IMG/VR virus record: IMGVR_UViG_3300048780_000061
Span: 1 to 48,959 of that record
DNA length: 48,959 nucleotides
Source: a virus
Direction: 5' to 3' (one strand)
How positions within the stretch are numbered: the first letter of the stretch is position 1; every line of letters starts with the position of its first letter. The position numbers and the translations under genes were made by a program. The notes beneath the pieces were generated by a model, which was given only the letters and a program-made list of their open reading frames with translations, was not told the origin of the DNA and made no database searches. Positions 1 to 48,959 of the stretch are shown here, one piece after another.

Positions 1-46
1 CACTCAACCCAAGGTGTATAGACTGAGCATATACTGACAGTCTGAG

Positions 47-75
47 TTGACAGACAGACAGCCAAAGCGTAGTTT
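47..75 (+). promoter_or_regulatory. candidate sigma70-like promoter, leaderless
   Basis: TTGACA at 47-52, a 17-base spacer and TAGTTT at 70-75. The start codon at 81 lies 5 bases after the -10 box, so the transcript would begin at or next to the ATG. The -10 is weak. The same geometry recurs at 1563 and 10152. Confidence 0.35.
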
Positions 76-80
76 GCGCC

Positions 81-467
81 ATGCTTGCCCCACCCTTTAC
101 ACCCGAAGCCGCAAGACTCAACGGAATCAAATCCGGCGAAGCCAGACGCCGCAGAAGGGATGAACTTGACGCCTTGCGTAAAGCTGAAGCCGAAGCCAGA
201 GCAAAGCAATCCCCAGTTCAAGACATGGTTGAAGCAAGACAGCGTAGGGTTTTAACCCAGATTGATTCTACACTCGATAGGCTCAATGATTGCGATGATG
301 ATGTCCTGCGTGTAAAGCTGGTTGCTGCACTCGATACGCTCTGGAATCTAGTTTGGCCCAGGGCTGGCGTATCCAAGCCGCAACGATCTGGCCAACGCCG
401 CACAGCGCCCAGCGTAGAGCCAGCACCACAAGCGCCCAGTCCTGCGCCGAGTCAGCCGCCTGTTTGA
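81..467 (+). CDS. small charged protein of unknown function
   Basis: 128 residues. The N-terminal half (about residues 8-75) is helical and rich in Arg, Glu and Ala, with an Ala-rich, Lys/Arg-rich start like those of phage small DNA-binding or packaging proteins. The tail (about 98-128) is Pro/Ser/Ala rich and probably disordered. There is no ribosome binding site; a candidate promoter ends 5 bases before the ATG. A terminase small subunit is conceivable from size and charge, but no helix-turn-helix is clear and the gene is on the opposite strand from the large subunit, so I leave it as unknown. Confidence 0.6.
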   Translation: MLAPPFTPEAARLNGIKSGEARRRRRDELDALRKAEAEARAKQSPVQDMVEARQRRVLTQIDSTLDRLNDCDDDVLRVKLVAALDTLWNLVWPRAGVSKPQRSGQRRTAPSVEPAPQAPSPAPSQPPV

Positions 468-500
468 CTTTATGGGCTTTTGGCGTAAATTATTCAATAG

Positions 501-824
501 ATGAAAGGTAATTGGAAAGCAAAGGCTGTTGCGTGGTCTGAGTCTAAACGGGAAGCTCATCGAAAGGCCGCGCTGATTACCCGTTATGGGATTTCCCACG
601 ACGTTTACATGGCCTTGGTTGAGAAACAGCATGGCCTTTGTTCAATCTGTGGAAGGCCGCCGTCTGGCAAGCGGTTAAAGCTGTTCATTGACCATTGCCA
701 TGAAACAAACATTGTGCGAGGACTGCTCTGTCAGAACTGCAATTCGGGGCTTGGACATTTCAGAGACACACCACAATTGCTGCGCCTTGCTGCTGTTTAC
801 TTGGAACAAAAACCATACCACTAA
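501..824 (+). CDS. recombination endonuclease VII family protein
   Basis: 107 residues. The core matches the phage endonuclease VII fold: a first Cys pair in LCSICG (about residue 46), then FIDHCH with catalytic-type Asp and His, RGLLC, a second pair CQNC and the NSGLGHF end. T4 endonuclease VII (gp49) resolves branched DNA before packaging; short copies like this one are common in phages either as resolvases or as stand-alone homing-type nucleases. An A/T-rich leader precedes the ATG, without a Shine-Dalgarno sequence. Family membership is clear; which of the two roles it has is not. Confidence 0.85.
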
Positions 825-1562
825 TAGACAATTGTGGCATCAGCATCATGCCTGCATTGCGTATAACACACAAGTATGCGTAAGTCATTGATACAACGAT
901 GCATTCAACTAAAGACTTCAGCACTTGTTAAACCATAATTGAATGGTGTAAGCTTTAACTCTTGTGTGGTCTAAAAAGAATTACTTTCATGGCTAGGGAG
1001 GGGGTGGGACTACCTGCCAGGGGAGGGGCTTTTGCTATTGGCCCACTTGAGTGGGACTCCCATGCCGTAACCAAGCTCTTATTTTTGAAATGGTTCTGCT
1101 CTGATTCGGATTGGGGTTTGGATTTGTGCAAAGTACGCCCTTAATAGACCGAGAGGGTCACAGACGCCGTGCGGAGAGTTGTCCGCTTCGGGATGCTGCC
1201 AGCCTTCGACTCACACACCCCACGCAAAGGGATGTTCGGGAGCAGCGGAATTCAGTTCTTTCTGGTGAGTTCGGAGGGGGGCGGATTCAGGGTGAGCGGA
1301 TTGGGCTGTCCTTAGCCATGAGCGGGCATGGCGACCACAATGCAGCGGGTTCCCGTGCTGGCGGGTTCCCCCGATGACAAAAAGAACGCCGTTCGTGTGT
1401 GAAAAGGATTCGGCGGCCTTTGAGGGTTGCCCCTCCACGAACGGCAAAACGATATTTAATTGACCGGATTCAATCACGCAAGACAAATCGCACGGAAGAT
1501 TTCTCTTGTCAAATGTGAATTTAATTGTTGACTTCATGTGTGGTTATATTATATTCAGTGGC
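825..1562. other. long noncoding stretch with a strong stem-loop
   Basis: No convincing gene in six frames. It contains a perfect 10-bp inverted repeat, GCCGTTCGTG at 1388-1397 and CACGAACGGC at 1436-1445, enclosing a 38-base loop with smaller G/C-rich repeats. The rest includes G-rich tracts around 1000-1025 and 1270-1290. It could be a structured RNA, an operator or replication region, or the remains of decayed genes. No tRNA was recognised. Confidence 0.5.
1528..1555 (+). promoter_or_regulatory. candidate promoter, leaderless
   Basis: TTGACT at 1528-1533, a 16-base spacer and TATATT at 1550-1555, ending 7 bases before the ATG at 1563. This geometry favours that ATG over the upstream alternative start at 1506, which lies inside or before the promoter. 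Confidence 0.4.
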
Positions 1563-2066
1563 ATGAGCAATCCCGGTCGTCCAGTTGGGACGTTCAAAAA
1601 TCCTGTGCGGAATGATTCCGCCGCGTATCGTCGGTGGAGTGGCATGAAAAGTCGGTGCATGAATCCGAACAGTCACATTTGGAAATACTATGGCGGTCGC
1701 GGAATCAAGGTATGCGAACGGTGGATTGGAAGGAATGGGTTCAAGAATTTTTATGCCGACATGGGTGAGCCGAATGGATTGACGCTTGACCGGATAAACA
1801 ATTGTGGGAATTATGAGCCGGGGAATTGCCGGTGGGCGACGATGAAAGAACAGGCACAGAATCGCCGCAAGACTGGAGTTCCACCCAACCCGAACAGCTT
1901 GAGGCAGAGAGCGAAGGCTGCTGGATTGACATATCTGCTTGTTTATTTCCGAATCAAGCGCGGCGGGTGGTCTGAGGAAAGGGCGCTTTCGACGCCCAAA
2001 CAACCAATGGGCAGAAAATTTGGTTTTAGGCCAAATGCTGCCGAAAAAACTTGGAAACAACAATGA
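1563..2066 (+). CDS. AP2/HNH-type homing endonuclease-like protein
   Basis: 167 residues. Residues 20-95 carry the signature of many phage HNH/AP2 proteins: YRRWSGMKSRC, GGRGIKVCERW, a TLDRINN core, then GNYEPGNCRWAT and a following Gln/Arg-rich stretch. The Asp-Arg-Ile-Asn region holds the usual metal-binding HNH remnant. The C-terminal 80 residues form a basic helix-turn-helix-like tail that may bind DNA. Such genes usually spread as free-standing homing endonucleases. I chose the start at 1563 because of the promoter ending at 1555. Endonuclease activity is inferred from the family. Confidence 0.8.
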   Translation: MSNPGRPVGTFKNPVRNDSAAYRRWSGMKSRCMNPNSHIWKYYGGRGIKVCERWIGRNGFKNFYADMGEPNGLTLDRINNCGNYEPGNCRWATMKEQAQNRRKTGVPPNPNSLRQRAKAAGLTYLLVYFRIKRGGWSEERALSTPKQPMGRKFGFRPNAAEKTWKQQ

Positions 2067-2211
2067 TTCAACAAAATTTACCGGCGCGAATCGGCGGATT
2101 CATTTAGAGGGGCACGGCGAGGCTCCTTAGTTCCGATGTGCGTGACGACCTCTGACCGATTGCCGGGACCTTGCTAAGGTCTAATTGGAACGACTCGCCG
2201 AATTTAATTTT

Positions 2212-2382
2212 ATGAAATCCAAAGTCAAATCCTTGCGCGATTTAATAAAAAGGCTCGATGCGGCGATAATCAAATCGGAAAGACATCTTGAAAATTGTAG
2301 CGGTCGAAGTTTTCAGATTGAGTCTAGAGATTTTAAGGAGGGTTACATTGAAGGATTGAAACAGGTTAGAAAATTCATATGA
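2212..2382 (+). CDS. small helical protein, unknown function
   Basis: 56 residues, Lys/Arg/Glu rich, predicted to be mostly coiled-coil helix, ending in a GYIEGLKQVRKF segment typical of short phage proteins of unknown role. A TTG at 2185 could extend it, but the ATG at 2212 is preferred. Its TGA overlaps the ATG of the next gene (ATGA at 2379-2382), so the two are likely translated together. Confidence 0.6.
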   Translation: MKSKVKSLRDLIKRLDAAIIKSERHLENCSGRSFQIESRDFKEGYIEGLKQVRKFI

Positions 2383-2762
2383 ACCCACTTCAACTCTGGC
2401 GCGATTTTCGGTCGTTCCGGGCTACGATGAAGGAATGGCTCGGAGAAGGTGGTAGGCCAGTCAGTCCACAGGTGGCGGATAAACGTGCGCTGCAATGCCG
2501 CCATTGCGTTTTTAACCAGCATGGGGCCGGTTACACCCAATTCACCTCCGGAGTGCTTAAAAGGCATCTGGAAGCGAAAATGAAAGCCCGGTTGAGCGTG
2601 TTGAAAGAGGCGGAATTGCACACCTGCCAGCTTTGCCGATGCCCGCTCGTTCTAAAAATCCACGTTCCGTTCACCCATATTCGTGCGTATCAACGGGAGG
2701 AAGTGCGGCGGGCAATTATGGATGGTAAGCCGACATGCTGGCAATTGCGAAACTACGGTTAA
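2379..2762 (+). CDS. Cys-rich putative zinc-binding protein
   Basis: 127 residues, unknown family. CRHC at about residues 40-43 and CQLCRC at about 83-88, plus a late Cys, form two metal-knuckle-like pairs separated by a basic helix. A zinc ribbon is plausible. Similar small Cys-pair proteins occur in phage genomes but I cannot assign a role. It is coupled to the upstream gene through ATGA and ends with a 4-base convergent overlap with the ATP-grasp gene on the other strand, so no terminator can lie between them. Confidence 0.65.
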   Translation: MNPLQLWRDFRSFRATMKEWLGEGGRPVSPQVADKRALQCRHCVFNQHGAGYTQFTSGVLKRHLEAKMKARLSVLKEAELHTCQLCRCPLVLKIHVPFTHIRAYQREEVRRAIMDGKPTCWQLRNYG

Positions 2763-4057
2763 GATTCTGCCAAGACAACCTCCGGCTCTGGCATGGGCTG
2801 TTCAGTGAACTTAATGCCTTGCTCGCCTTCGGATTCAATTTCACGGATTATATCTGCCAGAGCTTCAACATTGGCGTCCGCGCCGTCGGGTAGTTGATCT
2901 GCCAAAAAATTCATCCTTTCGGCAGCCTCGGTTGGCGTGTCGCCGGTTGCCCGGAGCCAGCCGATTTCGGAAATGCTGCCTTCCTCGTCGGCGGGGAACC
3001 AGACTTGTCCTTTTACTTCGCAATAATCCGCCAGCATCAGGTTTTCTTTGACCTCTTTTGGAAGGTCAACCGTATCCCATGCTCCCTGCTGGCCGCTGAT
3101 TTTCACCATGCACTCGGCGGAAAACTTGAAACCATAATCAATCTCGCAAAGCTCCCCGTGCGCGCCGTAAAAAATGACTTCCGGCGTGTTTTTCGCCTTG
3201 AGGAAGGACGCGGTGGACGGCAACCCCCCGCGCATGGTGGCGTCAATGAAGAAACTTGCGTCGTCTTTCACCCGCGTTTCCATGCTCCATTGAGAACAGC
3301 ACCCGGTTTCTTTCAGATACGGAGAAAAAGCGTCCATGATGGGCAACAGTTGTTCCGGCATTTCCTTGCGCGGCGTGACGGCGGAAAAGTAAGCGGCGTC
3401 TTTCGCCTCCAAACCATGCAGTATCATTGATGGCCACTTGCCGTTGACGCAGTAAGTGTCCGCGCCAATTTCCAAATCAGTTTCAATCTTTGGGAAACAT
3501 AAAAAAATGATGTGGTTTTTGATGCCGCCGAACTTGAACCGCCAAAAATCAATGTTGTGCGCGTCCTGCTTCCAACTGCGCCAGTGAAAAGTTTCCCATG
3601 AGCCTCGCCATTTTGAAACCTTGATCCAAATGTCCTCTTTGTCCTTCAAAAATGCGGCAAGATTTTCCAGTCCGTGTATCACTTCATAGGGCGGAACATC
3701 TAAGTCGAGTTCCTCAAGTTTTTGCAGAAAGAAAAGCCGGTCGAGTTCAAGTGCCATCGCCTTGCCTGCTCCCCATACTGCGAACCCTTGTGACCGGAGT
3801 TCCTGTTGCTCGCCTTCAAGTCCAACATCTGGAAAAACGAAGCAATCAATTTCGTTTTTAACCAGCCAGAAATCTTCGCAATGCTCAACGTCGGGAAGTC
3901 CCGCGCCAATCACGGCGTCATTGATGAGATGTCGCTTGTCCTCCGGTGTGTGATATAAAACCCTTGCTCCACTTTCGGCTAGACGACGGGCAAGGCCCAC
4001 GAACAGCCCGCCAACGTCACAGATACAAAAGCACCTCTTTGAAAAGTCCTCGCTCAA
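2759..4057 (-). CDS. ATP-grasp ligase-like protein
   Basis: 432 residues. Residues 10-95 look like a Rossmann-type pre-ATP-grasp domain (CDVGGLFVGLARRLAESGARV). The segment at 96-120 (GAGKAMALELDRLFFLQKL) and IWIKVSKWRGSWETF at 143-157 match the nucleotide-binding part of PurD/carbamoyl-phosphate-synthetase-like ATP-grasp enzymes. A later METR...FIDATMRGGLPS stretch sits where the metal-binding Glu/Asn motif is expected. The family joins a carboxylate to an amine or thiol using ATP; the substrate here is unknown. It is the last gene of the packaging operon and overlaps the preceding membrane peptide (ATGA). Virion location or modification of a phage or host component is inference from position only. 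Confidence 0.75.
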   Translation of the reverse strand: MSEDFSKRCFCICDVGGLFVGLARRLAESGARVLYHTPEDKRHLINDAVIGAGLPDVEHCEDFWLVKNEIDCFVFPDVGLEGEQQELRSQGFAVWGAGKAMALELDRLFFLQKLEELDLDVPPYEVIHGLENLAAFLKDKEDIWIKVSKWRGSWETFHWRSWKQDAHNIDFWRFKFGGIKNHIIFLCFPKIETDLEIGADTYCVNGKWPSMILHGLEAKDAAYFSAVTPRKEMPEQLLPIMDAFSPYLKETGCCSQWSMETRVKDDASFFIDATMRGGLPSTASFLKAKNTPEVIFYGAHGELCEIDYGFKFSAECMVKISGQQGAWDTVDLPKEVKENLMLADYCEVKGQVWFPADEEGSISEIGWLRATGDTPTEAAERMNFLADQLPDGADANVEALADIIREIESEGEQGIKFTEQPMPEPEVVLAES

Positions 4058-4248
4058 TTTTTTATTCTCCGTTCAATATCGTCCGCTTGTCCGTCCAGAA
4101 ACAACAATACAGCCGCGCATTCAACAATCATCATCGCAGCAATCAATGACCCGCCAAGCATCCACGCCTTGTGGTCGAGTTCTATGCCAGCCCAAACACT
4201 CACTGGGATTTGGATGGCGTAGAGGATTGCTGACAGATATTTTTTCAC
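4054..4248 (-). CDS. small membrane protein
   Basis: 64 residues with two hydrophobic segments (about 4-20 and 30-52), so probably a two-span inner-membrane peptide ending in a charged cytoplasmic tail. Function unknown; holin-like topology is possible, but it sits between the SET and ATP-grasp genes rather than in the lysis region. Both ends overlap its neighbours by four bases (ATGA), tying its translation to theirs. Confidence 0.65.
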   Translation of the reverse strand: MKKYLSAILYAIQIPVSVWAGIELDHKAWMLGGSLIAAMMIVECAAVLLFLDGQADDIERRIKN

Positions 4249-4661
4249 AGATTAAGCGCGCCATAAGTAGAATAATCCACTGTCATTTCTTCGCCGGGTT
4301 CGATGTCGCGCAACGCGAAAAAGTCACCATCTTCCTCGCGCAGATTTGGAGTTTTGGAATGATTGATAAAATAACCGATGCCAAGCTCGTTGAGTGAGTA
4401 ATCCGGGAACCAGAAAGAACCATCTTCCTCCGGGCACATGTCAACAACCAGCTTCTTAACCGTGTCGGGAATATCATGGTCGTTGTGAATTAAATCCGCC
4501 AACACCCCGAAAAATTGCGTTGGCCGGGTTTCAGGAAACGGGTTGATTTCCTTGGGAATCTTTTTAATGGAGAAAACGCCCACACCACTAATGGGGCTGG
4601 ACATCAGACGACAGAAGATTTTTTCCTTCAGGCTTTCAATGATTTGTTGTGGTGTGTTCAT
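4245..4661 (-). CDS. SET-domain protein, putative protein lysine methyltransferase
   Basis: 138 residues, the size of a bare SET domain. Visible motifs in order: SGVGVFSIKKIPK at about residues 25-37 (SET-N SGxGVFA), FINHSKTPN at 98-106 (the NHS.. PN SAM-binding knot motif), and ALRDIEPGEEMTVDY at 116-130 with the catalytic-type Tyr. No post-SET cysteines are present. SET enzymes transfer methyl groups from SAM to protein lysines. Lying in the operon with portal and terminase, it may modify a virion protein or a host protein early in infection; that is inference. It overlaps a 44-aa peptide gene upstream and the membrane peptide downstream. Confidence 0.85.
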   Translation of the reverse strand: MNTPQQIIESLKEKIFCRLMSSPISGVGVFSIKKIPKEINPFPETRPTQFFGVLADLIHNDHDIPDTVKKLVVDMCPEEDGSFWFPDYSLNELGIGYFINHSKTPNLREEDGDFFALRDIEPGEEMTVDYSTYGALNL

Positions 4662-4792
4662 GGCAGAGTTTTCCTTGTTCGTTTCGGTTCGCGTTTTGGT
4701 TTTTTGAGTTTCAATCTTTCCAGTTCCATCCCGGCATTGCGAATCATGGTCGGAACTGGTCTTGTGTGTTGAAATGGCGGCGGATTATTCAT
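4658..4792 (-). CDS. 44-aa basic peptide between portal and SET genes
   Basis: A short gene bridging two larger ones. Its ATG at 4792 overlaps the portal stop (ATGAATAA) and its TGA overlaps the SET start (ATGA), so it fills the whole interval. The N-terminus is Asn/Pro rich, and the last 20 residues are strongly basic (LKLKKPKREPKRTRK), suggesting nucleic-acid binding or disorder. The double translational coupling is the main reason to believe it is real. Confidence 0.6.
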   Translation of the reverse strand: MNNPPPFQHTRPVPTMIRNAGMELERLKLKKPKREPKRTRKTLP

Positions 4793-7028
4793 CCGTGTTT
4801 TTGTTTAAACTGGTCAGTGACCCGCGAAAAGTTTCCGCCACGGCCTGTGCGTTCTTGCGCCGTTCATCGCCGACGAACGCGGCGTCCTTGTGCGCCCGTT
4901 TTTGGCGTTCGGCCAGTTCCTTCGCCTTCAATTTCTGCTGCGTCTCGGCGGTCTTGCCAGCAATCTTGGCCTGTGTTTCTGCCATAACCTGTTGAATCTT
5001 GCCATTGCCATTTTGCTGCTGCTGTTTCTGCATCTCCATTTGAAGATGCTGCTGCAACTTTTTGATTTCGTTGTTCAACTGGTTCAACGCCTTGGCAAAT
5101 TCCTTCATCTTCGGCTCGTTGCCGGGGTCGCCCTGCATTCCCTGCACCAGTTTCTCGATGGTGGCGGCAGTGTTTTGCAGGCCGATAAGTTCTTCGGGTT
5201 TGGGAATTTTGGTTGTCTGTTCAATCATGGCCACCTTGCGGACGGCCAGTTCCAACAGGGTTTGAATCTGTTCAATGGGATTCAATCCTTCGGTAACGAT
5301 GTATGGCATTCCCAACATCAAGGACGGGAACGCAGCGGCGGCGGCGCTGGCGGCAGTGGAAATGGATTTCTTGTCCGATTTGAACCAACGGCGGGCACGT
5401 GCCGTTCCGATCATGGACACGGCGGCATCGTGAGTCATCTCCTGCTGCGATGACGGGTCGGCAAGCGGGCGTAGCTGCATGACATTTTGGGATTCAACCA
5501 TTGCCATCGTTGGGTCGCCGTTGCCAAGTGGAGCGGTTATTTCAACGCGCCATTTTCTAACATCGAGCCATGCCTTCGGTATGCCTTCTTGTTGGCAGGC
5601 TTTTTGAAATGCGATTACATCTTCGTCGTCGGAATTTGTCAGACAGAAACGGCGGCATATTTCCTGACAGGCGGTTTTTTCAAATGCCTTGGCCATGTTC
5701 ATAATGCCACTTTTCATGGCGTTGTTTTGCTGCACCTTAACGCCGGTCTCGAAGGCTGTCTGTTCGCGGGCAGTCCCGTTGTCAACGCTCTGCGTGTATG
5801 CCGTGGACGCTTCCGCTTGAAGCTGTTTGGTCTGCGCCATTACGCTCTCAATGAGATTGGCGTCAACCTGATGGCGCTCTGCTGCGGGCACGATGTTGAT
5901 TCCCGGCTTGAGGATTGATAGGTTTTGGAATGTCTGCACCGTTGCTTTTGCCCGGTCAACCGGGTCGGAGATTCGGAGCAGGATATTGAATTGGTCAAGC
6001 GTGTGTTGCAATAACCGGCAGCGAGTAAAGTCTGTCCAATAACACGGTTCGAAAAGGGCAAAACCAAGCGAGCGGACGGAATGATAAAGCAGCGGGGCTT
6101 TATTGTTCAGGTCGGCAAACTGGACGTGCAAGATTTCCCGCCAGCTATCAGCCACCGGCCCCTCGCTTTTGCAGATGAACTTTTCACTGGTTTCCGCCGT
6201 CACTCCTGACGTGGTGTTTTCCGGCACCACCTTAAGAAACCATTTTCCCTTGTCGTCTTTGTGGTAGAAATGCCAGAGATTGATGGTGGGCATGGCATCG
6301 CCCGACCAGTAACCGGAATTTTGTTTTCGCAATTCCTCGAACTTTTCCGGCACGGTTTCAAAATCATAATTATTTTCCGCCATCGTCGCCTTGCACTGGT
6401 CAACATTTTTGAGGATGTCGGCGACGGATTTTTTATCCCAAATGAACTTGCTGCGTGTTTTGGAAAATGCCTTTTGTGACAGTTCTCCGGGCGAATAGGG
6501 GATTCGGGCGGCAAACCAAGTCAGATTGCGAAAGCTGATTTCCGTGTCCGTGGCAATCCTCAAATCCTCAATGGCAAGATAGCGCGGAAGCCATGAGTAT
6601 TTATCTTCCCACAGCATAGGCCCGATGCCATGCGCGGCAACCGCCTTCCATTTGGATAAATGCAACATGAAATAATCCATCTGGCGCGGCCCCTCTTTCA
6701 TGCAATTATTGATGAACTCAGTGATGAAGCCGCCCCAGTCAGCGCGCGATTCTTCCGGGGCTTTTGGAATGGCGATGGTGCAATAGGTGTCTTGGGATGT
6801 AAAATTGGTCAGGAATTGGCGCGATGCGCTGGCCAGCGCAATCATAAATTCCCCCCACCGATTGAAAATCTTCATGCCAATTTTCTTGGCTTCTTCGTCA
6901 GATACAAGCGGTTCGTTGTTCGCGGCCCGATTTATTAACACCCGGTTTCTGCCGCGCTCGGTTTCAACATCATCGCCAGCTTGTATTGTTTCCAAAACTG
7001 TTTTCGGGTCATTCCAGTCGTCGTTCAT
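4785..7028 (-). CDS. portal (head-tail connector) protein
   Basis: 747 residues, in the range of podovirus portals. It lies directly downstream of the terminase, separated only by a 107-aa gene. The N-terminal part has portal-like segments (RWGEFMIALASASRQF, a GIGPMLWEDKYSWLPRYL stretch, and an FEPCYWTDFTRCRL helix near the middle). The last 105 residues form a Gln/Lys-rich coiled coil (about 640-735). Portals form the dodecameric ring at the capsid vertex through which DNA is pumped. Assignment rests on size, position and overall sequence style rather than a short diagnostic motif. The start at 7028 is 4 bases from the previous stop. Confidence 0.8.
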   Translation of the reverse strand: MNDDWNDPKTVLETIQAGDDVETERGRNRVLINRAANNEPLVSDEEAKKIGMKIFNRWGEFMIALASASRQFLTNFTSQDTYCTIAIPKAPEESRADWGGFITEFINNCMKEGPRQMDYFMLHLSKWKAVAAHGIGPMLWEDKYSWLPRYLAIEDLRIATDTEISFRNLTWFAARIPYSPGELSQKAFSKTRSKFIWDKKSVADILKNVDQCKATMAENNYDFETVPEKFEELRKQNSGYWSGDAMPTINLWHFYHKDDKGKWFLKVVPENTTSGVTAETSEKFICKSEGPVADSWREILHVQFADLNNKAPLLYHSVRSLGFALFEPCYWTDFTRCRLLQHTLDQFNILLRISDPVDRAKATVQTFQNLSILKPGINIVPAAERHQVDANLIESVMAQTKQLQAEASTAYTQSVDNGTAREQTAFETGVKVQQNNAMKSGIMNMAKAFEKTACQEICRRFCLTNSDDEDVIAFQKACQQEGIPKAWLDVRKWRVEITAPLGNGDPTMAMVESQNVMQLRPLADPSSQQEMTHDAAVSMIGTARARRWFKSDKKSISTAASAAAAAFPSLMLGMPYIVTEGLNPIEQIQTLLELAVRKVAMIEQTTKIPKPEELIGLQNTAATIEKLVQGMQGDPGNEPKMKEFAKALNQLNNEIKKLQQHLQMEMQKQQQQNGNGKIQQVMAETQAKIAGKTAETQQKLKAKELAERQKRAHKDAAFVGDERRKNAQAVAETFRGSLTSLNKNTDE

Positions 7029-7032
7029 AAAA

Positions 7033-7356
7033 TCAAGTGGTTGCTACCGGAGTGCCGCAGGTCGGGCAATCCTCTTGGAAGAAAACATGGGTTGAACGTG
7101 CGGCTTCAAATGTTGAATCGGTTTCGCGGCAGAATTGGGGATTGTTATTAAGCTGGCGGCAGAGGAAGGTGTCAACGTCCTCAAGGGATTCACCAAGACT
7201 GGCACGTCGAAGGTTGTTTCCAATGCGAAAATCACTGACAGATTTTGCGACATCCTCGATTGACGGACGCTGTTTGAAGGAATGACGGATTTCATCAGTC
7301 TGCTCATAACGATAGCTTCCCGGCGGCGCGACATTGTAAGATTTCAGTATCCACAT
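7033..7356 (-). CDS. conserved-looking 107-aa phage protein, unknown role
   Basis: Starts 2 bases after the terminase stop and ends 4 bases before portal, so it belongs to the packaging operon. The centre (YEQTDEIRHSFKQRPSIED, then VSDFRIGNNLRRAS and a DVDTFLCRQLNNNP stretch) looks like a folded helical domain, and the C-terminus has CPTCG, a likely single metal knuckle. Position suggests a packaging or neck accessory protein. The longer alternative start at 7398 would run back into the terminase gene and is unlikely. Confidence 0.65.
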   Translation of the reverse strand: MWILKSYNVAPPGSYRYEQTDEIRHSFKQRPSIEDVAKSVSDFRIGNNLRRASLGESLEDVDTFLCRQLNNNPQFCRETDSTFEAARSTHVFFQEDCPTCGTPVATT

Positions 7357-7358
7357 GG

Positions 7359-10100
7359 TTAATGTTTTAATAGGCCCGCATTGATTGCAGCATCCCACTC
7401 TCTGACCTCGTTGTCAAAATAATCCTCGTCAGGTTTGCTGGATTGAACCTCGCGCCCGATTCGCTCAATCCTGAAACCGAGTCGGCGAGCGCCCTCAAGG
7501 GCGATTGCAAAATAATCGTAAAGGTCGGGACTTTTCTTTACCCGCTCCTTCATGTCGTCCTTAGATTCGACCTCGACCTTATTTCCGGCCACGATTCTGA
7601 AAAGCCGCAACTGGCCCTCTTGTGCAACTGGCATGGAAAGATTTCTGACCTGATTAGATTCAATGGCCTCGCGTGTGGAAAACCACATCTCTGTAACAAA
7701 TTTCGAGTAATGTTCCTTGCATGTTTTTAGGCGTCTCTCGCCATTTTTTTCATCAATGAACAAATCAAATCTGACGGGCCTCTCGGTGGTCGGCGCGCCG
7801 GAATCAACTGGTATTGGGCAGGTGCTTCCAAACTTCTTGGCGAATGAATTGCCAAGCGTTCCCCGGCCAAATGAATCGTAAAAGAAATTCTCAGGCGGGA
7901 TGTTGAGTCGTTTGTGTTGGTTAAAAATAAACTCAGCAATCTGATCTTCTGGCTCAATGCCGCAATTTAGTCGGATAGGAATTATTTCAGGAGTTCCAAC
8001 GGCAAAGATGATATTGCCGTCCTTGTCCTCTCCAAATTCGCACTCACCGCCAACGCAGCGGTCGCCTCCACCAAATGCTGGATCACAGGAGAAAAGTTTC
8101 GTCCGAGCCGTCCCTTTCCAAGCGGCGGATTCAAATGCGTGATGCTTCTCACACAGGCCAATGGTGATGACTCGGTTTGAAACCATGCCGCGAGACGGCT
8201 TCCCAATGGCTTGCTGGAAATACTGCCACGAATCAAGCCCATGAGTTGAAGCCATCAAGTCAATGAACTTTTGGGTTATGAGATAGGGGTAACGATTCTT
8301 CGGCTCATCGTTGTTTGGCGTATCGCGCCCGTCAAACGCAACGACATGGGCATCATACCAGCGCGAAGTCCATTCCTGAGTCTTGCCGGTGTCAATGAAC
8401 GAGTCCCAACCGCCCCTTGGTTCGGCAGCGGTGCAAAGCGGGTCTGAAATATCGGTCGGATTTCCGCCCATGACTCCCTTGAAACCATCGTTCACCATCC
8501 AATTTGCGTAGGCATCAAGAAACGAAGTCTCCATGACGGCGCAGTTATGGACTAAAAATCCATTTACGGAGTAGCTTGGATGTCCGGCAATCTCAAGATT
8601 ATAGACCTCAATTCCTCTGTCACAATCTGAGGCGTTTGTAAAACTCGACGGTTTGGATACCTCAACACTGTCCACCCAAGACGAATGAGAAAGTTCGCTT
8701 TCTTCACATCCTGTTCCTGCCGGGCAATCGCATTGTGTGAGGCTCCGTCCAATTCCACAGCTAGTTTTTTGTTCGGAAAAGCAACATCTACTTTGTAATG
8801 GGTTGGGTATCCGCTTCCAGCCCTCATTTTGGTTTTCACAGGAAAATTGTTTTCCGAATCGGGAAAAAATTCCAGCAAAACTAACTCCGCTTTTGTTGGG
8901 CCGGTTCCATTCCCACCACGAATTGGGGGTTTGTGTCCGGCCAGCTTCAACCTTATGCTGATAGCTGTATTGCGTTTCTTTTTTTGCTCCGCTGTTAGAG
9001 AATCGCAAAAGCTCTGGTAGCCTGCTTCCATTTTTGACCGCATTGCTTCGTAACGCTCTGGGTGATTCTTGAATAACAGACTCCGCGATTTCTGAATTTT
9101 TGCAGAGCGTTCTGGCGTATAAAGGTTCTTTCGATATTCCGGCTGTGCTGACCACCACTTCGCTCTGCAAGACCGACTGCAAAAAATCTTGTTTAATTTG
9201 GGGTTGGGATTTCCACAAAGTTTGCACTTTGTTTCCGGCGATGATTTGATTCGCTTCATGTTGTGTTATCATAACACAACTCTGGTTAAGGTCAATAGCC
9301 CTTTTCCAGCCGAATTGAGTTAAAAACGGATGTTTTTCGGTGCATAAAATTATTCGTCCATCTTTGGTTTTTATTCTGCAAAGACGCCTTGCCGTCCGTC
9401 TCATCGTGGAGACAACAGTAGAAATTCCGATTGCTGAACAAACCGCGTCTCCCGCACTAATTGATTCAATCGGGATTTTCCCGTTAGGAGTATCAACCAA
9501 AGTTCCGGCGGGAAAACATTCATCTCCATAATGCACCATTATTCCATCCATTTTTCCGGGAGTGTTCGGGGGTTTCGATCCTTGAAACTTTCCCATCCCG
9601 ACAAATCTGCCATTGGACACACAGGCAACCGTTCCGATTCCGTGGTCAAGGGTGCGGGCGACTTCATTTTCGTCGTCAATGTCGTCCGGGGTGATTTGCC
9701 GTTTTGAGTCCAGCACGAATCCATCCAGCCAAGGATACCTTTCACGACCACGATTGAACATTTTTTTCAATCGTCCCCATACTTTTCGTTCCAAAGAAAT
9801 AATGTCCGTCGTGGAAAGGATGGCCAGAGAAGTATGGGGAAATGCCCAGAAGTTAATCAGTGCGTGAACGGTGAAAATATACGTTTTGTTACTAGAGGCC
9901 GCCCCAAGGAAACAAATTACCTTGTTCTCGCATATTCTGGTCATGCCAAGAACAAACCACCGATGTTGGTCGTCCTCTGGCCAAATCAATTTGTGTGCGG
10001 CAAGATAATGTTTAACCACTCCCGGCTTTCCATACCCTCGCCGGATGGCGTCAAATTCTCTCGCCAGCGCGAATTCTTCCGCCGAGTATTGGTCTGACAC
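7359..10100 (-). CDS. terL: terminase large subunit containing an intein
   Basis: 913 residues before splicing; removing the intein leaves 588, a normal size. The ATPase domain has a Walker A variant GAASSNKT at about 66-73 (Asn where Gly is usual) and a Walker B ending in GDE at 192-194, exactly where the intein is inserted. After the intein come the METSFLDAYANW and GGNPTDISDPL segments. The RuvC-like nuclease domain shows LFSCDPAFGGGDRC and FFYDSFGRGTLGNSF acidic motifs. TerL cuts concatemers and drives DNA into the procapsid through the portal. Translation begins at a GTG; the divergent virion operon starts 51 bases away. The host exteins are intact, so activity depends on splicing. Confidence 0.92.
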   Translation of the reverse strand: MSDQYSAEEFALAREFDAIRRGYGKPGVVKHYLAAHKLIWPEDDQHRWFVLGMTRICENKVICFLGAASSNKTYIFTVHALINFWAFPHTSLAILSTTDIISLERKVWGRLKKMFNRGRERYPWLDGFVLDSKRQITPDDIDDENEVARTLDHGIGTVACVSNGRFVGMGKFQGSKPPNTPGKMDGIMVHYGDECFPAGTLVDTPNGKIPIESISAGDAVCSAIGISTVVSTMRRTARRLCRIKTKDGRIILCTEKHPFLTQFGWKRAIDLNQSCVMITQHEANQIIAGNKVQTLWKSQPQIKQDFLQSVLQSEVVVSTAGISKEPLYARTLCKNSEIAESVIQESPRALRSNAVKNGSRLPELLRFSNSGAKKETQYSYQHKVEAGRTQTPNSWWEWNRPNKSGVSFAGIFSRFGKQFSCENQNEGWKRIPNPLQSRCCFSEQKTSCGIGRSLTQCDCPAGTGCEESELSHSSWVDSVEVSKPSSFTNASDCDRGIEVYNLEIAGHPSYSVNGFLVHNCAVMETSFLDAYANWMVNDGFKGVMGGNPTDISDPLCTAAEPRGGWDSFIDTGKTQEWTSRWYDAHVVAFDGRDTPNNDEPKNRYPYLITQKFIDLMASTHGLDSWQYFQQAIGKPSRGMVSNRVITIGLCEKHHAFESAAWKGTARTKLFSCDPAFGGGDRCVGGECEFGEDKDGNIIFAVGTPEIIPIRLNCGIEPEDQIAEFIFNQHKRLNIPPENFFYDSFGRGTLGNSFAKKFGSTCPIPVDSGAPTTERPVRFDLFIDEKNGERRLKTCKEHYSKFVTEMWFSTREAIESNQVRNLSMPVAQEGQLRLFRIVAGNKVEVESKDDMKERVKKSPDLYDYFAIALEGARRLGFRIERIGREVQSSKPDEDYFDNEVREWDAAINAGLLKH
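8564..9259 (-). CDS. EDxHD/Vsr-like homing endonuclease nested out of frame in the intein
   Basis: 231 residues, lying entirely inside the intein DNA in a different minus-strand frame. N-terminal zinc finger with Cys12, Cys15, Cys27 and Cys31, then a basic helical linker (40-110). The C-terminal nuclease domain (about 118-215) shows Glu125, Asp158 in KVDVAF, AVELDG with Glu169 and Asp171, and His175 (ASHN), the layout of EDxHD/Vsr-like and DUF559-type PD-(D/E)XK enzymes. The order of conserved residues makes a chance shadow frame very unlikely. It would cut intein-free terminase alleles and so spread the intein. No Shine-Dalgarno sequence is visible; a palindrome abuts the ATG. Confidence 0.85.
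   Translation of the reverse strand: MKRIKSSPETKCKLCGNPNPKLNKIFCSRSCRAKWWSAQPEYRKNLYTPERSAKIQKSRSLLFKNHPERYEAMRSKMEAGYQSFCDSLTAEQKKKRNTAISIRLKLAGHKPPIRGGNGTGPTKAELVLLEFFPDSENNFPVKTKMRAGSGYPTHYKVDVAFPNKKLAVELDGASHNAIARQEQDVKKANFLIRLGWTVLRYPNRRVLQTPQIVTEELRSIILRLPDIQATP
9260..9280. repeat. perfect 10-bp palindrome at the nested endonuclease start
   Basis: GTTGTGTTAT and ATAACACAAC flank a single central base, and the palindrome ends directly against the ATG of the nested endonuclease gene. In the intein frame the same bases encode a Cys-to-Gln stretch near residues 275-281. As RNA it could form a hairpin that hides or exposes the start; as DNA it could be an operator. Confidence 0.7.
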
Positions 10101-10115
10101 GATGAAAATTTACCG

Positions 10116-10144
10116 TTGCAAAAATGGATGTCAAGTGGTATAGC
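10116..10144 (+). promoter_or_regulatory. candidate promoter for the plus-strand virion operon
   Basis: TTGCAA at 10116-10121, a 17-base spacer and TATAGC at 10139-10144, ending 7 bases before the ATG at 10152. It lies in the 51-base gap between the divergent terminase and virion operons. The transcript would be essentially leaderless. Confidence 0.4.
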
Positions 10145-10151
10145 AGATTGC

Positions 10152-10370
10152 ATGAGCGCAATTTCACTTGTTCCGGTATCGGAATTCAGTATTGGAAATC
10201 TGCCGGTCGCCGCCAATCCGCCCATGTCTTATGACGTGACTCTGGGAACGCCAACCGCCCAAGGTATTGTGCCGCCGTTCACGAATCTCGCGGCGTCCAT
10301 CTATGAAATTAACGGGGTCGGGCCGGCCTACGGGTGGAACGCCGCATTGGGAGCGTGGAAACAAATATGA
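10152..10370 (+). CDS. small virion-region protein
   Basis: 72 residues from the ATG at 10152; a TTG at 10116 would overlap the promoter. Pro/Asn/Val rich, with a C-terminal YGWNAALGAWKQI that resembles the ends of the 253-aa and 81-aa proteins downstream (SSNGVWTKH, VSNGVWIEEV), suggesting a shared beta-rich end module. Its TGA overlaps the ATG of the next gene. Probably a virion or appendage accessory protein; the role is not known. Confidence 0.6.
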   Translation: MSAISLVPVSEFSIGNLPVAANPPMSYDVTLGTPTAQGIVPPFTNLAASIYEINGVGPAYGWNAALGAWKQI

Positions 10371-11128
10371 AAAGACTTTTCTGCCTTCTTTTTTTCCTGT
10401 CACCGTTCGCCGCCAAAGCGGATTGGTATGCGTCTCAATCGTGGGTCAAAAACTACGTTGCGACAAACTCATCCGCCGCGACCCCTTTGACCACCAACCA
10501 GCTTAACATCATTAACGCCGCAGTTACCAACCCAGCCGGTGGGAACCTTTCGTTTCAAAGCGGAAGTTACCAGCCGGTTTCTAACAATTTCACCTCCTAC
10601 GGTTATCAAACCATCTTGAACAACAACATGAAGTTGGGAGCGGATGCGTTTGGAACCCTGACGATAAACAGCCTAAAGTCGTTCACCTTTACGGGATTCC
10701 CATACAACAATCAGGACTATCTCTACGGTTTGAATTGGCTGGCGTATTCGGCTCCGGCCACAAATGTTTTCACTGTCATAGTGGGTGGTGGCGTTTCAGA
10801 GATTGATTTCTCAACAACTCCAACCGTTACTCCGAGGACAACGATCAACTGGATGATTGACGGGTATGGAAACCTTCAACCCAAATCCGCGAGTTCTGCC
10901 ATTACACTTGGCTCTGCTACCAACCGAGTGTCAGCCGGATATTTTTCAAACTTGGACGCCGCCGTATCCATCAAGACGGCGGTTATCACGAACGGCAACA
11001 TGATTCTTTGGAGCAGCACAAACTCTCCCCCACCAAACGGCAACCCGAATTATATCTGGTTGGCGACCTCGACCAACGCGCCGGGATTTTTCTTCGTCAG
11101 CAGCAACGGAGTGTGGACGAAGCATTAA
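10367..11128 (+). CDS. secreted-type appendage protein with signal peptide
   Basis: 253 residues from the ATG overlapping the previous stop. The N-terminus is a clear Sec signal (MKRLFCLLFFLSPFAAKA, cleavage after AKA). The rest is Thr/Asn/Ser rich with repeated beta-strand patterns like phage fibre or spike stalks, and a SSNGVWTKH C-terminus. A signal peptide on a structural phage protein is unusual: it implies export to the periplasm or cell surface. Fibre-like nature is inferred from composition. Confidence 0.65.
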   Translation: MKRLFCLLFFLSPFAAKADWYASQSWVKNYVATNSSAATPLTTNQLNIINAAVTNPAGGNLSFQSGSYQPVSNNFTSYGYQTILNNNMKLGADAFGTLTINSLKSFTFTGFPYNNQDYLYGLNWLAYSAPATNVFTVIVGGGVSEIDFSTTPTVTPRTTINWMIDGYGNLQPKSASSAITLGSATNRVSAGYFSNLDAAVSIKTAVITNGNMILWSSTNSPPPNGNPNYIWLATSTNAPGFFFVSSNGVWTKH

Positions 11129-11134
11129 AATGAT

Positions 11135-12310
11135 ATGGCTGGCGAAAAGCGCATTTACGGCTCCCTCCGGTCTTTCCCAAAAGGTCAGAATTCTGATATA
11201 GACCCGCTGTTGCTTCCACCAGACCAACTTTCCTTCGCCACCAATGCCACGGTGCGCGGAGATTTTGTAACCCAACGCCCGCCATTCAAAAATCTTCCTC
11301 TTAATTTTGCCGACTCTCAAACTCAAACAGATTTTCAGACCGGACTTTTTCAAGGAGCGTGTTACTACCGGAACGGGGCGAATGGTTTCATCATGGCGGC
11401 TGTCGGAGGAAACCTTTTCCAAATCATTTTTGATTCCAGCGGGATGCCCACCGTTTACGAAATACCACTTGGTGCATCGCCAGTTCCATTACAAGTTCCG
11501 TCAGTTCCGACCGGATTGGTCGCAACAGCCGGAAACGCTGAGGTCGGCTTGGCTTGGTTCGCAGCCAATAACGCGACAACTTACACCGTTCTTCGGTCAA
11601 CCGTATCTGGCTCCGAGACTTCTCTGGCCACGCTGGTTTCTGGAACGTCATACACCGATACAACGGCAGTCAATGGAACGACGTATTTTTACACCGTCAT
11701 ATCCGTCAATGCCGTTGGAACGAGTGCGGCATCAAATGAGGCAAGCGCATCCCCGTTCGTTCCCGCAACCGCGCCATCTGCGCCAACAAACCTTGTAGCA
11801 GCGGCAGGAAACGCACAAGTCGGATTGACGTGGAACGCATCGGCAACTGCGGTCAGTTATGCCGTGTTGCGTTCGGTGACAAGTGGAAGTGGATATGTTG
11901 TGCTTGCCGGTGCAACTGCACTCACTGTCACAAATTGGACTGATTCCACGGCTGTCAATGGAACGGCCTATTATTATGTTGTGACGGCCACAAATGCAGT
12001 TGGAACAAGTGGAAACTCGAATCAGGCGAGTGCCACGCCCGCCGTACCTGTTAATAATCTTATACCAGTCAACGCGGTATTTTCCAATTACGGTCAAGGC
12101 ATTTCTTATTATGGTCTTGTAATAAGTCAAAACACACTCTACACAGTAACCTTTTCTGGGCAAGGCGAGGGGTTTCTGTTTGGAGCAACGGGGATTTATA
12201 TATCAAATGGCCAATATAATTCTGGTTCTAATACCATAATATCTTTCTTTTGCATCATTCCGTCGGTTGGATCACTTGTTAGACAATGCACAACTGTAAC
12301 CACTCCTTGA
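11135..12310 (+). CDS. virion protein with two fibronectin type III domains
   Basis: 391 residues. The first 110 resemble phage stem or tail proteins (MAGEKRIYGSLRSFPKG, then PPDQLSFATNATVRGDFVTQRPP). Two FN3 domains follow at about 124-212 and 214-308, each with the VPTGL or APTNL start, a central Trp, YTVLRS or YAVLRS, and an AVNGT.YFYTV end. The last 80 residues form a separate beta-rich domain. FN3 domains on virions usually help weak binding to cell-surface glycans. The next gene begins 1 base after the stop. Confidence 0.75.
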   Translation: MAGEKRIYGSLRSFPKGQNSDIDPLLLPPDQLSFATNATVRGDFVTQRPPFKNLPLNFADSQTQTDFQTGLFQGACYYRNGANGFIMAAVGGNLFQIIFDSSGMPTVYEIPLGASPVPLQVPSVPTGLVATAGNAEVGLAWFAANNATTYTVLRSTVSGSETSLATLVSGTSYTDTTAVNGTTYFYTVISVNAVGTSAASNEASASPFVPATAPSAPTNLVAAAGNAQVGLTWNASATAVSYAVLRSVTSGSGYVVLAGATALTVTNWTDSTAVNGTAYYYVVTATNAVGTSGNSNQASATPAVPVNNLIPVNAVFSNYGQGISYYGLVISQNTLYTVTFSGQGEGFLFGATGIYISNGQYNSGSNTIISFFCIIPSVGSLVRQCTTVTTP

Positions 12311-12311
12311 C

Positions 12312-14876
12312 ATGCCCACCAACTCACCATCCGTTCCGAAAAACTGGCTTCGTCAGGCCGAACAGTTTTTGATTTGGAATGACGGCATAAATCTGCCAGT
12401 GATATGGGATGGCAATTCGGCGCGGCGTTCGCTAGGGCCGTCAACTTCCGGCGCGGGACTGACTTCGCTGGCAACCATAGCCGCCAGCGATTCAAATGGG
12501 GATGGGTGGAATCCGCCCCCGATAAACCAATACATTTCGCTGTTGCTCAATGCGCCATACACCGGCCCAATTGGGATTCCAGTTTTAATAAACACCGCGA
12601 CCTACTATCTGCAAAGCGCGTCCACGCTTTCAGGAGCATCGGGCTTGAACTATTTAGTATTTGGTCTTGTTTCCGGTTCAGGCTCAGATTCAATTCCAGT
12701 CGGAAGCAAATTTTCTCTCAATAACAAAATCTGCGGTGCGATTTTGTCTGCGGTGGATGGGAGTGGAAACTCCATTTCTAATTGGCCCGCAATCCCCAGT
12801 TCGACCCCTCCCGCAACTTTGACCTGTATTGTGGGCGGGCAACTGACAGAATTTGCAGTCTCTTTTGGATTTGACTTCAGAGATTATTCAACCGGGAAAA
12901 CTCACGCGCATGGGATTGTAGATACGGTAGCTTTTAATTCCACAACAAGTCAGACAACCGTTACTTGGCGGAATCCACTTTCTTCTTCTGACCAATCAGC
13001 CACGTCCACAGTTAATAGTATCTATTACGGAGGCACAACTTGGTTTGTAGTTTCATGGAATCTTACAAATTTTCCTTCGATTGCCTCAACGGTTATTCTG
13101 AATTATGTCACTTTAACATTAACCCAATCCTTTCGGGGCAATGTTGGCGACACGCTTCAAATCGGGACTGCGCTGATGACGGTTACGGCAATAAACGGCG
13201 CACAAGTCACTTGTCAGATGCAGACCAACGGCCAGCAGGCCATACCGTTCATCGCCTCAGCCTCCACCGTTCCGACAACCGCCCTGCTTTTAATGGACAA
13301 CACGGCCAGCGGCAGCCTGACTACTGTGGCGACTTATCCGGCAACCGGCCCGAACGGGGCGCAAACGGACACAACGGTAACTGGACTGGCGGGCGGAGCC
13401 TATTGTCAACCCGGCAGTGTCGTTCCGGCGGCGGGCATGGTGGTTCAGGTCACAAATCCGACCACGAATGTAACAGACACTTTGTTCATCACCAGTTCAA
13501 GTGGGGCGGCTCCCGGCCAAACATCTTATTTCGTCCTGTTGAAAAATCTGAATGACACAAGCAGTAACACGGCGGGTACGGCCTATTCAATCGCGGCAGG
13601 AACCCCCATCTACTCGCTTCCCGAACTCCCGGTCGGAAATGTTTTAGTTTATGGCATGGGACGGATTTGGATGGCGCTGCCAGACGGACAGCATTTCATC
13701 GGTGGCGACATTGTTGGCGCAGCTTCCGGCAGCAACTCACCGCCGACCAACTACAACTTCGCAGATGCAATTCTCAAAATCAGCCAGAACTTTATGCTGG
13801 CGGGCGGGACTACATTTTCCATTCCTGGTTCTGGGGAAACAATTTGCGCGATGGCATTTGTGCAGCAGCTTAACGTCGCGCTTGGACAGGGGCCGCTGAT
13901 GGTGTTCACCGATGACACGGTGTTTTCCTGTCAGGCTCCGACCGATGCAACAACTTGGTCGAACCTCACCAGCCCGATTTTGACCGAGGCGTTGCTTGGG
14001 TCGGGCGGAATATCAGACGACGATGTTTCTCCCTGCAATGCGGATTTGATTTTCCGAACTTCCGATGGCGGGATTCAGTCCCTTCAAATGGCAACGCTCG
14101 CCTTTGTGCAGTGGGGGAACACTCCAATCAGCAAGGAAGTTTCTCGCAGCATCCAAAACGACGACCCCACACTACTGCCATTCAGCAAGAGCATCATTTT
14201 CAACAATCGCCGACTGACAACCTGCCAGTTCCAACAGGCGGCGCGCGGAGTCTATGGCCCGGCGATGGTGTCGCTTAATTTCGACCCTAACAGTTCACTT
14301 TCAGGGAAAGCTCCTTCAGTTTGGGAATCGGAATGGAACGGGTTGAACGTGCTGGAATTCATCGTGGGGAGATTCAACGGCTCGATTCGGTGTTACGCGC
14401 TCTGTTTGTCCGCCGACTTGTCGCAGATTGAACTTCACCAAATCCAACTCGACGATGACGGTTATCTCGACGACGGAGTGACGCCGATTACGATGACCGC
14501 CGAAAGCCCGATGCTGTTTCCTGAAAAACCGAATGCGGCGCGGGAATACAAGCGGCTGGCGAATGGCGAATTTTCGGTGAAGAACATCGTCGCTGACGTG
14601 GACTACTCATGGTGGTATCGTTCCGACCAAAATCCGAACTGGACGCTTTGGTATTCTTCGACTATCAAATATCAGGGAGTAAGCGACCCCGGCTATCGCC
14701 GCAGAATCTCGATTGGGATGCCCGACCCGAAAAAGTTTGATGCGACCAACAACCAGCCCTTGCGCGAGGGTTACAATTTTCAGGTAAAACTTTCTTTCAC
14801 CGGACAGGCGACCTTGACCAATGCAAGATTTGCCGCCGACATAATTCCAGAACCCGATTTCGGAACGCCAAAATGA
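12312..14876 (+). CDS. large structural protein, probable tail/stem component
   Basis: 854 residues. It begins with RQAEQFLIWNDGINLPVIWDG, a segment usually found internally in phage stem proteins whose N-terminal half resembles the start of the preceding gene. The pair may therefore be one ancestral protein split by insertion of FN3 domains. The middle is beta-rich and low in Lys/Glu; the C-terminal third has RWGNTPISKEVSRS-like and ISIGMPDPKKFD segments. Podovirus tail tubular or stem function is inferred. It ends in ATGA shared with the next gene. Confidence 0.7.
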   Translation: MPTNSPSVPKNWLRQAEQFLIWNDGINLPVIWDGNSARRSLGPSTSGAGLTSLATIAASDSNGDGWNPPPINQYISLLLNAPYTGPIGIPVLINTATYYLQSASTLSGASGLNYLVFGLVSGSGSDSIPVGSKFSLNNKICGAILSAVDGSGNSISNWPAIPSSTPPATLTCIVGGQLTEFAVSFGFDFRDYSTGKTHAHGIVDTVAFNSTTSQTTVTWRNPLSSSDQSATSTVNSIYYGGTTWFVVSWNLTNFPSIASTVILNYVTLTLTQSFRGNVGDTLQIGTALMTVTAINGAQVTCQMQTNGQQAIPFIASASTVPTTALLLMDNTASGSLTTVATYPATGPNGAQTDTTVTGLAGGAYCQPGSVVPAAGMVVQVTNPTTNVTDTLFITSSSGAAPGQTSYFVLLKNLNDTSSNTAGTAYSIAAGTPIYSLPELPVGNVLVYGMGRIWMALPDGQHFIGGDIVGAASGSNSPPTNYNFADAILKISQNFMLAGGTTFSIPGSGETICAMAFVQQLNVALGQGPLMVFTDDTVFSCQAPTDATTWSNLTSPILTEALLGSGGISDDDVSPCNADLIFRTSDGGIQSLQMATLAFVQWGNTPISKEVSRSIQNDDPTLLPFSKSIIFNNRRLTTCQFQQAARGVYGPAMVSLNFDPNSSLSGKAPSVWESEWNGLNVLEFIVGRFNGSIRCYALCLSADLSQIELHQIQLDDDGYLDDGVTPITMTAESPMLFPEKPNAAREYKRLANGEFSVKNIVADVDYSWWYRSDQNPNWTLWYSSTIKYQGVSDPGYRRRISIGMPDPKKFDATNNQPLREGYNFQVKLSFTGQATLTNARFAADIIPEPDFGTPK

Positions 14877-15694
14877 GAAATTCAATCATCATGCCGGTCG
14901 GAACCATTGTTGGTTCGGTGACATCAACGCTTCCGGTTCAGACATTCACTGACTCGATCTCCGACCTTTTCATTTCAGGAACCGTTACGGTGAATGTCAT
15001 CCGGGCGAGCGCGAACACCCTAAAATATGACGCGCTGGACGTTGGCTCGGCGCAGAGAATCATCCAGCAAATTAACAAGGCGATGAGTGGCGGCGGCGGG
15101 TTGATTGCTATTGTGGATACTCCATCTCCGGCCATTCCTTCAGGACTGGCGGCAACAGCGAAAACTTTGGAGATAGACTTGGGCTGGACTTATGCGGTTC
15201 CGGCAGCAAGCCAATATAACGTCTATCGCTCGACAACTTCTGGCGGGCCATACGCCCTGATAGGCTCGTCAACCACGAACTTTTACAACGATGTCGGCCT
15301 GACGGTGGTGCAGGAGTATTTCTACGTCATTACCAGCGTGTTGAACGGATTAGAGAGTGCATATTCAGCAGAGGTTGGGACAACGCCAAGCGCCCCGCCG
15401 ACACCAACATTTGCCAGCGTAACTCCCGACACAATGGCGTCAAGTTCTACAACCCCATTTGCACTTGCTGGCACTGGGCTGTCTTTCATTAACCAAATCA
15501 AGTTGGACAACAGCCTTGGAAATCCGCCTTATATTGTTCCTCCCTTTACCGTGGTTCCGTCTTCGGTTAGCTCAACTGAAATTGATTTTACGGTTCCAAG
15601 CGGAGCATTGTTTCCAAGTTACTTCACCGTTTATTATTCAATAGATAATGGAACGACGTGGACAACCACAGGATTGACAATCCATACAACATAA
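14873..15694 (+). CDS. virion-associated protein with FN3 and Ig-like domain
   Basis: 273 residues. After a beta-rich N-terminal region (1-85) with a GGGG linker, an FN3 domain spans about 90-172 (IPSGLAA, YNVYRSTTSGGPY, YFYVITSV), followed by an IPT/TIG-like immunoglobulin domain at about 180-273. Such modules decorate capsids or tails. Start coupled to the upstream stop by ATGA. No enzymatic motif. Confidence 0.7.
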   Translation: MRNSIIMPVGTIVGSVTSTLPVQTFTDSISDLFISGTVTVNVIRASANTLKYDALDVGSAQRIIQQINKAMSGGGGLIAIVDTPSPAIPSGLAATAKTLEIDLGWTYAVPAASQYNVYRSTTSGGPYALIGSSTTNFYNDVGLTVVQEYFYVITSVLNGLESAYSAEVGTTPSAPPTPTFASVTPDTMASSSTTPFALAGTGLSFINQIKLDNSLGNPPYIVPPFTVVPSSVSSTEIDFTVPSGALFPSYFTVYYSIDNGTTWTTTGLTIHTT

Positions 15695-15707
15695 TGGAAT
15701 GTGACTT

Positions 15708-16730
15708 ATGCTAACGCTCGGACAGATTAAAAGCGGGCCATGCGGGAACATTGCCAGCGTGAACGTGCAAGACCCGCAGTTCACCGCCTATGTCAACGAG
15801 GCTGTCCAGATTTTGATGGATTTGGGAAGCTGGTGGGCGACGGTGGTTTCGATGCGGGGAATTGTCATGGGCGGTTGCATGACGTGGCCTCACAAGATTG
15901 AAGCAGTGCTCGCCATGAACCTGAATCATCGGGCGGAAAAGCTGGCGAACCTCTGGTATTCGTATATCCCGGTCAATGACAACTTCGCCGGAATGATTGC
16001 AAATCCAGGCTTCTACCGCAGTTGGGGGCCGGGGGGTTGCCATCACAACGCCGTTGAGTTTTCCGGTACACAGCCGATGTTCGCCGGGCCGACGCCAAGC
16101 AACCCGTTTCAAATTCAAGTCACCGCCGACAACCCCGCTGATTATGGAAAGCACGTCACAATTTATGGACTGGACACAAACGGGCATGAAGTTTTCTCCA
16201 ACCAATTTGACGGCACTCAAAACGCCATCATCCCGCAACGGGGCGTTCAACTGACTTTGGCCGCTGCTTCAACATTCACGACACAGGTATTTGCCGTTGT
16301 GACTGCCGTTACAAAAGACATCACGGCGGGCGATGTTCGGGCATGGAAATATAGTCCCACCGGAATCATGGGAAACCTGACGGCGGCATGGCGCGGGTCG
16401 CAGACCTCGCCGGAATTCCTTTTCAGCCGAATTGCCGGGGCGGAACATCACCGCATTTATTTCATGGATGCGCTGGTCAAGTTGGCCTTCGAGCCAGTGA
16501 CTCAGGATTCGGACATTCTTACTTTGGGAAACGAGGCGGCGATCAAAATGATGATTCAGTCTATCCGCGCAAGGGAAGCGGGAGATGATGACGCTGGCGA
16601 CAAGAAAGAATCGCTCGCCATCCGGCGGCTCAACATGGAGATGAGCAGCCGATTTCCTGATGAACAATTTGTAGTCGAAAACGAAACTTTTTCCGGGGTG
16701 AACATGAGCCGGAGAACCAGAATCTTTTAA
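15708..16730 (+). CDS. putative head-tail adaptor or neck protein
   Basis: 340 residues. The N-terminus (MLTLGQI followed by VNEAVQILMDLGSWWATVV) resembles phage adaptor proteins that sit on the portal. The middle is beta-rich (QIQVTADNPADYGKHVTIYGLD...), and the C-terminal helix (LTLGNEAAIKMMIQSIRAREAGD) is typical of gp11-like or neck proteins. It precedes two Gln/Asn-rich genes and the giant ejection protein, the usual podovirus order. Function inferred from position and sequence style. Confidence 0.6.
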   Translation: MLTLGQIKSGPCGNIASVNVQDPQFTAYVNEAVQILMDLGSWWATVVSMRGIVMGGCMTWPHKIEAVLAMNLNHRAEKLANLWYSYIPVNDNFAGMIANPGFYRSWGPGGCHHNAVEFSGTQPMFAGPTPSNPFQIQVTADNPADYGKHVTIYGLDTNGHEVFSNQFDGTQNAIIPQRGVQLTLAAASTFTTQVFAVVTAVTKDITAGDVRAWKYSPTGIMGNLTAAWRGSQTSPEFLFSRIAGAEHHRIYFMDALVKLAFEPVTQDSDILTLGNEAAIKMMIQSIRAREAGDDDAGDKKESLAIRRLNMEMSSRFPDEQFVVENETFSGVNMSRRTRIF

Positions 16731-16733
16731 TCT

Positions 16734-17414
16734 ATGACAAATTACAATATCGCCCCTACGCCAACGGCGGGGAATGGAGCCTTCGGTTTAGTTCCAGGAG
16801 CCACCCAAACCCCACCGTCTCTCTGGGAGCAACTCAACCAGAACGTGCCCAACTACGGCGCGATGACAACCAGCGCGACCGGCGACATTTCAGGCATGTT
16901 GAATGGCCAGTTATCGTCGTCCACGATGAACAACATCGGGAATTATGCGGCTTCACGCGGCGTTGCGCTTGGCCAGCCAAACAGTCCAATGTCCAATGAG
17001 ATTGGCATGGGATTGACCGGAACGACCACCGAAGGATTGCAGCAACAGGGATTGACTGATTACAACACGCTCACCGGCACGGCGGGAGGATTACAGCAAA
17101 ACCCCGCGCTGATGAGTGAGATTTCTCAGTCCAACGCGGTTCTCGGCTCGGCCCCAAGTCCATCGGATGCGGCGTCCTACGCGCAAAGTTTGTATGACCA
17201 ATATCTGAAAAATGCGAATCCGAGTTCATGGAGTCTCAATCCGGCAGGGGGCACGGGCATGATGTTCGGCGGCGGAACGGCATCATTGTCCAATCCATCT
17301 CAAGTTCAAAGCAGTTACCAAGGCATTCCCGGTCAGGCGGGTTCAAACCCGTATCAGGCCTATTCAACTGGCGGTTACGGGAATGATAATGTTGATATGT
17401 CGGGATTCTATTAA
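16734..17414 (+). CDS. Gly/Gln/Asn-rich virion protein
   Basis: 226 residues, low complexity, with repeated short helices (TEGLQQQGLTDYNTL, GGLQQNPALMSEISQSN) and a Gly/Ser/Tyr-rich tail. It occupies the place of the first internal virion (ejection) protein in podoviruses. The ATG follows a TAATCT leader only 3 bases after the previous stop, with no Shine-Dalgarno sequence. No domain recognised. Confidence 0.55.
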   Translation: MTNYNIAPTPTAGNGAFGLVPGATQTPPSLWEQLNQNVPNYGAMTTSATGDISGMLNGQLSSSTMNNIGNYAASRGVALGQPNSPMSNEIGMGLTGTTTEGLQQQGLTDYNTLTGTAGGLQQNPALMSEISQSNAVLGSAPSPSDAASYAQSLYDQYLKNANPSSWSLNPAGGTGMMFGGGTASLSNPSQVQSSYQGIPGQAGSNPYQAYSTGGYGNDNVDMSGFY

Positions 17415-17419
17415 AATTT

Positions 17420-18319
17420 ATGCAACTTCCGCCGTGGCTCAACCTGAATCCGATGGATTACCTGCAAGCGGCAGAGGCGGGCACTCGCGCCGGGGTGTCG
17501 CTGCGCCAAACCGCCGACAGCGAGAGAGAACGGCAGGCACGACAAGATTTGGACGAGGAAAAATTTGCGGCACAGGAAAAAGACCACCAAGAGGCTGTTC
17601 GGCGCCAAGCTCAGGCATTCTCGGCGGGACAGGGATTGCAGCGCGACAAGTTGATGGCCGATGTTTTGCAGGCAAGACAGAGGCGCGGCGAGGCCATAGC
17701 CTTGAATCAGGCCAAGATGGAGCAAGCCGCCACGCTCGCCGCCAACAGGAACGATTTAACGGAGCAACGCAACACCGACTTGGCAGCATTCCAAAGGGGG
17801 CAACTTGACAGCAAGAGCGACCTTCTGGACTTGAAACAGAAAATTGCCGAACTGAACGCATCCGGCAAAACGCCATTTCCTGAACAGGAAAAGTTGAAAT
17901 ACCTTTACACCCAACTTCTTGCCGCGAACACGGCGTTGCCAGTGGAAAAAGACCTCGACAAAAAAGGTGCGCTGGTCGGCACCATCAACGCCCTGAAAAG
18001 GCAGATTGCAGCACTCGCCCCGCCCGCTCCCGCCGCAACCAGCTTGCAGCAGACCGGAGCACCTGCATTGCCGGATGTTCCCGCCGCCATGCCGTCGCCT
18101 AATTTCCCGTCGAATCCTTTGGCCGATTCCAGATCGCCACAGGGCAATTATTCATCTCCAGAGTTTCAATCTTCGGCGGGTTCGTCGCTGACTTCCTCGA
18201 CCGGAACCGGACAGCCAATGCAGCTTCCAGAATCAAAGGATGAACTTGAAGTCGGACAACTTTATCAAACGGCTCGCGGGCTGGCGGTGTGGGATGGAAG
18301 AAAATTCACCACACAATGA
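17420..18319 (+). CDS. coiled-coil internal virion protein candidate
   Basis: 299 residues. Residues 10-150 are strongly charged and Gln/Ala rich with heptad patterning (QTADSERERQARQDLDEEK, then QRRGEAIALNQAKMEQ), so a long coiled coil. The C-terminal half is Pro/Ser rich and probably disordered, ending in a small folded patch (ELEVGQLYQTARGLAVWDGRKF) typical of phage internal proteins. Placed directly before the giant ejection-type protein. Role inferred. Confidence 0.6.
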   Translation: MQLPPWLNLNPMDYLQAAEAGTRAGVSLRQTADSERERQARQDLDEEKFAAQEKDHQEAVRRQAQAFSAGQGLQRDKLMADVLQARQRRGEAIALNQAKMEQAATLAANRNDLTEQRNTDLAAFQRGQLDSKSDLLDLKQKIAELNASGKTPFPEQEKLKYLYTQLLAANTALPVEKDLDKKGALVGTINALKRQIAALAPPAPAATSLQQTGAPALPDVPAAMPSPNFPSNPLADSRSPQGNYSSPEFQSSAGSSLTSSTGTGQPMQLPESKDELEVGQLYQTARGLAVWDGRKFTTQ

Positions 18320-18322
18320 GCC

Positions 18323-21300
18323 ATGAGTTCTTTCACCTTTGAAGAAGCCACTCAACCGCCTCCGACTGGGAATGGCGATGCTAAGGCGTTTTCATTTGAG
18401 GAAGCGCAACAGCCAATTGCCGCGCCTGCAACGCCTGCATCACAATCATTAGACAGTCGGCCAAAGTTGAGCCAGTGGAATCCGACTATTGGAGAACGCC
18501 TCAAAATGGGGTTGAGCGAGTTGGAGCAAAAACAACCCCTCAAATCTGTCGAACAGATTCCCGGCATTACCAGAAGTTTGGGTCATAGTGTAGTCGAATT
18601 TGCGAAAGCTTCGTTTGGTAAAAATCCAGAACATCCGTTGCCGCCTTCGCCACTATCGTTAATCGAAGTTCCATCAGGGGCGGATTTGACTAGGGACACC
18701 GGATTACCATCAACCATCACGGAAACTGCCAGCGCGATTGATAAGACAGTTATGGGGCTGGCTTCATTTGTCACGTCACCGCAAGGAGCGGAACAAATGG
18801 CGACTTACGGCGTCCCCGTGCTGAAACTTCCGATGGCGGCAAAGTGGATTTCTGACATGGTGAAGGGTGGCTATTTGAACGTCAAAGACGCCGTGGACGC
18901 ATTCAAGAAAGGCGACACCCAAAGGCTGCGAGACGACATCATCGGAGCAACGGCGAATTTCTTGGGCGCGATTGGTGTTGCTGGTGGAGAACACGCCAGA
19001 ATCAAAGACTATTTCAACAAGCTCGACAAACCGGAAGCGGTTGCTCCTCCTGCATCACGAGAGGCACCAGCCCCGATGAATGAGCGGGATGCTGTTTCAA
19101 ACATTCCAGCAGCCGCGCCTGTTTTGACCGGAGCGAGTCTGTATCCGCTGCCGAAAGGCGCACAGCCTCCAAAAGAAACGCCACCAGCGAAGCCACAGGA
19201 AGCGCAGCACCCCAAATCTACTGAGGACGCATATCGGATTGGATTGGCCATCAAGACGCCCGAAGAACTGGCCAACTTGAAGGCGCAACAAGAGTCTTTT
19301 GGCGCGGCTGGCCGAAAAGCAATGGCTGAAAAGAGAATCAACGATGCGTCTGGACTGATTACAACGGCGGGATTTTACCGTGAGGCTTACGAGGCCGCAA
19401 CGGGAACAGGAAGCGCGGCATATCACTTTCGAGACGACCCAAATTACAAACCCCCATTTCCTCAACCCGAAGTTGAGTCCAAAAACGCTTCGGTGGTAGC
19501 ACCGCAAGAAGCCAGCGGGGTGGCACCCGCAGCAGCGACACCACCGGAGCAATCTTTCAAACGACCATCTCCGCCACAGGTGGCGCAACCTTTAGCCTTG
19601 GGCGGTTCATCGAAACTGCCAAATGGCAAGATGGCTAAGAATTATGCTATTCCAGGATTTGAAGAATACCGCACAGCATTGCTTCCGCCCGAAGGAAACA
19701 AAGCCAAGGGAACAAAGGCTGGATGGCGCGTCGTCGAGGCTACTACCGGACTTGAGATTTCTCATCCGTATCTAAATCGGCTTGAGGACACCCCGCAAAG
19801 CGCGTTGGAGCAAGCCAGAAAGAAAATGCAGCAAGCTGGAAAAGAGAAGTTGGACGCCGCGATTCAAAAAAGCCTGAATCCTCCTGAACCAAATGCCGCA
19901 GGATGGGACAAGCCCGTTCAGGACATGACCACGGAAGAATTTAAGCAGCATCAGGCAGACTGGAAAGAAGCGCGAATCAGAAATCCAATGGCAAGCCAAG
20001 AGCAGCTTGCAAAATACGTTGCTGAAAAAAGAGCAAAGCAGCCCCCGACCCCGTCAGCCAAACCGCCAGCGCCGGAGCAATCTTTGGCTGCTGCTCCGGC
20101 GCAGGAGGGGGTGAAGGAGCCGTGGGAATACACCAAATCGGAATGGTCGAAATTGATTAAATCTGAATATGGGATGCAGGGTTTTCCAGACCTTGCTGCA
20201 AAACAGGCCACAGATGCAACGCACGCAAAGGAGGTTGCTGATGCGGTCAAGGCTGGCAAGCCAGTCCCAGTTCATGTTCTTTTGGATTATCCGAATCTGA
20301 TTCCAAAACCGAAACTGAAATCAAGCGCGGAATCTTTGCGGTCAGCATCTTCCCCCTCGCCATCCGTGGTGAAGCCGGAATTGCCAAAACTATCGTGGGG
20401 AACAACCATTCCGCATGATGGAACTGGAAGATATTCAGACTTGCGTGGAAAGGTTTCAGTAGGCGATTACGTTGTGGGTATGCGTTATGTCCCAGAAGGA
20501 CAATACAACCAGCAGGAATTTGGAAGGGTTGTAAAGGTCTTGAAAGGAGCGTTAGAAATTGAACGCCCAGATGGAACAAAAACGAGAATCTCATCTCAAC
20601 TTTCTCGCTATGAAAGACCTCAAGAATTGTCTGACGCAAAACAGGTATTTGAAGCAAACAAAGAATCGCCCCCGACCCCGAAGTCCGAGACGCCAGCGAT
20701 TGAGCCGGTTGCTGCAAAACCTGCCGACCTATCCGGCCCCGGAAGCCCGTCAGTTAGGCAAGGGCCGGATACTGGCGGTGGTTGGGCGGAAGGCGATGGC
20801 GGTGACGTTTACGGCATCGCGCAGCGCGTTCGTGAGGCTCGCGCAAAGGCTGGACAGGTTGCTCCCGTGGCATCCGGTCAGGGCGTCAGCGCGGAAGCTG
20901 CCGTTGACTGGGGACGTGAGATTTTGAAAAACGGTGGCGATGCTGAAAAGGCATTGCGCCAGTTTGAGTCTGACAAGAAAACTTCATTCGACCTGATTGC
21001 CGTTGCCCGCGCCAAAGGTGAAGAACTGGCCAAAGCCGCCCGGAACATCGAGGAAAAGTTTGGGACGGATTCAAAGGAATTCCGAATGGCTCAAAAAGCC
21101 CTGTCCGATTGGGACACGCGCACAAAGTCCATCCAAACGGAATGGCACAAGCAGGGCATGGCGCAACAGGGCGAGACGGACATTGACACTGGCTCATTCA
21201 CCGGCATTGCCCGCGCCGTGCGCGAAGTCACTGGCGAAGATTTGAACTCGGCACAGGCCAAGACAGCCAAACAGATTGCCAAAGGCGTTGCCGATGCCGA

Positions 21301-23416
21301 TAAAGCCGTTGAGCCGGCCAAGGTCAATCTGCAAACCGCCATTGACAACCTGACTGAAACTGGCGCACCGCGTTATAGCGACACCATCATCAAGATTGCT
21401 GAAAAGATTGTTTCCAGCCTCGACAAGCGAGCAGATGCCGCCCGCGCCAGAATCCGCGCAAGGGCTTTCACATTCTCAGCCAACATTGACCCGACCGTGT
21501 TGCGTGACGTGGCCGAAATTGGGGCGTCACATATCGCGCATTGGGGACTCGACTTCGCTAAGTGGTCAAAGGTGATGGTGGACGAGTTTGGGGACAAGAT
21601 TAACCCGCACCTGAAAACCATATTCGATGCGTCTCAAAAGCTGGTGGACGCCGAGGGTGACAAGCATGGGCCAAACGCTGAAACGGTCAAGAAAGCCGTC
21701 AAGAAAACTGGCGGCACAAAAGCCCCGACCGATTTGGCCGAACAGCAGAAGGTTTTCCAAGATTATCAGTCCGGCAAACCGATGACGCCGATTCAGGTCA
21801 AGACGCTCTGGCAACGTGCCAAGGACGAATACATTAACGGGGGCGATACCAACATGGGCGACACGGTTCACAAACTCGCCGATGATTTGGGAATCCCCGC
21901 CAAGGACGTTCTAAGCGGATTATCCCAGACCAAACAGGTCAAGCGGATTGCCGATGACGTGTGGCAGAAGCAGCGTCAGGCGCGATTGCTCAAACAGTCT
22001 GCAAAACGATGGGTTGAACACTCACAGGAAACTTGGCTGCAAAAGGTTTTGCCCGCGACGGCCAAGACGTTATTCACATTGAAGGTGAATATGCACGGCA
22101 CGGTTGCAATGGGGACTCACGCGCCGCTGGTCGTCGCCACTCATCCAATCGTGTTTGCCAACAATTTTGGAAAGATGTATAAACTCGTGGCCAGCCCGGA
22201 GTATTTCGAGATGCAGAAATCCGCGCTTGCCCGCCGACCGAATTACAATATTGCACAGCGCAATGGACTGGTGAATGACATGAACAAGATGGAGGATTTC
22301 AACGACCCCCAACTTGCTCAAGGTTTCCCCAAAATGGCCGCATGGTTTAAGGCTCAACTCGACCGGGTTCATCTTGGCCGGTTTCAGGGCATGGGAACAC
22401 GCGGTTATTCCGTCCTGAAAATCCTTCGCCAAGACCTTTTCGATCACGAATGGGACAAACTCTCTGAATCTCAGAAGTCCGACAGCATGGCAAAAGCGAT
22501 TTCCGATTCAGTGAACCACATTACAGGCGTCACAAAGGCTGGTGCTGGACAGCTTGGAAAAGCCGCCAGTTACGCATTGTTCGCGCCGAAGTTGGAAGCG
22601 TCCCGCGTGGCCGTGATGGTTGCCGACCCGCTCAAGGCGGCAAACAGCCTGATTAAAATGGGCAACATGACGGAAGCTGAGAAGTGGTTTGTTAAAAACC
22701 AGTTCAAAGAAAAGGCCAAAGTCGCCGCCGTTGGATTTGGCCTGTTGTTGGCCAATCAGCAGTTGAACAATCTGTTCGGGGACAAAAAGAAGCTCAATGG
22801 CGTTCCCGCTTCGCTTGGTGGCGGCGGGTGGAATCCGATGGCGTCCGACTTTATGAAATTCCGCGTTGCCGGGATGAACTTCGCCTGGGGAAGTCCGTTC
22901 CTGACAATGGCACGTTTGCCGTTGAGACTCTACCAAATCGGCGCGGGCAGTGGAGGTAAAACCAAGTATCTGATTTACCCGGATGAATCCATGTATAAGA
23001 CGGCTGGTTCGTATCTGAGAACACAGGCAAGCCCGTTTTTAAGCCCGATTATTTCCGTCATCACCAAGGGCGATTATGCCGATAGGCCGCTGCCTCAAAT
23101 CCCCGGCTACGGTGAACCACCGCCAGTTCCAAAGCGTCTCGCCGCACAGGGCGTAAAACCCTACACATGGCCGGAGTTTCTGTCTGACATCGTTTTGCCA
23201 ATTCCCGTTGAACAGGCGATGAATGACATCTGGCACAGCCATGAACTTTCAAATACAGAGCAACAAGACCACGCTTTGACCAAGGCGTTTGTCACTGGAA
23301 TCATCATGGCCGGAACAGGCGGCAGAGTGTCCGATGACTGGAACAAAGGCGAAACAGCCGCTCCGACAACTCGCCCGGCCGCCAACCCCTTCAAAATTCA
23401 AAAGCCCCGGTTGTAA
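18323..23416 (+). CDS. giant internal virion/ejection protein with polyvalent-type domains
   Basis: 1697 residues. The N-terminus carries two copies of a FxFEEAxQP motif (FTFEEATQP about residue 4, FSFEEAQQP about 24). A long Pro/Ala-rich, mostly disordered region follows with small folded patches, including a VSVGDYVVGMRY...LERPDG-like segment at about 705-765. The C-terminal 450 residues are helical; a YALFAPKLEASRVAVMVADPLKA segment resembles the large polyvalent protein-associated modules found in phage ejection proteins. No lytic transglycosylase motif was seen. By position and size it corresponds to the podovirus protein injected with the genome. It ends at a hairpin shared with the convergent scaffold gene. 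Confidence 0.7.
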   Translation: MSSFTFEEATQPPPTGNGDAKAFSFEEAQQPIAAPATPASQSLDSRPKLSQWNPTIGERLKMGLSELEQKQPLKSVEQIPGITRSLGHSVVEFAKASFGKNPEHPLPPSPLSLIEVPSGADLTRDTGLPSTITETASAIDKTVMGLASFVTSPQGAEQMATYGVPVLKLPMAAKWISDMVKGGYLNVKDAVDAFKKGDTQRLRDDIIGATANFLGAIGVAGGEHARIKDYFNKLDKPEAVAPPASREAPAPMNERDAVSNIPAAAPVLTGASLYPLPKGAQPPKETPPAKPQEAQHPKSTEDAYRIGLAIKTPEELANLKAQQESFGAAGRKAMAEKRINDASGLITTAGFYREAYEAATGTGSAAYHFRDDPNYKPPFPQPEVESKNASVVAPQEASGVAPAAATPPEQSFKRPSPPQVAQPLALGGSSKLPNGKMAKNYAIPGFEEYRTALLPPEGNKAKGTKAGWRVVEATTGLEISHPYLNRLEDTPQSALEQARKKMQQAGKEKLDAAIQKSLNPPEPNAAGWDKPVQDMTTEEFKQHQADWKEARIRNPMASQEQLAKYVAEKRAKQPPTPSAKPPAPEQSLAAAPAQEGVKEPWEYTKSEWSKLIKSEYGMQGFPDLAAKQATDATHAKEVADAVKAGKPVPVHVLLDYPNLIPKPKLKSSAESLRSASSPSPSVVKPELPKLSWGTTIPHDGTGRYSDLRGKVSVGDYVVGMRYVPEGQYNQQEFGRVVKVLKGALEIERPDGTKTRISSQLSRYERPQELSDAKQVFEANKESPPTPKSETPAIEPVAAKPADLSGPGSPSVRQGPDTGGGWAEGDGGDVYGIAQRVREARAKAGQVAPVASGQGVSAEAAVDWGREILKNGGDAEKALRQFESDKKTSFDLIAVARAKGEELAKAARNIEEKFGTDSKEFRMAQKALSDWDTRTKSIQTEWHKQGMAQQGETDIDTGSFTGIARAVREVTGEDLNSAQAKTAKQIAKGVADADKAVEPAKVNLQTAIDNLTETGAPRYSDTIIKIAEKIVSSLDKRADAARARIRARAFTFSANIDPTVLRDVAEIGASHIAHWGLDFAKWSKVMVDEFGDKINPHLKTIFDASQKLVDAEGDKHGPNAETVKKAVKKTGGTKAPTDLAEQQKVFQDYQSGKPMTPIQVKTLWQRAKDEYINGGDTNMGDTVHKLADDLGIPAKDVLSGLSQTKQVKRIADDVWQKQRQARLLKQSAKRWVEHSQETWLQKVLPATAKTLFTLKVNMHGTVAMGTHAPLVVATHPIVFANNFGKMYKLVASPEYFEMQKSALARRPNYNIAQRNGLVNDMNKMEDFNDPQLAQGFPKMAAWFKAQLDRVHLGRFQGMGTRGYSVLKILRQDLFDHEWDKLSESQKSDSMAKAISDSVNHITGVTKAGAGQLGKAASYALFAPKLEASRVAVMVADPLKAANSLIKMGNMTEAEKWFVKNQFKEKAKVAAVGFGLLLANQQLNNLFGDKKKLNGVPASLGGGGWNPMASDFMKFRVAGMNFAWGSPFLTMARLPLRLYQIGAGSGGKTKYLIYPDESMYKTAGSYLRTQASPFLSPIISVITKGDYADRPLPQIPGYGEPPPVPKRLAAQGVKPYTWPEFLSDIVLPIPVEQAMNDIWHSHELSNTEQQDHALTKAFVTGIIMAGTGGRVSDDWNKGETAAPTTRPAANPFKIQKPRL

Positions 23417-23424
23417 GCCGGGGC
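23404..23424. terminator. hairpin between convergent operons
   Basis: GCCCCGG at 23404-23410 and CCGGGGC at 23418-23424 form a 7-bp stem; the stop codon of the giant protein lies in the loop. On the minus strand the stem is followed by TTTTGAATTTT, so it is a better terminator for the scaffold operon than for the plus-strand operon. Confidence 0.55.
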
Positions 23425-23444
23425 CGTGAAATGATTTGGTGAGA

Positions 23445-24623
23445 TTATTCCGACTGGACAGCCTTTGTCAATCCTGTTCCCCAATCTTCTTCCGTGCCCG
23501 CGCCTTCCGCCCCGCCCGGTCGCTGGACTTTTCCGGGAGCCGCTCCCTTCAACTCATCAACTTGAGCCTGTAACGCCGCGATTTTCTCATTGGCGCGGGT
23601 CAACTGCATTTTAATCACCGGGAACGCCCCGACACGCTGCCGGACATGGGCATCGCGGAGAATCTTCTTCTTGATAAATTCGGCGCGATCTTTCGCCTGA
23701 ATCTGCGAGTCGAATATGGACAGGGCGTGTTTTCGGGCGTCGTTCAACTCGGTATCTTCCGGGTCGTTCTTGTAATCATCAACGGATTCGGAAAGGCGGG
23801 CGTTGGTTTCCTGCCATGTCTTGCCAACCGTTTCCCGTTCGGTGGCTTGAGTGGCGATTTCAGTGTCGGTCTTTTCCTTCCACTTCGCCCGTTCCTCTGC
23901 CAGCGCAGATTTGCGTTTGTCGTCAAGGTTGTTCAGTTCGTTGAAATAGCGCAGAGCAAGACCGGCCCCGGCTTCACCGAACAATTCTTTTGCCGCCGTC
24001 TGGGCACTCGCTTCGTCCATTGCATACAGCTTTTGAAAGTCGCTCCACGCCCCCTTGCGGGTCGTTCCGTCCTCGTTGGTGATTACAATGTTTGGAATGA
24101 CGGTTTGAGCCTTTTCTGCCATGCGATTGAATGGCTCGTCGTAATTCTTTTTGTATTCCGGGCTTTCCTGAAAGTTTGCCGCCCGGAGTTTCCCGGCCAA
24201 TTCATCTTTCTCTTTTTCAAGAGCGGTCAGGCGGGCAGTCAGGGCACTTGTGTCCTTGCCCTGCGACTCGAAGGATTTGATTTTGGCTTCCAGTTCCTTG
24301 ACCTTGCTGCCTGATGACATGGATTCAGTCCGCAACTGTTTGACTCGCTCGCGCAGTTCCTTTGGGGCGAGCTTGTCAATTTCATCTGGTGCGGCGGCGG
24401 GAACGACAGCAGGCTTTGCCGGGGCTGTGGCGGGCGCTGGTTTCTTCGGAGGCTCAAACGGGTCGTCGCTTGGCTCTGGTGCGGCGGCAGGCGCGGAAGC
24501 GGGGGCTGCCGGAGCAGGGCTGGCCGGGGCTGGACTTGGTGTGGCGGCGGGTTTGACCGGCGCGGGAGCGGCAGTTCCGCCACCCGCAACGGCAATGGGG
24601 TCGAGTAATAGGCGTCTTAGCAT
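23445..24623 (-). CDS. scaffolding protein candidate
   Basis: 392 residues. The first 90 are almost all Pro, Ala and Lys (disordered). Residues 95-370 are helical and highly charged with long coiled coils (ERVKQLRTESMSSGSKVKEL..., LTALEKEKDELAGKLRAA), the typical build of capsid scaffolds. The C-terminus ends in EEDWGTGLTKAV, nearly the same as the end of the 82-aa protein next to the major capsid gene. Scaffolds guide capsid assembly and leave or are degraded. The gene lies on the opposite strand from the capsid gene, 3.5 kb away. Confidence 0.65.
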   Translation of the reverse strand: MLRRLLLDPIAVAGGGTAAPAPVKPAATPSPAPASPAPAAPASAPAAAPEPSDDPFEPPKKPAPATAPAKPAVVPAAAPDEIDKLAPKELRERVKQLRTESMSSGSKVKELEAKIKSFESQGKDTSALTARLTALEKEKDELAGKLRAANFQESPEYKKNYDEPFNRMAEKAQTVIPNIVITNEDGTTRKGAWSDFQKLYAMDEASAQTAAKELFGEAGAGLALRYFNELNNLDDKRKSALAEERAKWKEKTDTEIATQATERETVGKTWQETNARLSESVDDYKNDPEDTELNDARKHALSIFDSQIQAKDRAEFIKKKILRDAHVRQRVGAFPVIKMQLTRANEKIAALQAQVDELKGAAPGKVQRPGGAEGAGTEEDWGTGLTKAVQSE

Positions 24624-24626
24624 GGA

Positions 24627-24905
24627 TTATTTCCCTTTCTTGGATTCTGTGGTTTTACGTTTAGTGTCGAGATTATGTTGCAGTCCGGGCTGCGGGAAAT
24701 CAATGGCAGGGGCGTCTTGATTTGAGAGTGTCAGAAGGATGTCTTTGAATCTCAAGACGCCTTCGCGCTGTTCGGCTGATGGACACGCCTCGAATGCCAC
24801 ATTGCTCGCGTAGAGCAAAACAGAATCGAACTTCGGGTCATTCGCGATTGACGCCCACCACTCTGCAAGCTCTTTGTGAGAGATGAATTGATTTTTTGAG
24901 TCCAT
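24627..24905 (-). CDS. unknown 92-aa protein
   Basis: Starts after an A/T-rich AATAATTT leader and ends 3 bases before the scaffold start. Residues 8-65 look like a helical folded domain (HKELAEWWASIANDPKFDSVLLYASNVAF...), with a basic Lys-rich tail. Position suggests a head-assembly accessory, but nothing identifies it. Confidence 0.6.
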   Translation of the reverse strand: MDSKNQFISHKELAEWWASIANDPKFDSVLLYASNVAFEACPSAEQREGVLRFKDILLTLSNQDAPAIDFPQPGLQHNLDTKRKTTESKKGK

Positions 24906-24908
24906 AAA

Positions 24909-25085
24909 TTATTTCGCTCTCTTTTTTGTTTGGCTGTTATCAGTCCACACAAAATTATCTTTCCAAATCCGTTCCAAAATTTCCGCAAGTTCTTTTCTTG
25001 TTCCTCTAAATTTACGATGTTTCTCATACCACTCGGCATGTTTGAAAAACTCACTTTTGGTAAATGTGTTTGGTAGAATGCTCAT
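24909..25085 (-). CDS. 58-aa charged peptide coupled to the glycosyltransferase
   Basis: Short gene filling the gap between its neighbours. Its ATG overlaps the glycosyltransferase TGA (ATGA), and its TAA is 3 bases from the next start. It is aromatic and charged in the middle (EFFKHAEWYEKHRKFRGTR) with a basic tail. No family recognised; the perfect coupling is the main support. Confidence 0.55.
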   Translation of the reverse strand: MSILPNTFTKSEFFKHAEWYEKHRKFRGTRKELAEILERIWKDNFVWTDNSQTKKRAK

Positions 25086-26752
25086 TTCAAAATATCTTCC
25101 GCGAGTTTTGATGGTATCACAGTCCGCTTTACCCCATCAATCCATATTTCTTGCTCTTGGTCTGGTGGTCTATGGCTCCAAAATTGAATAACTGGATACG
25201 GGCTTTTATCTGGATTTTCCTGTTTCGAGCAATCCATCGGGGAGTACAAATCAATGAAATCATGCAGGGCTACCGCGCTTAAAGTGGGTAGCTCTGCGAA
25301 TTGCTGGGGATATTCGTTCTTTCCAGATTTGACGTAATCATTGAACTTCATTTTGGTCTTTTGCTCAACCAGTTCGCGGGTTCTGGCGTAAAGTCCAAGA
25401 TGATAAACCTCCGGGTGGCCCCTCATACCTTCATCGGGGCATGAGAATGGTAGTGCGTTTTCACAAGCAATTTTCCAGTTCCATATTGCCGGATGCCGTT
25501 TGGCAAGCGACTCGAAAGACTCATACCGCAACATCGGCTTTCCGTTCTTGAAAAACGTCTCTGGAAATACCGGCGCTGTGAAAATGCAATCAGCGTCCCA
25601 ATGGGCAACGTAGTCAGCGTCGGGACACCATTCGTCCGAACGGCATTTCTGCATCAGGTGCCAGAGCATCCCCTTGCCCTTCCATTCGTAACCGCTCTTT
25701 ACAGTGACGTTTTCAATTCCAACCTGACTGATTATTTCACGAAGCGCGTGAACATCTTTGGTTGGAACAAGAATCGTAACGCCAGAGAATCCGATGGCGA
25801 ATTTCTTTATTGATCGCAGACAATACTCCAAATAGGAAAAATCATTCGCATAGGTAACTATGAAGATGCGAACCTTCTTTGCTGGAATTGACGCCACAGG
25901 AACGATTGGCGCTGCTTCCGCTGAAACCGCTTTCGGTTCCGGCCCCTTCCAATCGCTCTTGATTTGATGAACGCCAACAATCTTGCCCTCGGTCAACCAT
26001 TGCTTCCGCTCATCCTCAGAACACAGGATATTGCCATACCCGGAATAAATTGATTCTAGGCTGACGACATGCTGGTAAGAGTTTTCCTTGAACTCATTCC
26101 AAAGTTGAATCCCAATCTCGTAATCCCAAGTCTTTTGTGTTTTCGACAGTTCAATGTATTGCTGTGGCGTCCCCAAAACTTCCGGGAATATTTTCAACAG
26201 CCAATCCAGTCGGTAGATGGCAAAAGCACCATTTGGGAAAATGCACGACGGCCTCTGCTCCGCAAGGTGGCTTGTGCCGCAAACCGATAGCGGCATTATC
26301 CGATTGCCAACTGACTTGGAAAGAAGCTCCTCAAATCCTTGTGCCGCTTTGCGGTTAAAAGAACACGGATTGAAAACAACCATTGACCCACCCATGATTG
26401 CGCTTGGATTCTTGGAAAGAAATTCCTGCCAGATAATGTCGTCCCATCCAGCAACATTCACGCGACAGTCATGTTCGAGTATCATTACATGGGTGTATCC
26501 CCTGTTTGCAGCAATGCGAAGTCCCAAAAAGAACACTAAATTGTTTACTGCCGTCCGGTTCTTTTCGGTCTTGGCGATTTCAACGTCACCGCTCAGCTTG
26601 AACACCACCGGCCATTCCGCACTGTAATTGTGGTCGGAATAAATGATGAGTTCGTGCTTGGCTGGAAAGTTCCGCATGTTGGCAAGGAAAGCAGACGCCC
26701 TCACCAATTTGGGCGGTGCAAGATACATCAGGATGCCTAGCTTTTCGTTCAT
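25082..26752 (-). CDS. two-domain glycosyltransferase-like protein
   Basis: 556 residues from the ATG that overlaps the upstream stop. The N-terminal domain (about 1-260) is GT-A-like: a Rossmann start GILMYLAPPKLVRASAFL, and an EHDCR acidic motif at about 93-97. The second domain (about 290-550) starts KVRIFIVTYANDFSYLEYCLRS, a classic GT-A strand-helix, and has a DADCIF DxD-type metal site near residue 385. Such enzymes move sugars from nucleotide donors. Two tandem domains suggest two successive transfers. Because the gene is in the scaffold operon, virion or host-surface glycosylation is plausible; it is inference. Confidence 0.75.
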   Translation of the reverse strand: MNEKLGILMYLAPPKLVRASAFLANMRNFPAKHELIIYSDHNYSAEWPVVFKLSGDVEIAKTEKNRTAVNNLVFFLGLRIAANRGYTHVMILEHDCRVNVAGWDDIIWQEFLSKNPSAIMGGSMVVFNPCSFNRKAAQGFEELLSKSVGNRIMPLSVCGTSHLAEQRPSCIFPNGAFAIYRLDWLLKIFPEVLGTPQQYIELSKTQKTWDYEIGIQLWNEFKENSYQHVVSLESIYSGYGNILCSEDERKQWLTEGKIVGVHQIKSDWKGPEPKAVSAEAAPIVPVASIPAKKVRIFIVTYANDFSYLEYCLRSIKKFAIGFSGVTILVPTKDVHALREIISQVGIENVTVKSGYEWKGKGMLWHLMQKCRSDEWCPDADYVAHWDADCIFTAPVFPETFFKNGKPMLRYESFESLAKRHPAIWNWKIACENALPFSCPDEGMRGHPEVYHLGLYARTRELVEQKTKMKFNDYVKSGKNEYPQQFAELPTLSAVALHDFIDLYSPMDCSKQENPDKSPYPVIQFWSHRPPDQEQEIWIDGVKRTVIPSKLAEDILK

Positions 26753-26922
26753 AATGAAGCCAACCAAATGCAAAATCTGTTAATCAAAGCCTCGCCGCGT
26801 AGATGTCGTTCGTAATGCACGGTATGACCATCGTGAATCTTGTAATACTTGAAAAATAAACACCACGGAAGCCGATGTTTTTCCTGTTCCCAAATTACTT
26901 TGTGTGAGTAATGTTCGTTCAT
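26749..26922 (-). CDS. 57-aa aromatic peptide
   Basis: Short gene whose TGA overlaps the glycosyltransferase start (ATGA), which fixes that start at 26752. The sequence is rich in His, Trp and Tyr (KVIWEQEKHRLPWCLFFKYY, then VHYERHLRGEALINRF), looking like a small folded protein rather than a shadow frame. No family recognised. Confidence 0.5.
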   Translation of the reverse strand: MNEHYSHKVIWEQEKHRLPWCLFFKYYKIHDGHTVHYERHLRGEALINRFCIWLASL

Positions 26923-26936
26923 TTTTCAGGACAAGG

Positions 26937-27134
26937 CTATTTCTTCCTTGCGATTAGAAAAAAATTATAGCCCGTTATATCAAAATCATTACAATCGGGC
27001 AGTAAAACCTCTGGATGCGTCAATTTTATGATTGCACTGGCCGACCCAATTCCCCCCAACATTAAGGGTCGCCTTTCCAGAAATTCAGCAAGCAAATATG
27101 GAGACTGACATTTCGATCTGTTTTTCTTAGGCAT
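26937..27134 (-). CDS. unknown 65-aa protein
   Basis: Basic N-terminus (MPKKNRSKCQSPYLLAEFLERRP) followed by a hydrophobic stretch. It fits the same minus-strand operon with 14- and 18-base gaps to its neighbours. No recognisable domain; real but unassigned. Confidence 0.45.
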   Translation of the reverse strand: MPKKNRSKCQSPYLLAEFLERRPLMLGGIGSASAIIKLTHPEVLLPDCNDFDITGYNFFLIARKK

Positions 27135-27152
27135 AGTGGCAAACCTCTTTCA

Positions 27153-27425
27153 TCAGTTGCTCGCCGGTTCGACAGGTTTTGGTTGAGCAAGAACCACCAC
27201 GTTTTGGTGCTGAAATAGTTTGCCCGTTGTGCTGCAAGGCGCATTCGGGCTTCTCACATCGCTGCACGGAAGGTAGAATTGCTCGCCCATTACAAGGTCG
27301 GTCATCTGGAATTTGCGGCAGCGCGGCAATGCCCCAAGTCGGTCGCCTTCCTCAACGGCTATAAAGTGGGCGCAATCTTTGCAGAACGGCATCGGTGGTT
27401 TGGGGGGCGAGGTTTGTTTAGCCAT
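27153..27425 (-). CDS. small Cys-rich protein
   Basis: 90 residues with FCKDCAHF near residue 14 and further Cys at about 36, 54 and 63, a possible zinc-binding fold (CxxC start). The beginning and end are Pro/Lys rich. The leader AATAATTT precedes the ATG, 3 bases after the HNH stop. Function unknown. Confidence 0.55.
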   Translation of the reverse strand: MAKQTSPPKPPMPFCKDCAHFIAVEEGDRLGALPRCRKFQMTDLVMGEQFYLPCSDVRSPNAPCSTTGKLFQHQNVVVLAQPKPVEPASN

Positions 27426-27428
27426 AAA

Positions 27429-27872
27429 TTATTTAGGGGTTTGATTTTGCTCGGTTTCTTTTGCCGCTTTGACGACAACTTTTCTGACCCACCTGAGAAA
27501 CCACCGCTCGCCAGCAAGAACAGACGCCGTTCGAGCAGCTTTCCATTCTTCAAAAGACAGGGTTATTTTAACTATTTTATCACATTCTTGGAAGTTTTCC
27601 GGCTGTTCTCGATGTCTTAATTTCATGTGGCATGACTTGCAAAGCCACAGGATTTCGTTGGTAACGTAATTAACATGATGCCCCTCTAGGTTCTCGGAAT
27701 TAACCCCGCAGCCTTCGCAAGAGATGGCAGACTTCGGTTTTTTCGCTCTTACCAAGTAACAAATTAACGATGCTGACGCGCCATATTTTCCAGCCACATC
27801 GTTGTAAGAATACCCGTCTTGAAGCATCTGGCGGATTTCTTTTTCGTGATCTCTCAATTTCGATTTGTTCAT
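27429..27872 (-). CDS. HNH endonuclease with N-terminal helix-turn-helix
   Basis: 147 residues. Residues 8-45 form a helix-turn-helix of the Helix-turn-helix resolvase type (EIRQMLQDGYSYNDVAGKYGASASLI). The HNH core follows: CEGCG at 52-56, LEGHHVNY at 62-69, and LCKSCHMKLRHREQ at about 77-90, with paired Cys for zinc and His for catalysis. Most such phage genes are stand-alone homing endonucleases. It is the first gene of the scaffold operon and is divergent from the capsid gene. Confidence 0.85.
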   Translation of the reverse strand: MNKSKLRDHEKEIRQMLQDGYSYNDVAGKYGASASLICYLVRAKKPKSAISCEGCGVNSENLEGHHVNYVTNEILWLCKSCHMKLRHREQPENFQECDKIVKITLSFEEWKAARTASVLAGERWFLRWVRKVVVKAAKETEQNQTPK

Positions 27873-27919
27873 CTACTTGGACTAATTTACCAGCAAGAAC
27901 CAGAAACGCAAGCACAAAT

Positions 27920-28063
27920 TTGACATTTTCTTTCCGCGAGATTATTGCTCCATCAGCGATTGAAACTGTCACCCCCGGAGAAATCCGGCAGCGCGGGTGA
28001 AACCAACCGAAACTACGGTGGTATTGGTTGGACAAAGTGATTCGGAAAACTACAAACCGAATC
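27920..28063 (+). promoter_or_regulatory. major capsid promoter and leader stem-loop
   Basis: TTGACA at 27920-27925, a 17-base spacer and TATTGC at 27943-27948 point toward the capsid gene, leaving a leader of roughly 190 bases. The leader has a perfect 7-bp hairpin, GATTCGG 28039-28045 and CCGAATC 28057-28063, and a CCAACC/GGTTGG pair just before it. The long leader is unlike the leaderless starts elsewhere and could protect or regulate a highly expressed mRNA. Confidence 0.4.
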
Positions 28064-28140
28064 GGGGGTCACTTCCCCAACGCAACCGAAAAACGTCAGT
28101 CAACAATCACGCACAATTAACAATCAACACATAAAATCAA

Positions 28141-29712
28141 ATGCCACTCAGCACTAGCCAATGCCAACAATTCCACTCGTATTTAGGCGCACGTCCGTAT
28201 CCCTGGGACAAGAAAATCTCCGAAGATCGTTTCCCGCAGGAGTTCATCTACGCCGGGATGTACTCAACCAAAAAATGGGATTCTTTCACCGAAACCCAAC
28301 ATTTGTGGGAGCAAGTCCACGTTGCCCGCGCGAATGATCCTGGCATGTGGTCGCAGTTCTTTGCCGACCCCTGCTTGGGTGCGCCCTGCGCGATGAACAT
28401 TCGCTACATCGGCCATGGTGTGACGCAGAAGAAATTCGGGCGTTACCGTCAGGAATACCGTTCATCGGTATTCTGCCTTGACCAGTTGAACACGATTGAG
28501 GAAGCCCCGCGCAAGCTGGACATCATCGTCAAGGGTTACAAGAACATCCCCGAAGAAGTCGCTGGCGGGTTCATCCGTCAACTGTCTTTGGTCAACGCTG
28601 GCACGACTGCCGAAGGCGGCGGTTTATGGTTGACTGGTGTGACCGATGCTTCCGGCAACCCTGTTGCGATTGATATGGACCCGGCGATGCTCGCCGTCAG
28701 CGCAGGTGGCGCGGCTGGCACAGTCAACGGTCTGTTCATCAATCTCAATGCGATTGGCGGTTTGGATGCACTGGTTACGGCGGGTAGTATTACTGCCGCG
28801 ACAACGGCTGGTCTTTTGGCCAATATGGGACAACTGAGCATGGAATATCTGGCCAACCAGCAGGAAGATTTGGCACTCGCCGGTTATCACAATCAAAAGA
28901 TGGCCGTGAACGGCAAGTTTGAAATCACGATGGATGGCACGACTTCGCGGCTGCTGACGGCTGCGAATCCCGCCCTGACCGCGCTTTACAAGGCGTCGGA
29001 CTTCACCAAGGCTGGTGAGTTCTACGGCTTGGGCGTTGCTGCGGGCTGTGGTGACTGGCTGTTCAAGCGCGACAACATGCAGATGCGCTTCCGTTTCCGG
29101 TCGGACTTGGACGGCAAGACGCTTGCTGGTGGCGCACTTACCCGCGCTGTGTGGGTTGAGCAGATTCAGCCGTTTCAAAATGTGCCGGCTACGTTCGGCC
29201 TCAAACCCCTTCCGAATCCGCAATGGAAATCGGCTCCAATCCGCATTTACCACTGCTACAATCGCGATGCCCGAGAGATTTATGTGGGCGACATTACCAG
29301 CGTCAATTCCGAAATGAAGTTCGGTCTGGCGCGGTCGTTCATGGGCAAGTGGACATGGAAACACCCCGACCTGTTCAACGCGACCGATCCCGGCACTGGC
29401 ACGGTCTGCCAATACGACAACGTGAAGCAGAACATGGGTTTCTTCCTCGGCGAATATGACCTTGGCTGCAAAACGATCTATCCGAACATCGAACGCTGGT
29501 TCATGGCGCTTGGTGAGGCCACGCCTTACGTCCGCCGTCCGAACACGGTCACGCCGTCCGCTTACCCGACGAGCGCATCGGATTATCAGGACTTGGTTGC
29601 GTACAATCAGCACTGCGCTGACAACCCGCAAATCTGGTCGCCGTATGATGTGAGCGAGAACCCGGATGGGACGCCGAACACGAATCCGTGGAGCACCTAC
29701 GGTTACGCATAA
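28141..29712 (+). CDS. major capsid protein candidate
   Basis: 523 residues. Well-ordered, moderate length, no low complexity, with the tone of HK97-fold capsids: an N-terminal arm, central LDQLNTIEEAPRKLDIIV, a long Ala/Gly-rich helical region (DPAMLAVSAGGAAGTVNG...), then the DREIYVGDITSVNSEMKFGLARSF and EYDLGCKTIYP segments. It stands alone on its own promoter and is followed by a strong hairpin and a small acidic protein, as expected of a highly expressed capsid gene. Assignment by context and style. Confidence 0.75.
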   Translation: MPLSTSQCQQFHSYLGARPYPWDKKISEDRFPQEFIYAGMYSTKKWDSFTETQHLWEQVHVARANDPGMWSQFFADPCLGAPCAMNIRYIGHGVTQKKFGRYRQEYRSSVFCLDQLNTIEEAPRKLDIIVKGYKNIPEEVAGGFIRQLSLVNAGTTAEGGGLWLTGVTDASGNPVAIDMDPAMLAVSAGGAAGTVNGLFINLNAIGGLDALVTAGSITAATTAGLLANMGQLSMEYLANQQEDLALAGYHNQKMAVNGKFEITMDGTTSRLLTAANPALTALYKASDFTKAGEFYGLGVAAGCGDWLFKRDNMQMRFRFRSDLDGKTLAGGALTRAVWVEQIQPFQNVPATFGLKPLPNPQWKSAPIRIYHCYNRDAREIYVGDITSVNSEMKFGLARSFMGKWTWKHPDLFNATDPGTGTVCQYDNVKQNMGFFLGEYDLGCKTIYPNIERWFMALGEATPYVRRPNTVTPSAYPTSASDYQDLVAYNQHCADNPQIWSPYDVSENPDGTPNTNPWSTYGYA

Positions 29713-29725
29713 GCGCCGGTCAACA

Positions 29726-29762
29726 TTTGGGCGGGTTTGGAGCAATCCAAGCCCGCCCCAAA
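29726..29762 (+). terminator. strong hairpin after the capsid gene
   Basis: A 13-bp stem (29729-29741 with 29746-29758, one G-U pair) capped by a GCAA tetraloop and extended by three more pairs after a bulged C. No U-run follows on the plus strand, so it may stabilise or partly attenuate the mRNA rather than stop it, lowering expression of the next gene. Confidence 0.55.
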
Positions 29763-29775
29763 ACCAATATAAAAT

Positions 29776-30024
29776 ATGACCGACCAAAACCAAACTCCAC
29801 CCGAAGCCGCTGGTGATTCGCTCGCCGCTGCCGGGGCTGACTCAAAAACCATTTCTGTTCCAGCCGATCTGTTGCCAGAAGCTAAACCGGGTGATACCTT
29901 CAAGGTGCAATCGGTTGCTGATGGCAATGTGATGCTGGAACTTCAACCCGGCGAATCAGGCGAGGAAGATTGGGGCAAAGGTTTGCAGGAAGCCGCGCCA
30001 CGAACCGATGAAGGGATGATGTAA
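29776..30024 (+). CDS. small acidic capsid-adjacent protein with scaffold-like tail
   Basis: 82 residues. Pro/Ala-rich start, a compact beta segment (SKTISVPADLLPEAKPGDTF, then VQSVADGNVMLELQPG) and the end GEEDWGKGLQEAAP, nearly identical to the end of the scaffold candidate (EEDWGTGLTKAV). The shared tail points to a common partner in the head. It could be a decoration protein, a protease inhibitor or an assembly chaperone. Starts after a TATAAAAT leader. Confidence 0.6.
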   Translation: MTDQNQTPPEAAGDSLAAAGADSKTISVPADLLPEAKPGDTFKVQSVADGNVMLELQPGESGEEDWGKGLQEAAPRTDEGMM

Positions 30025-30026
30025 TT

Positions 30027-30455
30027 ATGTCAATGACACTTGTAGCACTACCACAAATCACGCCGCCGCCGACACGCGCAAGCAATAATGCGCTGTTGCA
30101 GGACATAGCGGTATTATCCGCTCTCAACCCGAAGGAGCGTTTGGCGCTAGCTGTTTATTTCAGGGCGAAAGAATTGGCCAATGACACCAGTTCGCCACTG
30201 ACCAATTATAACCCTGCGGTTGCCGGTGATGTCACCGCGCTGGTTCAGGATGCCAAAACCGTGATGGGCAGCATCCCGGTTGGCGACCTTGCCATTGTTG
30301 CGCTGGCCATTGATTGGGCGAACTGCAAAGCTGTTTATGCGGCGTTGCCGTCTGACGTGGATACCCTACGGGGTTTGTTGGGGCATCTGGCTCGCCGGGA
30401 CGATGATGAACTGCGCCGGATTTTGCTCTATCTGCGCCTCGAAATTGGGGAATAA
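30027..30455 (+). CDS. small repeat protein, first of three
   Basis: 142 residues, helical. The ALNPKERLALAVYFRAKEL segment (about 32-50) resembles the DRLSPRD/NPKER motif that recurs in the next two genes. The C-terminal part (DVDTLRGLLGHLARRDDDELRRILLYLRLE) is another helical unit. Neck or head accessory role is possible but unproven. Confidence 0.55.
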   Translation: MSMTLVALPQITPPPTRASNNALLQDIAVLSALNPKERLALAVYFRAKELANDTSSPLTNYNPAVAGDVTALVQDAKTVMGSIPVGDLAIVALAIDWANCKAVYAALPSDVDTLRGLLGHLARRDDDELRRILLYLRLEIGE

Positions 30456-30461
30456 CGAATT

Positions 30462-30950
30462 ATGACCGCTGCCACCTTGCTTGCGGGTGCGCTGGCAGGA
30501 GGCGCGGACGAGTTAAGCCCGCGTGACTGCTGGCTGTGCTTGGCGTATCTCTACTCGACTGGCAATTCCGCTCAAATACAGATTGACGCCGCCATTGCCG
30601 CCGGTTGTGACAGGCTCTCAGATGGCGACATTGAAAAGTGTCTGGCTTACATGCTGACCAGCGGGTCATCTCCCGTTCCTGGGCCTGTGAACCTGATACC
30701 AGCAGGGGCTCACTACAATGATTGGGCGTATGATGTCTCAAATCTCCTCCAACCGGGGGGAACCTACAAACTAACTTGGGGCACAAACGAGTTGGATTTT
30801 TCCTATGGTAATTCTGTAACGATAGGGAACCCTGGCGCCGGACAAACATCTACATTCACTTATCCTCAAATCGGTGGTCCTGCCGATTTGGATGAAATAG
30901 GAGCTGTTAGCGCAGGTCTGCCCGTCACCGCAACCATCTACGCAATCTAA
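30462..30950 (+). CDS. small repeat protein, second of three
   Basis: 162 residues. Two copies of a helical unit: ELSPRDCWLCLAYLYSTG (about 23-40) and AAIAAGCDRLSDGDIEKCLAYMLTSG (about 44-69). The second half is a beta-rich domain (PVNLIPAGAHYNDWAYDVSN..., then YTYPQIGG-like strands) of unknown fold. It may be a fibre base or head decoration component. Confidence 0.55.
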   Translation: MTAATLLAGALAGGADELSPRDCWLCLAYLYSTGNSAQIQIDAAIAAGCDRLSDGDIEKCLAYMLTSGSSPVPGPVNLIPAGAHYNDWAYDVSNLLQPGGTYKLTWGTNELDFSYGNSVTIGNPGAGQTSTFTYPQIGGPADLDEIGAVSAGLPVTATIYAI

Positions 30951-30967
30951 TTTAACACCAAACTATT

Positions 30968-31213
30968 ATGGATGCTCAAACTACACTTAATGCGGCGATT
31001 GCCGCCGGATACGACAGACTCTCGCCGCGCGATGTCATGCTCTGTGCCCTGTATGGTGCAAGCAATGGGGGCGGTGGTAATGGCGGCTGGACGCACGGCG
31101 CAGGCTCTCCAATCGCCAACGGGATTTCGACCACAAATTACGGCATTTACACGAACGACACAGACGGCACGTTTTGGACGGTATCAAACGGGGTCTGGAT
31201 TGAAGAAGTTTAA
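30968..31213 (+). CDS. small repeat protein, third of three
   Basis: 81 residues. AAIAAGYDRLSPRDVMLCALYGAS near the N-terminus is the same unit as in the upstream protein. A Gly-rich linker leads to a GIYTNDTDGTFWTVSNGVWIEEV end like the ends of the 72- and 253-aa proteins. This links the repeat family with the beta-rich end module in a single chain. Confidence 0.55.
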   Translation: MDAQTTLNAAIAAGYDRLSPRDVMLCALYGASNGGGGNGGWTHGAGSPIANGISTTNYGIYTNDTDGTFWTVSNGVWIEEV

Positions 31214-31216
31214 TTT

Positions 31217-33370
31217 ATGAAAAACCTACTCACAGCCCTATTTTTGACAGTGGCGATCACCTGCTTTGCCGGAGTTAATCCGGTATTGCAAAACCCATAC
31301 ACCACGAATAATCAGGCTGCTGCCGATGCTCACGTTACAGCCATCGCCGGAAATGGCGGTCTCTCCAACAACACCTATACCACCAGCAGCCAAACTGTGG
31401 CGGATAACTATGTGAAGAATCTGGTGGGAACATTAACCAACAGCAGCGGGGTCATCTTCACCAACATTCAGTTTCAGTTCACCAATAGGTTGAACGGAGG
31501 TGGTTTTCCAGTATATTATACAAATCATTGGGCAAGTTATATTCAGATTCAGGGACTGGTTGCCACACTTACTGGAAATGACTATAACAATGCGGGGATT
31601 GTTACTTATGGAGTAACCGGGCGATGGGCAAAAACTAATTCAGTTCAAGCTGCTGCAATTACAGGCGGAACGATTAACATTGATACCATACCCACTTTTG
31701 GCGTGTACACCAATGAGGTATTTTGGTTTGGGGCACCCAGTGGTGCTTATGGGGTAATTCAATATGCCGGTGAAATTCAGTGGGTGATTGGTGGAGGGGG
31801 TGGTGGCGGGAGCAGTTATGTTCTCACAACGAATGCACTGGCTGCACTTGCTCAACCTCTACCAGTCAACATCAGCGGCTCCGCAGCCACGGCAGGCTAC
31901 GCCACCATCAGCGGCTCCGCAGCCACGGCGATGAGCCTTTCCAAAGTGTACTCTGGTATAAATGTGGCATTTGTGGATTGTATAAATGGAAGTAATTCAG
32001 TTGCGCAGCTTGGAAATGAAACATATCCGTTTAGAGATTTCTCGAACGCGGTGGCGGCAATTGCTTCTGGGGGTGTTGTTGTTTTGACACCAGGCCAGTC
32101 GAATTTGATTGGGAGCCTTGTGTCAATCTCCAATGACATCACGATAATTGGATGTGGAGCTTGGGTTGTCAACACAAACACGTCCGCCTCATCAATTTTC
32201 GACGTGAAGGGATTCAATACAGTTTTTACAATTATTGGCGGGGCTTATATGTCTATGGGCGGAAATAGCTATGGAACTCAGTTAGGAGTCGATTCCACCA
32301 ACGGTGACATTAAGCTTTACAATGCTAACTTTTTTGGGGTAACAGATGGAATGCAGTTCGGTGGTCGGTCGAACCACGTTTATGCCGTTGGCTGTGATTG
32401 CGAATCTTATTGGGACACGTCGAATGGTGGAAATCCTACGGATAGTGGATTATTTCAAAGCTGTAAATTCCATTCAAAGGCGGACCCGGCTCACAGTAAT
32501 CCCAATGGGACTGAACTAGACTGCGTTTCTCATACTGGCGGTAGTTGGAAATATCAAGCCTGTGATTTTTGGTCGTCAAATGCCGTGACAATAAACTTTG
32601 GAATTTTGAATGGTGGGGCGACTATTGAATTAGACAACTGCTCGCTGGAAATTGGCAGCACGAACTCGGGGGCAGCAATCCTGTTGTTTTACTCCCCCCT
32701 CCCACCAGCCGGAGCGATAACCATATTTAATAATAGCACCGTCAACGGCCAACTCTACAACGGGACCTATGTCGATGGTTTCCTTACGAATACCGGGGTT
32801 CCCTCAATTCTGTCTCCGGTCATGTCTCCAAACGTGACTTCATTCGCCGGCACGTTTTATTCGTTGACTATATCTGGTTCAACCAACGCATCAGTCAACA
32901 TCGCCCCCTATCTTCCGGGCCCTAGCTTTGGTCAGCCAAATGTTTATGTTTGGACAAACTCGGCTGGAATATGCGTAGTTTCCAATGACCCTGGAGCCAG
33001 TGGCTTTTACATAGTGGAAAGAACAAACGATATTAACCAACAAACAGGGAACGTTTTACTGGTATCCACAATTCAGCAGGCGTCAACCCCTCCTTGGGGT
33101 AATTTGTCCGACTACACAGACGCAGCCAGTGACACCAATGTTTTTATTTTTCCCTCCGCTCTGCAATATATTCCGGCTTGTTCAGTCGGAACTAACTTCA
33201 CCGGCAACGGCTCCGGGCTGACCAACATCACTTCACTGTCAACGGTTACGGGCATCCACTATGTATCCAGTTTGACGTTCAGCAACATCCTGACCGGCTA
33301 CATGCTTGGGACAAATGCGCTTAACCAGCCGGTAATGTGGGCAGTTTCAACCAACATCATTACCTACTGA
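31217..33370 (+). CDS. secreted beta-helix tail-spike-like protein
   Basis: 717 residues. Sec signal peptide MKNLLTALFLTVAITCFAG. The first 90 residues hold repeated NPYTTNNQAAADAHV/NTYTTSSQTVADNYV units. From about 255 to 560 the sequence has the YPFRDFSNAVAAIASGG..VVLTPG start and short regular rungs of a right-handed beta-helix, like tail spikes and pectate-lyase folds. FTGNGSGLTNI near residue 665 is a common phage fibre motif. A glycan-binding or -degrading spike is likely, but no catalytic residues are evident and export by a signal peptide is odd. Confidence 0.7.
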   Translation: MKNLLTALFLTVAITCFAGVNPVLQNPYTTNNQAAADAHVTAIAGNGGLSNNTYTTSSQTVADNYVKNLVGTLTNSSGVIFTNIQFQFTNRLNGGGFPVYYTNHWASYIQIQGLVATLTGNDYNNAGIVTYGVTGRWAKTNSVQAAAITGGTINIDTIPTFGVYTNEVFWFGAPSGAYGVIQYAGEIQWVIGGGGGGGSSYVLTTNALAALAQPLPVNISGSAATAGYATISGSAATAMSLSKVYSGINVAFVDCINGSNSVAQLGNETYPFRDFSNAVAAIASGGVVVLTPGQSNLIGSLVSISNDITIIGCGAWVVNTNTSASSIFDVKGFNTVFTIIGGAYMSMGGNSYGTQLGVDSTNGDIKLYNANFFGVTDGMQFGGRSNHVYAVGCDCESYWDTSNGGNPTDSGLFQSCKFHSKADPAHSNPNGTELDCVSHTGGSWKYQACDFWSSNAVTINFGILNGGATIELDNCSLEIGSTNSGAAILLFYSPLPPAGAITIFNNSTVNGQLYNGTYVDGFLTNTGVPSILSPVMSPNVTSFAGTFYSLTISGSTNASVNIAPYLPGPSFGQPNVYVWTNSAGICVVSNDPGASGFYIVERTNDINQQTGNVLLVSTIQQASTPPWGNLSDYTDAASDTNVFIFPSALQYIPACSVGTNFTGNGSGLTNITSLSTVTGIHYVSSLTFSNILTGYMLGTNALNQPVMWAVSTNIITY
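31871..31929 (+). repeat. tandem 23-bp direct repeat in the spike gene
   Basis: An identical 23-bp unit at 31871-31893 and 31907-31929 encodes two copies of ISGSAATA, a linker before the beta-helix domain. It could arise by slippage and vary in number between related phages. Confidence 0.7.
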
Positions 33371-34212
33371 TGAAACAGATCGTAACCATACTGTTTGTAG
33401 TTCTGTCTGGAATCGCATTCGGGCAGAATGTGACAAACCAGTTTGGAGGACAGCCATCATTTGCGGGTCAACTACTGTCCGCTGTGCCAAGCACCACGAC
33501 TGTTTCTTATCCTTGCTTGATGGACTTCAATCCTGCCTTGGGCACTTTCTCTGATTTGGGAACTACGCCAGCAACCAATAATGGTGCCATTGCCCAGTGG
33601 AATGACCAGAGCGGTCATACGAATAATGTCATACAGCCTGTCGCAATTATCCAACCCCAATTGGTGCCTAACATAGTTAAAGGACTTCCGGTTGTTAGAT
33701 TTACCGGGCAAGCAAACGATGTTTTGTACAATCTTACTGTCTCTAATGCTCAACCAATCGTGTTTTATGTTGTATTATCTAGTGCTGATTTTACGTCGAA
33801 ACCATACGATATCTGTTACATGGGAACCAGTGGCGTATTGGGGTTATTTTTAACATCCTTTTCGGGTGGGGGTGATCTTATGGCATTAACTGAAAAGGTT
33901 GGAGGGATAGCAAGCAACACCACATCAAATAATGTTCATTTGGCCACCAGTGGGTTCAACATCGTTACCGCCATTTGGGACACTAATTCTCCCTACATCA
34001 CACTCAGAACTAACGGGGTTACCGTTGGGATAGCGACTCCCGGTTCTGGCCCCGACTTTCCACCAGTGAATGTAAGGCCCATTGGTTTTACCCTGTCAAT
34101 GTCTTTGTTCTATAACTGCGACATCGCCAGAGTGATTATCAGCACTAACGCCACACTGTCGTCTGTTACCAACATCGAGTACATGCTGAGGACTAATTAC
34201 ATTACTCCATGA
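33370..34212 (+). CDS. secreted LamG/lectin-like protein
   Basis: 280 residues, starting at an ATG that shares one base with the previous TGA. Sec signal MKQIVTILFVVLSGIAFGQ. The mature part has the beta-sandwich pattern of concanavalin/LamG-like domains (QWNDQSGHTNNVIQP, VVRFTGQANDVLYN, PIVFYVVLSSADF, and an ITLRTNGVTVG strand). Such domains bind sugars. Together with the spike gene it suggests a surface- or virion-exposed carbohydrate-binding pair. Confidence 0.7.
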   Translation: MKQIVTILFVVLSGIAFGQNVTNQFGGQPSFAGQLLSAVPSTTTVSYPCLMDFNPALGTFSDLGTTPATNNGAIAQWNDQSGHTNNVIQPVAIIQPQLVPNIVKGLPVVRFTGQANDVLYNLTVSNAQPIVFYVVLSSADFTSKPYDICYMGTSGVLGLFLTSFSGGGDLMALTEKVGGIASNTTSNNVHLATSGFNIVTAIWDTNSPYITLRTNGVTVGIATPGSGPDFPPVNVRPIGFTLSMSLFYNCDIARVIISTNATLSSVTNIEYMLRTNYITP

Positions 34213-34742
34213 CCAACCACCATCAACTCTTTCGCGGACTCGGCCTTGCGACCATTGGCCTCGTCGCGGCTCTACTGGCTGGCTGCTCGACTCAGCAGCC
34301 GCTGACTGTGCCGCTGCCGCAGGCTGGCGCGCAGGCGATGGTTGTTCCGGCGACCAATATGGTGACTGTGCCGCAGAATCTTTCAGTGACAACTGTGGCT
34401 GGCCAGAATGTCCCGGTTTTCATCCGTTCAAGCAACGAGTGGTTCCAAGCGTCGGGTGATTTGAAGAATTGGGCAAACGTGTCCAGACTGACGGCGAACG
34501 TGACTTTTGGTTGGACTGCGGAGATTGGCGCGGAGAGCTACAACCTTTACCAAGGACAGTCCAGCGGCAGTTACGCAGACCCCATAAACACCTTAACCAA
34601 TCATGTCACCGTGCCAGTCGTGGCGAACGTAACAAACTTCTTTGTCGTGACAGCGGTGGGGGCAGATGGAATCGAAAGTGTCTACTCGGCTGAACTGGCC
34701 TACGCGCCGCCGATAGTGGCGCCAAGGTTTATCATTCCATGA
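34209..34742 (+). CDS. lipoprotein with an FN3-like domain
   Basis: 177 residues. Type II signal peptide with lipobox LLAGC, Cys26. After a Pro/Val-rich linker, an FN3-like domain spans about 95-170 (VTFGWTAEIGAESYNLYQG, then FFVVTAVGADGIESVYS). Lipoproteins encoded by phages commonly block superinfection or alter the host surface. Start overlaps the previous stop (ATGA). Confidence 0.75.
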   Translation: MTNHHQLFRGLGLATIGLVAALLAGCSTQQPLTVPLPQAGAQAMVVPATNMVTVPQNLSVTTVAGQNVPVFIRSSNEWFQASGDLKNWANVSRLTANVTFGWTAEIGAESYNLYQGQSSGSYADPINTLTNHVTVPVVANVTNFFVVTAVGADGIESVYSAELAYAPPIVAPRFIIP

Positions 34743-35047
34743 CCATCATCCTCCAAACATTTTCACAGTTGCAAACGGAAATCAATGAAATGGAGAACCT
34801 CCGGCTTTATTACGAAAGCCGGATATTAGCAAAGCGCATTGCCATGGCTGAAATCGTTCACAGCGCACAATGTCAGCAAGACCAAATTGCCCGCGTTGAC
34901 GACGCGCCCGCCGCCGCAGCATCGCCGGTCCCGGCCAAACGCCAGGCGAGCGAGGAAACCCGCCTCAAGATGAGTGAAGCCCACCTGAAGCGGTGGGAAA
35001 AGCGTAGGCTTCAACAAGCGAACCAAACTAACGGGGTGAATGGATAA
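34739..35047 (+). CDS. small coiled-coil protein
   Basis: 102 residues, helical and charged. N-terminal heptads (TFSQLQTEINEMENLRLYYES) followed by a disordered Pro/Ala middle and a SEETRLKMSEAHLKRWEKRR end reminiscent of NUMOD3-type DNA-binding tails. Coupled on both sides (ATGA before, ATGGATAA overlap after). Function unknown. Confidence 0.6.
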   Translation: MTIILQTFSQLQTEINEMENLRLYYESRILAKRIAMAEIVHSAQCQQDQIARVDDAPAAAASPVPAKRQASEETRLKMSEAHLKRWEKRRLQQANQTNGVNG

Positions 35048-35402
35048 TATGAACAAAATAAATTGGACAGCGGTAGCAGCAAGCATTGCAACCGGCCTGC
35101 TTGGATTCTGTGTCGCCTTGCTGACCGTGCATTTAACTTTGGCCGGCACGCTGGCGTCCCTAGGTAACACCTTAGCCCGCCATGACGTTCAAATTGGCGC
35201 ACTGGCAGATGCACAAAGGAGCGAGGCGATAAACCGGGCTGCCGGGGATGATTTTGTATCCCGACAAATTTCAGATGACCGCGTTCACAACGACCGGGCT
35301 ATAACCGAACTGGTCGAGTTGCAGGCAGCAACGGTTAAACACGCCGACGAATTGATTTCAATGTTGAAGCTGCAAAGACAATTCGACACAAAACCAAACT
35401 GA
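35040..35402 (+). CDS. single-span membrane protein with coiled coil
   Basis: 120 residues. One hydrophobic segment at about 10-36, then a helical, heptad-rich domain (NTLARHDVQIGALADAQRSEA). Type II topology and position next to the holin-like gene suit a spanin-like or lysis accessory protein, but no spanin lipoprotein partner is adjacent other than the FN3 lipoprotein upstream. Confidence 0.6.
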   Translation: MDNMNKINWTAVAASIATGLLGFCVALLTVHLTLAGTLASLGNTLARHDVQIGALADAQRSEAINRAAGDDFVSRQISDDRVHNDRAITELVELQAATVKHADELISMLKLQRQFDTKPN

Positions 35403-35406
35403 ACTG

Positions 35407-35754
35407 ATGAATCCAATTCTCGCCTCTTTTCTTGGCAGTCTCCTGCGTTACGCGCTGATGTTGCTCGTTCCCTATTTCGTCAAACACGGCATCTTCACGG
35501 AAAGCGTTGCTGAGGGATACGTCGAGGCCGCCGTTGCTGGCCTGCTCGCGCTTGGCTGGTCGTGGTGGAAGATTCACGGCAATCGGGTCAAGTTGCTCAC
35601 GGCGCTCGCCCTGCCTGACGGCGCGACCGAGAACGACCTTAATGCTCACATGGCTTCTGGTGCAACTGCTCCGAGCGTCCTGACGCCGCCCAATGTCGTG
35701 CCGGTGTCAGTGCCAACATTTCAACCAACTCAACCAATTCAAAAAACACCATGA
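35407..35754 (+). CDS. holin-like membrane protein
   Basis: 115 residues with two membrane segments (about 5-24 and 38-56), the second ending in the LGWSWWKIHGNR motif found in many small phage holins, and a basic then disordered Pro/Thr-rich tail. Holins form pores that release endolysin at the end of infection. The lysis-type papain-fold gene lies 750 bases downstream. Holin activity is inferred from topology. Confidence 0.7.
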   Translation: MNPILASFLGSLLRYALMLLVPYFVKHGIFTESVAEGYVEAAVAGLLALGWSWWKIHGNRVKLLTALALPDGATENDLNAHMASGATAPSVLTPPNVVPVSVPTFQPTQPIQKTP

Positions 35755-36386
35755 AAACCAAACTCAAACTCATAACGGCGATGGCAGTTCCGCTGGCCAT
35801 CGGTTTTACAGCACAGGCACAGACCAACAATACCTTGCCGACAATCGGCGGCTTGACCAGCACGTTCAGCTTGTGGGTCAGCAGCTTCGATACGAACCTG
35901 TCCTACCAGGACTTCATTGTTTGGGACGGGCCGGTGTACCAGAAGAACGTCAACATTATGAACGAGTTCGGCGCGAGCTACGATGTATGGCGGCAGAAAA
36001 TTAGCACGAACAACACCAGTCTTGCCAGTGTCGGCAACAAGCTCGGCGGGCAGTTGTTCCTCGCACCTGAAGGCAGGTTCCGGCAAGCGAACATCGCCGG
36101 GGACTGGGTGAGCATGGGTGGCGGTCTTGAGTTCGGCTGGATGAAGTACGACTTCCGCTCCGGCGCTTTCATTGACGGTGTTTACCTGAACAACCCGGAG
36201 GCGTTGGGCCGTCCGCATTCTGAGCGTGAGACAGCGGAGTTCGGACTGTTCGCTGACAAGATGCTGAATAAGGCGACGGCGGCTGGAATCTTCGTCAGTG
36301 ACCAATTGCACCAGAGCGCGCCATTCTTCGGCGTGAATTTGAACGTGTCGTTCGGCAACGGCACAGGATTCCTCGGCCTGTTCTGA
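35751..36386 (+). CDS. putative outer-membrane beta-barrel protein
   Basis: 211 residues. Sec signal MKTKLKLITAMAVPLAIGFTAQA, then alternating hydrophobic strands (FSLWVSSFDTNLSYQDFIVW, LEFGWMKYDFRSGAFIDGVYL) and an end VNLNVSFGNGTGFLGLF with a terminal Phe, typical of outer-membrane insertion signals. Phage-encoded outer-membrane proteins (the Lom class) often cause superinfection exclusion or host-surface change. It ends directly before a terminator. Confidence 0.7.
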   Translation: MKTKLKLITAMAVPLAIGFTAQAQTNNTLPTIGGLTSTFSLWVSSFDTNLSYQDFIVWDGPVYQKNVNIMNEFGASYDVWRQKISTNNTSLASVGNKLGGQLFLAPEGRFRQANIAGDWVSMGGGLEFGWMKYDFRSGAFIDGVYLNNPEALGRPHSERETAEFGLFADKMLNKATAAGIFVSDQLHQSAPFFGVNLNVSFGNGTGFLGLF

Positions 36387-36402
36387 TTTTGGGTTAGGGT
36401 TG

Positions 36403-36436
36403 GCCGGGGCGGGACGTTTCACCCGCTCCGGCTTTT
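36403..36436 (+). terminator. rho-independent terminator
   Basis: GCCGGGGCGGG (36403-36413) pairs with CCCGCTCCGGC (36422-36432) with a single G-U pair, followed by TTTT. A strong terminator for the late plus-strand operon. Confidence 0.75.
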
Positions 36437-36503
36437 CCTTCCGGCACTACATTTTAATCGAAGCAACCAAAGCCGCGCCCGCGCAGCCCAACAAGGTCCT
36501 ATC

Positions 36504-36971
36504 ATGAAGATTTTAATTTGGACGGCAGCGCCTTCCGATTTCGTCGAAGGGGCCATTGACTTTTTAACGCACGGCCCGGCGCATCATGTCGGGTTCTTGA
36601 GGTCAAACGGACTGGTGCATGAATTGTATCCGCCGAAGCTCCGCGACCGCGCCATTTCTGACGATGAAAAGAAGATCGTCCAGGTGTTCTCGCTGGCCGG
36701 GTTGCCGCCCGAACTGGAAGCCAAATTCGAGCGGCTGTTTGACTTGGACAATGAGGCCGGGATTAAATACAGCGATGCGGATTTGTTCCGGTTCCTGTTC
36801 AACGAGGAAATCCCATTCGACCTGTCCGGCTACTGCTCTTGGTACGTCATGCGCTGCATCAGCATGTGCGCTCCGATGTGCCTTCCGCTGGTCAGGTGTG
36901 AAATCGGTCAGGTCAGTCCCCGCGATCTTTACATTTCACCCCGGTTAATTGAGGAAGGCTGGCCATGCTGA
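36504..36971 (+). CDS. permuted papain-fold (NlpC/P60-like) protein, possible endolysin
   Basis: 155 residues. His28 in PAHHVGFL and Cys111 in SGYCSWYV, followed by VSPRDLYIS, are the order seen in permuted NlpC/P60 proteins such as the YiiX group, where the His precedes the Cys. Members cut peptide or thioester bonds, several in peptidoglycan. Next to a holin-like gene, an endolysin is the likeliest role. Some relatives process lipids or protein adducts, so the activity is not certain. Confidence 0.7.
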   Translation: MKILIWTAAPSDFVEGAIDFLTHGPAHHVGFLRSNGLVHELYPPKLRDRAISDDEKKIVQVFSLAGLPPELEAKFERLFDLDNEAGIKYSDADLFRFLFNEEIPFDLSGYCSWYVMRCISMCAPMCLPLVRCEIGQVSPRDLYISPRLIEEGWPC

Positions 36972-37048
36972 CATTTGCCATCGCTATTTTCCTGTTCTCA
37001 GCCTCGGCACTGATGCTGATTCTGGCCATGTTCTTTTTGAGGAAGTAA
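36965..37048 (+). CDS. 27-aa membrane peptide
   Basis: Overlaps the stop of the papain-fold gene and is almost one transmembrane helix (FAIAIFLFSASALMLILAMFFL) with a basic end. Tiny membrane peptides near lysis genes can be pinholins or regulators. Support is composition and the overlap only. A small hairpin (ATGGGGT/ACCCCAT with a GAAC loop) follows at 37048-37065. Confidence 0.5.
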   Translation: MLTFAIAIFLFSASALMLILAMFFLRK

Positions 37049-37099
37049 TGGGGTGAACACCCCATAGCGTTGCGCCCGATTCGGGGCTAGGGTTGGCGC

Positions 37100-37282
37100 A
37101 TGACATTGAATATTTGGTTTTGGATTATCTACGTTGTTTGCGTTTTGTTCAGTTTGTATTTCGGCTGGCCGGAAGGCCCGGCAAATCGAACCACCTTGCG
37201 ACCACTCAGCAGCAATGTGATATTCTTCATCTTGGTTGGCATTCTCGGATGGCGGGTTTTCGGGCCTGCGATTCACGGATAA
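37100..37282 (+). CDS. small two-span membrane protein
   Basis: 60 residues, two hydrophobic segments (about 4-22 and 38-55) separated by a charged loop (FGWPEGPANRTTLRP). The start follows the small hairpin at 37048. Function unknown; probably the last late gene of the block before the insertion element. Confidence 0.6.
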   Translation: MTLNIWFWIIYVVCVLFSLYFGWPEGPANRTTLRPLSSNVIFFILVGILGWRVFGPAIHG

Positions 37283-37378
37283 ACCCGGTTTTAGGCAAAG
37301 TTGATGCTTTTGGGGGTCAAAACACCGCCAGCGAAGCCCAGGGCGTGAAAACCAGCCTTCTGGCGCGTCGGCAGATGG

Positions 37379-37579
37379 TCATTTTTCCTGCAACTCGCCA
37401 GACCCCTCCCCGCCGAGATCAACTCCCGCTCGCAACTTGTGCGCCCGGTCAGCCTCGACGCGGACTACCATTGCCGCTCCTGCTGCCATCGCTTCGATTA
37501 CCACCTCCACTGGAACTTGCGAAGCGCACGCATGGGCAATGACGAACTTCACGGCGGCTGGCTTGAAATCGAATTTCAT
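37379..37579 (-). CDS. unknown 66-aa protein
   Basis: Starts at 37579, its ATG overlapping the upstream TGA (ATGA). KFDFKPAAVKFVIAHACASQVP with a following VEVVIEAMAAGAAMVVRVEADRAH stretch reads as a small alpha/beta fold. It is the last gene of the long minus-strand accessory operon. Longer alternatives reach back into the next gene and are not needed. Confidence 0.5.
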   Translation of the reverse strand: MKFDFKPAAVKFVIAHACASQVPVEVVIEAMAAGAAMVVRVEADRAHKLRAGVDLGGEGSGELQEK

Positions 37580-37776
37580 CTTTCTATCCTTACCGATACT
37601 GCGAGTCTCCAAACGCGAATTTGCTTTTGATGGATGCCGCTTTCTCTCCCGTAAAGATGGCCGAAATAGAACAGCGTTGGAATGTGTCCGCCAAACCAAC
37701 CGACACGCACACGGCCGCCGATTTCAATTCCGGTTCTGGTGAAGCCGACTTCAAATGTATCTTCTAAAATTTTCAT
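37576..37776 (-). CDS. unknown 66-aa protein beside the insertion element
   Basis: Beta-rich small protein (ILEDTFEVGFTRTGIEIGGRVRV, then GWFGGHIPTLFYFG). Its start at 37776 lies only 21 bases from the left hairpin of the TnpB element, so the element may have separated it from the operon promoter upstream. Coupled to the next gene. Confidence 0.5.
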   Translation of the reverse strand: MKILEDTFEVGFTRTGIEIGGRVRVGWFGGHIPTLFYFGHLYGRESGIHQKQIRVWRLAVSVRIER

Positions 37777-37837
37777 CAGAGTTTGTGGGTGGAAACCTCC
37801 CCCTTTAGGGGGACTTTTCGGGTTGTTGTTTTGGTGT

Positions 37838-37865
37838 TTGACATAAGTTAGACAAGATGTATTGT
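37838..37865 (+). promoter_or_regulatory. candidate tnpB promoter
   Basis: TTGACA at 37838-37843 and TATTGT at 37860-37865, spacer 16. A GTG at 37872 lies 6 bases after the -10, giving the MKVRYTFRCYPT start seen in the family. The ATG at 37857 is upstream of the -10, so either start is possible. Confidence 0.35.
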
Positions 37866-39059
37866 TGCCTTGTGAAAGTGCGCTACACATTCCGATGCTA
37901 CCCGACAGACCGCCAAGCGCGGCAACTGGCGCGTGAGTTCGGCTGTGCGCGTCACGTCTATAACTTCGCCTTGCGACTCCGCACGGACAGCTTCAAGGAC
38001 GGCAAGCCGGTCAATTACAACGCCAGCAGCGCGGCATTGACCAAGCATCGCGCTGACCCGGAGTTTGCTTGGCTGCGTGAATCGTCCAGCGTGCCGCAAC
38101 AGCAATCTCTCCGGCATCTGCAAACGGCTTTCTCCAATTTCTTCGCCAAACGGACAAGCTACCCAGCATTCGCCAGCAAGCACGGGAAGCAATCTGCTGA
38201 ATACACGGTCAATGGTTTCAAATGGGATGCGAATAATCGCAAACTCACAATTTCCAAAGTCGGTCGGCTTCACGTCAAGTGGAGTCGCGGTTTCACGAGT
38301 GAGCCAACTACCTGCACGATAACAAAGGGCAGGGACGGACGCTACTTCGTGAGTCTTTGTCTGGACGAGCCAGCCAAAGCCGCGCTCCCCAAGACTGGAA
38401 GCATGGTCGGGATTGACTTGGGAATCAGTCGGCTCGCAACCTTGAGTTCTGGCGAGCGGATTGCAAATCCACGCTACACTGCCCGCCACGCCGCAAGGCT
38501 GGCGCGATTGCAAAGGGTTCTCGCCCGTCGCGTCAAGGGCAGTGGCCGCTGGAACCATCAACGGTTGAAAGTGGCTCGTTTGCACGCCAAGATCGCTAAC
38601 TGCCGGAAGGACACACTGGATAAGCTCACCACAGATTTGGTGCGCCGGTTCGACGTGTTGGCGATTGAGGACTTGAACGTGCGCGGCATGGTGAAGAATC
38701 ACAAGCTCGCAAAGCATATCAGTTGCGCCAGCTTTGGACAGTTCCGGCAAATGCTGACTTACAAGTGCGCTTGGTATGGCCGCGAGTTGCGGGTGGCGGA
38801 CAGGTTCTTTCCAAGTAGCAAGCGGTGTAATTCCTGTGGACACATCCACGCCAGCCTTGGATTGGAAACCAGAGAGTTCAAATGCGAAAACTGCGGCGAG
38901 CATTTGGACAGAGATCAGAACGCTGCTAAAAACATCCTGAATTTTGCGGTTGGACAAACCGTTAAAGGACGTGGAGAGATTACAAGTCCAAAGCGGGCTA
39001 CGGCCCGCCGAGGCAAATCTCTGCGAAGCGTCAAACAACTTGGCTCTGCGAATGTTTAG
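37857..39059 (+). CDS. tnpB: TnpB RNA-guided nuclease
   Basis: 400 residues, intact. RuvC-like active site: Asp187 in VGIDLG, Glu271 in LAIEDL, and Asp353 in DRDQNAAKNI, with a zinc finger between the last two (Cys324, Cys327, Cys343, Cys346). The N-terminus (KVRYTFRCYPTDRQ) is standard. TnpB uses an omega-RNA made from the right end of the element to cut target DNA and so keep the element. In IS605 relatives it works without transposase encoded here, so mobility would need TnpA in trans. A GTG at 37872 may be the true start. Confidence 0.92.
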   Translation: MYCCLVKVRYTFRCYPTDRQARQLAREFGCARHVYNFALRLRTDSFKDGKPVNYNASSAALTKHRADPEFAWLRESSSVPQQQSLRHLQTAFSNFFAKRTSYPAFASKHGKQSAEYTVNGFKWDANNRKLTISKVGRLHVKWSRGFTSEPTTCTITKGRDGRYFVSLCLDEPAKAALPKTGSMVGIDLGISRLATLSSGERIANPRYTARHAARLARLQRVLARRVKGSGRWNHQRLKVARLHAKIANCRKDTLDKLTTDLVRRFDVLAIEDLNVRGMVKNHKLAKHISCASFGQFRQMLTYKCAWYGRELRVADRFFPSSKRCNSCGHIHASLGLETREFKCENCGEHLDRDQNAAKNILNFAVGQTVKGRGEITSPKRATARRGKSLRSVKQLGSANV

Positions 39060-39128
39060 CATTTGTATTCCTAGAATCCCCGCGCCTTTAGGCCGGGGAG
39101 TATGTCAACGTTTCCCTTTTTGTTTAAG
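38950..39128 (+). ncRNA. candidate omega-RNA of TnpB
   Basis: In this family the guide RNA overlaps the 3' end of tnpB and ends at the right end of the element, its guide coming from the flank. The scaffold would include the right hairpin (39077-39099) and TATGTCAA; the guide would start at 39109. The 5' end cannot be seen from sequence. Confidence 0.4.
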
Positions 39129-39311
39129 TGCAGGATAAATAATAATTGTCACTCGCTCGTCTTGCAATGCCTTCAAAGTGGAATGACGGACTTTGATTGC
39201 GAGTATGGCGTGTCCGTCAAAATCAACTGGAGCGTCAGGACAAAAGGAGGCGGCTTGCCCCTCGACTCGGATAACGCCAGTCGCTGAAATTGATTGAACG
39301 AACTTGCTCAT
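39105..39311 (-). CDS. unknown protein truncated or ended by the insertion
   Basis: 68 residues from the ATG at 39311. The middle is a well-formed beta fold (GVIRVEGQAASFCPDAPVDFDGH, then ILAIKVRHSTLKAL). The stop TGA (39105-39107) lies in the right-end TTGACATA of the TnpB element, so the original end was probably replaced by the insertion. Function unknown. Confidence 0.55.
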   Translation of the reverse strand: MSKFVQSISATGVIRVEGQAASFCPDAPVDFDGHAILAIKVRHSTLKALQDERVTIIIYPALKQKGKR

Positions 39312-39333
39312 TTGAATTGATAGTTTCTTCGGT

Positions 39334-39939
39334 TCAGTCGGTTGCACACAGAAACCCCAAGGATTTCTGATGCTTTGAATCCTCGTTTTTCTCGGCAAGA
39401 TCACGCCGCAGGTTTTTGATGTCGGTTGCGAGTTGGCCGCACCTCGTCACTTCGCGGCCAAGATTTGAGTGGGCGAGCGCGTAGTTCGCGGATTTTTCTA
39501 TCAGTTCGCGCTCAAGTTCGCGGGCGTGCCGTGCAGGCACATATCCCGCGCCGCCGATGGCGCGAAGATTTTCTTCGGCCAGATCGGTTCGTGGTGTTTC
39601 AGTCACTTCATTGTGCCGGATTGCCCTGAACACTTCTTCGCGGATGATGGCTTCCCATGCTGGCCTGATTTCATTTTGCATCGTGTGGTCATTTATTATG
39701 CTCCACACTTCGCCAAGTTGTCCACGTTGGCGGATGTCGCGTGATATGCGCTGAAACGCTTGCATTTCTACCGTGAAGTCTTGTTCAAGACTTATGGCAT
39801 TTCGACGGTCTTTATCTTGCCGAAGTTCCTTGCAGAGGTTTGCCAGCGGGATATTCCCGCGTGTCTCCGGGAATTGATACGTCAGATATTCCCAAAGCCC
39901 TTCCACTGTCGGTCTTGATCTGTAGTCATTTTCACTCAT
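39334..39939 (-). CDS. unknown protein with a TPRTD module
   Basis: 201 residues. The N-terminal 95 are an alpha-helical domain (NIPLANLCKELRQDKDRRNAIS). At about 115 starts TPRTDLAEENLRAIGGAGYVPARHARELERELIE, a module that recurs in two other genes of the window. C-terminal helix is charged. No enzyme motif. A collapsed attC remnant sits 27 bases upstream of its start. TPRTD modules appear widely in phage proteins of unknown role. Confidence 0.6.
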   Translation of the reverse strand: MSENDYRSRPTVEGLWEYLTYQFPETRGNIPLANLCKELRQDKDRRNAISLEQDFTVEMQAFQRISRDIRQRGQLGEVWSIINDHTMQNEIRPAWEAIIREEVFRAIRHNEVTETPRTDLAEENLRAIGGAGYVPARHARELERELIEKSANYALAHSNLGREVTRCGQLATDIKNLRRDLAEKNEDSKHQKSLGFLCATD

Positions 39940-39965
39940 GGTTTTATTTTGGTTGATTTCAATTC

Positions 39966-39989
39966 GCCGTCTAATCCTTGTTACACGGC
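39966..39989. repeat. collapsed attC-like remnant
   Basis: GCCGTCTAAT...TTACACGGC forms the outer ends of an attC-like palindrome with the middle missing: GTCTAA on the left, and GTGTAAC read on the minus strand. The stop TAA of the upstream gene (39981) lies inside it. The GCCGTCTAA flank matches the full site at 43924. Confidence 0.45.
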
Positions 39990-40337
39990 TTCAAGTTCGA
40001 GCGCTTCTTTATCCACGCGGTCTGCGGTGTCGCGCAGGCGTTGAGCGTATTTTCGCTTGAGTTCTGATTGTGTGTGACCGTGCATTTCCGCCAGCGCAGC
40101 TTCAAGCGTCAGCGCGTGGCCTGACTCGCACGAGTCGCGCGTCGGATAGACATACCACCATGCGTGCGGGTCGCCCCAGCTGGCCTCTTTTATTTCCATC
40201 CGCAGTTCGAGGCGCTCATTTCGGCCTTCGTTTGCGTCGCGGAATCGCATCCAGATTTGTTCAGCGATGGCTTGCGCGGATTTGAGTGTCGCGGATTCCT
40301 CCGCAGTTATTTCGATTTTGTTCAGCTTCGGTTTCAT
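39981..40337 (-). CDS. unknown 118-aa helical protein
   Basis: Charged helical protein (TLKSAQAIAEQIWMRFRDANEG, then HTQSELKRKYAQRLRDTADRV), ending LEAV, its TAA inside the attC-like remnant. Start coupled to the upstream stop (ATGA). A small central segment (ASWGDPHAWWYVYPTRDSCESG) looks folded. Function unknown. Confidence 0.55.
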   Translation of the reverse strand: MKPKLNKIEITAEESATLKSAQAIAEQIWMRFRDANEGRNERLELRMEIKEASWGDPHAWWYVYPTRDSCESGHALTLEAALAEMHGHTQSELKRKYAQRLRDTADRVDKEALELEAV

Positions 40338-40663
40338 ATTCTTGCTTTTCGTTTTACTCGCGGTTCATCGGTGTCATACCACAGGTGAGCATGACCGGCC
40401 ATGCAGTCGTTGTATTCGTCTATGGCCATCTCGTGCTCGATTTGTTCCTGTCGCGTCCGGCTGGCGTGCTTTGCTCGCGTGCAGATCGGGTCGCAGGTGT
40501 TTGTCTTGGGGTTTTGATTGCGGACTTTTGCTCCACATATCACACAAAGCCGTCTAACAAATCGCTGGACACGAATGGCTAGTGTCCCGGCAGTTTGTTT
40601 GCTGGTTTTGCGCTCGGCCTTTTGATTGGCCTCGCTGTCTGGATTTTCTCGATACGACTTCAT
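40334..40663 (-). CDS. putative zinc-finger protein carrying an attC-derived segment
   Basis: 109 residues from the ATG at 40663; a much longer ORF from 41071 extends through noncoding DNA and is rejected. The first 35 residues are Lys/Glu/Gln rich. Around residues 30-40 (RVQRFVRRL) the coding sequence crosses a half attC-like site at 40552-40579. The end, CVICGAKVRNQNPKTNTCDPICTRAKHASRTRQEQIEHE, looks like a C4 zinc finger plus basic helix. A gene fused across a recombination site is likely. Confidence 0.55.
   Translation of the reverse strand: MKSYRENPDSEANQKAERKTSKQTAGTLAIRVQRFVRRLCVICGAKVRNQNPKTNTCDPICTRAKHASRTRQEQIEHEMAIDEYNDCMAGHAHLWYDTDEPRVKRKARI
40552..40579. repeat. attC-like half-site inside a gene
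   Basis: GTCTAACAAATCGCTGGA matches the left arm of the full sites (GTCTAACAAAACGCTGGA at 43924) at 17 of 18 bases, but no GTTRRRY partner follows within 150 bases. It is therefore a fossil half-site, now read as codons. Confidence 0.5.
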
Positions 40664-41067
40664 ATTCTTGTCTTTCGGACGAGCCGTTTGCATTTTCAAG
40701 TCTCTCGGCACACGCCCCGACCGGGGGAAGCCTCTAGCTGTATCGCCAGCATGACTTACAGTTGTGAAACAGTGGTAAAAAGAACCGTTCCACTTTTTAA
40801 GCCTCCCGGTTTGGCTATCCAGAGGCCATGTTTGTCCAGCCGTGGACATGCTATTAAGTCCAGAGCCAGCGCGGTCAAACCCTTGTGAAATTACACCGCA
40901 CACCTTGCGGAGTGCGGCGGGACGGCAGTCGTTTGCACAAACACCCAACGGTACGCCGGGCAAGGTTTTGAGCCTTGAGGGAAACAACTGCCTAATCTGG
41001 CATCTCGTTTGTGCATTTTTACTGCCGACCCTTCCACGGGTCTGACGAGATAAATTTTGCACACTGT
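40664..41067. other. noncoding block with several hairpins
   Basis: No supported gene; a long minus ORF crosses it but has unlike composition. It contains short hairpins: AAAAAG/CTTTTT around 40777-40803, GTCCA/TGGAC near 40835, CCGCAC/GTGCGG near 40900, and CAAGG/CCTTG near 40965. Possibly a structured RNA or the regulatory region of the operon that continues at 40663. Confidence 0.45.
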
Positions 41068-41253
41068 TCATGGCTTGTCAACCCTCTTTTCAAACTTCTC
41101 CACCACCCGCGCAAACCCCTCCTTGTCAGCCGGTGACAGCGCATAAAGCTCGTCCAGCATCAGCCGTGACCGCAGATTGGCGCAGGCCAGTTGACGGCAG
41201 GCCGCACGCAGTTCGCGCAGGGCTGCGGCTGTTTTGGGGAAGGGGGGCATCAT
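41068..41253 (-). CDS. small helical protein
   Basis: 61 residues. Helix-rich (TAAALRELRAACRQLACANLRS), ending in a basic tail (FEKRVDKP). Starts at either of two adjacent ATGs that overlap the previous TGA. No known family. Confidence 0.55.
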   Translation of the reverse strand: MMPPFPKTAAALRELRAACRQLACANLRSRLMLDELYALSPADKEGFARVVEKFEKRVDKP

Positions 41254-41594
41254 ATAATCTTTTTCAGGGTGATGATGGTTAATTCCGACTCAAGCGTTAC
41301 CTGCGTCCATGCCGGAGCGCGGAAGCTGTTCAAGAGGGTTGCAAAATCCAACGGGCATTCGATTACGAATCCAGGATATTCGGCGTCGGCTTTTAGAAAG
41401 TCCAGACCCATGTCCGCAACGCGCTTCAATTCGAGTCCTTTTATCATCGCCTCAAATCTTTCTGTCGGCGTTTCAACCCAAACGGTTTTGCCAACTTTCA
41501 ACCGCTTGAATTGAGCCTTTCCGCGAATGGTCGTGAACTCGTCTTTGGCCAGCTTGAAATAATTGTGTCTGAATTTTATCGGTTTCTCATTCAT
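41250..41594 (-). CDS. ASCH-like small protein
   Basis: 114 residues. KFRHNYFKLAKDEFTTIRGKAQFKRLKVGKTVWVET with a later FEAMIKGLELKRV segment recalls the ASCH fold (an RNA- or nucleotide-interacting beta-barrel found in phages). The C-terminal half is less typical. Coupled on both sides in the minus operon. The match is by eye. Confidence 0.5.
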   Translation of the reverse strand: MNEKPIKFRHNYFKLAKDEFTTIRGKAQFKRLKVGKTVWVETPTERFEAMIKGLELKRVADMGLDFLKADAEYPGFVIECPLDFATLLNSFRAPAWTQVTLESELTIITLKKII

Positions 41595-41794
41595 ACCTGT
41601 TTAAATCGTTTTACAAACCACTCCTTCGCCGCCTCCGTTATGTTCCCGTCTTTCCACTGAATGAGCAACTTGCCGAGGCCGTTGTCGTCTAAAACCAGAA
41701 CGGGGCTGGCATCTTCATCGCTGCGCCACTTGCCCGAAAGTTTATGGCTTTGGGCGTCGTGGCGGGAGATGAGCATGGCAGCGTATTTTGTCAT
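41591..41794 (-). CDS. unknown 67-aa protein
   Basis: Starts at the ATG overlapping the VRR-NUC stop (ATGA). KYAAMLISRHDAQSHKLSG start and LVLDDNGLGKLLIQWKDGNI centre suggest a small alpha/beta fold. Overlaps the next gene by 4 bases. No family. Confidence 0.55.
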   Translation of the reverse strand: MTKYAAMLISRHDAQSHKLSGKWRSDEDASPVLVLDDNGLGKLLIQWKDGNITEAAKEWFVKRFKQV

Positions 41795-42150
41795 AGGTTG
41801 ACTGCGGTTAGGAATTCTTGGAATGAATAGACGCAAGCCCACTTGTGGCCCAGTGCGAGCAAACAATGCCGAGCTACATTCTGTTCCTTTGTCAGCTTTG
41901 CGCCCTTGCGTTTTACCTCAATCCAGAATGTTCTCCCATCCGGCGAAGCGCATATAAAATCTGGAACGCCTTTTAGTTGGGTCGTCCTGCAATCCATCCG
42001 ACTGTGAACAAAATACCAGCGGCGGCGGATAAGCTCGGCAATGATTTTGTCATGCAGGTCTGATTCCTTACGAAAAGACGGCATTTCGTTTTCGCTACAC
42101 TTCGGCGCAACCCTCGCCTCCATCTCCCTGAACTGTTCGGGCGTAATCAT
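41791..42150 (-). CDS. VRR-NUC domain nuclease
   Basis: 119 residues. The PD-(D/E)XK active site is complete: Glu29 in KESDLHDKI, Asp64 in GVPDFI, and Glu78/Lys80 in WIEVKRKGAKLTKEQ, exactly the VRR-NUC layout shared with phage replication-associated nucleases and the FAN1 C-terminus. Probably a structure-specific or Holliday-junction-type nuclease acting in recombination or DNA processing. Next to a truncated RuvC-like gene, it may have taken over the resolving function; inference. Confidence 0.85.
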   Translation of the reverse strand: MITPEQFREMEARVAPKCSENEMPSFRKESDLHDKIIAELIRRRWYFVHSRMDCRTTQLKGVPDFICASPDGRTFWIEVKRKGAKLTKEQNVARHCLLALGHKWACVYSFQEFLTAVNL

Positions 42151-42160
42151 TAGCGTCGGT

Positions 42161-42595
42161 TCATTTCAATATACGACTGGCAGTCGCAGAAACACTGTTC
42201 GGAAGCCCGGCGGATGTCACAGATTTCAGGTAGCGATATGTGCCGGATTTTTCAGGGTCAGGCGTCGAGCCAGCGATATATCCGATTGCCATGTGGCAGC
42301 CGCCTTCGAGTTGTTTTGCTGTTGCCGTCATTGCAGCCAGTTCGTGTTCGAGTTTGCGACACAGATATAGAGCGCGGTTCGCATCTGTGCATTTTTGCTT
42401 GGTGTATTCCGGCGTCAGCTTCAGCAGCATTAGCAGTTCATCGGTGCGTGGGGTCGGGACTTCCGAACCAGTCGCTGATGCCAACGCCTTTACGCCCACA
42501 GTTTCGGGCATGGGAACGCAATGTGGATTGCCGCCGCCATCCGTCCAGGCGATGCCGCCGCTTGCGCCGGGGTCAACTGCGATTATTTTTTTCAC
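42161..42595 (-). CDS. truncated RuvC-like resolvase fused to a TPRTD module
   Basis: 144 residues from a GTG that overlaps the previous stop. Residues 1-30 are a perfect RuvC-type beginning (IIAVDPGASGGIAWTDGGGN) with catalytic Asp8, but the protein leaves that family near residue 40 and continues as VPTPRTDELLMLLK... with a CRKLEHELAAM helix, the same module as in two other genes. The remaining catalytic acids of RuvC are absent. Either an inactive remnant or a neo-protein. Confidence 0.6.
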   Translation of the reverse strand: MKKIIAVDPGASGGIAWTDGGGNPHCVPMPETVGVKALASATGSEVPTPRTDELLMLLKLTPEYTKQKCTDANRALYLCRKLEHELAAMTATAKQLEGGCHMAIGYIAGSTPDPEKSGTYRYLKSVTSAGLPNSVSATASRILK

Positions 42596-42771
42596 TCGTC
42601 CCTCCCCTTGTTCTTCGCCATTATTTCGCGGCTGTCTCCGTGGTAGATGGTCACGGATGCGTCTTGGTAGTAGGGTTTGGGTTGGCCTGCTAACAAGACG
42701 CTGGAGACCAACGGCGGGTGCGTCTTGCGCTCCACCGTTGTCGGCTGTTCGGATGTTGCTTCTACGTTCAT
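42592..42771 (-). CDS. N-terminal remnant of a DNA methyltransferase
   Basis: 59 residues, coupled to the upstream and downstream genes (ATGA/GTGA). The QPKPYYQDASVTIYHGDSREIM segment matches the usual N-terminus of phage N4/N6 DNA methyltransferases (YY..D.VTIYHGD), but the catalytic DPPY and SAM motif parts are missing; the chain stops after MAKNKGRDE. Its front (THPPLVSSVLLAG) is encoded by an attC-like arm. A truncated gene carried along in the cassette-like array. Confidence 0.6.
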   Translation of the reverse strand: MNVEATSEQPTTVERKTHPPLVSSVLLAGQPKPYYQDASVTIYHGDSREIMAKNKGRDE

Positions 42772-42810
42772 CGCGTCGTTTCCCCGCCGTGGCTCAGTTC
42801 GTCGTTAGGC
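42688..42810. repeat. attC-like site B
   Basis: Left GCTAACAAGACGCTGGAGAC and right end GTTAGGC (42804-42810). The arms pair over CTAAC, CT-GAG and CGGCGGG (left 42689-42718, right 42783-42810). The left arm has two extra bases, a G and an A, unpaired in the stem, as in sites C and D. It overlaps the ends of the 96-aa and 59-aa genes. Confidence 0.6.
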
Positions 42811-43058
42811 TCTTGTGCCTTGCGCTGGAGTCCAGCCAAGAAGTTGCAAGCAGCGGTTTCATCATGCCACCAGTTGTCATCACCTTGGATTCCGTTAGTC
42901 CAAGTGCCGCGAGTGGTCAGATAGTAGCTGCCGGTTGCGTCGGCTATGTATGCGCCGCGACATATCTCGCCACGTTTCCGAGGGCGGTCTGTGTTGACGA
43001 CAGCCGAGCCTAACAAGGCGCTGGAGACAATCGGCGTTGGACGTTTTGATTTATTCAT
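42768..43058 (-). CDS. unknown cassette-type protein, 96 aa
   Basis: Starts MNKSKRPTPIVSSALLGSAVV, a segment encoded by the right half of attC-like site C, and ends inside site B (GETTR). The middle is a small folded piece (GEICRGAYIADATGSYYLTTRGTW, then GDDNWWHDETAACNFLAGLQ) resembling DUF-type phage proteins. ATG overlaps the previous TGA. Lying between two attC-like sites, it has the layout of a gene cassette. Confidence 0.55.
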   Translation of the reverse strand: MNKSKRPTPIVSSALLGSAVVNTDRPRKRGEICRGAYIADATGSYYLTTRGTWTNGIQGDDNWWHDETAACNFLAGLQRKAQEPNDELSHGGETTR

Positions 43059-43115
43059 AAAATCGTTGGTTGCTGGACATCGCAGGTCGCCGATGTCTCA
43101 GCGCCCACGTTAGAC
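43008..43115. repeat. attC-like site C, best conserved
   Basis: GCCTAAC (43008-43014) and GTTAGAC (43109-43115) are the R'' and R' boxes. Arms 43008-43036 and 43088-43115 align over CTAAC, GGCGCT, GAGACA and TCGGCG with two extra left-arm bases (G and A). An outer GAGCC/GGCTC pair extends the stem. The two flanking genes meet inside it at a stop-start overlap. Confidence 0.7.
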
Positions 43116-43447
43116 GGCTCGGCCACGGTTGTTTTTTCTTCGGGAGCTTTTCGAGCGGCGTCTATTGCCGCTCGGACGTTGCGCGTGTTGCTTGTTTGGT
43201 CGCTTGGAAGCTCCACCGACCATGATTTCGGCACTTCGAGTTCGTAGCCCCAATTGTCCAGCCAGTCGAGTCGAGCGGTATCAGCCCCGGCCTTGTTGGA
43301 TTCCTGTTCGAGTTCGTGGACTACCAGCTTTAGTTGCTTGTGCCACATTGCGAATTGACGCAGCAAGTCGCCGTTCACACACTCCCAATGGAGCGCGTTG
43401 TTCATTCCTTTTTCTATGTATTTGAGTTTTTCGATTGTGGTCTTCAT
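43055..43447 (-). CDS. unknown protein with a DTARLDWL motif
   Basis: 130 residues from the ATG overlapping the previous stop. Helical N-terminus (TTIEKLKYIEKGMNNALH), then ADTARLDWLDNWGYELEVP, a widespread phage motif of unknown role. The end (SNVGAETSATCDVQQPTIL) is encoded by attC-like site C and differs from relatives, so the native C-terminus has been replaced by site-derived codons. Confidence 0.6.
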   Translation of the reverse strand: MKTTIEKLKYIEKGMNNALHWECVNGDLLRQFAMWHKQLKLVVHELEQESNKAGADTARLDWLDNWGYELEVPKSWSVELPSDQTSNTRNVRAAIDAARKAPEEKTTVAEPSNVGAETSATCDVQQPTIL

Positions 43448-43701
43448 ATTTTTAAGGCGGCGCGCAGGTGTTTTATTATCGGCCATTCTTCATCGCCCCC
43501 TCTTGATAGGATGTTCCCGATAGCGTCCACTATTGCGGCTTGGCTGGCGTTCAGTTCGAGTTCCATTTTACGCGCCTCATCATAAAGCGCACCTGATTGT
43601 TTTGAGAGTGCCGCCGCATCCGTTCGAGGAGTTTCAGACGGAGGACTTTCTCCGCGCTCCTCGCCCTGTTTCCAGTGTTCCAGATATTGCTGTGCGTTCA
43701 T
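43444..43701 (-). CDS. unknown protein with a TPRTD module
   Basis: 85 residues from the ATG at 43701 that overlaps the previous stop. Contains ETPRTDAAALSKQSGALYDEARKMELELN, the same module as in the 201-aa and RuvC-fusion proteins. The C-terminal DAIGNILSRGGDEEWPIIKHLRAAL is helical. Overlaps both neighbours (ATGA). Confidence 0.6.
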   Translation of the reverse strand: MNAQQYLEHWKQGEERGESPPSETPRTDAAALSKQSGALYDEARKMELELNASQAAIVDAIGNILSRGGDEEWPIIKHLRAALKI

Positions 43702-43901
43702 TTTGTTGGTGGGTTTAGGCGCGCATATTCTTCCGACCATTGCCGGATTGTTTCATCGTTCATGCTTCGTTCACGACCAAATGTGGACGGCAGATTGATG
43801 CTTGAGTGCCGACCACCAGCAGTCGAAAAAGTCAGCCATACGCCATCTTCGGATGATTGGATTGCTAGTTTTGGTGATTCTATCAGTATTTTCGTTTTCA
43901 T
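43698..43901 (-). CDS. unknown 67-aa protein beginning 22 bases from attC-like site D
   Basis: Small beta-rich protein (KTKILIESPKLAIQSSEDG, VWLTFSTAGG) with a helical tail (NDETIRQWSEEYARL). On the minus strand its start follows GTTAGAC by 22 bases, the position expected of the first gene of a cassette. Leader CGAAAGATAACCAAAA precedes the ATG. Confidence 0.55.
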   Translation of the reverse strand: MKTKILIESPKLAIQSSEDGVWLTFSTAGGRHSSINLPSTFGRERSMNDETIRQWSEEYARLNPPTK

Positions 43902-43923
43902 TTTTGGTTATCTTTCGTTCGCC

Positions 43924-44050
43924 GTCTAACAAAACGCTGGAGCCAATCGGCACCGTTCCTGCTGTTTGCGGGCGCGCTTTGTGGTTTGGTTGTCATGGTT
44001 GCATGGCTGAGTCTCGCCCCGGTGCCGATGGCTCAGCTAAAATGTTAGCC
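43924..44050. repeat. attC-like site D
   Basis: GTCTAAC (43924-43930) and GTTAGCC (44044-44050). The inner arms CAATCGGCACCG and CGGTGCCGATG pair over ten bases, and the left arm has an extra G and an extra A unpaired, as in C. Total length 127 bases. It separates the helicase block from the small-gene block and supplies the stop of the 48-aa gene. Confidence 0.65.
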
Positions 44051-44191
44051 CTCCGAGCCACACGCTTTGGTTTGCGCGGGCGATTCGGCTTCATCACCAA
44101 GGATTACGATGCGCTGGCAATGTTGACAAAACCAAAAGCCTGCGCTTGCCAACGCGGTCAGCGAATATTCTGTTTTCTCTTTAGTCAACAT
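44045..44191 (-). CDS. 48-aa protein ending in the attC-like site
   Basis: ATG overlaps the DnaB stop by 11 bases. A CQHC pair (residues 20-23) suggests a small zinc knuckle. The TAA lies in GGCTAAC of site D, the usual way a cassette gene ends. No family. Confidence 0.5.
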   Translation of the reverse strand: MLTKEKTEYSLTALASAGFWFCQHCQRIVILGDEAESPAQTKACGSEG

Positions 44192-45452
44192 AGCTTGGGG
44201 GAAAGTCTTGGTCGCTGACCTTTGCCGCACTTTCAAACCGCGTGAATTCTTTACAGAATTGCAGCATGACATATCCGGTCTGACCATCGCGGCATTTTTC
44301 CACAATCAGCTTTACGGTTTGCTCATTCGGGTTTAACTCACCCTCGTTTTCTAGTTTCCAAAGGCTGTCCGCGTCCTCGGCGGTTGCTCGGGCGTGCTTG
44401 GTTTCGCCGGCGGCATTCACCTGTGACAGCAGAATCACCGGCACGTCCAGTTCCATCGCAATATCTTTGACGCCTTTGGAGATTGAAGCAATCCGGCCCT
44501 CTTGGTTGTCACCTTCGCCAATAAGTCGTTGCTGGTAATCAATCACAATCAGTTTGATGGCGTGCTTTTGATGGTGGCGGCGGGCGATGGCTTTGATTTG
44601 TCCGATGGTGAACCCGCTGGCGCGTTCGATGAATAGCGGCGCATTGTTCAGACGGCAGCAGGCGGCGGTGATTGCTGGCATGTCGTTTTCTTTAACTCGG
44701 TGAAAATTGACGCGTGATTCAGAACAGATTGAGCGGACGACAAGTTGAACGGGCCGCATTTCAGCGGAGAGAATCAGTGCCGGGGTTTTGTTGAGCGCGG
44801 CGCGGACGGCTATATTGACGGCCAGCGCGGTCTTGCCCCGACTGGGCAGCGCGGCGATCACAACCATTTCTGCCGGGTGCAATCCATCCGTGAGCCGGTC
44901 AAGGTCAATCAGGCCGGTTTCGAGGCCGGTGATTTTGTCACCGTTCAAAAACTTGGATTCAATCTTTCCGATTGCGGCATGGACAAGCTCTTTGATGCCG
45001 CTGGATTCGTTTTGCGCCGGTCGGATTTGAAGTATTTTGCTTTCGATGCAGTCCAGGATTTCGTGTGCGTTGCCGGCTTCGTAGGCGGCTTGAATTGATT
45101 CAGTTGACGCAGCGATTATGTCCCGGCGAATCTTTTGCTCAATCAGGATGTCCAGCACGGCGGGCAGGTTCGCGCTTGAAGTCACCACGTCCTGACACGC
45201 GCATAGATATTGTTCGCTACCGATTTTGTCCAAGACGTTCGCATCTTTCAAAGACTGGCGCACGGTGATTATGTCCACCTCGTCAGGTCGCATTGATGCG
45301 ATGGATTCCCAAATTGTGCGGTTGCGCAGGTCGTAAAAGTGTGGGCCGGTCAGGACGGCAGACGCTTCCGCGATGGACTCAATCGGAGTCGTCAGGCAAC
45401 AGCCGATGACGAACATTTCACTTTCTGGCGAGTGTGGAGGAAGTTTGTCCAT
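44181..45452 (-). CDS. dnaB: DnaB-type replicative helicase
   Basis: 423 residues. An N-terminal helical domain (1-140) as in DnaB. Walker A ALPSRGKT at 201-208, Walker B LIVIDYQQ at 301-308, and the DNA-binding LLSQVN motif at about 345. ELNPNEQTVKLIVEKCRDGQTG near the end is the usual H4/Arg-finger region. The phage probably loads this ring on its own origin through the organiser protein encoded next. The linker between domains is short, typical of phage forms. Confidence 0.92.
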   Translation of the reverse strand: MDKLPPHSPESEMFVIGCCLTTPIESIAEASAVLTGPHFYDLRNRTIWESIASMRPDEVDIITVRQSLKDANVLDKIGSEQYLCACQDVVTSSANLPAVLDILIEQKIRRDIIAASTESIQAAYEAGNAHEILDCIESKILQIRPAQNESSGIKELVHAAIGKIESKFLNGDKITGLETGLIDLDRLTDGLHPAEMVVIAALPSRGKTALAVNIAVRAALNKTPALILSAEMRPVQLVVRSICSESRVNFHRVKENDMPAITAACCRLNNAPLFIERASGFTIGQIKAIARRHHQKHAIKLIVIDYQQRLIGEGDNQEGRIASISKGVKDIAMELDVPVILLSQVNAAGETKHARATAEDADSLWKLENEGELNPNEQTVKLIVEKCRDGQTGYVMLQFCKEFTRFESAAKVSDQDFPPSYVD

Positions 45453-45454
45453 TA

Positions 45455-46147
45455 TTATCCCGGCATTTGCAGGTAAGATTTTTTCGGCCTGGTTGCGGTT
45501 CCGTTATTATGTGGCGGCGTCATGGGCCTTCCGTCATTGTCCCACCATCCTCGAACGCGAAGGGCGTATTTTTTCCATTTAATTTGATGCCAGCCTTTTG
45601 CGTCTTGCGCGAGAAACTTGTCCTTTGCGAACCATTCCGCTGAGATGCCGCAATGCGGGCTTTTGCAGAACTCCCAAAATTCTTCCCATGTAGGTATTTC
45701 AGAGAGGGAGCGAGGGCCTTCTTTCCCTTCTCTTCCTTCTTTCCCTTCCTTCTCTTCTAGGTGAGCGGGCGGTGAGTCGGCGGTGAGTTGGCTGTTACCA
45801 TGCAAAATAATCCATCCAACCTTTTCAGAACAAAGCACTTGTAACGCCCTTTCAACCTCTTTTTCTGGCCTTCTGAATTTCAAAGCAAGGTCGCCAACTC
45901 CCCATGCACTCCCCGCCATGTCACCGTCAGACGTGAGCCAGCCGTTACGGGAGCGTTGCTGAGAACAGGCTCCGACGATGCAATGCCAGATTCCGTAAAT
46001 CGCCGCCCCGTCAGGTTCAGCCATAATGCGGCAAAATCCCATGCCGTGCTGTTTGTTAGGAACGCAGACAAAAGAGCAGTTCGCGCGCTGGCGTGAGCGG
46101 TCATTCTCAAAGTGAGAGTTCCAATCTTTGATTTGGAAAACGGTCAT
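45455..46147 (-). CDS. putative replication organiser / helicase loader
   Basis: 230 residues from the ATG overlapping the HNH stop. Residues 20-110 look like a winged-helix DNA-binding part (IYGIWHCIVGACSQQRSRNGWL, then LALKFRRPEKEVERALQVLC), a Glu/Lys-rich linker follows, and the end (ISAEWFAKDKFLAQDAKGWHQIKWKKYALRV) resembles phage DnaD/replisome-organiser C-termini. It lies next to dnaB as expected for a loader. Family assignment is by pattern. Confidence 0.65.
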   Translation of the reverse strand: MTVFQIKDWNSHFENDRSRQRANCSFVCVPNKQHGMGFCRIMAEPDGAAIYGIWHCIVGACSQQRSRNGWLTSDGDMAGSAWGVGDLALKFRRPEKEVERALQVLCSEKVGWIILHGNSQLTADSPPAHLEEKEGKEGREGKEGPRSLSEIPTWEEFWEFCKSPHCGISAEWFAKDKFLAQDAKGWHQIKWKKYALRVRGWWDNDGRPMTPPHNNGTATRPKKSYLQMPG

Positions 46148-46488
46148 TTTTGCCACCATGCCCTTCCTTTTGAAATTGAGTCGTGGTTATTGTCCATAGC
46201 ATCACCAAGTTTAAGATGGTCTGGATTTACACAGGCCGGATTGTCGCATTTGTGTAAAACAAAAACCCCCATCGGGATTGCGCCGTTGTGCCATTCCCAA
46301 GAAAACCGATGAGCATAAATCTGTTTTCCTGTTATTGGCTCGCAGAAAGTTCCGTATCCCTTTTTGTTCCTTTTTGCACCCATCCAAATCCAACATCCAT
46401 CCGGCGTTTTTTTAACCCGCCCCCAAAAACGCACCCGCATCGGATAAGAAGAAAGGGAATTATCAATTCGTTCGTTGATCGTTAGCAT
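46144..46488 (-). CDS. HNH endonuclease
   Basis: 114 residues. All HNH landmarks of the HNH_3-like phage group: RFWGRV.., CWIWMG, GYGTF, YAHRFSWEWHNG, and the core VLHKCDNPACVNPDHLKLGDAMDNNHDSISKGRAW, with paired Cys and His residues. Stand-alone homing enzyme by its neighbours. Overlaps the replication organiser start by 4 bases. Confidence 0.88.
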   Translation of the reverse strand: MLTINERIDNSLSSYPMRVRFWGRVKKTPDGCWIWMGAKRNKKGYGTFCEPITGKQIYAHRFSWEWHNGAIPMGVFVLHKCDNPACVNPDHLKLGDAMDNNHDSISKGRAWWQK

Positions 46489-46726
46489 ATTAAAAACTCA
46501 GAACGCCCGCCAACGTCTGCAAACCGGCACAGTGAACCCCGCGAGGAGTTCGCAGGTCGAGCCGTGACGCTGGCGAGCGTTCAGAAATTTCAATGGTTGA
46601 ATTTATCATGGTCACTGTTTTTCTCGGCGGTTTGCAAACGCCGGTTCTTTAACGAACACCCCAACCCTAACGAATGCGGCGGGGAGAGTCAACACACATG
46701 TTTTGCTATGTGCAGGACAATAAATA
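46489..46726. other. noncoding region with repeats, possible origin
   Basis: No supported gene. Inverted copies GCAAACCG (46519-46526) and CGGTTTGC (46628-46635), and a perfect palindrome GTTTGCAAAC (46630-46639). It sits between replication genes and a nuclease gene, near the divergent strand switch at 47.15 kb, so an origin or regulatory site is a fair guess. Confidence 0.4.
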
Positions 46727-47116
46727 CTAAGGGCCACTGCCAAGCGGCTTCCAGAAACAAAACAGGTTAGCAGGTTGTGTTTTTGTGCGCGCCTTTTTCG
46801 CTGCCGCTCGGATTTCTCTCGGCCCGATTACATCGGTGCGCCTCATTTCTTTCATCAAATTACGCGCAGCATCATTAGACAAGCGGAACCATTCTCCACG
46901 ATGTCTAAAATCCGATAAAATCCCATGCAGATTTAATTCTTGATCATAGGGACAAAGAAACCATCTTTTAATTAGCAGTTTTATGGTAAACGGATTTCCA
47001 GTCTTAATTGTAGAAAGGCGAACTCCAACATTTGTGGCCACGCCAATTTTATAGAAACCCTCACAAAAAAAGACGTAAACAAAACCGCCGCCAGTATCGA
47101 AGCATTCATTATCCAT
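46727..47116 (-). CDS. GIY-YIG superfamily protein, Mug113/T5orf172-type
   Basis: 129 residues. GGGFVYVFFCEGFYKIGVATNVGVRL is the modified GIY-YIG opening, and the CPYDQELNLHGILSDFRHRGEWFRLS end is characteristic of the Mug113/T5orf172 branch. These proteins are nuclease-type and common as phage accessory genes. A weak leaderless promoter reads into it. Confidence 0.8.
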   Translation of the reverse strand: MDNECFDTGGGFVYVFFCEGFYKIGVATNVGVRLSTIKTGNPFTIKLLIKRWFLCPYDQELNLHGILSDFRHRGEWFRLSNDAARNLMKEMRRTDVIGPREIRAAAKKARTKTQPANLFCFWKPLGSGP

Positions 47117-47123
47117 GTTTAAT

Positions 47124-47152
47124 AAGGTATCAGACAGGAGCTTACGGCGCAA
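47124..47152 (-). promoter_or_regulatory. candidate promoter for the GIY-YIG gene
   Basis: On the minus strand TTGCGC (47152-47147), a 17-base spacer and TACCTT (47129-47124), ending 7 bases before the ATG at 47116. A weak -10, but the same leaderless geometry as elsewhere. Confidence 0.25.
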
Positions 47153-47193
47153 CAAAAAAATAATCTTTTTCCTGTTGACAGAACGAACCAGAC

Positions 47194-47409
47194 ATGAGAA
47201 ACTTCAAGCGCATGAGAAAACCAATGACACAACTGGACAAGGCGAAAGCCGAATTGAAACCGCTCGGCAAAGGAGATTCGCTGGCGCATTCAGTCAAAAT
47301 TGACAAGCGTGCGGCCATGTATGCGGCGGCGGCTCAATTAGGCATCAAGATTTCAGCCGATGAATTAAAATTCAAAATCGGCCACTTTCAAGTCACCCGA
47401 ATTTCCTGA
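47194..47409 (+). CDS. small protein at the start of the recombination operon
   Basis: 71 residues. A basic start followed by a folded segment (KIDKRAAMYAAAAQLGIKISADEL, then KFKIGHFQVTRIS) that looks like a small DNA-binding fold of an Arc/MetJ-like or AbrB-like type, but no motif is sure. Internal ATGs at 47212 and 47224 are alternative starts. Confidence 0.55.
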   Translation: MRNFKRMRKPMTQLDKAKAELKPLGKGDSLAHSVKIDKRAAMYAAAAQLGIKISADELKFKIGHFQVTRIS

Positions 47410-47421
47410 CAGCAAACCAAT

Positions 47422-47508
47422 ATGCCCTCAACCCTTAAACAAATCCTGGGCTGCGTGATTCTGGCCGTAGCGATGTACGTTTTAGCCGTGGTGATGTTCG
47501 TGGGATGA
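47422..47508 (+). CDS. 28-aa membrane peptide
   Basis: Almost all one hydrophobic helix (GCVILAVAMYVLAVVMFVG) after a short basic start. It fits in the operon with small gaps on both sides. Function unknown; support comes from composition and position. Confidence 0.45.
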   Translation: MPSTLKQILGCVILAVAMYVLAVVMFVG

Positions 47509-47512
47509 ATTT

Positions 47513-47737
47513 ATGACCAAGCTATTTATCTGGTGGCACAGGCGGCGGGCAGCGCATCACGGCGGCGAAGCGGCGCAACATAGGTCATTTGGAGAATACG
47601 CAGCGATGAACAAGCACCTATTTTTTAACCAATGGCATCTTGACCAGATTACCCGACTATCTTCCGCGCCGGAGCGCAAATTGCATGCTCCCACCGAAAT
47701 CGGTTTGTCGGAATGCAGCGAGACGGCGCGGGACTAA
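47513..47737 (+). CDS. unknown 74-aa protein
   Basis: Arg/His-rich N-terminus (MTKLFIWWHRRRAAHHGGE) and an ERKLHAPTEIGLSECSE-type tail. The ATG follows a GAATTT leader only 4 bases after the previous stop. No family. Confidence 0.5.
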   Translation: MTKLFIWWHRRRAAHHGGEAAQHRSFGEYAAMNKHLFFNQWHLDQITRLSSAPERKLHAPTEIGLSECSETARD

Positions 47738-47741
47738 ATTT

Positions 47742-47930
47742 ATGAAAAAAGCAGAACACGCAGAAAGAAAATCGTCCCTTAAATGGGGTTTGGGCGGACA
47801 AAGAACCATGACCTCCACAATGGAGGAACTTGTTGCGCGGCGGGCCAAATCAAAGCGGCCATTTATGGTCGGGCGACCGTTTAAGAATTATGGGCGGCTG
47901 CGGTTCGGCTCAAAACTAGCGGATTACTAA
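47742..47930 (+). CDS. unknown basic 62-aa protein
   Basis: From the ATG at 47742 after a TAAATTT leader. Basic throughout (KKAEHAERKSSLKWGLGGQRTM, KSKRPFMVGRPFKNYGRLRFG). Perhaps nucleic-acid binding. It precedes the annealing protein gene by 3 bases. Confidence 0.5.
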   Translation: MKKAEHAERKSSLKWGLGGQRTMTSTMEELVARRAKSKRPFMVGRPFKNYGRLRFGSKLADY

Positions 47931-47933
47931 TCT

Positions 47934-48680
47934 ATGAAAAACAACACGCAGGAACTAATTGTGGCTGACAAACCGGGAGCGATTAGCAGAATTGCCCCAA
48001 CGCCAGCCGAAATGATGGCAACGATGATTGACCGGGGAGTGACGCAAGAGAACGTCGCGGCCTTCAAGGAACTCGTTGTGCTATCGGAGCACATGGAGGA
48101 CAGGAACGCAATTCGGCAGTTCAACGCTGCGTTTGCCAAACTTCAAACCGAACTCCCGACGATCACCGCCAAGACCATCATCCAGAATCGTGGAAAATAT
48201 GAGCGGTTCGAGGACGTAATGGCGGTGATTGCAAAACCGCTGGCCGACAACGGATTCTCAGTTTCATTCTCGCAAGACTTCAAGGAAAACCGAATCCTAG
48301 AAAACTGCATTCTAAGGCACGTCGGCGGTCACAGCCAATCAAATTCGTTCGCCGTGCGCTCTGGCAAGGCCGACAGCGACACCCAAGCCGATTGCAAGGC
48401 CAGCACCACGGCGAAGCGTAACGCGCTGTGCAACGCCTTAAACATTGTTATCCGTCAGGACTGCTTGAACAATGAGGATGACGCAGGAATGGAAGGCGAC
48501 CCGAACGCCAGAGTGACACTGGCACAAGCGGAAGAAATTGAGCGGCGGGCGCAGATGGTCAATGCCGACATTCCCGCTCTGCTGAAATATGCCAAGGCGG
48601 ATTCGTTCCGAAATATCCCGGCGAACAAATACAGCGACCTTGATGAACTTCTGTCCCGGAAGGAAAGGGCGGGGCAATGA
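47934..48680 (+). CDS. erf: ERF-type single-strand annealing protein
   Basis: 248 residues. The ERF hallmarks are clear: RNAIRQFNAAFAKLQTELPTI near residue 57, KYERFEDVMAVIAKPLADNGFSVSF at about 89-113, and ADSDTQADCKASTTAKRNALCNALNI at about 148-173, where ERF proteins have their alpha/beta core. ERF anneals complementary single strands during phage recombination. The next gene, an exonuclease, is its usual partner. Overlaps it by ATGA. Confidence 0.9.
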   Translation: MKNNTQELIVADKPGAISRIAPTPAEMMATMIDRGVTQENVAAFKELVVLSEHMEDRNAIRQFNAAFAKLQTELPTITAKTIIQNRGKYERFEDVMAVIAKPLADNGFSVSFSQDFKENRILENCILRHVGGHSQSNSFAVRSGKADSDTQADCKASTTAKRNALCNALNIVIRQDCLNNEDDAGMEGDPNARVTLAQAEEIERRAQMVNADIPALLKYAKADSFRNIPANKYSDLDELLSRKERAGQ

Positions 48681-48959
48681 AAATAATAAACTGTGAGCAG
48701 GGATCGTTAGAGTGGCAGTTAGCAAGATGTGGCTTGCCCACCGCCAGTGAATTCGATTGCCTTGTCACCCCTGAATTTAAAATTAGGACGGGAGAAATGC
48801 CCAAAACCTACCTTGCAAAGAAGCTGGCCGAGTGGTGGCAGGGAGGCCCGCTGCTTGAATACAATACGTTTGATATGGAGCAAGGCCAGCTCCTTGAGGA
48901 AAGCGCCAAGCCGACTTTCACATTGGAAACCGGAAAGCAAATAACCAATGTAGGATTTG
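48677..48959 (+). CDS. YqaJ-type exonuclease, partial
   Basis: 94 codons, then cut by the window end. GSLEWQLARCGLPTASEF at the start is the YqaJ/lambda exonuclease beginning (active-site helix with Trp and Arg followed by the T(A)S motif), and YLAKKLAEWWQGGPL fits the next helix. It presumably makes 3' single-stranded tails for ERF. Start overlaps the ERF stop (ATGA). The catalytic DxE/K motifs lie beyond the window. Confidence 0.85.
   Translation, partial: MKIINCEQGSLEWQLARCGLPTASEFDCLVTPEFKIRTGEMPKTYLAKKLAEWWQGGPLLEYNTFDMEQGQLLEESAKPTFTLETGKQITNVGF

Follow-up and report, generated by a model that had tools for sequence, protein, structure and literature searches.

The window analysed here, namely the whole stretch of 48,959 nucleotides of an IMG/VR virus record, carries a SET-domain gene (4245-4661, minus strand; 138 aa, ATG start, Pfam SET match and three motifs) within a compact chain of minus-strand genes. 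The order is a terminase-large-like gene interrupted by an intein (7359-10100; assigned from synteny and motifs), a small ORF, a portal-like gene (4785-7028; 747 aa; assigned from synteny and size), a basic, Lys-rich ORF of 44 aa (4657-4791), the SET gene, a membrane-protein-like ORF of 64 aa with hydrophobic stretches (4054-4248), and a PurD/GARS-like ATP-grasp ligase gene (2759-4057; 432 aa). From the portal-like gene to the ATP-grasp gene, adjoining genes share 4-7 bases, with a 4-bp overlap between the last two. The portal-like and terminase-like proteins matched no PDB or PHROGs family, and we infer both labels from synteny and motifs; in the terminase-like relative of phage L106, Walker A (GPKSSGKT) and Walker B (LLADEAQ) motifs were read directly. 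The intein (Hint/Intein_splicing) lies at about 8541-9519 on the minus strand, near the Walker B region, and this insertion is missing from the sister phage L006.

A sequence-only reading of this DNA had placed a SET methyltransferase gene in a phage operon, tightly coupled to portal translation. The operon does appear to be late-type and its SET enzyme probably active; as for the coupling, the overlapping gene chain was confirmed, but direct coupling of SET to the portal-like gene was ruled out, since the conserved 44-aa ORF stands between them and overlaps both. Homologues of this small ORF (46-50 aa) occur in phages L170, L175, and L176, all of which are devoid of SET. Consequently, a role for the Lys-rich product as a dedicated SET substrate is unlikely, considering that it is kept in these SET-less phages and absent from L106, which does encode a SET homologue.

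Elsewhere in the window, a strong IS605 OrfB/TnpB match was found on the plus strand at 37857-39059 (OrfB_IS605, 9e-31; Cas12f1-like_TNB, 2e-24), opposite an antisense ORF of nearly full length (37848-39062). Other plus-strand genes encode a protein of 1697 aa with a DarB-like antirestriction match (18323-23416; phrog_10089, 5e-10), possibly an internal virion protein, and an Endonuclease VII-type HNH protein (501-824; 5e-24). The ORF at 1506-2066 has an HNH-type look by eye and no Pfam match.

The SET-domain protein and its predicted activity

The reading frame at 4245-4661 is genuine. Stop codons rule out a plus-strand reading, and a chance ORF is ruled out by the 51-53% identical homologues in independent phages, among which synonymous sites were saturated in the dN/dS comparison. 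The protein matched the Pfam SET profile (PF00856) with an E-value of 2.9e-8 and 34.5 bits, above the curated cut-off of 22.4. This match covers the C-terminal half alone (profile positions 56-105), whereas the L106 homologue, 53% identical, spans the entire profile (1-105). All three motifs that had been reported as intact are present, SGVGVF at residues 25-30, FINHSKTPN at 98-106, and PGEEMTVDY at 122-130, and alignment to known SET proteins predicts G26-V27-G28, N100, H101, and Y130 as cofactor or catalytic residues.

Among 25 phage representatives, G26, G28, N100, H101, S102, P105, N106, E125, and Y130 were invariant or nearly so, with the GxG, NHxxxPN, and C-terminal catalytic Tyr signatures all kept; because the search patterns had helped to select the GVGVF and YxNH columns, the independent evidence is that of P105, N106, E125, and Y130. 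The sequence-only reading would have been refuted had close relatives lost their SAM-binding residues; none of those compared had.

The fold was further supported by structural comparison. The AlphaFold model, built from a shallow alignment, reached a mean pLDDT of 66.5, with values above 80 in the blocks near residues 21-40 and 101-130 and a middle of low confidence. Foldseek with this model returned SET domains weakly (global TM about 0.42), while VIA-align over the confident core ranked the chlorella-virus vSET first (Z 8.7, rmsd 1.4 A, 68 residues), and human SET proteins also matched this core in fold. In PDB sequence searches vSET was again the best match (E 0.0013), and a profile of seven phage SET sequences matched many SET methyltransferases, with E-values down to 1e-9. 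In sequence, profile, and structure the best matches were protein lysine methyltransferases. In this context, the product is probably a single-domain, SAM-dependent SET methyltransferase with an active-looking catalytic site, and most likely a protein lysine N-methyltransferase.

The closest structural parallel, PBCV-1 vSET (A612L, an H3K27 methyltransferase; PDB 1n3j, 3kma), is likewise a minimal viral SET of one domain (about 120-138 aa). It differs in belonging to a virus of a eukaryotic alga, in targeting a host histone, and in its low overall identity to the window protein; we know of no ATP-grasp partner for it. A further likeness is human TTLL12, where SET-like and TTL-like (ATP-grasp-type) modules are combined (PMC3520985). 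This protein shows that such a pairing of folds can be non-catalytic, and the phage SET could by analogy be a dead scaffold; however, TTLL12 is a single eukaryotic protein with another ATP-grasp family, reported to be inactive in vitro and to lack critical residues (PMC3520985), whereas the motif residues of the window SET are all intact and conserved, so that a scaffold role seems very improbable.

SET relatives in other phages

SET enzymes are a type best known from human chromatin, and the sequence-only reading had presented them as best known in eukaryotes and a few bacteria; the rarity that this implies did not hold. Bacterial SETs are common, occurring in more than 500 bacterial genomes (PMC10117894), and phage SETs are widespread: IMG/VR was scanned twice, yielding 149 and then 279 stretches, so that at least 279 encode relatives of the window SET. 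Annotated cyanophages also have relatives, with 32-35% identity, one of them already annotated as a SET domain-containing protein-lysine N-methyltransferase. The presence of a SET gene in a phage is therefore not in itself unique or new. In the literature searched, we found no report joining SET with cyanophages, with phages and ATP-grasp, or with Patescibacteria, although a 2009 amidoligase survey may mention some of these cases.

The Kyanoviridae proteins (e.g., SfCH1b_81 of Synechococcus phage Sf-CH1b) fall in the same tree group and share the same motifs, and differ from the window SET in their C-terminus (GERxW versus TYGxLNL) and in their surroundings, which comprise phrog_3704-type and baseplate genes with no ATP-grasp seen. 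Moreover, phrog_3704 is present in 111 of 131 phage SET loci. Its members at these loci have 210-220 aa, are annotated as PurM, ferredoxin, or hypothetical (e.g., L112, L023, and L024), and make a constant SET partner or substrate candidate in T4-like phages. Among the window ORFs no phrog_3704 homologue was found (best E 0.29), which rules this protein out here as a general SET partner. Additional contexts were noticed, including a SET group (L122, L129, L134, and L146) adjoining, by eye, nucleotidyltransferase-like and PfkB-type kinase-like genes, and a phage locus (L316, 6516-8830) where a GNAT-SET fusion gene is joined by another GNAT-like gene and two more tandem SET genes.

Exchange of SET and ATP-grasp genes behind the portal-like gene

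As a family member the window SET is ordinary; what is unusual is that it belongs to an exchangeable cassette with an ATP-grasp gene. The model of this 432-aa partner, from 48 phage homologues, reached a pLDDT of 94 and has the ATP-grasp tertiary fold, with human GAR synthetase (PurD) as the best Foldseek match (E 2.2e-19), followed by biotin carboxylases. The phage family profile reached PurD chains in the PDB at 6e-8. The window protein alone gave no significant Pfam match and, against the curated PurD model TIGR00877, no match at E 0.01. An assignment as plain PurD is thus unsupported, the resemblance being one of fold and remote profile match.

The exchange is directly visible against the sister phages L006 and L008. 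Flanking DNA is 95.5% identical over 4867-8540 and 87% over 2371-2744, while the minus-strand segment in between (2745-4866), from the end of the portal-like gene to the end of the ATP-grasp gene, is unalignable; in its place L006 has an HExxE protein and an ATP-grasp 36% identical to that of the window. Between L286 and L281, in contrast, the partner alone is exchanged: identity is 87% in portal and 80% in ATP-grasp, but the membrane ORF and SET of the former stand where the latter has an HExxE-gene segment. Portal genes stay nearly the same while the SET segment behind them comes and goes. Furthermore, across lineages SET identity (52-53%) exceeds portal identity (29-35%): the window and L106 share 35% in portal and 53% in SET, and the window and L286 share 29% in portal, 52% in SET, 59% in ATP-grasp, and 45% in the membrane ORF, whose homologues occur solely beside SET, in L286/L287.

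The slot between portal and ATP-grasp varies among phages with related portals. In a survey of 55 lineages (95% portal identity, enough flank), HExxE plus ATP-grasp was found in 15, ATP-grasp alone in 13, SET plus ATP-grasp in three (the window, L106, and L286), and neither in 24. SET and HExxE co-occurred in none of these lineages, and ATP-grasp stands after every SET in the portal family, most ATP-grasp loci being without SET. The HExxE/ATP-grasp association was significant (p 3e-5), whereas that of SET with ATP-grasp, represented by three lineages within the portal family, was not (Fisher p 0.25). In the whole records of the three SET phages, which are possibly fragments, there was one ATP-grasp apiece and no HExxE protein. 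The HExxE protein (L167, 5591-5974, and homologues in alignment A8) is the usual partner of the phage ATP-grasp, with about 125 aa, invariant HExxE and EPGD...APY...H motifs, and no Pfam or PHROGs match.

These data bear on whether SET acts with its neighbor. The slot is hypervariable, holding elsewhere an HExxE protein, a peptidase-like (L009) or a saccharopine-dehydrogenase-like (L010) gene, or nothing, and most phage SETs elsewhere adjoin phrog_3704; SET could accordingly be an accessory gene independent of ATP-grasp, its product methylating a host or virion protein unaided, and the proximity of the two genes would then reflect the slot alone. We consider this rather unlikely, since SET and ATP-grasp were replaced together in the window/L006 pair, ATP-grasp follows each SET in the portal family, and the pairing is repeated in cellular relatives. 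The stable partner of SET is reinterpreted as the PurD-like ATP-grasp, encoded two ORFs further downstream, and not the portal.

Cellular relatives and a putative modification cassette

A genome scan with a three-SET profile recovered 204 cellular relatives, the nearest of them mostly from Patescibacteria and DPANN, and the best, 48% identical, from a Patescibacteria MAG; a host-directed scan of genome contigs with alignment A1 found no relative. The SET tree unites phage SETs, T4-like ones included, with 96/93 support, and among cellular sequences it places Patescibacteria SETs closest to them; several of these cellular SETs are linked to an ATP-grasp gene. With linkage defined as a match to the phage ATP-grasp profile within 3 kb, 10 of 55 cellular loci examined were linked, all among the 33 closest (10/33 versus 0/22 of the more distant loci; p 0.004, the loci not being fully independent). 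The SET/ATP-grasp pair thus recurs in Patescibacteria/DPANN genomes as well as in three phage lineages, which is, like the SET identity, motifs, gene overlaps, and cassette exchange, a computed result.

The checked cellular ATP-grasps are GARS_A/GARS_C proteins, seven of them 52-73% identical among themselves. The phage profile scored 45-67 bits on the linked cellular proteins versus 13 bits on E. coli PurD, while the reverse, cellular profile scored PurD above the phage family, so that phage and cellular ATP-grasps are only remotely related. In brief, the small Patescibacteria/DPANN SETs (L317, L318, L320, and others) resemble the window SET in identity and in having a PurD-like ATP-grasp nearby, and differ in being cellular, in an ATP-grasp profile that prefers PurD, and in extra neighbors, e.g., LPG_synthase_C, found at two loci.

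Other neighbors raise the question of a small-molecule substrate. BurB, a stand-alone bacterial SET enzyme, forms S-methylmethionine from free methionine (PMC12542666), and the seven-sequence phage profile also matches it (E 5.7e-4), which makes such a substrate a live rival: SET would methylate an amino acid, methionine, or a polyamine, and ATP-grasp would then ligate that molecule. Deoxyhypusine-synthase and arginase-family genes in cellular cluster L318, a saccharopine-dehydrogenase-like gene in cluster L326, and the like gene in the slot of phage L010 agree with this scheme; the cellular saccharopine-dehydrogenase-like gene is accompanied by an M29-like peptidase. However, polyamine-type neighbors are confined to single loci, which argues against a polyamine pathway as a common SET context, the similarity of BurB to the phage SET is remote, and protein lysine methyltransferases remain the best matches, so we regard this scheme as unlikely.

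Our tentative preference, held with somewhat less than even confidence, is that SET and the PurD-like ATP-grasp, along with the small membrane protein, form an exchangeable protein-modification cassette in which SET is most likely the lysine methylase. SET would put a methyl group on a lysine amino group of a protein or peptide, and on this same target ATP-grasp would spend ATP to join a carboxylate to an amine, forming an amide. We infer this common target because of the co-replacement and recurrence of the two genes; catalytic activity and a protein substrate are likewise presumed. The broader proposal, doubtful but worth stating, is that the pair represents an unreported two-enzyme modification system of phages and Patescibacteria/DPANN acting on the same target protein, in which phages swap SET and HExxE modules. 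SET may, as originally suggested, methylate a virion or host protein, and a virion target is plausible because lysine methylation of portal and capsid proteins has been seen by mass spectrometry in other phages (PMC13288928).

The new part is thus the context, with SET as one interchangeable half of a methylase and ATP-grasp cassette. Encoded next to virion-assembly genes, a phage SET is a candidate for the enzyme behind modifications such as portal and capsid lysine methylation (PMC13288928), and because it is paired repeatedly with an ATP-grasp of peptide-ligase type, both in phages and in prokaryotes with very small genomes, a specific two-enzyme modification pathway can be put to the test.

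Follow-up and report, generated by a model that had tools for sequence, protein, structure and literature searches.

The stretch of DNA analysed here (the window, 48,959 nucleotides) carries on its minus strand an open reading frame at 7359-10100 that remains open across 913 codons and is interrupted by an intein (8544..9518, minus strand). This is a class-1-type intein of 325 residues, running from Cys1 (9516-9518) to Asn325 (8544-8546), after which comes Cys+1. It splits the host gene at its Walker B motif in the arrangement GDE/C...HN/C, where a slash marks a junction. The N-extein (9519..10100, minus strand) ends in ...HYGDE, giving a left flank of ...VHYGDE/C, and the C-extein (7359..8543, minus strand), from a probable terminase large subunit, begins with Cys+1, so that the downstream junction reads ...NGFLVHN/CAVMETSF.

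The initial annotation had placed blocks A, B and F/G and the His-Asn/Cys junction in the host frame, and all are indeed located there, block B as TEKH and block G as VYNLEIAGHPSYSVNGFLVHN/C. The class 1 residues C1, T60, H63, H324, N325 and Cys+1 are present, and C1, H63, H324 and N325 are invariant in 50 relatives. The NCBIfam N- and C-terminal intein models (TIGR01445 and TIGR01443) exceed their cut-offs in the window; the Pfam model Intein_splicing falls just under its cut-off here and exceeds it at three related loci (L012, L022 and L025). The fold is of the HINT type: the top Foldseek matches to the intein model are inteins, the best in the PDB being the gp41-1 intein (6qaz, E 1e-6). AlphaFold gives confident splicing halves (residues 1-120 and 281-325, pLDDT about 95) with an unfolded linker between them. 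The N-terminal splicing region, with blocks A and B (residues 1-85; 9264..9518, minus strand), is modelled at a pLDDT of about 95-98 and matches its own profile at E 1e-33; the C-terminal region, with blocks F and G (residues 281-325; 8544..8678, minus strand), is modelled at about 92-97 except for residues 291-300. The linker (residues 126-280; 8679..9143, minus strand) is predicted to be disordered, mostly at pLDDT 40-58.

No endonuclease domain was matched in the intein frame of the window, as the initial annotation had said, and the idea of an in-frame endonuclease within the linker was dropped; the nuclease sits at +1 instead. Its gene (8564..9259, minus strand; ATG at 9257-9259) lies wholly within the intein DNA and encodes 231 residues with a zinc finger and a DUF559/EDxHD domain. 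The distance from the host start, 10100-9259 = 841, is 1 modulo 3, which places the gene one base off the host and intein frame. It starts 259 nt after Cys1, just past block B; at the other end, 20 nt remain between its stop codon and the intein end, so the nuclease C-terminus shares DNA with splicing blocks F and G; most of the C-terminal splicing region is thus nuclease coding sequence as well. The overlap proposed earlier for the central linker stands, but it is not confined to the linker. The predicted disorder fits a linker that is in effect the nuclease gene read out of phase, which was also the earlier suggestion.

The reading of this second frame as a zinc-finger and EDxHD nuclease is borne out by a Pfam DUF559 (PF04480) match above cut-off (E 9e-12) and by homologues. 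Across 57 relatives the zinc finger C12-x2-C15 ... C27-x3-C31 (9167..9226, minus strand) is invariant or nearly so, and the four residues of the putative active site E169-x-D171-G-x-S-H175 ... D184 (8708..8755, minus strand), which aligns with that of 3hrl, are invariant. By sequence the catalytic domain matches the DUF559-like structure 3hrl at E 2e-12. The AlphaFold model of the nuclease has a mean pLDDT of 90.6, and Foldseek pairs it with 3hrl and with 3r3p (I-Bth0305I, an EDxHD homing endonuclease) at probability 1.00 and E about 0.007; one match with a better E-value is a mitoribosomal protein. Sequence and model together meet the description of an EDxHD active site on a PD-(D/E)xK-like core. 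A role in anti-phage defence was set aside, PADLOC having returned no match of note. An identical nuclease copy is found in two separately assembled contigs (L007 and L010). The latter (PLNY01000004.1) is binned in the MAG Anaerolineae bacterium fen_1070 and is probably a phage contig or prophage.

That the intein interrupts a host gene was correctly recognised at the outset, and the identity given to that gene, terminase, rests on weak matches. Intein-free homologues of the host gene match no Pfam or PHROG family, and we accordingly do not present it as a Pfam/PHROG terminase. Among the matches listed, all weak phage matches with a functional annotation are terminases, and in the PDB there is a weak match to a large terminase (E 0.05). 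The host gene is probably a terminase large subunit.

The nested arrangement recurs widely. In phages, tblastn gave 44 records matching the nuclease, and in the six inspected the match falls at +1 within a CDS (a helicase or an unnamed one) that is given as uninterrupted; none of the phage records examined is annotated with the nested nuclease. Homing nucleases of this kind are missed because gene callers retain only the longer frame. Profile scans of IMG/VR yielded 331 nuclease relatives, and a second seed gave 273; of the loci from these scans, 85/86 and 52/56 have the nuclease at +1 within an open host ORF, and none has it in frame or at +2. A scan with the splicing domain only, where the query held no nuclease, found a nuclease at +1 in 55 of 75 loci, with none in frame and none at +2. 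In total, 152 distinct nuclease genes were collected (about 101 clusters at 70% identity). An open host ORF surrounds 146 of them, always at an offset of +1; the remaining six are free-standing genes. In nearly every case the insertion sits immediately behind the Walker B 'DE' of an SF2/SNF2-type helicase or terminase-like protein, and none of the loci examined has its host gene split by the nuclease. Cultured phages with this architecture include Pseudomonas phage MR14 and Corynebacterium phage phi673. A count of 'broken' nucleases taken from profile envelopes was discarded because envelopes may overrun natural starts and stops. As judged from these sequences, the +1-nested nuclease inteins are a large and old family with a fixed phase, whose usual site is the Walker B motif of a helicase or terminase.

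Both frames have been preserved. As a null, synonymous codons were shuffled within each of 65 non-redundant nucleases. The shuffles predict 6.8 host-frame stops per gene, and about 13.5 for the gene in the window; the observed number is zero in 63 of the 65. One exception (L045) has a single apparent stop from a match overrunning the nuclease end, and the other is a free-standing nuclease (L013) with six host-phase stops against 7.5 expected. The third frame has stops at the expected level. Homologues down to about 30% identity hold both frames open in the same phase, and for this reason, together with the codon shuffles, a chance open frame is excluded. Between the window and a related locus, L008, changes fall 44/44/118 at nuclease codon positions 1/2/3, and identity is 72% for the nuclease against 41% for the intein frame over the same DNA. 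The nuclease frame is under purifying selection, with substitutions concentrated at its wobble base. Distances among the nucleases correlate with those among the splicing domains (rho 0.34, 0/2000 permutations), which fits joint inheritance. In short, the earlier proposal of two proteins in overlapping frames agrees with these data: the codon-position comparison shows the nuclease frame to be conserved, the intein frame is kept open, homologues exist, and frequent stops in the nuclease frame are not what the relatives show. Elsewhere in the window, long open frames on opposite strands are paired at 23445-24623/23646-24314 and 37848-39062/37857-39059, with probably one coding frame per pair.

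The splicing-domain scan also caught inteins at sites other than Walker B, in which an HNH_3 nuclease is hidden at +2 (Pfam E 1e-8 to 4e-18), again together with a zinc finger. This second class was seen at L268, L274, L234, L242, L273, L285 and L293-L372. When HNH proteins were used as the query, 52 of 76 classified loci had the nuclease in an intein ORF at +2 with zero host-frame stops, and the remaining 24 were free-standing, with 1-14 stops in that phase. Two further inteins (L261 and L269) are LAGLIDADG-like in frame, by motifs recognised by eye, and have no alternative frame longer than 67 residues.

Comparison of host genes with and without the intein was possible through three intein-free alleles of the window's gene (L090-L092). 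They are empty at the same point, GDE/A, their site reading GDE/AAVMESSF, and are 99% identical to the C-extein. Relative to the insertion, they match the window exactly over 200 bp on the upstream side (-700 to -500) and over 900 bp on the downstream side (+200 to +1100), and in the roughly 700 bp between (-500 to +200) they diverge by up to 22% per 100 bp. This diverged tract between identical stretches would fit recent homing with co-conversion from a diverged donor; mosaicism between the two phage types is seen at other places as well, meaning that such a tract is not unique to the insertion.

Four of the six free-standing nucleases sit immediately upstream of a terminase or helicase gene that has no intein (L013:2992-5452, L151:2977-5266, L160:2998-5266 and L170:2968-3952), as if parked next to their target. 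In all four the host-phase frame is stop-rich, and at L170 the helicase reading is itself broken at that point. A further free-standing copy sits amid replication genes (L154). In the tree, the free-standing copies are scattered among nested ones. Decay is also seen. At L164 the nuclease frame is disrupted and the intein is intact, three loci (L237, L256 and L266) have mini-inteins of 142-146 residues in which the C-terminal tail of the nuclease can still be read at +1, and a shortened intein (L239) keeps a partial nuclease core. The shortened inteins show later loss of the nuclease with retention of the splicing frame. The helicase ORF at L164:1614-4511 has an apparent second short intein besides the nested one, the two in order reading CFVGDTLILT...VHNSG and CFIGSTKV...VHNCHH, and the next ORF also starts with an intein-like block.

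Possible expression signals of the nuclease differ between parts of the family. Shine-Dalgarno-like sites precede 18 of 55 nuclease ATGs against 9.8% of control ATGs (p 4e-6), an example being GACGAGGTTTTAATTTATG in CP-T1. The nuclease ATG of the window has no Shine-Dalgarno sequence, nor do those of the terminase group, and with its presence in a third only we rejected it as a universal signal. Upstream of the window's ATG is a candidate sigma70-like promoter, TTGACC-16-TATGAT with TG before the -10 (9268..9295, minus strand), identified by consensus match only. In the window and at L008, L012, L014 and L015, 8 nt separate the end of the -10 from the nuclease ATG, a conservation that may partly reflect intein amino-acid constraints and shared ancestry. 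Promoter-like sites scoring at least 9 occur in 10/61 against 1%; within the window, promoter-like matches are not enriched over the region as a whole. Such a promoter would possibly yield a nearly leaderless nuclease mRNA in the terminase group. Directly 5' of the ATG, and overlapping the promoter-like -10, is a near-perfect 21-bp dyad, GTTGTGTTATCATAACACAAC (9260..9280), of which shuffled sequences give an expectation of none by chance. L008 keeps just its inner part, and the dyad was dropped as a conserved operator.

Taken together, we consider it very probable that the window carries a mobile intein with a homing endonuclease encoded by a gene of its own, which is nested at +1 and independently initiated; splicing, expression, cutting and homing are the activities we infer for this element. 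The host frame would be translated straight through, and the intein would excise by ordinary Cys1/Asn/Cys+1 splicing to restore the terminase, with the frame-shifted linker serving as an inert, disordered loop at the usual point of endonuclease insertion. The nuclease would be made from its own ATG, aided by Shine-Dalgarno-like sites in part of the family and possibly by the internal promoter in the terminase group. It would presumably cut intein-free alleles at the Walker B sequence, and repair of the cut allele would copy in the intein with its flanks.

An improbable alternative is programmed ribosomal frameshifting from the host frame, which would give a fusion of N-extein, N-intein and nuclease with no separate protein. 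The constant +1 phase is what recoding would need, but common descent and the shared terminal blocks explain it equally well. In the window an in-phase stop closes the nuclease frame two codons ahead of the ATG, and 18/63 relatives have such a stop 0-3 codons ahead of theirs, which argues against frameshifting in those cases; a start codon before the zinc finger, with the Shine-Dalgarno-like or promoter-like sites of part of the family, points the same way. On this sequence evidence independent initiation is favoured over frameshifting.

Slightly less probable again is that the nuclease is a dead passenger of a splicing-only intein, its frame now decaying. Such decay is seen in the disrupted and shortened relatives described above, but the window and its relatives have an intact ORF with invariant active-site residues and mostly silent changes, and the gene recurs as the identical copy on separate contigs and as a 71%-identical one at L008. 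It is scarcely credible that the second ORF arose by chance or through misassembly, or that the insert is a group I intron. The window does have long alternative frames elsewhere; against this stand DUF559 homology in one frame and intein homology in the other, the open-frame null, the independent contigs and a host frame that is open throughout, and the intron reading was ruled out by the absence of any Rfam match at E<=1 in 7300-10300.

We lean towards the view that frame-nested inteins are a general and overlooked class of mobile inteins in phages, in which DUF559/EDxHD (+1) and HNH (+2) nucleases independently took up an out-of-frame position at one and the same point in the splicing domain. 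This state would be stable over long evolution, would interconvert with free-standing homing genes and mini-inteins, and would be a plausible step on the way to fractured genes and split inteins such as gp41-1. Inteins are usually described with the homing endonuclease as a fused domain; here it appears as a separate, frame-sharing gene, a state seen in two unrelated nuclease families at least and across well above one hundred phage contigs. These loci offer a large natural set of long, old, same-strand overlaps where function constrains one frame and the other mainly has to remain open. They make testable how an endonuclease enters an intein without fusion, and supply a candidate for an intermediate from which fractured genes and split inteins might have arisen.

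In conventional mobile inteins, a LAGLIDADG or HNH endonuclease is a domain of the intein polypeptide. The window's intein has in common with these the class 1 splicing residues, an endonuclease between blocks B and F, and empty alleles, but its endonuclease lies outside the intein polypeptide and in another frame. The fractured genes of Dassa et al. (2009) reportedly consist of split inteins with a separate Vsr-like endonuclease gene between the halves, the host gene being broken. Phage DNA genes and a separate EDxHD/Vsr-like endonuclease gene at the same point are shared features, and the closest fold to the window's intein, gp41-1, is of this kind; unlike the intein of a fractured gene, the window's intein is in one piece and shares its DNA with a nuclease read in a different frame. 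I-Bth0305I is the EDxHD homing endonuclease of a group I intron (PMC3943268, 3r3p). It shares with the window's nuclease its catalytic fold and motif, and a DNA-binding part outside the nuclease domain, but it is encoded in an RNA-splicing intron and thus needs no second open frame. An intein at the terminase Walker B motif is known from mycobacteriophages (TerL1-e, PMC5050341).

In the open-access PMC literature we came across no description of a contiguous intein whose endonuclease is read in a different frame; papers elsewhere could exist. The closest precedent found is the ShiLan element, an insert in a phage DNA methylase with an HNH endonuclease out of frame (PMC11855218). Like the window's intein, this mobile insert keeps the host frame open and has its nuclease in another, and internal initiation was proposed for its nuclease as it is here. 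Its authors found no intein splicing domain and thought that the insert is retained in the protein (PMC11855218), whereas in the window a splicing domain is recognisable in the host frame, and the nuclease belongs to the DUF559/EDxHD type instead of HNH. The GTG at nt 18 of ShiLan would imply an offset of +2, and the +2 HNH inteins are nearer to ShiLan than the DUF559 inteins are.
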